Origin: Comamonadaceae bacterium
GTDB lineage: Bacteria; Pseudomonadota; Gammaproteobacteria; Burkholderiales; Burkholderiaceae_C
Reading direction: 5' to 3'
Length of the DNA: 35,450 nucleotides
Assembly (NCBI GenBank): GCA_947450255.1
Contig: CANFVA010000011.1
Location: 1-35,450, forward strand
Shown: one piece after another, positions 1 to 35,450 of the stretch
How the letters are laid out: each line of letters begins with the position of its first letter
Position numbering within the stretch: position 1 is the stretch's first letter
The notes under the pieces: model-generated
The model's input: the letters and a program-made list of their open reading frames with translations, nothing else
The model's database searches: none
What the model was told of the DNA's origin: nothing
Made by a program: the position numbers and the translations under genes

Positions 1-1506
1 GAACTCGAAGTCCAAGTGGGTGAATTTGTCTCTGTGGCCATCGTAGCCATGGAAAACGGTTACGGCGACACCATCGTCAGCCGCGACACCGCCAAGCGCC
101 TGGCCTCTTGGATGAGCCTGGAAAAATCCCTGGAATCCGGCGAATTCGTCACCGGCACGACCAGTGGCAAAGTCAAAGGCGGCCTGACCGTCTTGGTCAA
201 CGGCATCCGCGCTTTCTTGCCCGGCTCGCTGGTTGACACCCGCCCCACCAAGGACTTGTCTCCCTACGAGAACAAGACCATGGAATTCAAGGTTATCAAG
301 CTGGACCGCAAGCGCAACAACGTGGTGCTGAGCCGCCGCGCCGTGGTCGAAGCTTCCATGGGTGCCGAGCGCGCCAACCTGATGTCCACCCTCAAAGAAG
401 GTTCTGTGGTGCAGGGCGTGGTCAAGAACATCACCGAGTACGGTGCTTTTGTGGACCTGGGCGGTATCGACGGCCTGCTGCACATCACCGACATGGCCTG
501 GCGCCGTGTGCGTCACCCCTCTGAAGTGGTGACCGCTGGTCAAGAAATCACCGCCAAGATTCTCAAGTTCGACACCGAGAAAAACCGCGTGTCCCTGGGC
601 CTCAAGCAAATGGGCGACGATCCTTGGATGGGCGTCAACCGCCGCTACCCCCAAGCTACCCGCATGTTTGGCAAGATCACCAACATCGCCGACTACGGCG
701 CGTTTGTGGAACTCGAGCCTGGCATCGAAGGCCTGGTGCACGTTTCCGAAATGGACTGGACCAACAAAAACATCGCGCCTTCCAAGCTCGTGTCCTTGGG
801 CGACGAAGTCGAAGTCATGGTTCTGGAAATCGACGAAGACAAGCGCCGCATTTCGCTGGGCATGAAGCAGTGCAAAGCCAATCCTTGGCAAGAGTTTGCG
901 CAAAACACCAAGCGCGGCGACCGTGTCAAAGGCCCGATCAAATCGATCACCGACTTTGGCGTCTTCGTCGGCCTGGCCGCCGGTATCGACGGCCTGGTGC
1001 ATTTGTCCGACTTGTCTTGGAACGAAACCGGCGAAGCCGCAGTGCGCGAGTTCAAAAAAGGCCAGGAAGTCGAAGCCATTGTGCTGGCCGTAGACGTGGA
1101 CCGCGAGCGCATCTCCCTGGGTATCAAGCAGCTCGATTCCGACCCCTTCACCACCTTCGCCGCTGTCAATGACAAAGGCCAAGTGGTGACCGGCAAGGTC
1201 AAAACGGTCGATGCCAAGGGCGCTGAGATCGACTTGGGCGAAGACATCATCGGCTACCTGCGCGTCTCCGAGATCAGCCGCGACCGTGTGGAAGACGCCC
1301 GCAGCGTGCTCAAAGAAGGCGACGAAGTCACCGCCGTGGTGGTCAATGTGGATCGCAAAACACGCAACATCCAGTTGTCTATTAAGGCCAAGGATGCGGC
1401 GGACCAGAACGAAGCCATGGCGACCCTGAGCCAAAACGCCGCGCGCGAAAACGCCGGCACCACCAGCTTGGGCGCATTGCTGCGCGCCAAGCTGGATAAC
1501 AACTAA
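1..1506 (+). CDS. rpsA: 30S ribosomal protein S1, 5'-truncated by the window start
   Basis: Open frame continues to base 1; tandem S1 domains (e.g. [75 protein letters not shown]). Confidence 0.97.
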
Positions 1507-1533
1507 GCGACTTCGTGTCACTTCAGTAGGCCC

Positions 1534-1570
1534 CAAGCGACCGGCGTGTGCCGGTCGCTTGCATTGTTTT
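1534..1570 (+). terminator. Hairpin terminator or attenuator between rpsA and ihfB
   Basis: Perfect 12-bp stem caagcgaccggc-gtgt-gccggtcgcttg followed by cattgtttt. Confidence 0.65.
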
Positions 1571-1581
1571 CAAAGCTTTCT

Positions 1582-1896
1582 ATGACCCGCTCTGATATCG
1601 TCGAAGAATTGGCCAGCCGGTTCAGCCAATTGACGCAGCAAGACGCCGAATTCGCCGTCAAGGCCATCCTGGACGCGATGAACGACGCGTTGGTGCGCGG
1701 TCAGCGTATCGAAATTCGTGGCTTTGGCAGTTTCTCGGTCAGCCACCATGCGCCGCGCATGGGCCGCAACCCGCGCAATGGCGAAAGCGTCGCCATCCCG
1801 CAGCGCCGGGTGCCGCACTTCAAACCCGGCAAAACCCTGCGAGAAGCCGTCGATACCGGCCTTGCAAAGGCTGCCGACGCCGCGCGCAAGCCCTGA
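1582..1896 (+). CDS. ihfB: Integration host factor subunit beta
   Basis: [14 protein letters not shown]...[33 protein letters not shown] family signature. Start moved from the ORF-track start to ATG 1582. Confidence 0.95.
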
Positions 1897-1939
1897 TTTC
1901 CAGTCGGCCCGATAGAATCGTCGCCGACCAAGGAATTGC

Positions 1940-2242
1940 ATGACCTCTTTCTTTTCGCTGGTGAAATGGCTGTTCAAAGCCGCCATTTTTTTCACCCTGT
2001 TTGCGTTTGCCTTGAACAACCAGGCCGATGTCACCGTGCACTTTTTCTTCGGCTACCACTGGACCAGCCCGCTGGTGATGGTGGTTCTAATCAGTTTTGC
2101 CGGCGGTTTGCTGCTGGGCATTTTGGGTATGGTGCCACGCTGGTGGCATCAGCGGCGCCAGGCCCGGCGCCACGCGGCACCGCTGCCCGCTGCAGCCCAA
2201 GCCCCTGCACCGGCCGAAGAAACCCTGACCCATGGACTTTGA
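1940..2242 (+). CDS. lapA: LapA-domain (DUF1049) inner membrane protein
   Basis: Two TM segments (FFTLFAFALNNQADVTVHFFFGYHWTSPLVMVVLISFAGGLLLGILGM); located between ihfB and lapB. Confidence 0.8.
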   Translation: MTSFFSLVKWLFKAAIFFTLFAFALNNQADVTVHFFFGYHWTSPLVMVVLISFAGGLLLGILGMVPRWWHQRRQARRHAAPLPAAAQAPAPAEETLTHGL

Positions 2243-3389
2243 GCTGAACTGGTTTTTAACCGGTTTACCCATTGCATTTGTCATGGGCTGGCTGGCCTCG
2301 CGCTTTGACCTGCGCCAGATGCGCCTCGAAAATCGCCAGGCGCCCAAAGCCTATTTCAAAGGCCTCAACTTTTTACTCAACGAGCAGCAAGACCAAGCCA
2401 TAGACGCCTTCATCGAGGCGGTGCAAAACGACCCGGACACCTCGGAGTTGCACTTTGCCCTGGGCAACCTGTTTCGCCGTCGCGGCGAATACGAGCGCGC
2501 GGTACGGGTACACCAGCACCTGCTCTCGCGCGCCGATATCAGCGACGATGACCGCCACCGCGCGCAGCACGGCCTGGCCTTGGACTACCTCAAAGCTGGC
2601 CTGCTGGACCGCGCAGAGACCGCGCTATTGGCGCTGGAAGGCACCCGCTTTGAGGCGCAGGCGCGCCTGGCCCTGCTGGCCAATTACGAGCGCTCACGCG
2701 ACTGGGTGGGCGCTGCTGCGGTAGCAGCCAAACTGGAGGCAGCCGGTCAGGGCAGCTTTGCCGGACGCCTGGCGCACTATTTGTGTGAGCAGGCCGCAGC
2801 ACTGGTGAGCAAGGGCCAAACGCAGGCCGCAAAGACCCTGCTGCAACAAGCCGTAGCCAGCGCGCCCCACAGCCCCCGCGCGCGCATGGATTTGGCGCGC
2901 TTGCATGAAAGCGCGGGCGAACCCGGCCCGGCGCTCGATTGGCTGGAGCAGGCGGCCCAGGCCACGCCCACCACCTTGCCCCTGATGGCGCCCATGATGG
3001 CGCGCTGTGCCCTGGCTAGCGGACGCGCCGCAGACGTTTCGACCCTGCTGCAACAAGCCTATGCGCAGGCGCCTTCGCTGGACGTGCTCGACGCCATCGT
3101 GCAATTGGAAAATGCGGCAAGCGGGCCGCAACATGATGGCCGCAGCTGGTATGTACAACACCTGGAAAAACAGGCGTCACTGGTGGCCGCGGCCCAATGG
3201 ATTGCCGGTGAAAAACTGGAAAATGAGCAATTCCATCCGCAAGTGCAGCGGGCGCTGGACCAGGCCGTCAAGCCGCTCAAACGCTACCGCTGCGCTGCTT
3301 GCGGCTTCGAAGCACAACACCATTTTTGGCACTGCCCGGGCTGCCAGGCCTGGGACAGTTACCCGCCACGCCGCGTAGAGGAACTATGA
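2232..3389 (+). CDS. lapB: Lipopolysaccharide assembly protein LapB (YciM), TPR protein
   Basis: N-terminal TM, TPR body, C-terminal rubredoxin-like CAACGFEAQHHFWHCPGCQAW; 11-nt overlap with lapA. Confidence 0.9.
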   Translation: MDFELNWFLTGLPIAFVMGWLASRFDLRQMRLENRQAPKAYFKGLNFLLNEQQDQAIDAFIEAVQNDPDTSELHFALGNLFRRRGEYERAVRVHQHLLSRADISDDDRHRAQHGLALDYLKAGLLDRAETALLALEGTRFEAQARLALLANYERSRDWVGAAAVAAKLEAAGQGSFAGRLAHYLCEQAAALVSKGQTQAAKTLLQQAVASAPHSPRARMDLARLHESAGEPGPALDWLEQAAQATPTTLPLMAPMMARCALASGRAADVSTLLQQAYAQAPSLDVLDAIVQLENAASGPQHDGRSWYVQHLEKQASLVAAAQWIAGEKLENEQFHPQVQRALDQAVKPLKRYRCAACGFEAQHHFWHCPGCQAWDSYPPRRVEEL

Positions 3390-4333
3390 GCACTGACGCA
3401 TTCATCCCCCTACCCTCCGTCCGCATCAGCGCGGCCCGCGTTTTGGTCGTCGGCGACGTGATGCTGGACCGTTATTGGTACGGCGCGGTCGATCGCATCT
3501 CGCCTGAAGCACCCGTGCCCGTGGTGCGCGTCACCCGCGAAGAAGAGCGTGGCGGCGGTGCTGCAAACGTGGCGCTGAACGTGGCCGCGCTAGGCGCCCA
3601 GGCCACTTTATTGACGGTCGTAGGCCAAGATGAAGCCAGCCACAAGCTGGAAAAGTTACTGGCGCAAACCGGCGTAAAAACCGAGCTGCGCCGCGATGCC
3701 GCACTCAAAACCACGGTCAAGCTACGCATCATCGGACGCCAGCAACAACTGATCCGCCTGGACTTTGAAAACACGCCCGACAAAGAGATTTTGGCCAGCC
3801 AGACCGCCCGCTTTGAAGAACTTTTGGCCACCCACGACGCCGTACTTTTTTCAGACTACGGCAAAGGCGGCCTGGCACATGTCAGCGATATGATCGCCAA
3901 AGCCCGCGCCCTGGGAAAACCGGTACTGATCGATCCCAAAGGCAGCGACTATTCGCGCTACCAGGGTGCCACCGTGATCACGCCCAACCGAGCGGAACTC
4001 CAAGAGGTCGTGGGTGCCTGGCATAGCGAAGCGCAGTTGCTGTCCAAAGCCCAAGCCCTGCGCAGCGCGCTCGCACTGACCGCGCTGCTGTTGACACGCA
4101 GCGAAGAGGGGATGAGTTTGTTTGAAGACGGCGGCGTCAGCCACGTCAGTGCCCAAGCGCGTGAAGTATTTGACGTGACCGGTGCCGGCGACACCGTGAT
4201 TGCCACCATGGCAGTACTGCTGGGGGCGGGCCTCACGCTGCCACAAGCCCTGCCCTGGGCCAACCGCGCAGGCGGCGTGGTGGTGGGTAAGTTCGGCACC
4301 GCGACGGTGACCTTAAAGGAGTTGAGCGCATGA
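3386..4333 (+). CDS. rfaE1: D-glycero-beta-D-manno-heptose-7-phosphate kinase (RfaE1/HldA domain)
   Basis: PfkB/RfaE motifs ([46 protein letters not shown]); ATG 3386 overlaps the lapB stop. Confidence 0.93.
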
Positions 4334-5337
4334 CACGTGTCGTAGTCACAGGCGCTGCCGGCTTTATCGGCAGCAACCTCATCGCCGGGCTCAATGCACG
4401 CGGCATCGACAACATCATCGCAGTGGACGACTTACGCGATGGCGACAAATTCCGCAACTTGGCCACACGGCAAATTGCCGACTACGTGGATGCGGCCGAT
4501 TTTTACCGTGCGTATGCGGCCGGCCGCTACGGAAAAATCGAAGCCATATTCCACGAAGGTGCGTGCAGCGACACCATGGAACAAGACGGGCAATACATGA
4601 TGCGCAACAACTACGGCCTGTCGCTGCAATTGTTCGAAGCTGCGCAGGCCCAAGGCACCCGGCTTTTGTACGCCTCGTCCGCAGCCACCTACGGCGGCTC
4701 CGAGCGTTTCCGGGAAGAACCCGCATGCGAGGCGCCGCTCAATGTCTATGGCTATTCCAAGCTGCTATTTGACCAAGTAATGCGCCAGCGCCTGGGTGCG
4801 CAGTTGCAAGGCGGCACAGCGCAAGTGGCAGGCTTTCGCTACTTCAACGTCTATGGCCCGCATGAGCAGCACAAAGGCCGCATGGCCAGCGTGGCCTACC
4901 ACCAGTTTCACCAGTTCCGCAAAGACGGCGTTGTCAAATTATTCGCGGACTACGGCGGCTACGCGGCAGGTGCGCAAATGCGCGACTTTGTATTGGTCGA
5001 TGATGTGGTCGCGATCAACCTTTGGTTTTTTGACCACCCGCAGAAAAGCGGGATTTTCAATCTCGGCTCAGGACGGGCGCAAAGCTTTAACGAGGTGGCT
5101 TGTGCCGTCGTCAACACCTTGCGCGCCCAGCAGGGCCATGCCGCCTTGGCGCTGGACGACATCGTGGCGCAAGGCTTGCTGCAATACATCCCCTTCCCGG
5201 ACGCGCTGCGCGGCAAGTACCAAAGCTTTACCGAGGCAGACCTGAGCGCCTTGCGGGGCGCAGGATGCGCCCACGCATTTGCCGATGTACAAACCGGCGT
5301 TTCGCGCTACGTACAGTGGCTGGCGCAAAACGCTTAA
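4330..5337 (+). CDS. hldD: ADP-L-glycero-D-manno-heptose 6-epimerase
   Basis: Rossmann [49 protein letters not shown] overlap with rfaE1. Confidence 0.95.
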
Positions 5338-5353
5338 GACGAAATTTAAGACG

Positions 5354-5641
5354 ATGGCATGGGGCTTGCGCATCTTGGGTTTGTGGCTGGCATCGGCTAG
5401 CTTGACGTATTGCCTGGCCACCGAAGTCAACCAAGCCAGCGAGGCCGAGCTCGACAGCGTCAAAGGCCTGGGACCGGCCAGCACCGCGCGCATCCTAGAA
5501 GCGCGCGCGCAAAACCCCTTCAAAAACTGGGCCGACCTGATGCGACGCGTCAAAGGCATCAAACCGGCGCAGGCGGCCAAATTGTCCGAGGCGGGTTTGC
5601 GCGTCAACGGTAAAAACCTGGCAGGCCACGATGCGCCATGA
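5354..5641 (+). CDS. ComEA-type helix-hairpin-helix protein with N-terminal signal/TM segment
   Basis: VNQASEAELDSVKGLGPASTARILEARAQNPFKNWADLMRRVKGIK HhH motif; ATG 5354. Confidence 0.8.
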   Translation: MAWGLRILGLWLASASLTYCLATEVNQASEAELDSVKGLGPASTARILEARAQNPFKNWADLMRRVKGIKPAQAAKLSEAGLRVNGKNLAGHDAP

Positions 5642-5742
5642 GCCTGGGCCTCTAGGACCCTCGAGCCAAGGTCCTGTCATCGGGCCGCTGCGCGCAGTGC
5701 ATCGCTGAAAGTACGCCTGAGCGGCTGCGCCACAATACGCCC

Positions 5743-6138
5743 ATGAACCCTGTAGTCCCCATTTGCTTTGGCGCCTGCGCCGGTGCGCTCGCGCGCTGGC
5801 AACTGGCACTATGGCTTAATCCCACCGTTCTGCCAGGTACCACGTTGCCGCTAGGCACCCTGGCCGCCAACCTGATCGGCGGCTACCTGATTGGCGTGGC
5901 CGTGGCCCTGTTCCAGGCGATGCCCGACCTCGACCCGGCGTGGCGCCTGGCGCTGATCACTGGCTTTCTGGGCGCACTCACCACTTTTTCCAGCTTTTCC
6001 GCCGAAGTGGTCGCCATGCTAGGCCAGGGCCGCTATGCCTTGGCGCTGGGCACCGCTGCCTTGCATTTGCTCGGCTCGCTACTGCTCACGGTAGCGGGCA
6101 TGCGCACGGTGGAGTATTTTTTCGTGTCGGCGGTTTAG
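5743..6138 (+). CDS. crcB: Fluoride efflux transporter CrcB/Fluc
   Basis: GACAGALARWQL...LPLGTLAANLIGGYLIGV...GFLGALTTFSSFSAE, family signature. Confidence 0.93.
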   Translation: MNPVVPICFGACAGALARWQLALWLNPTVLPGTTLPLGTLAANLIGGYLIGVAVALFQAMPDLDPAWRLALITGFLGALTTFSSFSAEVVAMLGQGRYALALGTAALHLLGSLLLTVAGMRTVEYFFVSAV

Positions 6139-6180
6139 GCTCGCTGGGTCCGCGCAGGACCGTGCGGTGCCGTGCAAAAA

Positions 6181-7278
6181 TTACAAAGGCAGCACTTGTG
6201 CCATCGCTGGCCGCTCCAACCACTGCGCAAACTCATCGGCCAATTGCCCGGCTGCCGACGTCGCGCCATTCCAGGCCTGCACACGCCCGGCCAGGTCGTT
6301 ACCGTAATGGCTAAAGTCATTGCGGTCGGGTAGCTTGCCATTGGGCAGGGTGCGCACCCATTCGGGATTGGGGGCTAATACCACCATAGCGTCTAAAAAC
6401 GCAGTGCTGCGATGGCGCCACTTCCAGGGCTTGTCCAGCCAGCCGGGCACGACCGCTTTTTGGAAGTGCGGATACAACACCAAGCCCTGCCCGGCAGCGC
6501 GATAGCCAGCGCTAGCTGCACCGCTGTAGTTCAGGTGCAAGTGGTAATCGGTAATGCCGCCGTCCCAGTAAGCGCCAGGCGGCGCGCCCACAATGTCGTG
6601 CACGGCTTGTAATAAAAAGGGAATCGAGCAACTCGCTTGCAAGGCCTGCATGAAATTAGCTTGCACCAAGGGCACTTCGCGGGTTCGAAAGTCATGGACT
6701 GCAAACGGTAAAGCGCCCGTTTGCGAAGAAAAAACCACGCGCTCCAGCGACAGCCCGAGCAAGCGGCGATCCAACGCATTGGACGCAATAGCGAAGGCAT
6801 AGCCCAGTGGCGTCCAAAACGGATGCTCGCGCTGTAACAGCCCGCGGCCGCGCGACGCCAGAATGTGCAAGCGGTAACGCGGATGCGTCAGCAACTCCTG
6901 CATGCGCCCACCATAAAACAGCGCCAGGTTGTCGCGGAACTGCTGGCTGACCAAGGACGCAGGTACGCGTTTTTGACCGGGGGCCAATTCGTAGTGCTGG
7001 GCGATGTAATCACGCTCTAATCGCGCGAGCGCGGGGACCGGGTCATTCAGGCAGGCGGTCGCCATGCGCCAGGCGCCGATCGAGGCGCCTACCAGGTCTA
7101 CCGGCTGCGTGCTTTGCGCCAACCAAGCACCAAAAATAAAGCGGTCCAAGGGTCCCAAAATTAAACCCTTGGGACCACCCGCCGCAGCGGGCACTACGCG
7201 CACACTGGAGGCCTGTAAACCCTCGCGGGCCAGCTGGGCGCGGGCGGCTGTACCGGCGTAAATATGGAGGGCGCGCAT
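6181..7278 (-). CDS. Patatin-like phospholipase family protein
   Basis: AAGGPKGLILGPLDRFIFGAWL (oxyanion-type Gly-rich), GASIGAWRM (GxSxG) and DGGITDYHL (catalytic Asp region); start set to ATG 7278. Confidence 0.75.
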   Translation of the reverse strand: MRALHIYAGTAARAQLAREGLQASSVRVVPAAAGGPKGLILGPLDRFIFGAWLAQSTQPVDLVGASIGAWRMATACLNDPVPALARLERDYIAQHYELAPGQKRVPASLVSQQFRDNLALFYGGRMQELLTHPRYRLHILASRGRGLLQREHPFWTPLGYAFAIASNALDRRLLGLSLERVVFSSQTGALPFAVHDFRTREVPLVQANFMQALQASCSIPFLLQAVHDIVGAPPGAYWDGGITDYHLHLNYSGAASAGYRAAGQGLVLYPHFQKAVVPGWLDKPWKWRHRSTAFLDAMVVLAPNPEWVRTLPNGKLPDRNDFSHYGNDLAGRVQAWNGATSAAGQLADEFAQWLERPAMAQVLPL

Positions 7279-7282
7279 GGGC

Positions 7283-9649
7283 TTATTTGCGCAGACCTTG
7301 CAATTGCGACAAGGCAGCGGCCATTGCACCTTGGGGCGCCGCATCGCGCATGGGCTGCGGCCGGTAGGCGCCGCGCGGCGCCGCGCCAGCGCCGTTGGAA
7401 GCGCCCGCCTGCGTACGCGGTGCATCGCCCAAGCGCATGCTCAGGCTGATGCGTTTGCGCGCCACATCGACTTCCAGCACCTGCACCTTCACAATCGCGC
7501 CTGTCTTGACGACCTCGCGCGCATCGGCCACAAATTTTTGGCTCATCTGGCTGACATGGATCAATCCATCCTGGTGCACACCCAGGTCGACAAACGCACC
7601 AAAGGCCGCCACGTTGCTGACCGTGCCTTCGAGCACCATGCCTGCGCGCAAATCACCTATCTCTTTCACCCCATCGGCCAAGCGCGCCACCTTGAAATCA
7701 GGCCGTGGGTCACGCCCCGGTTTTTCAAGCTCTTTGAAAATGTCCTGCACCGTAATAATGCCCACGCCCTCGTTGGCAAACAACTCGGGGCGCAGGCTTT
7801 GCAGCATGTCACTGCGTCCCAGGAGCGCCTGCACCGGCTGCCCGGTTTTTTCCAAAATGCGCTGCACCACGGGGTAGCTTTCCGGGTGGATGCCGGTGTT
7901 GTCTAATGGGTTATCGCCGCTGCGAATGCGCAGAAAACCGGCGCATTGCTCAAAGGTCTTGGCGCCCAAACCCGTTACCTGCAAGAGTTGCTGTCGACTG
8001 GCGAACGCACCTTGCGATTCGCGGCGCGAAACCACTGCGCGCGCCACCGTGTTGGACAGGCCCGACACGCGCGAGAGCAGCGGCACGCTGGCCGTGTTCA
8101 GGTCCACGCCTACGGCGTTCACACAGTCTTCCACCACCGCATCGAGGGAGCGTGCCAAGGCGCTTTGGTTCAGGTCGTGTTGGTATTGCCCGACGCCAAT
8201 CGACTTGGGCTCAATCTTCACCAACTCGGCCAGCGGGTCTTGCAAGCGGCGCGCAATGCTGGCGGCGCCGCGCAGGCTGACATCGACATCGGGCATTTCC
8301 TGGCTGGCGTATTCGCTGGCGCTGTACACCGAGGCACCGGCTTCACTCACCACAATTTTGTCAATCGCCGGTGTATCGGGCCGGACCATGGCTTTGATCA
8401 AGTATGCCGCCAAGGCATCGGTCTCACGGCTGGCGGTGCCGTTGCCGATAGCGATCAGGCTGACCTGGTGTTTACTGCAAAGCCCGCGCAGCGTGTGCAG
8501 CGCGCCGTCCCAATCGCGGCGCGGCTCGTGGGGAAATACCGTGGCGGTATCGACCAGTTTGCCGGTGGCATCGACCACGGCGACTTTCACACCCGTGCGT
8601 ATGCCAGGGTCTAGCCCCATCACCACGCGCGGGCCAGCGGGCGCGGCCAGCAGCAAGTCCCGCACATTGTCGGCAAACACTTTGATGGCTACTTTTTCTG
8701 CGTCTTCCCGCAGGCGGGCAAACAAGTCGCGCTCCAGCGTCAGGCTTAGCTTGACGCGCCAGGTCCAGGACACGCACTTGCGCAAAAAATCATCGGCTGC
8801 GCGCCCTTGGTGCGGCACTTGCAAGCGCAGCGCCAAACGTGCCTCAGCCATCGACGTTGTGCCGGCTTTGGGCGCTGCATCGGGCAATTCCGGGCTGACT
8901 AATTTCAGGTCCAGCACTTCCAGCGCCCGACCCCGAAAGGCTGCCAAAGCGCGGTGCGAAGGCACACGCGAGAGCGGCTCGTCGTAGTCAAAATAATCGC
9001 GGAACTTGGCCACGTCCGGGTGTGCCGGGTCTTTGCCTGTAATCAAGCGCGCGCGCAGCAGGCCTTGCTCCCACAACCATTCGCGCAAGTCTTGTACCAC
9101 GGCGGGTACTTGGGCCCAGCGTTCGCTGAGCAAGTCGCGCACGCCGTCGAGCACCGCGGCCACCGTCGAAAAATCCGGTAACTTGTCTTCGCCTTCCTTA
9201 GGCTCGCGCCAAGGGATGACATACGTGGCGGCTGCGTCTTGTGGCACCAGATCAGGGTTCGCTAGCAAAGCGTCGGCCAGCGGCTCCAGGCCGGCTTCGC
9301 AAGCCAGTTGCCCTTTGGTGCGGCGCTTGAGTTTGAAGGGCATATAAATGTCCTCCAACTCCTGCTTGGTCGCAGCCGCTTGCACCAGCGCTGCCAGGGC
9401 CGGTGTCCATTTGCCCTGCTCTTCCACGGCGCGCTGCACCGCTTCCCGGCGCTGCTGCAATTCGCGCAAATACGCCAGGCGCGCTTCGAGTTCGCGCAAC
9501 TGGATATCGTCCAAACCGTCGGTAGCTTCTTTGCGGTAGCGGGCGATAAACGGCACACTGGCACCGCCATCGAGCAAGGCCACTGCGGCCTGGACCTGCT
9601 GGGGGCGGACACGGATTTCCTGCGCGATTTGCGCAATGATGTGGTGCAT
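7283..9649 (-). CDS. tex: Tex family RNA-binding transcription accessory protein
   Basis: Tex N-terminal domain, YqgF-like GLDPGIRTGVKVAVVD, HhH region, C-terminal S1 domain (GMVLEGTVSNVAAFGAFVDLGVHQDGLIHVSQMS). Confidence 0.95.
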   Translation of the reverse strand: MHHIIAQIAQEIRVRPQQVQAAVALLDGGASVPFIARYRKEATDGLDDIQLRELEARLAYLRELQQRREAVQRAVEEQGKWTPALAALVQAAATKQELEDIYMPFKLKRRTKGQLACEAGLEPLADALLANPDLVPQDAAATYVIPWREPKEGEDKLPDFSTVAAVLDGVRDLLSERWAQVPAVVQDLREWLWEQGLLRARLITGKDPAHPDVAKFRDYFDYDEPLSRVPSHRALAAFRGRALEVLDLKLVSPELPDAAPKAGTTSMAEARLALRLQVPHQGRAADDFLRKCVSWTWRVKLSLTLERDLFARLREDAEKVAIKVFADNVRDLLLAAPAGPRVVMGLDPGIRTGVKVAVVDATGKLVDTATVFPHEPRRDWDGALHTLRGLCSKHQVSLIAIGNGTASRETDALAAYLIKAMVRPDTPAIDKIVVSEAGASVYSASEYASQEMPDVDVSLRGAASIARRLQDPLAELVKIEPKSIGVGQYQHDLNQSALARSLDAVVEDCVNAVGVDLNTASVPLLSRVSGLSNTVARAVVSRRESQGAFASRQQLLQVTGLGAKTFEQCAGFLRIRSGDNPLDNTGIHPESYPVVQRILEKTGQPVQALLGRSDMLQSLRPELFANEGVGIITVQDIFKELEKPGRDPRPDFKVARLADGVKEIGDLRAGMVLEGTVSNVAAFGAFVDLGVHQDGLIHVSQMSQKFVADAREVVKTGAIVKVQVLEVDVARKRISLSMRLGDAPRTQAGASNGAGAAPRGAYRPQPMRDAAPQGAMAAALSQLQGLRK

Positions 9650-9771
9650 GGAGAAAATTGGTTTAAGAATGCGGGCTGCTAGAACAATGCGAGTTGCGAC
9701 CGATACGCCCGATAGGCGGGGCTGCTGGCGTCAGCGCGGGATTATGCCGCCCACCCGATACAATCGAAGGT

Positions 9772-9868
9772 GACGGGCCTCCCCGCATGGTGAAGCGGCC
9801 AACCGGGTCAGGTGGGGAACCAAGCAGCCCTAACTGTGGAGCCAGTGCCGGGGTCAGGCTCGTCAACT
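9772..9868 (+). ncRNA. ffs: Bacterial small signal recognition particle RNA (4.5S-like)
   Basis: Apical signature GGTCAGGTGGGGAACCAAGCAGCCCTAACTG; ACGGGCCTCCCCG pairs with CGGGGTCAGGCTCGT; TACAAT -10-like element at 9759-9764. Ends approximate. Confidence 0.88.
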
Positions 9869-11158
9869 TTCCTTGTCTTTTTTTCCCAGATAGCGCAATA
9901 TGCCCTGCCCCGCCACATTGCCCGTGGCCAGGCAGGCGGTGAGCAAATAGCCGCCGGTGGGCGCCTCCCAATCGAGCATTTCACCCGCGCAAAACACACC
10001 GGGCAGGTGTTCCAGCATCAAATCAGGCGTCAGCACTTCAAACAGCACGCCTCCCGCAGAACTGATGGCCTCATCCAAAGGCCGTGGTGCCTGCAAGCGG
10101 ATCGGCAAGGCCTTGATCGCCACGGCCAAGGCAGCAGGGTCTGCCATCGTTGCAGCGCTGGTGCATTCGCGCAGCAACGCGGCCTTAATGCCGTCCAGGT
10201 GCAAGCGGCTTTTCAAGTGGCTGGACAGCGAGCGCGAGCCGCGCGGATGTGCGACTTCAGCCAGCACGCGCTCTGCAGACACAGCTGGAAGCAAGTCCAG
10301 GTAAAACGTCGCGTGGCCGTGGCGGGCGATTTCCTCGCGCAACAAGGCGCAGGCGGAATAGATGAGGCTACCTTCCACGCCATAGGCGGTGGCCACAAAC
10401 TCGCCCTTGCGTTCAAACAAAGCTGGGCTACCTGGCGCGCCTGGAATGCAAATGGCCACCGACTTCAAAGGCTGGCCGGCAAAGCGCTGCGCAAAATAGG
10501 GACTCCAGCCACCTGCCACATTAAAGCCGCAATTGGAGGGCACCAAAGGCGCCACCGCCACGCCGCGCGCGGCCAGCAAGGGCACCCAAGCGCCGTCCGA
10601 ACCCAAGCGCGCCCAACTGCCGCCGCCCAGCGCAAGCAGCACCGCCTTGGCGCACGCGCGTCGCTCCCCTTGCGGGCTGGCAAAGCGCAGGCACCCGGCA
10701 GCGTCCCACCCTAGCCAGCGGTGGCGCATGTGGAATTGCACCGCCACCCCCGGCTGCGGGTGGCGCAAGCGCTGCAACCAGGCGCGCAGCAAAGGCGCGG
10801 CTTTCATGTCCGAGGGAAACACACGCCCCGAAGAGCCCACAAAAGTGTCTATGCCCAAGTCGTGCGCCCAGCGGCGTACGCCCCTGCCATCCAAAGCGCC
10901 CAGCGCGGCGCTGATCGCCTCGCGCCGTTGTCCGTAACGGCCTTCAAATGCGTCGGCATCCTCCGCATGGGTGAGGTTCAGCCCGCCGCGCCCGGCGAGC
11001 AAAAACTTGCGGCCGACCGAGGCCATGGCGTCAAAAACATGCACCTGCCCACCAGCCTCTGCCAAGACTTGCGCCGCCATCAAGCCCGCTGGGCCGCCAC
11101 CGATGATGGCGACTTCGCAGTCCTGCAGGGCCTGGGCCTCGATGGAGACGCCGCTCAT
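9863..11158 (-). CDS. TIGR03862-type/BaiN-like flavoprotein (NAD(P)/FAD-dependent oxidoreductase)
   Basis: FAD motif VAIIGGGPAGLMAAQVLAEAGGQVHVFDAMASVGRKFLLAGRGGLNLTHAED and C-terminal GVFCAGEMLDWEAPTGGYLLTACLATG. Confidence 0.88.
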   Translation of the reverse strand: MSGVSIEAQALQDCEVAIIGGGPAGLMAAQVLAEAGGQVHVFDAMASVGRKFLLAGRGGLNLTHAEDADAFEGRYGQRREAISAALGALDGRGVRRWAHDLGIDTFVGSSGRVFPSDMKAAPLLRAWLQRLRHPQPGVAVQFHMRHRWLGWDAAGCLRFASPQGERRACAKAVLLALGGGSWARLGSDGAWVPLLAARGVAVAPLVPSNCGFNVAGGWSPYFAQRFAGQPLKSVAICIPGAPGSPALFERKGEFVATAYGVEGSLIYSACALLREEIARHGHATFYLDLLPAVSAERVLAEVAHPRGSRSLSSHLKSRLHLDGIKAALLRECTSAATMADPAALAVAIKALPIRLQAPRPLDEAISSAGGVLFEVLTPDLMLEHLPGVFCAGEMLDWEAPTGGYLLTACLATGNVAGQGILRYLGKKDKES

Positions 11159-14100
11159 GCTCCATCCTCGGGCAAGTCAGGCTCAATGCAGTGACCGCTG
11201 GCGCTTAAAAAAGCAGCGCGCACGGTTTGCCCGGGGTAGGCCAGACGCACGGCTGCGCGGTAGGTCGCCAACTGGGCGCACAAGTCCGAATTTAACTGCG
11301 GCTGTGCCGCGCTTTTGTAATCCAGCACCCACCAATGGCCCGTGTCACGGCGCTGCACCAAGCGGTCAATGCGTAGGCGGCGGCCCCGGTGGTAAATGTT
11401 GATTTCATTGCCCTGCCATTGCAAAAAGCGCGCGTCCCAAGCCCATGCGCCCTCGCCCTGCACGATCGATTGCGCGCTGCGCGAAGCGCGTTGCATCTGC
11501 GCGGCATCGAGCATGAACTGCTGCTCCGCCAAGCGCCAGGCCTGCGCGCTCCACAGCCCACTGGCGCCAGTCTGGCCGGGCACATAGTGCTCGAGCAGGC
11601 AGTGCATGGCCTGGCCCACACGGGCTTCCAGATCGGCGTCTGCGTCAGCGGGTGTAGCCCATGCGGCAGGACCGGCAGTGCGGCGCAGGGCTTGCGGCAG
11701 CTCAGGTAGGTCATGCACCAGGCCCTGGGGCCCAGCGCGCTGAGGCTGGGCAAGGGTGTCTATCGCCTCGGGCAGGGGCGCTATGACTGGCGCGTGCGCT
11801 TGTAATTGCTTCCACCAGCTTTGGGCGTTGTCGCGGTGGGCTTGGGTCGCGGAGAACAGCAGGGCCTGTTTGGCGCGGGTCAGGGCCACGTAGAGCGCGT
11901 TGTGTTCCTCGCGCGTGCGCGCAAGCACTTCCTGCGCTAACAAATCCTCGCAGCACGGCGGCGGCGAAGACTCACTGGCCAAAAACACAAAGCGGCGCGG
12001 GAAATCATCCTCCCCGGGCCAGTGCACCAAGACGCCCATACTGGCCGAGGCCGGGGTCTCACTGTCGCAGTCCAGCATCAGTACCACCGGCGCTTCCAGG
12101 CCTTTAGCACCGTGTACCGTAAGCAATTGCACCGCATCGGGCGCAGCCACCTGAGGTACGGTGTAACCCCCGGCGCGCAGCGCGCGCACCAAGCCATAGG
12201 CGCTGAGAAACCGGCCGCGATCGACCGACAACGCAGCACCCAACAGCGCATGCAGCTGCGCTTGCACATGGGCTACTTGGGCGGGCGGTGCGCTAGCCGT
12301 GTAAGCAGCGAGCACATCGGCTTGGCGGTAGATGGCACTCAGAGCATCATGCGGCGGGCGTTGCAGTAACAGCTGTTGCCAGCGGCGCAATGTGTCGGCG
12401 ATCGGCGCAAACACCGTAGCCAAATGAGGCGGCAAGCTTGCATCGTCCAGCAAAGCAGGCAACCAGCCGGCAGGGCGATCCGCACCGAGGGACTGTAGAT
12501 GCTGCACCCATTGCACCAGCACGGCATCGTCCAGCCCGAACAAGGGCGACTTCAGTGCCTGGGCCAGCGACACATCATGGCGGGGTGAGACCAAGGCATC
12601 AACCAAAGCCAGCAGGTCCTGCACCACGGGCAATTCGTGGAGCTCCACTTTTTCTGCGTATTGGGCGGGCAGCTGCAAAGCATCCAGTTCCTGCTTGAAC
12701 AAGGCCAGGCGTTCGCGCTTGCGCGCCAGCACCATCACGTCCGCGGCCTGCAAGCGGCCCAGCCCCGGCACGCCTTGGCCGTGCAAGGCATGGGCTAGCC
12801 AGCGTGCTGCCTGCCTGGCTTCGCGTACTTTGCGTGCTTCTTCCGGATTGTGACGCGGCATGGTGAGGGAGTCGCGCCAAAGGCTTTCCTGGGCCTCCTG
12901 TGCATCAGCTGCCGATGCGCCCAGCTCTTTGAGAACCAGCGGCAATGTGCCCACATAGCCTGGCGCTTGCGAAGCTGTCGTGTGGGCGCGAAATCCTTCG
13001 AAGGCGCCGCCTGTTGCCAAAGGCGCGAACACACGATTGACCAGCTCAACGACAAGGGGCGCATTGCGGCGCGTGTGGTCGCATCTCAGGCTGTCGCCGC
13101 TCAAGGCCTCGGTGATGAACTGCTTTGCCTCCCGAAACACCTGCGGCTCAGCACGACGGAATCGGTAAATACTTTGTTTCGGGTCGCCAACGATAAAAAT
13201 CGACGGGCGCTGGCCCGCGCCCGCATAACTAGCAATCCAGGCCTGCAGCGTTTTCCATTGCAAGGGGTTGGTGTCTTGGAATTCATCGACCAGCAAATGC
13301 CGCACTTGCGCGTCCAGGCGCTCGCTGATCCAGGCGCCGCTGCGTGGATCGGAGAGCAGCCGCTGGGCCGTCAATTCCAGGTCGTTCATGTCGAGCCATG
13401 CGCGCTCGCGCTTGAGGGCCGCATAGTCATCGAGCAAGCCACGAGCCAGGCCCAGCATACGCTGCTGGTGCAGCCAGGCATGGTGTTGCACTTGGGCTTG
13501 GCGCAGGTTGAGCAGGTAGTCTTGTGCTTCAACGATGGCCGGCAGGCTGTTGAGCCGCTCGCCAAAAGAGCGCGCACCGTTTGCTTTGGTCAGCAAGGCA
13601 TCGATCATCTGCGCGGCATCCGCTGCTTGCAAGGCCGCTTGTAATTGCACGCCTTTGGCAGCATAGGACGCTTGGGGCGCTGCACGCAATGCCTCGGCTG
13701 CCGCCTCCAACAAGGACTTGGCGACCGGCCCGGCCAAGGCCTGCAGGGGCTCTTCATAGGCGGCCAAGGACGCAAAGCGCTGCCCCATGGTTTGCACCGA
13801 CGCCTGGACCACGCCCTGCGCATCGGCCAGCACAAATTCCACGCGCTTGGCCAGCGCCGCCTCCAAAGCCTTGAGGGTCTGGTGACGGCCATAGGCCGCC
13901 ACGGCATCTTCATAGTCTTGGCGCGCTTTCGGGTCTTGTGCCACACGCCGGTGAAAACGTCGCCACAGGAGGGCAATGGCACGGCTGTCGTCTTCCAGCA
14001 ATTCGTATTGGACAGGCAGACCCCAGCGCATCAGCTCAGCCACCGGTGCCTTGCGCACCAAGGTGGCAAACCAACCATGGAAGGTGCGTACTTGCACCGG

Positions 14101-14523
14101 ACGATCCGCTTGCAGTAGCGCTTGGTGCAGACCGCGCAAGCGCGCCAGCTGTTCGGCGCTGACCGGCGGACCCAGGCCACGCTCGCGCAGCGCTTGCTGC
14201 AATTGCGCATCGCTGGATTGGCTGAACGCTTCCACCCAGTCATTGAGCCGCTGGCGCACTTCGCCAGCAGCCTTTTTGGTGAACGTAATCGCCAGTAACT
14301 CATGCGGCTGCGCGCCCTCGAGTAAGGCGCGCAGCATGCGCGATACCAGCATCCAGGTTTTGCCCGCACCGGCGCAGGCCTCGACGACCACGCTGCGTCG
14401 CGGGTCACAGGCGATGGCGTAAAACTGGGCCTGCGACACGCGACGCCCATCATGCGCATAGGCCGCAGCACCTGCATCCAAGCCCGCAGCAGGCGCACCC
14501 ATGGCGTTAGGGCTTTCGTTCAT
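11155..14523 (-). CDS. UvrD/RecB-like helicase-nuclease (AddA-like)
   Basis: Walker A VEACAGAGKTWMLVSR, LLVDEFQDTNPLQW, QLLTVHGAKGLEAPVVLML, C-terminal nuclease VLDYKSA; start set to ATG 14523 (ATGA overlap). Confidence 0.88.
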   Translation of the reverse strand: MNESPNAMGAPAAGLDAGAAAYAHDGRRVSQAQFYAIACDPRRSVVVEACAGAGKTWMLVSRMLRALLEGAQPHELLAITFTKKAAGEVRQRLNDWVEAFSQSSDAQLQQALRERGLGPPVSAEQLARLRGLHQALLQADRPVQVRTFHGWFATLVRKAPVAELMRWGLPVQYELLEDDSRAIALLWRRFHRRVAQDPKARQDYEDAVAAYGRHQTLKALEAALAKRVEFVLADAQGVVQASVQTMGQRFASLAAYEEPLQALAGPVAKSLLEAAAEALRAAPQASYAAKGVQLQAALQAADAAQMIDALLTKANGARSFGERLNSLPAIVEAQDYLLNLRQAQVQHHAWLHQQRMLGLARGLLDDYAALKRERAWLDMNDLELTAQRLLSDPRSGAWISERLDAQVRHLLVDEFQDTNPLQWKTLQAWIASYAGAGQRPSIFIVGDPKQSIYRFRRAEPQVFREAKQFITEALSGDSLRCDHTRRNAPLVVELVNRVFAPLATGGAFEGFRAHTTASQAPGYVGTLPLVLKELGASAADAQEAQESLWRDSLTMPRHNPEEARKVREARQAARWLAHALHGQGVPGLGRLQAADVMVLARKRERLALFKQELDALQLPAQYAEKVELHELPVVQDLLALVDALVSPRHDVSLAQALKSPLFGLDDAVLVQWVQHLQSLGADRPAGWLPALLDDASLPPHLATVFAPIADTLRRWQQLLLQRPPHDALSAIYRQADVLAAYTASAPPAQVAHVQAQLHALLGAALSVDRGRFLSAYGLVRALRAGGYTVPQVAAPDAVQLLTVHGAKGLEAPVVLMLDCDSETPASASMGVLVHWPGEDDFPRRFVFLASESSPPPCCEDLLAQEVLARTREEHNALYVALTRAKQALLFSATQAHRDNAQSWWKQLQAHAPVIAPLPEAIDTLAQPQRAGPQGLVHDLPELPQALRRTAGPAAWATPADADADLEARVGQAMHCLLEHYVPGQTGASGLWSAQAWRLAEQQFMLDAAQMQRASRSAQSIVQGEGAWAWDARFLQWQGNEINIYHRGRRLRIDRLVQRRDTGHWWVLDYKSAAQPQLNSDLCAQLATYRAAVRLAYPGQTVRAAFLSASGHCIEPDLPEDGA

Positions 14524-17201
14524 GCGGCAGCCCAAAAATCTTTGCGGCATAGGCCACGTACTTTGCAGTAGTCACAGGTCGCGCCCTCGCCAAGTGCGGG
14601 CAAGACCGCGCCGGCTGCGATACGCTCCATGTCGTCATGGATGCCTAAGACCAGGGCATCACGGGCCGCGATCAAATTCTTTTGCAGCAGCGTTTTGCAA
14701 CCCTCGCGCTCATGAAAACTCAGGTACGCGCCAGCGTCTTCATCCTCGCCGTGCAGCGCCGCGTAAAAAGCCATTTGGGTGTCTTCTAGCGGTTGCTTGA
14801 CCCGCTTGCGTGTGGTCTCGGACGATTCGGTTTTGTAGTCCAGTATCAGACGAGCCCCAGCGGTATTGCGATCGATGCGGTCAATCCGGCCGACCAAGGT
14901 GACGCGGCCCACCGCTTGCTCCAGCGCGCGCTCCGCCTGGTCAAACACCCAACCGTCGGCACGATGCTGCGTGCGCCACGCCAGATAGCTCTCGCCCAGG
15001 GTGCGCCAGGCGGCGCTGAAGGGCAAAAATTCGTCGGCGTCCAGGCCCAGTGCTTGGATCGCGGCATCCCCCGCCCAAGCCAGCAGCGCGCGTTGCTGGG
15101 CGATGTCGGCCTGCGGCGTCGATTGCACGGCCAGCTCAAATTGCTCCAGCACCTGGTGCAACCATTGCCCGAAGTCGCGCTTGTCCACTTCGCTCTCTAA
15201 TTCTTCGCTGCCGTACAAGTCCAATTGGCGTTGCGCGAAAAAACGGTAAGGGCAGTTGCGCAAGTCTTCATATGCGCTTTGGCTGAGCTTGGCCGGCACC
15301 AAGTCTGGCGCGCTGGGCTGGGGCGGCGCCACGGGTCGCGCCACCAGGGGCCGCACGCTGCGAAGGTCCTGGCCACTAGGCAAGGGGCCCTTGGCCAACA
15401 GTCCACGCACCAGCGGGCTGGCCGCGATGGTTTCCCCCGCGTCGTCACTGCTGCGCCAAAAGATTGCGCAGTGCGGGTGCTCCAATGCATGCCCAAACGC
15501 TTGCTCGTTGGCATGGCCCAGGGCACTGCGTGTGGGCAAGCCCAAAGCCAGGCGCTGCGTCGGGGTCCATAGGCTATTGCGTTCGGGCACCCGGGGCAGG
15601 CGCACTTCATCGCAACCGGCCAGCACCACGGCGGCAAAAGGTCGGGCCAGAATTTGGCTCATCGGCAGGATGACCACCTGTTCCTGGGCTGGATATTCCG
15701 GGCGGAAGGTATTGCCCTCCAACAGGGACTGCAGCCAGGTGCCGAAATCGGCCGCATCCATCGCGCGCGCTCCCCACAGACTTTGCGCTTGTAGGCGCTC
15801 TCGCTCTTGCGGGCGGTCCAAGGCGCTCAGCGCCAGTAATTGCAAGCCTGCGGCGTCGCCCTTCAAATCATCCCACATGCCGGCGTTGCGCAGGGCTTGT
15901 TCCAACACAGCCAGCCAAAGCGCCATGCTGCGCTTTCCACCAAAGGCTTGTTGCAAGTTATCGCAGGCCGCCACGCAAGCGGCAATGGCGATGCCATCGG
16001 CACCCTGTAGAGGCGGGTTACTGGCCAGACGCTTGCGTACTTCGCGCCAATCACGCAGTTGGTAGCGCCGCAAAAAAGCTTCCATGGCGGCACTGGCGGG
16101 GGCCAAAGCGGGGGCCAACTTCAGCCAGGCCAACACCGAATCACTGCTGGCATTGCATGCACTGGCGCGCAGCAAAGCCATAACTGCCGCACCGGCGTGG
16201 GTAGTGGAAAGCATCCAGCCGGTCTCATCGCGCACCAGGGCGCCGGCACCATCGAGCAAGGCCTGGATGCGCCGCGTAAGTGCCCGGTCCGAGCAAATCA
16301 AAGCCAAGGGGAAACAGTCCGCCGCAATCTGCGCCAACACGCTGGCGGCCACGCGGGCGGCCTCTTGCGCTGCATCCGTACATACATGCAACTGGGGAGC
16401 AAGCGCAGAGGCGGCCGCAGACTGCCTCGCCCGCGCAGCTTCGCCAGCGGATGCGGCGCTATCGGCCACCAAGGGCATGCGCTGCAGGCGCGCACCCCAA
16501 ACCTGCTGCAAGCCTGTAAGCAAAGGGTCTGGCATCAGGCCTTCTAGACCCAGCACGCAATCGACGCCGTTGCGCGCGACCGGGCTGAACAACACATCGG
16601 TGGCATAGCGCGAGCTGGCGGCCCACTCCAACGCAGCGGCCATCGCAATCGCCTCCCAGGCCGCTCCCGGCCCAGACCAACCGGCTTCGCAGGCATTGCG
16701 GCTGGCCTGGGCCCAGGCGGCGCGCTGCTCGGGCACGCAGGCGGCGGCCAGGGGTGCGACCTCGTGGACCGCTTGCACCATCAAGCCGGCCAGCACCTCA
16801 ATATGCGCTTGGCTGTGGCGGGCGTGCCAGCCTTGCAAAAGGGCCCGCGCTGTCAAGGTGTCAGCGGCCTTGTCGTGCACGATATCGGTAGGGCCGGGTT
16901 CAAACGGCGCCAGGCTGGCGCTCCAGTTCATAGAAGTCTCAAAACGCGGGGCAAAACCTTCAGGAAAGCGCGTCGCCCACATCACTTGGGCCTGGCGCAG
17001 CAGCTGGGCATAGGGCAGCAATACGACGGTACGCCCGGGATGGGCACCCAGGGCGGCGATGCGCGCGGCCAGTACCTCGAGCAATCCGGTCTGCGGCGCA
17101 AACCAGAGCCAGGCGGCTGGTAAATCACAAGGCAGCCTGCGCTCAGAGCCGGGCGCTGCCGGGAAATCCCGCAAACCATGGGAATTTTCTATGCCGCTCA
17201 T
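14520..17201 (-). CDS. PD-(D/E)XK nuclease family protein (AddB-like)
   Basis: C-terminal nuclease [11 protein letters not shown]...[11 protein letters not shown] and Fe-S-type Cys motif [11 protein letters not shown]; start set to ATG 17201 (MSGIENSHG) instead of 17675. Confidence 0.82.
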
Positions 17202-17285
17202 AGCGCAGGCCCCGCAGCGCAAGGCCTTGTTTCTGTCACAATCGATTTCATATACGCACAACCAACCACTTTCAGAGGATTTTTC

Positions 17286-17615
17286 ATGGCCAGCGAACTC
17301 GTCAAACACATCACCGACGCCACTTTTGAGGACGAGGTCTTGCACAGCGCACAACCGATTTTGGTGGACTATTGGGCCGAATGGTGCGGGCCCTGCAAAA
17401 TGATTGCGCCGATTTTGGATGAAGTATCGGTGTCCTACGAAGGCAAACTGCAAGTGGCCAAGATGAACGTGGACGAAAACCGAGAAATCCCAGCCAAATT
17501 TGGCATCCGTGGCATTCCCACCCTGATGCTGTTCAAGGACGGCAAGCTCGCCGCCACCAAGGTCGGGGCCCTGAGCAAGGCCCAGTTGGTCGCCTTTATC
17601 GACGAGCAAATCTAG
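17286..17615 (+). CDS. trxA: Thioredoxin
   Basis: Active site [14 protein letters not shown] and [17 protein letters not shown] 17286. Confidence 0.96.
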
Positions 17616-17677
17616 GGGGCGCACCTGGCTGCGCCAGCTTGCGCTCGGGCTGGCGTGGCTACCCAGCGATACCACCT

Positions 17678-17705
17678 AAACCGGCCCCGGAGCCGGTTTT
17701 TTAAT
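17678..17705 (+). terminator. Rho-independent terminator downstream of trxA
   Basis: aaaccggccccggagccggttttttaatt: stem plus T-run. Confidence 0.85.
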
Positions 17706-17880
17706 TTTCACAATTTTTCCTGTCATAATTCCCACGTTCATGCAGCCCATACCCATGGGCACCGATGCAACGGTGTTGAACCCCCAGGTGCTGCCTACCC
17801 CTACGCACCAGTCGACACTCCCCCTCCCCTGATTTTTTGCCCTCCGAACTTTCGGCCCCATCCCCAACGGGAAACATTCC
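17704..17880 (+). promoter_or_regulatory. rho 5' leader with -10-like CATAAT (17724-17729) and a C-rich, G-poor rut-like tract
   Basis: Hand count for 17801-17880 is about 36 C and 11 G of 80 nt; lies directly upstream of rho. Confidence 0.5.
17740..17832 (+). CDS. Putative rho leader peptide/uORF (30 codons)
   Basis: ATG...TGA open frame MQPIPMGTDATVLNPQVLPTPTHQSTLPLP inside the rho leader; no good Shine-Dalgarno seen. Confidence 0.3.
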   Translation: MQPIPMGTDATVLNPQVLPTPTHQSTLPLP

Positions 17881-19143
17881 ATGCACTTAAACGAGCTCAA
17901 GGCACTGCACGTGTCAGAAGTCCTGAAACAAGCCGAAGAGCTTGAAATAGAAAACACCGGCCGCATGCGCAAACAAGAGCTGATGTTTGCCATCATCAAA
18001 AAGCGGGCTCGCACCGGCGAGCAAATCATTGCCGATGGCGTGCTCGAAATCCTGCCCGACGGCTTTGGCTTTTTGCGCAGCCCCGACACCAGCTACACCG
18101 CCAGCACCGACGACATCTACATCAGCCCCAGCCAGGTGCGCCGCTTTAATCTGCACACCGGCGACATGATCGAAGGCGAAGTGCGCACACCCAAAGACGG
18201 CGAGCGCTACTTTGCCTTGAACAAACTAGACAAAGTCAACGGCGGATCGCCCGAGAGCAACAAGCACAAAGTCATGTTTGAGAACTTGACACCCCTGTTT
18301 CCCAAAGTGCAAATGCGCTTGGAGCAGGACAACAAGAGCGACGAGAACATTACCGGACGCATCATCGACATCATTGCGCCCATCGGCAAAGGCCAGCGCG
18401 CCTTGCTCGTTGCGCCGCCCAAAAGTGGCAAGACGGTAATGATGCAGCACATTGCGCATGCGATTTCGGCCAACTATCCCGATAGCCACATGATGGTCTT
18501 GCTGGTCGATGAGCGCCCCGAAGAGGTGACCGAGATGCAGCGCACCGTGCGCGGCGAAGTGATTGCCTCGACCTTTGACGAACCCGCTTCGCGCCATGTG
18601 CACGTCGCCGAAATGGTGATCGAACGCGCCAAGCGCCTGGTGGAATTGAAAAAAGACGTGGTGATTTTGCTGGACTCCATCACCCGACTGGCGCGAGCCT
18701 ATAACAATGTAGTGCCCTCTAGCGGCAAGGTGCTGACCGGTGGCGTAGATGCCAATGCCTTGCAGCGGCCCAAGCGCTTTTTGGGCGCGGCGCGCAATGT
18801 GGAAGAAGGCGGCTCGCTGACCATCATCGCCACGGCGCTGGTGGATACCGGCAGCCGCATGGACGAGGTGATTTTTGAAGAATTCAAAGGCACGGGCAAT
18901 TCCGAGATCCACCTGGACCGGCGCCTCTACGAAAAACGCGTGTTCCCCTCCATCCAGCTCAACCGCAGCGGTACGCGCCGTGAGGAGTTGCTGCTATCGC
19001 CCGAAATTTTGCAAAAGACGCGCATCCTGCGTCAGTTTTTGTACAACATGGACGAAATCGAGTCCATGGAAATGGTGCTCAAGCAAATGCGCGCCACCAA
19101 GACCAATAGCGATTTCTTTGAAATGATGCGCCGCGGCGGCTAA
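17881..19143 (+). CDS. rho: Transcription termination factor Rho
   Basis: [75 protein letters not shown]. Confidence 0.98.
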
Positions 19144-19445
19144 GCCTGGCCGCTGTGCTGGTCTAGCAAGGCCTGCAAATTGCTGCGTATCTGCGCTTCA
19201 ATTTGCGGCTGAAAACTTCCCAGTAAAAAGCCCAGTTGCGCGCGCAACTCGAAGCGGTCTGGGCATACCCGCAAGCTGCCCTTGGCCCCAGTGCGACTAA
19301 AAAGTATCTCATCTTCGGTGGCCCCGACCTTACGCTGGCAAGCCATGCCCCAATCGGCCTGCGCCTGCGCAATCCATACGTGCGCTATGTCACGCGCTCT
19401 AGCCAGGCCCAGCGTATGCGCTTGGTTGATGAAGAGTTCAGGCAT
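19140..19445 (-). CDS. Polyhydroxyalkanoic acid system family protein (PHA_gran_rgn-like)
   Basis: Small protein with [21 protein letters not shown]...[46 protein letters not shown], family-like pattern. Confidence 0.65.
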
Positions 19446-19466
19446 CAGACGCTAGCGCGGCCACAC

Positions 19467-20795
19467 TCAATGCAGCTTGACATGGGATTCGGTACGCCGG
19501 GTAATCGCCCGGGTCAATGTTTCCAGCGCCACTTTGGTTACGCCATGCAAAGCCAGTTCGTGCATTTTGTACAGGGATGTGTACATCACGCGGGCGATCA
19601 GGCCGTCGATAAACAAACTGCCTTGCATGATGCCACCCATCAAACTGCCCACCGCGCTGTAGTCGCCCAGCGAAACCAGCGAGCCAAAATCCCGGTAGTG
19701 GTATGGCTGCAGCGCCTGGCCACGCAAGCGGCGCTCGATTTGCCGGCGAAGGTGGCTGGCCTGCTGGTGCGCGGCCTGGGCGCGCGGCGGAACCATGGCG
19801 TTTTTCTCCGGCCAGGGGCAGGCGGCGCAATCGCCCATGGCAAATATGTGCTCGTCGAGCGTGGTTTGCAGGGTTTGGTGTACCGCCAATTGGTGGATGC
19901 GGTTGGTTTCTAGGCCATCGATGTTTTTCAAAAACTCTGGCGCTTTAATGCCCGCCGCCCACACCACCAGTTCGGCAGGAATGCGGGTGCCATCGGCCAG
20001 CTCCACATGGTCGGCGCCGACGCCGGACACGCGCGCATTAATGTGCACGGCGATACCCAAGCCTTCCAGCAATTCATGCGCGCCTAGCGAAATACGTGGC
20101 GACAAGGCCGGCAGTATCCGGTCGGCGGCCTCAATTAAATGCAACTTGATATCGCGTTCGGGGTTGATCGTATCTAGACCAAAAGCCACCACTTCGCGTG
20201 TGGTGCGGTGCAATTGCGCCACCAGTTCCACCCCGGTCGCACCCGCACCAATCACCGCCAATTGCAATTGCGAAGGCCGCAACGCGTCGCTTTGGGCATG
20301 GGCGCGTATGCAGGCATCGAGCATGCGGCGGTGAAAGCGCTCGGCGTCGGCCAAGGTTTCCAGCTTGAGTGCGTGTTCTTCAACCCCGGGCGTACCGAAA
20401 TCATTGCTGCGACTGCCTACCGCAAGCACCAAGGTGTCATAGGCAATGCTGTGTTGTTCGGTGACCAACACGCCGTCTTCGTCGATAAAAGGCGCTACGT
20501 GCACCAGGCGCTGCGCCCGATCCAAGCCATTCATTTCGCCCAAGCGGTACTTGAAGTGGTGCCAATGCGCTTGTGCCAGGTAGTTGAGCTCGTGGCGACC
20601 CACGTCCATGCTACCGGCCGCAATTTCGTGTAGCTTGGGCTTCCAGACATGGGTGCGGGCTTTTTCAATCAGCGTGACCTCGGCCTGGCCTTTTCGGCCC
20701 AACGAGTCGCCCAAGCTGGTGGCCAGCTCCAGGCCTGCCGCACCGCCACCGACAATCACGATGCGATGTTTGTGTGACGAGTGGTTGGCGATCAT
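19467..20795 (-). CDS. Type II NADH dehydrogenase-like NAD(P)/FAD oxidoreductase
   Basis: HRIVIVGGGAAGLELATSLGD; second dinucleotide motif LAVIGAGATGVELVAQL; FAMGDCAACP. Confidence 0.88.
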   Translation of the reverse strand: MIANHSSHKHRIVIVGGGAAGLELATSLGDSLGRKGQAEVTLIEKARTHVWKPKLHEIAAGSMDVGRHELNYLAQAHWHHFKYRLGEMNGLDRAQRLVHVAPFIDEDGVLVTEQHSIAYDTLVLAVGSRSNDFGTPGVEEHALKLETLADAERFHRRMLDACIRAHAQSDALRPSQLQLAVIGAGATGVELVAQLHRTTREVVAFGLDTINPERDIKLHLIEAADRILPALSPRISLGAHELLEGLGIAVHINARVSGVGADHVELADGTRIPAELVVWAAGIKAPEFLKNIDGLETNRIHQLAVHQTLQTTLDEHIFAMGDCAACPWPEKNAMVPPRAQAAHQQASHLRRQIERRLRGQALQPYHYRDFGSLVSLGDYSAVGSLMGGIMQGSLFIDGLIARVMYTSLYKMHELALHGVTKVALETLTRAITRRTESHVKLH

Positions 20796-20963
20796 CGATA
20801 AATTCTAAAGGGTATGGCTGACAGGCGACCCTGCAGTCCGGGTGCCGCTTTGGCAAGCGCTTCGGCACGGGCGCCATCGTCCCCTATCAGCGGCGTCGAT
20901 AATCGGGCGCAAAGCAAATCGCGGCATGAATGTCCGCGCAAGATAACCCCTACCATTGGACGC

Positions 20964-22427
20964 ATGCCTACTTGCTCACCATCGCCCGACTCCGGCGTAC
21001 ACACTGTGATCGTGGTGGGCGCCGGCTTTGCTGGCGTGGGCGCAGCCATTGCCTTACGCAAAGCCGGCATCGATTTTTTATTGTTGGAAAAAGCTTCCGA
21101 AACCGGCGGCGTATGGCGCGAAAACACCTACCCGGATTGCGCCTGCGATATCCCATCGAGCTTTTACTCGTATTCCTTTGCACCCCAGCCGCACTGGAGT
21201 CGCCTGTTTGCGCGGCAAGCGGAAATCAAAGCGTACTGCCACAACACCGTCAGCGCCTTCGGGCTGCTGCCGCATTTGCGCTTGAACTGTGCCATGCACA
21301 AAGCCACGTGGAACGCAGCAGAGAAACTTTGGCAATTAGACACCGCGCAAGGCCTACTGCGCGCGCGCTTTGTGGTGATGGCCTGCGGACCTATGCATGT
21401 GCCGGTGACCCCGGATATTCCCGGCTTGGAAAGCTTTCGCGGGGCACACTTTCACTCCGCCCGCTGGCGGCATGACCTGGACTTGACGGACCAGCGTGTG
21501 GCGGTGGTGGGGTCGGGCGCCTCCGCGATTCAGTTTGTTCCCGCGATCGCTGCCAAGGTGGCGCAATTGACGCTCTTTCAGCGCACTGCGCCCTGGGTGT
21601 TGGCCAAGATGGATCTGACCATCAGCGCGCGCTGGCAAAACCGCTTTGCGCGCTGGCCCTGGACGCAAGCTGGCTTACGACGGGCTTTGTATTTGCAATT
21701 TGAACTGCTCAATTTCAGTCTGAAATTTCCCCGAGCCGTCGCGCGCTTGCAAGCGGCCGGTTTAAAAAATATAGCCCGCGGTATTCAGGATCCGGCTTTG
21801 CGAGAAAAAGTGACACCCCACTTTTCGCTGGGCTGCAAGCGCATTTTGCAGTCCAACACCTGGTACAAGACCTTGGCGCAACCGCAGGTCAGGGTTTTCT
21901 CCGGCATCGCGCGTGTGCAGGGCAACACCTTGGTGTCCAATGAAGGCGAGCGATGCACGGCCGATGTCATCATCTGGGGAACCGGTTTTGAAGTTGCTGA
22001 ACCGCCGCTCGCGCAGCAAATTTTTGGTGTATCGGGACAAGCGCTTGCCACCCGTTGGAAAGGCTCGGCCAGTGCCTACTTGGGCACGATGCTGGAGGAC
22101 TGCCCCAATTTATTCATGATGTGTGGCCCAAATTTATATGCCTTTTCGTCCGCCTTCGTGATGATTGAGGCACAGGTGCAATTTATCCTGCAGGCCATCG
22201 ACCGCACCGCAGCTGCGCCTGGTGCCAGTATCAGCGTCACCCCACGCGCCCTCCAAGGCTACAACCAGGGCGTGCAAAACGCACTGAAAAAAACCGTGTG
22301 GAACAGTGGCTGCAGCAGCTACTTTATCGACCGTAATGGCAACAACAGCACCAACTGGCCCTGGACTACCTGGTATCTGCGCTGGCGCTTGAGGCGCTTG
22401 CGCTGGGCTGACTTCAGCATCGGGTAA
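20964..22427 (+). CDS. Flavin-containing/Baeyer-Villiger-type monooxygenase
   Basis: VIVVGAGFAGVGAAIALRKAG; fingerprint-like FRGAHFHSARW; VAVVGSGASAIQFVPAIA; start set to ATG 20964. Confidence 0.85.
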   Translation: MPTCSPSPDSGVHTVIVVGAGFAGVGAAIALRKAGIDFLLLEKASETGGVWRENTYPDCACDIPSSFYSYSFAPQPHWSRLFARQAEIKAYCHNTVSAFGLLPHLRLNCAMHKATWNAAEKLWQLDTAQGLLRARFVVMACGPMHVPVTPDIPGLESFRGAHFHSARWRHDLDLTDQRVAVVGSGASAIQFVPAIAAKVAQLTLFQRTAPWVLAKMDLTISARWQNRFARWPWTQAGLRRALYLQFELLNFSLKFPRAVARLQAAGLKNIARGIQDPALREKVTPHFSLGCKRILQSNTWYKTLAQPQVRVFSGIARVQGNTLVSNEGERCTADVIIWGTGFEVAEPPLAQQIFGVSGQALATRWKGSASAYLGTMLEDCPNLFMMCGPNLYAFSSAFVMIEAQVQFILQAIDRTAAAPGASISVTPRALQGYNQGVQNALKKTVWNSGCSSYFIDRNGNNSTNWPWTTWYLRWRLRRLRWADFSIG

Positions 22428-22484
22428 GTGCGGCATCGGCGTCGCCCGACTCTTGTCGGTGGCCCATCCGTTTTGTTGCCCCAT

Positions 22485-22517
22485 AAAAAAGCCCCGACAG
22501 AACGACTGATCGAGGCT
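22485..22517 (-). terminator. Rho-independent terminator downstream of tRNA-Ser
   Basis: Minus strand: AGCCTCGA-TCAGTCGTTCTG-TCGGGGCT followed by TTTTT. Confidence 0.7.
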
Positions 22518-22542
22518 CATGGCGATTGGCTTAGATTAACAA

Positions 22543-22632
22543 TGGCGGAGAAGGCGGGATTCGAACCCGCGGAGGGTTTTACCCCTCGCACGCTTTCCAG
22601 GCGTGTGACTTAAACCACTCATCCACCTCTCC
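22543..22632 (-). tRNA. tRNA-Ser (GGA anticodon), 3' CCA encoded
   Basis: Minus strand GGAGAGGTGGATGAGTGGTTTAAGTCACACGCCTGGAAAGCGTGCGAGGGGTAAAACCCTCCGCGGGTTCGAATCCCGCCTTCTCCGCCA; long variable arm; anticodon loop CTGGAAA. Confidence 0.96.
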
Positions 22633-22793
22633 AGTGCGCCGAGTTTAACCTGAGTCGTCTACCTTGCCTTGGGCCGCGCTTGGCGCTTCGCGGGGCACAG
22701 GCTAGGAGCCAAGGGCTTGCCTGTCTGGCTGAACCCGCCGCCACAGGAGGTAGCCCGCCACGGGATGGTGTTTGCCGCCTTGACCATGGCGCT

Positions 22794-22815
22794 GGGGCCT
22801 TGTGCGCTAGGCCCC
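22794..22815 (-). terminator. Possible transcription-stop hairpin downstream of the octapeptide-repeat gene
   Basis: ggggcct-tgtgcgct-aggcccc, perfect 7-bp GC-rich stem; no clear U-tract, so tentative. Confidence 0.25.
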
Positions 22816-22862
22816 ATGCAAGCGCGTTGAGCGACGGCGCCCATCGCGCGCGCGGCCAAAAC

Positions 22863-25502
22863 TCATGCGGTTTTGGATACCCGGTAACCGGTACCGGTCG
22901 CGTTACCAATTTCACCCCACTGGGCGGCACTGAGGTAGGCCAGCTGCGCCCGGGTGAACCCGCTTATCTGCTGCGTGCTCATTACATGGAGCTGGTCCGT
23001 ACGCAATGCAATCACATCATCACGGTCTAGGCGTCCGATTTGTGCGCCCGAAAGGCCACTGATATCGAGTCCGGCAGCAATCTTGCTATCGGCGATACCT
23101 GCGACCGCAGTGAGCGCAATACCCATCTGCTGTGCCGTGGTCAGCGCAGAAATCACCTGATCTACCTGTGTTGCATTCAAGCGTCCGACCTGCCCCATCG
23201 ATAAGGCTTTGGTTTGGCTGGCACTCAGGTTGCCTACGTTGATGCTGCTAAACGACGTGACGGAGATCGCAGAGACTTGGGATGTCGTCAATTGTGAGAC
23301 CTGGTCACTGCGCAAGCCGGCAATGGCCGAGGCACTCAATTTCCCAATCTCAGACTCCTTCAAGGCCTTCACCTGTGCCGTACTCATTGCCTCGATCTGC
23401 GTTCCCTTAAAGGCGCCCAGCGTCTGGTCGCTGAGCAGCCGCATCTGGGCGGTTGACAGGCCAGCCAGCTGACTGCCTTGTAAACCGGCTCCAAAATTGG
23501 AGCCCAACTGGCGCAGCTCAACATCTTCGATTGCCCCAATGTCTGCCGTTGAAAACCCCGCCCAGCCCGAAGCAGTAATTGCGGCCAGTTGAATGCCATC
23601 AAATGCGTTGATATTTGTGGTACCTAAAGCAGCGATTTGGCTTGATGCCAACTGGGCGACTTGCGCTACCTTAAATTGAGAACTGTCAATCGTTCCGATC
23701 GTCGTCGCGGAAATGCCTTTGATCGCGTTTGCCGAGACCAAGCTCATCTCGCCGGCACTGAGCGTGCTTGCGGTTAAAAATTTATCGATTTGTTTAGACG
23801 TAATTTGCCCCAGCTGGGCGTTATTGAGCAGGCCGGTTGAACCAGTGACCAGGGCTGCCAATGCGTCCGCATCGATACTGCCAATGGTACCGACCGAAAT
23901 TGCATCGACTTGTGTGGTGGTGAAGCCCGTAATATTGGCCGTTGTCAGTCCGGACGCCGCGGCGGCAGTCAGCGCCTGCATGTCATTGGCATCTTGCACA
24001 TACAAGGCTTTGACATCGTTCGCGTCCAACGTTGCGACTTGTGTGCCCTTTAAAGCCAATAGGGCATTGGATTGAAGCGCGCGCAGTTGATGGGAGCCCA
24101 GGGCGGAAAACCTATTCGCATCCAACCCTGCCATCGCGTTCGCACCCAAACCGGCCACTTGGCTCGTAGTCAAGGATGCCAATTCGGTCGTACCCATGCC
24201 TGCCCAGGCGGTGGAGGACAACGCACCGAGTTGGTCCGCACTCAGGGCGGTCGTGGCATTGGTTTGCATGGCGTCGAGCTGGCTGGCCGAAAGTGCCTTG
24301 ATGACTTTGACATCCAAGGCTGCGGCTTGTTTGGTACTCAAGGTTGCCAATTGCGCGGACGAGGCGCCAATGCTGAATTTCGAATCCAGCGCAGAGACTT
24401 GGGCGGTGGTCAGTGCATTGATCACTTGCGTGCTCACACCTTTCCAAGCGGATACCGAAATAGCGGCTATTTGACTGGCACTCAATGCCGTAATTTTGTT
24501 GGGAGCCAAGGCGGTGAAGGCATTGGCCGATAGTTGACCAATCTGCGTCTCACTGAGGCTAGAAATCGTGCTCAGGCTGGCAATTTTGCTCGAAGCCAAA
24601 CCGCCGACGGTCCGCGCACTGAGCGCAGAAATTTGCGTCGTAGTCAGGGTGCCGACGACGGAGGCAGCTTGGGTCGCTGACAGACTACCTAATTGCGCGG
24701 AGGTCAATGCCACCATAGCATTCGTAGTCAAATTGCCCAGGTCAGACGCCAGCACACTAGCAATGGTTTTTGTCGAAATAGCTGCTACTTGCGAAGTGGA
24801 CAGCTTGGAAAAGTCCAGGCCGGAAATGCCGTTGCCAGTCAAGCTCCCGACCGCTGTGTCACTCAGTGCCTGGACCTGCGCTGTCCCCAAAGACGCCGTC
24901 TGTGCACCTTGGAGCGCGGAGATCGTCTTCGCGCTAAGGACTGCGACCTGCGAAGTGGACAAATTTGAAATTTGAGCGCCTGAGGTACCTGAGCCAAAAC
25001 TACTCCCCAAGGCGGCGACTTCGGATGTCGTTAAGGCGGCAATGTTTGTCGCGCTCACACCGCTCCAGGCACCGGCGGCGATCGCAGCGACCTGCGTCGT
25101 GCTTAAAGACGCGAGACTGCCCAGGCTGCCCACTTTGTCAGCACTCATGCGCGATAGGGCAGCGGCGCTCAAGTTGGTCGCTGAACCCGCTATAGCAGCC
25201 ACCTGGCCCGCGCTGGCGCCCAAACCAAAGCTGGCCCCCAAAGCGGCGACCGAAGCCGTGCTCAGTGCCGCCAGTTCGGCCGTGCTAAACCCTGCCCAGG
25301 CCGAGGCCGAGACCGCTGCCAGCTGCACGGTCGTGAGGGCTGCCACCTGCGTAGTGGTCATCGAAGCAAATTGCTTCGCAGAAATCTGCGACACCTGCTT
25401 GGCCGTCAGGCTGGCGACGGCAGTCGTGCTAATGCTAGGCAAATTAATCAGGTTGCCTCCCGCCGTGAAAGACGAGGCAGACAAAACGGAATTGATCGGC
25501 AT
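22863..25502 (-). CDS. Octapeptide-repeat protein of unknown function (~879 aa)
   Basis: Near-continuous L-[ST]-x-x-[QE]-[VIL]-x-A octads (e.g. LSTTQVAA, LTTSEVAA, LSTSQVAA, LTTAQVSA); ATG 25502 with GGAG Shine-Dalgarno (TTTGGAGTGCTTCATG). The ORF-track start (25514) is a TTG. Confidence 0.85.
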   Translation of the reverse strand: MPINSVLSASSFTAGGNLINLPSISTTAVASLTAKQVSQISAKQFASMTTTQVAALTTVQLAAVSASAWAGFSTAELAALSTASVAALGASFGLGASAGQVAAIAGSATNLSAAALSRMSADKVGSLGSLASLSTTQVAAIAAGAWSGVSATNIAALTTSEVAALGSSFGSGTSGAQISNLSTSQVAVLSAKTISALQGAQTASLGTAQVQALSDTAVGSLTGNGISGLDFSKLSTSQVAAISTKTIASVLASDLGNLTTNAMVALTSAQLGSLSATQAASVVGTLTTTQISALSARTVGGLASSKIASLSTISSLSETQIGQLSANAFTALAPNKITALSASQIAAISVSAWKGVSTQVINALTTAQVSALDSKFSIGASSAQLATLSTKQAAALDVKVIKALSASQLDAMQTNATTALSADQLGALSSTAWAGMGTTELASLTTSQVAGLGANAMAGLDANRFSALGSHQLRALQSNALLALKGTQVATLDANDVKALYVQDANDMQALTAAAASGLTTANITGFTTTQVDAISVGTIGSIDADALAALVTGSTGLLNNAQLGQITSKQIDKFLTASTLSAGEMSLVSANAIKGISATTIGTIDSSQFKVAQVAQLASSQIAALGTTNINAFDGIQLAAITASGWAGFSTADIGAIEDVELRQLGSNFGAGLQGSQLAGLSTAQMRLLSDQTLGAFKGTQIEAMSTAQVKALKESEIGKLSASAIAGLRSDQVSQLTTSQVSAISVTSFSSINVGNLSASQTKALSMGQVGRLNATQVDQVISALTTAQQMGIALTAVAGIADSKIAAGLDISGLSGAQIGRLDRDDVIALRTDQLHVMSTQQISGFTRAQLAYLSAAQWGEIGNATGTGYRVSKTA

Positions 25503-25878
25503 GAAGCACTCCAAAGTAAGGTATCGCTACTCCTCACTTCGGTTGGAATTTCAAAAACTTTACAAGGCAAATCAGATAAACAAGAATATTTGTATAAATT
25601 AACCAGTGCTGATGATTACTGACGCGATTGAGCCGAAAAAGCTTCTCATCTGAGGTTTGCTGACTAGCTGAAAGGCATCCCGCCCGGGACTTAGCGCGGT
25701 GCGAGGCACCAGGCTAGGCTGGCGGCCAGTCGCTAGCGATCCACAAGTGCGCGGGGTAAGGCCACCGCAGGTACTGCTGGTGGGGAACCGGCAGGCGTCA
25801 GGGTTTACCCTTAGGATCAATCCATGGAACGGGATGTTGCTTTGCCCTTGCGGACCTTGGGCGCAGGGACATCGCCGC

Positions 25879-26313
25879 TTACTGGGCGCGCGGGCGCACG
25901 TCGTGGTTCACTAGGCTAAACCCTTGCTGCTTATAGCTTTTCCAACGCTCGCGGGCTGCCTGGATGGCGCGCTCGTCAGCGGATACGAGTTCAATAATTC
26001 GCTCGCGCCCCGGGTGGTCGTCAGGCAGTTGGCCGCTGAAGTTGATCAATACCGCGTCGCTGGGCGACCCCTTGGGCACCTTGTCCGCCAGCAGCACCGG
26101 ACTGCGCGCGAGCACAGCCGCTGGGGCGTCAGCCATGGCATGGGGTAGGAAGCCGCTGGCCTCATCAGCCCACAGGGCCACGTCCATGCGCCGCAGCAGG
26201 TTTGCATCTCCCAAGATCAGGGCCCGCGCACCACTGGCCAGCACTTTGCGCACCAGGCGGCAGCCGTAGGCCACCGGATCCTCGATGCCGATATGGAAAT
26301 CGACTTGCGTCAC
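25879..26313 (-). CDS. holC: DNA polymerase III subunit chi
   Basis: (V)TQVDFHIGIEDPVAYGCRLVRKVLASGARALILGD...LWADEASGFLPHAMAD; GTG start 26313 overlaps pepA stop (GTGA). Confidence 0.88.
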   Translation of the reverse strand: MTQVDFHIGIEDPVAYGCRLVRKVLASGARALILGDANLLRRMDVALWADEASGFLPHAMADAPAAVLARSPVLLADKVPKGSPSDAVLINFSGQLPDDHPGRERIIELVSADERAIQAARERWKSYKQQGFSLVNHDVRPRAQ

Positions 26314-27755
26314 TTGGCTTGGGCGGGCCCCAACAGGTATTCCACCAGCAAACCGACTGGCCGGCCGGTGGCGCCTTTTTGCGCCCCGCTCTTCCAGGCA
26401 CTGCCGGCGATATCCAGATGGGCCCAAGGGAATTTGTCGGCAAAGCGCTGTAAAAACTTAGCCGCCGTCACCGCCCCGGCGGCGCGCCCGGCCACGTTGG
26501 CGACATCGGCGAAGTTGGTTTTCAGGCCTTCGGCGTATTCTTCGTCCAGCGGCATGCGCCAGCACAGGTCTTGCGCCCTGTCACCGGCACTGGCCAAAGC
26601 CTGGGCCAGGTCCTCATGGTCCGAGAACATGCCGGTACGCACCGCGCCCAGCGCGATGACGCAAGCGCCGGTCAGGGTGGCGATGTCCACTACCGCCGTG
26701 GGCTTGAAGCGTTCGGCATAGGTCAGGGCGTCACACAGTATCAGCCGGCCTTCGGCGTCGGTATTGAGGATTTCTATCGTTTGGCCGCTCATACTAGTGA
26801 CCACGTCGCCGGGTTTGACCGCTTTGCCATTGATCAGGTTTTCGCAGGATGGAATCAGGCCCACGACATTGATAGCGGGTTTGAGCAGCGACAAGGCCTT
26901 GAAAGTACCGAGCACGCTGGCGGCGCCGCACATGTCGAACTTCATCTCGTCCATTTCAGGGGCGGGCTTGATAGAAATGCCGCCGCTGTCAAACGTAATG
27001 CCTTTGCCCACGATGACGGCCGGCGCCTTGGTCTTGGCGGCGCCTTCGTAGCGCAGCACAATAAAGCGTAGCGGCTGGTCTGAGCCTTGGGCAACGGCCA
27101 TGAAAGAACCCATGCCTAGCTTGGCCACCTCGCGCGGTCCCAGCACGGTACAGCTGATTTTGGGGTGCTTGGCCAGGGCCTGGGCAGCGCTGGCCAAATC
27201 GGTAGGTGTGGCTAGATTGGCCGGGCGATTGGCCCATTCTTTGGCTAACTCTACGCCCGCGACCACCGCCACGGCGCGCTCAAAAGCGGCTTTGACCGGC
27301 GCTACCTGGGGAACGCCAATCAATGCTTTTTGGAGACTGCGCGGCTGCGGCTTGGATTTGCTGGTGGTGTAGACATAGGTGCTGTCGGCCACGGCCAGAA
27401 CAGCCGCACGTACCGCCTCGGCGCTGGCCGTACCCACAAAACACAGGACCAAGCGCTTGAGGCTGGCCGATTTGCCCAGGCCCAAGGCCGCTTGCAGCGC
27501 GCTTTTGACCTGCCGGGCCTTGCCCTCGCCTGCACTGGCCAGTACCACCCGCACGGCGGCACACGGGCTGGGCCGGTACAGCGCCAGGCATTTGCCGACG
27601 CTGGTTTCCAGATCGCCCGACTTCAGGGCGCCGCCTAGCAGCTGGGATAGCGGGTCTTTTGCAGGTTTAAAGTCCTTGGGCACCAATACCACCAACAAAT
27701 CGCATTTTTCGGCGGCGGCAGCGGCCAGATCCAAGGCTTTGACTTCAAAGTTCAT
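26310..27755 (-). CDS. pepA: Leucyl aminopeptidase
   Basis: NTDAEGRLILCDAL M17 signature; VGKGITFDSGGISIKPAPEMDEMKFDMCGAA. Confidence 0.97.
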   Translation of the reverse strand: MNFEVKALDLAAAAAEKCDLLVVLVPKDFKPAKDPLSQLLGGALKSGDLETSVGKCLALYRPSPCAAVRVVLASAGEGKARQVKSALQAALGLGKSASLKRLVLCFVGTASAEAVRAAVLAVADSTYVYTTSKSKPQPRSLQKALIGVPQVAPVKAAFERAVAVVAGVELAKEWANRPANLATPTDLASAAQALAKHPKISCTVLGPREVAKLGMGSFMAVAQGSDQPLRFIVLRYEGAAKTKAPAVIVGKGITFDSGGISIKPAPEMDEMKFDMCGAASVLGTFKALSLLKPAINVVGLIPSCENLINGKAVKPGDVVTSMSGQTIEILNTDAEGRLILCDALTYAERFKPTAVVDIATLTGACVIALGAVRTGMFSDHEDLAQALASAGDRAQDLCWRMPLDEEYAEGLKTNFADVANVAGRAAGAVTAAKFLQRFADKFPWAHLDIAGSAWKSGAQKGATGRPVGLLVEYLLGPAQAK

Positions 27756-27778
27756 AATTCACCCTTTCAACGGCGTCC

Positions 27779-28879
27779 ATGTTATTCCATTCCTCTATCC
27801 GCAAGGAACTTGCGCGTACTTTTGGCGCCACCCTGGTAATCCTGATTACCGTGGTGATGACCACGACCGTGATTCGAACACTGGGCGAGGCCACGCGGGG
27901 CGTCTTCAATCCCACCGATGTCATGATCATCATGGGCTACTCGGTGCTGTCGCAGTTGCCGGCCATCCTGTCCTTTAGTCTGTTTTTGGCAGTTGTCAGT
28001 GTGCTTACCCGCATGTACCGTGACAGTGAAATGGTGATCTGGCTGGGCAGTGGCCGGGGCCTTACCAGCTTGATCCGGCCGCTTTTGCGCTTTGCTTGGC
28101 CGATTTTTGTGTTGATTCTGACCTTGGCTCTGCTGGTCTTACCTTGGGCTTTTGGCCAAATTGAAGACCTGCGCGACAAATACCAAAAACGCAGTGACGT
28201 CGCCCGGGTGGAGCCCGGCCAGTTTCAGGAGTCGGCCAGCGGGGACAAGGTGTTCTTTATAGACAAAGACAGCACCAACAAAGAACAGGGCATCAACGTT
28301 TTTTTGGTGACACGTGAGCGCGGCCTAGAAACTGTTACGTCCGCGAGCCGCGGTACGGTACAGGTGCTCAATGGTCAAAAACACCTGGTACTGGATAACG
28401 GGCAGCGCGTCGAAATCGCCAGCGACACACACGAAACCCAATTTAGCACCTTCGAGCGCTACACCATCAAGCTCGGCATTGACGCGCCCACCGCCCGCAA
28501 TTTCGCACCCGCCACCACCCTGTCAACACCCGCGCTGCTGGCCTCCGCGTTGCCCGAACACCGGGGTGAACTGGTATGGCGTGTCGGCTTCTTTTTGGCC
28601 GCGATCAACGTTATTTTTCTGGGCTTGGCGGTTTCGGGCTTTAACCCCCGCGTCGGACGGGCCAGCAACTTGGTATTCGCCTTTTTGGCCTATTTGGTGT
28701 ATTTCAATTTACTCGCCCTGGGTAAAAGCTGGGTGGAAACTGGGCAAATGCCCGCTGCGCAACTTTTACTGTACCTACACGGTGGGGTGTTTTTACTCAG
28801 TTGCCTGTGGCTCACGGTCCGCCAAAACCATTGGACATTGCCCGCGCCTGCGCGATGGCTGGCAGGAGCACGCCAATGA
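27779..28879 (+). CDS. lptF: LPS export ABC transporter permease LptF
   Basis: MLFHSSIRKELARTFGATLVILITVVMTTTVIRTLGEATRG; YjgP family pattern; divergent from pepA. Confidence 0.95.
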   Translation: MLFHSSIRKELARTFGATLVILITVVMTTTVIRTLGEATRGVFNPTDVMIIMGYSVLSQLPAILSFSLFLAVVSVLTRMYRDSEMVIWLGSGRGLTSLIRPLLRFAWPIFVLILTLALLVLPWAFGQIEDLRDKYQKRSDVARVEPGQFQESASGDKVFFIDKDSTNKEQGINVFLVTRERGLETVTSASRGTVQVLNGQKHLVLDNGQRVEIASDTHETQFSTFERYTIKLGIDAPTARNFAPATTLSTPALLASALPEHRGELVWRVGFFLAAINVIFLGLAVSGFNPRVGRASNLVFAFLAYLVYFNLLALGKSWVETGQMPAAQLLLYLHGGVFLLSCLWLTVRQNHWTLPAPARWLAGARQ

Positions 28880-29982
28880 ACACATTGCGCAAACTCCTGT
28901 ACGCCGAAGTTGTGGGCGCGGTCACGCTGGTCCTCTTGGCTTTTAACGCCCTGTTTTCGTTTTTTGATCTCACCGATGAGCTCCAAGCCATAGGGAATCA
29001 CCAGACGCTGGGGTACACCATCACCCAAGCCCTGGCCTATGTGGCCTTGATGGTCCCTAGCCATTTATATGAACTTATGCCGATCGCGGTACTCATAGGC
29101 ACCATTTTTGTAATGGCGCGCCTGGCGCAAAGCTCGGAGTTCACCATCTTGCGTACCAGCGGACTAGGCCCCTGGCAAGCCCTGCGCACACTGATGATGC
29201 TGGGCATGGCCTTTGTCCTATTGACCTTTGCGCTGGGCGATTATTTGGCGCCCGTCGCCGATAAAGCGGCACAGGCCATTAAGGCCAAAGCCATGGGCCA
29301 GGTATCCTTGGGGCGCACCGGCGCCTGGATCAAAGACAAGCAGGTCTACAGCAGTTTTTCCGTCAACGTGGGCGCCCTGGACGGCGCCGCGGGGATGAAA
29401 GGCATCCGTATTTTTGAGCTGGACAACCGAGGACAAATTGTTTCACTCATGCAAGCCGATAGCGCCCAATTCGGACCAGGGCAGTCCTGGACATTGCAAG
29501 ATGTCACGCGTACCGAATTTATGAATATGGGCACGACGCAAGCGCAAGCCAACACCACCCATTTTGCGCAACTGAGCTGGCTCAACCAAATCAGCGCGGA
29601 GATGGTGGCCTCCGCACTGGTTCGGCCAGAGCGCATGGGCACGCTGGATTTATTTCAATACGTACGCCACCTCAACGCCAACGGGCAGTCCACCCAAAAA
29701 TACGAAATCCAGTTTTGGAAGAAAGTGTTTTACCCCTTGAGCTGCCTGGTTATGGTCATGTTGGCCCTGCCTTTTGCGTATTTGCACTTTCGCAGCAGCG
29801 GCACCACGCCGATGGTCTTCGTAGGCGTCATGGCCGGGATTAGTTTCGTATTGCTCAACAACCTGGTCGGCGACTTGGGCTATCTGCAAGGCTGGCAAGC
29901 TTGGTTCACCGCTGCCCTGCCAGGGCTCATTTATTCCTTTATTTCGCTGGCCGCCTTTGGCTGGCTGGTAGCACGCCAGTGA
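28876..29982 (+). CDS. lptG: LPS export ABC transporter permease LptG
   Basis: YjgQ family pattern (LSYLNQ-like region, FWKKVFYPLSCLVMVMLALPFAYLHFRSSGT); ATGA overlap with lptF; start ATG 28876. Confidence 0.94.
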   Translation: MNTLRKLLYAEVVGAVTLVLLAFNALFSFFDLTDELQAIGNHQTLGYTITQALAYVALMVPSHLYELMPIAVLIGTIFVMARLAQSSEFTILRTSGLGPWQALRTLMMLGMAFVLLTFALGDYLAPVADKAAQAIKAKAMGQVSLGRTGAWIKDKQVYSSFSVNVGALDGAAGMKGIRIFELDNRGQIVSLMQADSAQFGPGQSWTLQDVTRTEFMNMGTTQAQANTTHFAQLSWLNQISAEMVASALVRPERMGTLDLFQYVRHLNANGQSTQKYEIQFWKKVFYPLSCLVMVMLALPFAYLHFRSSGTTPMVFVGVMAGISFVLLNNLVGDLGYLQGWQAWFTAALPGLIYSFISLAAFGWLVARQ

Positions 29983-30359
29983 GCCAACCGAGCCAAGCCC
30001 CGCCGCGCGCCATCGTGCTATTCGCCCATGGCTCGCGCGACCCCTTGTGGCACCGGCCAATCCAGGCCGTAGCCGACGCCATTGCGCTTCGCGCGCCGGG
30101 GACCTCGGTGGCCTGCGCGTATTTGGAACTGAGCGCGCCCGATCTGCGCACCGCCTGCGCCGCGCTGATCGACCAGGGCGCGGGTGCGCTGACGGTGGTG
30201 CCGATGTTTTTGGGCGTTGGGAAACATGCGCGGGAGGACTTGCCCGCCCTGATGCAGCAATTACACGCCCAATGGCCGCAAATTGACTTCGCACTCCAAA
30301 CCGCCGTCGGTGAAAACCCACGCCTGGTAGAACTTTTAGCGGACATTGCGCTGGGATAA
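29979..30359 (+). CDS. cbiX: Sirohydrochlorin chelatase (CbiX-type)
   Basis: AIVLFAHGSRDPLWHRP...VVPMFLGVGKHAREDLP; GTG 29979 overlaps the lptG stop (GTGA). Confidence 0.88.
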   Translation: MSQPSQAPPRAIVLFAHGSRDPLWHRPIQAVADAIALRAPGTSVACAYLELSAPDLRTACAALIDQGAGALTVVPMFLGVGKHAREDLPALMQQLHAQWPQIDFALQTAVGENPRLVELLADIALG

Positions 30360-30372
30360 CTGCACCGAAAAG

Positions 30373-30416
30373 ACTAAATTAATGCATAATGAATGAATTC
30401 TTTAGCTTAATTTAGT
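30373..30416. promoter_or_regulatory. Perfect 10-bp inverted repeat in the cysB-type promoter region
   Basis: ACTAAATTAA (30373-30382) / TTAATTTAGT (30407-30416), 24-nt spacer with CATAAT at 30385-30390; one nt before the ATG. Confidence 0.6.
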
Positions 30417-30417
30417 T

Positions 30418-31371
30418 ATGAATCTTCACCAATTTCGCTTTGTCCAGGAAGCCGTGCGGCACAACCTGAACCTGACCGAAGCGGCCAAGGCCCTGCATAC
30501 CTCCCAGCCGGGCGTCTCCAAAGCCATCATCGAACTCGAACATGAGCTGGGCATTGAAATCTTCACCCGCCACGGCAAACGCCTCAAGCGCGTGACCGAG
30601 CCGGGTCGCCATGTTGTGGGCAGCATTGACCTGATCATGCGCGAGCTGGGCAATCTCAAGCGCATCGGCGAGCAATACAGCCAGGAAGACAGTGGCACCC
30701 TGTCCATCGCCACCACCCATACCCAAGCGCGCTACGTGTTGCCGGAAAAAGTGGCCAGCCTGCGCGCTAGCTTTCCCAAGGTCAACGTCAGCCTGCACCA
30801 GGGTGCGCCCGACCAGGTGGCGCGTATGTTGATCGACGAGGTCGCCGAAATCGGCATTGCCACTGAGTCGCTGGCCTCTTATCCGGAACTGGTGACCCTG
30901 CCCTGCTACGAATGGCAGCACATGCTGGTGATGCCAGTGGACCACCCGCTGGCATCACGCACCCGCATCACGCTCGAAGATGTGGCTGCAGAGCCGCTGA
31001 TCACCTACCACCCATCGTTCACCGGCCGCACCAAGATCGATTCCGCTTTTGCCGCGCGCAAACTGCAGCCGCGCATCGCCTTGGAAGCCATTGACTCAGA
31101 CGTGATCACCACTTATGTGCGCCTGGGCCTTGGCCTGGGCATAGCCGCCGAAATGGCGGTGCGTGACTTGCAACAAGAAGGCGGCAAAAGCGGCTTGGTG
31201 GTGCGCCCTGCGGGCCAGTTGTTTGGCCACAACATGACGCGGGTGGCTTTCAAGCGCAGCGCCTATTTGCGCAATTTCGTTTATACCTTTACCGAACTGC
31301 TCAGCGAGCGCCTGAATCGCCACACCGTAGAGCGCGCCATGGGCGGGCATTTCACCGATTCGGACATTTAA
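30418..31371 (+). CDS. cysB: CysB family LysR-type transcriptional regulator
   Basis: MNLHQFRFVQEAVRHNLNLTEAAKALHTSQPGVSKAIIELEHELGIEIFTRHGKRL; full-length CysB-like. A Cbl paralogue is not excluded. Confidence 0.88.
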   Translation: MNLHQFRFVQEAVRHNLNLTEAAKALHTSQPGVSKAIIELEHELGIEIFTRHGKRLKRVTEPGRHVVGSIDLIMRELGNLKRIGEQYSQEDSGTLSIATTHTQARYVLPEKVASLRASFPKVNVSLHQGAPDQVARMLIDEVAEIGIATESLASYPELVTLPCYEWQHMLVMPVDHPLASRTRITLEDVAAEPLITYHPSFTGRTKIDSAFAARKLQPRIALEAIDSDVITTYVRLGLGLGIAAEMAVRDLQQEGGKSGLVVRPAGQLFGHNMTRVAFKRSAYLRNFVYTFTELLSERLNRHTVERAMGGHFTDSDI

Positions 31372-31393
31372 GCCCGCAGCAGCTAAGCAGACC

Positions 31394-32575
31394 ATGCCAA
31401 ACAGCGCCCCCACCCAGCCCGCATTTGCTACACCGGCCTTGCGCAGCCGCTTGCCGGACGTGGGCACCACCATATTTACCGTGATGTCGGCGCTGGCCAC
31501 CGAGCACAAAGCCGTCAACCTGGGCCAGGGTTTCCCAGACTTTGCCTGCGACCCGGTCTTGCTAGATGCCGTCAGCCAAGCCATGCACCAAGGCCACAAC
31601 CAATATCCGCCTATGGCGGGCGTACCGGCGTTGCGCGAAGCGGTGGCCGAGAAGCTGACGCGCCTTTACGGCCACAGCTACCGCGCAAGCGATGAGATCA
31701 CCATCACAGCGGGCGCCACGCAAGCGATTATTTCCATCGTGCTAGCGGTTGTGCACCCGGGCGACGAAGTGATCGTGCTCGAACCCTGCTACGACAGCTA
31801 CCTGCCCAATATCGCGCTAGCCGGCGGTGTGGCGGTGCGCGTTCCCTTGACGCCCGGCACTTTCCGCCCGGACTTTGACAAGATTGCTGCCGCGATCACA
31901 CCGCGTACACGCTGCATCATCATCAACTCGCCGCACAACCCGAGCGGCACCATATGGCGCCGCGCCGACATGCTGCGCCTGCAGGAAATTCTGGCGCCCA
32001 CCCACGTGCTTTTGATCAGTGACGAGGTTTATGAACACATGGTCTATGACGGCGCGGCGCATGAAAGCGCAGCGCGCTACCCCGGGTTGGCGGCGCGCAG
32101 CTTTATCGTCTCCAGCTTTGGCAAAACCTACCATGTCACCGGTTGGAAAGTGGGCTTTGTGGCAGCCCCGGCGGCCCTGAGCGCCGAGCTGCGCAAAGTG
32201 CACCAGTTCAATGTATTTACCGTGAACACGCCGGTGCAATACGGCTTGGCCGCCTACATGCGGGAGCCTGGCCGCTACCTGGAGTTACCTGCTTTTTACC
32301 AGCGCAAACGCGATCTATTTCGCCAAGGCTTGGAGAAGACCAAGTTCCGCCTGCTGCCCAGCGAAGGCACTTTTTTCCAATGCGCAGATATTTCGGATAT
32401 CAGCGATAAAAGTGAAGCCAATTTTTGCCGTTGGTTGACCATAGAAATCGGCGTCACCGCGATCCCGATGTCGGCTTTTTACCGCGACGCTTTCGACCAA
32501 AAAATCGTGCGGTTTTGTTTTGCCAAAGAAGAATCCACGCTGCGCGAAGGTCTGGCCCGCCTGGCCCAACTTTAA
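31394..32575 (+). CDS. PLP-dependent class I/II aminotransferase (YbdL-like methionine aminotransferase type)
   Basis: NLGQGFPDF, SPHNPSGTIW, SSFGKTYHVTGWKVGF (PLP Lys motif). Confidence 0.88.
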   Translation: MPNSAPTQPAFATPALRSRLPDVGTTIFTVMSALATEHKAVNLGQGFPDFACDPVLLDAVSQAMHQGHNQYPPMAGVPALREAVAEKLTRLYGHSYRASDEITITAGATQAIISIVLAVVHPGDEVIVLEPCYDSYLPNIALAGGVAVRVPLTPGTFRPDFDKIAAAITPRTRCIIINSPHNPSGTIWRRADMLRLQEILAPTHVLLISDEVYEHMVYDGAAHESAARYPGLAARSFIVSSFGKTYHVTGWKVGFVAAPAALSAELRKVHQFNVFTVNTPVQYGLAAYMREPGRYLELPAFYQRKRDLFRQGLEKTKFRLLPSEGTFFQCADISDISDKSEANFCRWLTIEIGVTAIPMSAFYRDAFDQKIVRFCFAKEESTLREGLARLAQL

Positions 32576-32587
32576 GAAAGCCACACC

Positions 32588-32965
32588 ATGTCCTACCTTG
32601 ATGACCCCCGCGTATTTTTTGCCGCTGAACGCACCCTGCTGGCTTGGCAACGGACCGCGATAGCGCTGGTAGGGCTAGGCTTTGTCGTAGAGCGCTTTGG
32701 CTTGTTTGTGCGCATGGTCAATGCCGGTAACAGCGCACACCCCGTAGCCGACGGCCTGCCCACGGTATGGTTTGGACTGGCATTTTTGGTCTTGGGCGCT
32801 ATTGTCTCGGCCATGGCGGCCCACCAATACCAAGGCTTTGTGCGCACGCTCACGTACCCGGAAATTCCACGTGGCCACCACACCTGGCTGGGCCCTTTGC
32901 TCAACTACGGGCTATCGGCCTGCGCCTTGGCGATGGCCGCCTGGTTTTTGCATTCGGCCACTTAA
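32588..32965 (+). CDS. DUF202/YidH family membrane protein
   Basis: DDPRVFFAAERTLLAWQRTAIALVGLGFVVERFGLF, family signature; three TM segments. Confidence 0.88.
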   Translation: MSYLDDPRVFFAAERTLLAWQRTAIALVGLGFVVERFGLFVRMVNAGNSAHPVADGLPTVWFGLAFLVLGAIVSAMAAHQYQGFVRTLTYPEIPRGHHTWLGPLLNYGLSACALAMAAWFLHSAT

Positions 32966-33004
32966 ACAGACAACTGCTTTTTCCCACCTCCTGCCCATTG
33001 CACT

Positions 33005-33340
33005 ATGCCCTTGACCATCAGCGCCCACACCGACGGCTTTGCCACCGCACCCCAAATAGCCCCCGAGGACATGCCCGCCATCGCCGCGCACGGCTTTAGC
33101 ACCGTGGTGAACAACCGCCCCGATGGCGAAGGCGGGCCGGATCAACCCAGCTCCGAGACCATGGCGCTAGCGGCGCAGGCAGCGGGTTTGAAGTACCACT
33201 ATCTACCGGTGAGCAGCGGCCAAATTACGCCCGAACAAGTGGCCAGCTTTGCTGCCATCGTGGCCGCTGCCAAAGGGCCGGTACTGGCCTTTTGCAGAAG
33301 CGGCGCGCGCTCTACCAATATCTGGCACATGGGCCAATAA
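33005..33340 (+). CDS. TIGR01244/DUF442-type sulfur transferase-phosphatase-like protein
   Basis: APQIAPEDMPAIAAHGFSTVVNNRPDGEGGPDQPSS...VLAFCRSGARSTNIWHMGQ (Cx5R). Confidence 0.82.
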   Translation: MPLTISAHTDGFATAPQIAPEDMPAIAAHGFSTVVNNRPDGEGGPDQPSSETMALAAQAAGLKYHYLPVSSGQITPEQVASFAAIVAAAKGPVLAFCRSGARSTNIWHMGQ

Positions 33341-33343
33341 GGT

Positions 33344-35450
33344 TTAGCTGCCTAATTGCGCCCAAGCTTTCTCTAAGCGCTTCACGCTCACAGGCTGGGG
33401 CGTGCGCAGCTCTTGCGCAAAAAAACTGACGCGCAACTCTTCCATCAGCCAGCGAAATTCGGCCATGCGTTCATCGACCGCACCTTTGCGCTCGGCAACT
33501 AATCGCCAATAGCGCTGCTCCAAGGGGCGCAACTCGGCCAGGCGGGCGGCATCGCGCGCCGGGTCGGCGCGGTATTTGTCCAGGCGCAAACTGATGGCTT
33601 GCAGATAGCGCGCCAAGTGCTGCAAGCGCGGCCAGGGTGTATTGTGCAAAAAGCGCTTGGGCACCAGGCGCTGCAATTGCGCACTGGCGTCCTCGCAGGT
33701 GGGCGGGGAATTTTTACTGTCTTTGATTTTGCGCGCCGCGTTTTGGTACTCCAGCAATATGGTCAGCGCCATGCGCGCCACTTCATTGGCAATAAGGGTT
33801 AAGCGGCCCCGGCCTTCGTCCAGTCGCTTTTGAAACGCTGGCGCATCGGTAGGCAATGGCTCCAGCAAAAACGCCCGCTCCAGCGCCAGCGCAATGATCT
33901 GGGCTTTGAGTTCTTCCACTGTGCCGCCCGCTGCGTTGCTGCTATCGACCTTGCCTACTTGCATAAATGCAGCGCCCATTTTTTGCAAGTCCGGAATATT
34001 TTTTTCCAGGTACTTAATCGCTTCTTTCAGTTGCAAAGCAAACAAACGCGCCAGGCCACTGCGGTGTTTGGCAGCGGCAATCTGCGGCTCGTCAAACACT
34101 TCCAGCGTAACGGCGTCTGCACCATCGACCAGGGCTGGAAAGCCAATTACCGCATGGGCGCCTTTGCGTATTTCCAAGAGCTCGGGCAATTCACCGAAGG
34201 TCCACGCGGTATAGCGCTGCTCGGAGCTGTGTACTTGCGCGCTGGCGCCACTTTGTGTGCGGCCAGCCGTGCCCGACGGCTGCGCATGCGCCGCACCAGA
34301 AGGCGCTTGGCCGGGTCCATGTCGCGATCCCTGCGCGTCACCGCTGCCCTGGCCTTTAGCGCCCGGCAGTACGCCAGACTTCGCAGCACCTAAGTCCTTG
34401 GGCGCCTGCGCAGGCACGGTATCGCTCAGCTTAAGCGCCGCCAGCGCCTGGAAGGCACCCCGCGCCTGCGAGCCCCATTGCGCCTTAAGCGCGCCCAAGT
34501 TGCGGCCCTGCCCCAACTGGCGCCCGTGTTCGTCAACCACGAGGATGTTCATGAAAAAATGCGCAGGCAGCATGTCCGCCTTGATGTCGGCGCGCACAAT
34601 ATCCAGCGCCGTCGCCTCGCGCACCAATTTGAGCAAGGCATCGACCAAGCCGCCAGCGCCAAAGCGTTCGGGCGCATTCAGTACTTCAGCCATGCGCGCC
34701 GCCGTCTCGGGCAGCGGCACCAGGCGCGAGCGCGGCCGTTGGTGCAAGGTCTTGAGCAAGGCCTGCACTTTGTCTTTGAGCATGCCCGGCACTAACCATT
34801 CGCAGCGCTCTTCGCTCACTTGGTTGAGTACAAACAAAGGTACGGTCACCGTCACGCCATCGCGCGCGTCGCCGGGTTCATGCAAATACGTCGCCGCACA
34901 ATCGACGCCGCCTAAGCGCACCGTTTTAGGAAACTGGCTGGTGGTAATGCCCGCAGCCTCGTGGCGCATCAGCTCTTCGCGGGTCAGCATCAACAGCATG
35001 GGCTGCTTTTTTACTTCCTCGCGGTACCAGCGTTCGCAGCTGTATCCGCTGCATACATCGGCGGGCAGTTGCTGGTCGTAAAAAGCGTAAATCAAGGCGT
35101 CATCGACCAGCACATCCTGGCGCCGGGCTTTGTGTTCCAGGTCTTCGACTTGTTTGATGAGTTTCAGGTTGGCTGCTAAAAACGGCAGCGGCGTTTCCCA
35201 CACCCCATCGACCAGCGCCTGGCGGATAAATATCTCGCGCGCACCAGCCATATCGACGCGGCTGTAGTTCACGCGCCGCCCGCTATAGACCACCATGCCA
35301 TACAAAGTGGCCCGCTCCAGTGCCACCACTTCAGCAGCTTTTTTCTCCCAGTGTGGATCGAGCAATTGCTTTTTGAGCAAATGGCCGCCCACTTGTTCAA
35401 TCCACTGCGGGTCAATCGCCGCTATACCGCGCCCGAACAAGCGCGTGGTC
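33344..35450 (-). CDS. hrpA: ATP-dependent RNA helicase HrpA, C-terminal part; N-terminus lies beyond the window
   Basis: ATTRLFGRG..IDPQWIEQVGGHLLKK...HWEKKAAEV; DUF3418 region (TAWTFGELPELLEIRKG, FALQLKEAIKYLEKNIPDL). Confidence 0.92.
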   Translation of the reverse strand, partial: TTRLFGRGIAAIDPQWIEQVGGHLLKKQLLDPHWEKKAAEVVALERATLYGMVVYSGRRVNYSRVDMAGAREIFIRQALVDGVWETPLPFLAANLKLIKQVEDLEHKARRQDVLVDDALIYAFYDQQLPADVCSGYSCERWYREEVKKQPMLLMLTREELMRHEAAGITTSQFPKTVRLGGVDCAATYLHEPGDARDGVTVTVPLFVLNQVSEERCEWLVPGMLKDKVQALLKTLHQRPRSRLVPLPETAARMAEVLNAPERFGAGGLVDALLKLVREATALDIVRADIKADMLPAHFFMNILVVDEHGRQLGQGRNLGALKAQWGSQARGAFQALAALKLSDTVPAQAPKDLGAAKSGVLPGAKGQGSGDAQGSRHGPGQAPSGAAHAQPSGTAGRTQSGASAQVHSSEQRYTAWTFGELPELLEIRKGAHAVIGFPALVDGADAVTLEVFDEPQIAAAKHRSGLARLFALQLKEAIKYLEKNIPDLQKMGAAFMQVGKVDSSNAAGGTVEELKAQIIALALERAFLLEPLPTDAPAFQKRLDEGRGRLTLIANEVARMALTILLEYQNAARKIKDSKNSPPTCEDASAQLQRLVPKRFLHNTPWPRLQHLARYLQAISLRLDKYRADPARDAARLAELRPLEQRYWRLVAERKGAVDERMAEFRWLMEELRVSFFAQELRTPQPVSVKRLEKAWAQLGS

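Follow-up and report, generated by a model that had tools for sequence, protein, structure and literature searches.

The 35,450-nucleotide stretch of DNA analysed here (the window) encodes an octad-repeat protein that would form a long solenoid and that is likely to be a secreted or surface rod. In this protein, four cassettes marked by a tryptophan and an FG motif (the W/FG supermodule) would each be a five-octad stretch of solenoid, which old internal duplications copied together with longer stretches around it. We give this joint explanation a probability of about 0.6.

An additional member of the ALTTAQ repeat family

The gene (22863..25502, minus strand) begins with an ATG at 25502, with a GGAG seven bases upstream, and encodes 879 amino acids that include about 104 octads. 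This ATG, which corresponds to residue 5 of an open reading frame track starting four codons earlier with a TTG, is probably the real start; the residue numbers used below (W73, F96, etc.) are counted from the start of the TTG track.

A Pfam-A search with the 879-aa protein gave a single family exceeding its cut-off, PF20080 (ALTTAQ repeat), which matches 20 stretches with 162.1 bits (E 2.1e-48), above the gathering threshold of 26.4 bits. The NCBIfam search gave no family match, and neither a signal peptide nor a further domain was recognised in the protein. Like other ALTTAQ proteins, it displays the octad consensus L-[ST]-[TA]-x-Q-[VIL]-A-A across nearly its whole length, but its octads are more degenerate than those of most relatives and its W/FG cassettes are absent from all other members examined. 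Judged from its sequence, it is one more ALTTAQ repeat protein, and the repeat family to which it belongs was already known. Among the papers searched, none uses the words ALTTAQ or HeliScrew, and the string PF20080 matched unrelated ones only.

On one side, the gene is flanked by a flavin monooxygenase-like gene and, on the other, by a gene encoding an M17 (leucyl-type) aminopeptidase and two LptF/LptG genes. The genome (2.7 Mb in 210 contigs, about 86% complete) carries other ALTTAQ frames on three contigs, designated C47, C56 and C87.

Octad register and organization of the W/FG cassettes

Segmentation of the protein yields 104 octads with hydrophobic slots, slot 1 being occupied mostly by L, I, F, M or V and slot 6 mostly by V, I, L or W. 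These core slots are preserved across about 100 octads. The protein contains six Trp and 19 Phe. All six Trp occupy slot 6, and the four cassette Phe occupy slot 5, usually a Gln, each of them three octads past its Trp; the spacing is therefore 3 x 8 - 1, i.e. 23 residues. The initial annotation had placed the four pairs correctly (W73/F96, W150/F173, W357/F380 and W651/F674 in TTG-track numbering, all 23 residues apart), and W437 and W866, which it had also pointed out, are the sole further Trp of the protein.

The four cassettes, all on the minus strand, lie at 25185..25313 (copy 1, residues 68-110, W73/F96), 24954..25082 (copy 2, residues 145-187, W150/F173), 24333..24461 (copy 3, residues 352-394, W357/F380) and 23451..23579 (copy 4, residues 646-688, W651/F674). 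Each consists of five consecutive octads with an uninterrupted period (e.g. VSASAWAG FSTAELAA LSTASVAA LGASFGLG ASAGQVAA): an octad with Trp in slot 6, two ordinary octads, an LGxxFGxG octad and an xxxxQ[VIL]xx octad, all in step. In copy 3, the FG octad reads LDSKFSIG instead of LGxxFGxG. Each Phe had been described as lying in an octad-breaking insertion. This does not hold: the register is intact in all four cassettes, only the consensus being lost, and the AlphaFold2 (AF2) model of copy 4 likewise displays one short helix per octad at this place.

A block starting at W437 (24099..24218, minus strand) had been proposed to resemble the cassettes while lacking the FG. Indeed, it is a related, degenerate fifth copy, scoring 31 bits versus 69-82 bits for the four others, and its FG is lost, the F being replaced by A in the corresponding octad (LGANAMAG).

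Internal duplications

Ungapped self-comparison of the protein reveals a large duplication, whose first arm (24531..25094, minus strand, residues 141-328) aligns with the second one (23028..23591, minus strand, residues 642-829) at an offset of 501, over 188 residues and with 39% identity. It scores 128, whereas 300 shuffles of the octads, with the inserts kept in place, gave 73.8 at most. Furthermore, both arms carry an off-register insert at the corresponding position, VVGT at 286 in the first and VISA at 787 in the second. The next self-matches link residues 137-205 to 344-412, 58-105 to 135-182, 40-106 to 618-684 and 33-106 to 317-390, and the first five self-matches, including the large duplication, score 128, 86, 80, 79 and 78, all over the shuffle maximum of 74; another one, between 324-453 and 618-747, scores 66, under this maximum.

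Since the duplication scores go beyond the octad-shuffle maximum, the four cassettes are homologous parts of larger copied segments, and the constant Trp-Phe spacing results from this descent. The initial annotation, which took the spacing as a sign of a selected unit, was right about the existence of a higher-order unit, but the spacing reflects descent by duplication rather than independent selection for this distance.

Predicted structure

Each octad is predicted to form one short helix, and the helices would wind into a long screw-like solenoid. The AF2 model of residues 614-749, in which copy 4 is modelled at pLDDT 94, has a pLDDT of 93.9 and a pTM of 0.85, values that may be inflated as the alignment rows were four internal relatives from the same protein; it shows one short helix per octad, including the FG octad. 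The single-sequence model of the whole protein is poor (pLDDT 55), and the matches of the fold search launched from it were uninformative.

By sequence, the closest solved chain is HeliScrew4 (PDB 9zem, E 2.7e-17 to the cassette profile). This 120-residue octad-repeat chain aligns with the cassette profile without any gap but is made of regular LTPEQIAA-type octads devoid of the W/FG cassette. The best Foldseek matches are to mesothelin (PDB 7ued and 8cx3), with a probability of up to 1.00, yet they are weak (E 6e-3, TM 0.35-0.46). In mesothelin, short helices form a right-handed spiral whose repeats span 27-37 residues, mostly with three helices per circle (PMC10035497). The likeness between the two proteins is one of shape only: mesothelin is human, its ARM/HEAT-type repeats vary in length, and its identity to the window protein is about 15%. 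No ARM or HEAT Pfam match was found in the window protein. Matches to LRR proteins of the PDB (acid-labile subunit, LRIG1 and VLR) were discarded, as they are probably due to the periodic Leu (24 = 3 x 8).

Within the solenoid, the Trp would fill the hydrophobic core slot 6 and the Phe would fill slot 5 three octads later. If one superhelical turn takes about 3.4 octads, three octads would amount to just under one turn, and W and F may pack between adjacent turns, in a local variation on the core.

Distribution of the cassette

The W/FG cassette is known from one sequence only. Among 103 genomes of the genus, none yielded an orthologue of the protein, the best matches being generic and about 30-40% identical. 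Outside the four cassettes, a profile built from them reached 40 bits at most, in searches that covered 103 genomes of the genus, 301 of the family and 369 of the class; for the class, matches were limited to E at most 1e-6. The cassette was found in none of the ALTTAQ proteins fetched and in none of five ALTTAQ proteins from Rhizobium, Shinella and Pseudomonas plasmids. The conservation of the W and FG positions in homologues, which the initial annotation had in view, was thus not seen among relatives that are all at the paralogue level (about 30-40% identity), with no orthologue among them. A DNA pattern of the cassette gave 49 sites in 85,462 species genomes, none of them within an octad repeat; this pattern is exact, matches three of the four window copies and misses divergence such as that of copy 3. 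Whole-protein searches of genome contigs and viral contigs, in which exact-peptide seeding reaches close relatives only, gave no relatives.

Two frames from genus relatives (L109 and L113) were considered as cassette carriers and rejected: they have an F in slot 5 (LGAAFAKA), but their W lies elsewhere and they lack FGxG. The two octad proteins, which are related to each other, short (about 740 aa) and stand-alone, have a large internal duplication of their own, of about 290 residues. Several ALTTAQ genes of complete relatives (L086, L094 and L096) seem to be broken into two or more frames within one region, which could reflect frameshifts in the repeat or an assembly error.

Putative secretion and role

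The window protein is probably a solenoid that is either secreted by a type I system or located at the surface, and it would act as a secreted or surface-exposed rod, either adhesin-like or as a spacer. Its export would proceed by type I secretion, as suggested for a relative encoded beside a type I secretion system (T1SS) in the same genome. In contig C87, hlyB-like and hlyD genes immediately precede, on the same strand, an ALTTAQ frame of 1710 residues (L067, L204/L207). This organization suggests a type I secretion operon, with an hlyB-like match that falls below its curated cut-off (642 versus 726 bits). Furthermore, the C47 paralogue carries an RTX match and, on a Pseudomonas plasmid, a T1SS gene cluster and an ALTTAQ gene are separated by a few genes. 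Type I-secreted proteins in general carry an uncleaved C-terminal signal, for which sequence offers no reliable signature. Unlike the C47 paralogue, the window protein is devoid of an RTX region, and no RTX nonapeptide repeats (HemolysinCabind) were found in it. No secretion genes were found among the neighbouring ORFs scanned, and HlyB and HlyD gave no match on contig C11.

The lack of a recognised RTX or other domain, together with octads more degenerate than in many relatives and the lack of an orthologue in the genus, would also fit an ALTTAQ scaffold that is not secreted but stays in the cytoplasm, or a gene that has been drifting and decaying since duplication. However, the frame is an intact one of 879 codons with a ribosome-binding site and no stops, and its core slots have been maintained over about 100 octads, so that this alternative is rather unlikely.

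Possible selection on the cassettes

The cassette copies are old. Indeed, at identical residues, 40 codons are the same versus 35 expected from codon usage, i.e. the codons are nearly as unlike as codon usage predicts. Eight of the 43 columns are invariant in the four copies, among them W, F, G8 and G32. The conservation of W, F and these two non-consensus Gly, both in slot 8, is unlikely from slot frequencies alone, though shared descent explains it as well. Because these residues have been kept in four copies despite randomised codons, some selection on them, structural in kind, is plausible.

The initial annotation suggested a selected unit of a structural or ligand-binding kind; for a ligand-binding role, no support was found. 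Exposed FG patches at set intervals, binding a glycan, a peptide or a surface polymer, would account for the invariance of W, F and the two Gly in old copies with randomised codons, and the Phe may be exposed, since slot 5 normally carries a polar Gln. Nevertheless, such a selected binding unit is quite improbable: the cassette is missing from every relative examined, its conservation within the large duplication (40% alike, versus 39% for the whole) is no better than that of the rest, the Trp lies in a core slot and the Phe is missing from the fifth copy.

The Trp-Phe distance of 23 is seen four times, while every other distance up to 100 is seen at most twice. In shuffle tests allowing any Trp-Phe distance to win, four or more pairs share one distance with P = 3.5e-4 when residues are shuffled and P = 1.2e-3 when whole octads are shuffled. 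A meaningless chance or compositional effect of a low-complexity repeat, which forces residues into few slots in a protein with so few Trp and Phe, is already disfavoured by this last value, by duplications far over the shuffle maximum and by the gap between the scores of the cassette profile on its own copies (69-82 bits) and elsewhere (40 bits at most), and is very improbable.

Super-repeats and proposed pitch of the ALTTAQ solenoid

Among relatives, 76 octad runs were analysed, and their strongest lags repeatedly fall at 7, 10, 17, 24, 27, 34, 41 and 44 octads. The same lags are shared by distant ALTTAQ proteins (e.g. L070 and L149-L152) from the family of the window's genome and from Rhizobium, Shinella and Pseudomonas. 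The best period falls between 3.30 and 3.50 octads in 30 of the 50 runs with z above 4, versus 2.6 expected if it were uniform in frequency, in a set whose runs are related rather than independent, with several from the same protein, and part of which served to form the idea of a 3.4-octad turn. Most other runs have periods of 2.42, 5.66 or near 6.8, all of them derivable from the 17-octad repeat as harmonics or aliases. Whole turns of about 3.4 octads match every recurring lag within 0.06 turn. The window protein itself shows this periodicity poorly.

When its octads are counted without the inserts, W150, W357, W437 and W866 have phases of 106-127 degrees of a 3.4-octad turn, W73 and W651 lying outside; this shared phase may be a chance effect, and the phases are uncertain given the inserts.

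We tentatively propose, at somewhat less than even odds, that one turn of the ALTTAQ screw takes about 3.4 octads, or about 27 residues, and that duplications have been kept mainly at near-integer numbers of turns (the eight lags above), which would hold chemical faces in phase; the W/FG cassette would then be a variant, particular to its lineage, of some one and a half turns of the screw. In a rival reading, the lags would go back to a single ancestral unit of 17 octads, composed of 7 + 10. The shared octad lags predict a superhelical pitch and would explain the modular look of ALTTAQ proteins without invoking binding modules. This side result on family-wide lags is of wider use than the window protein itself.
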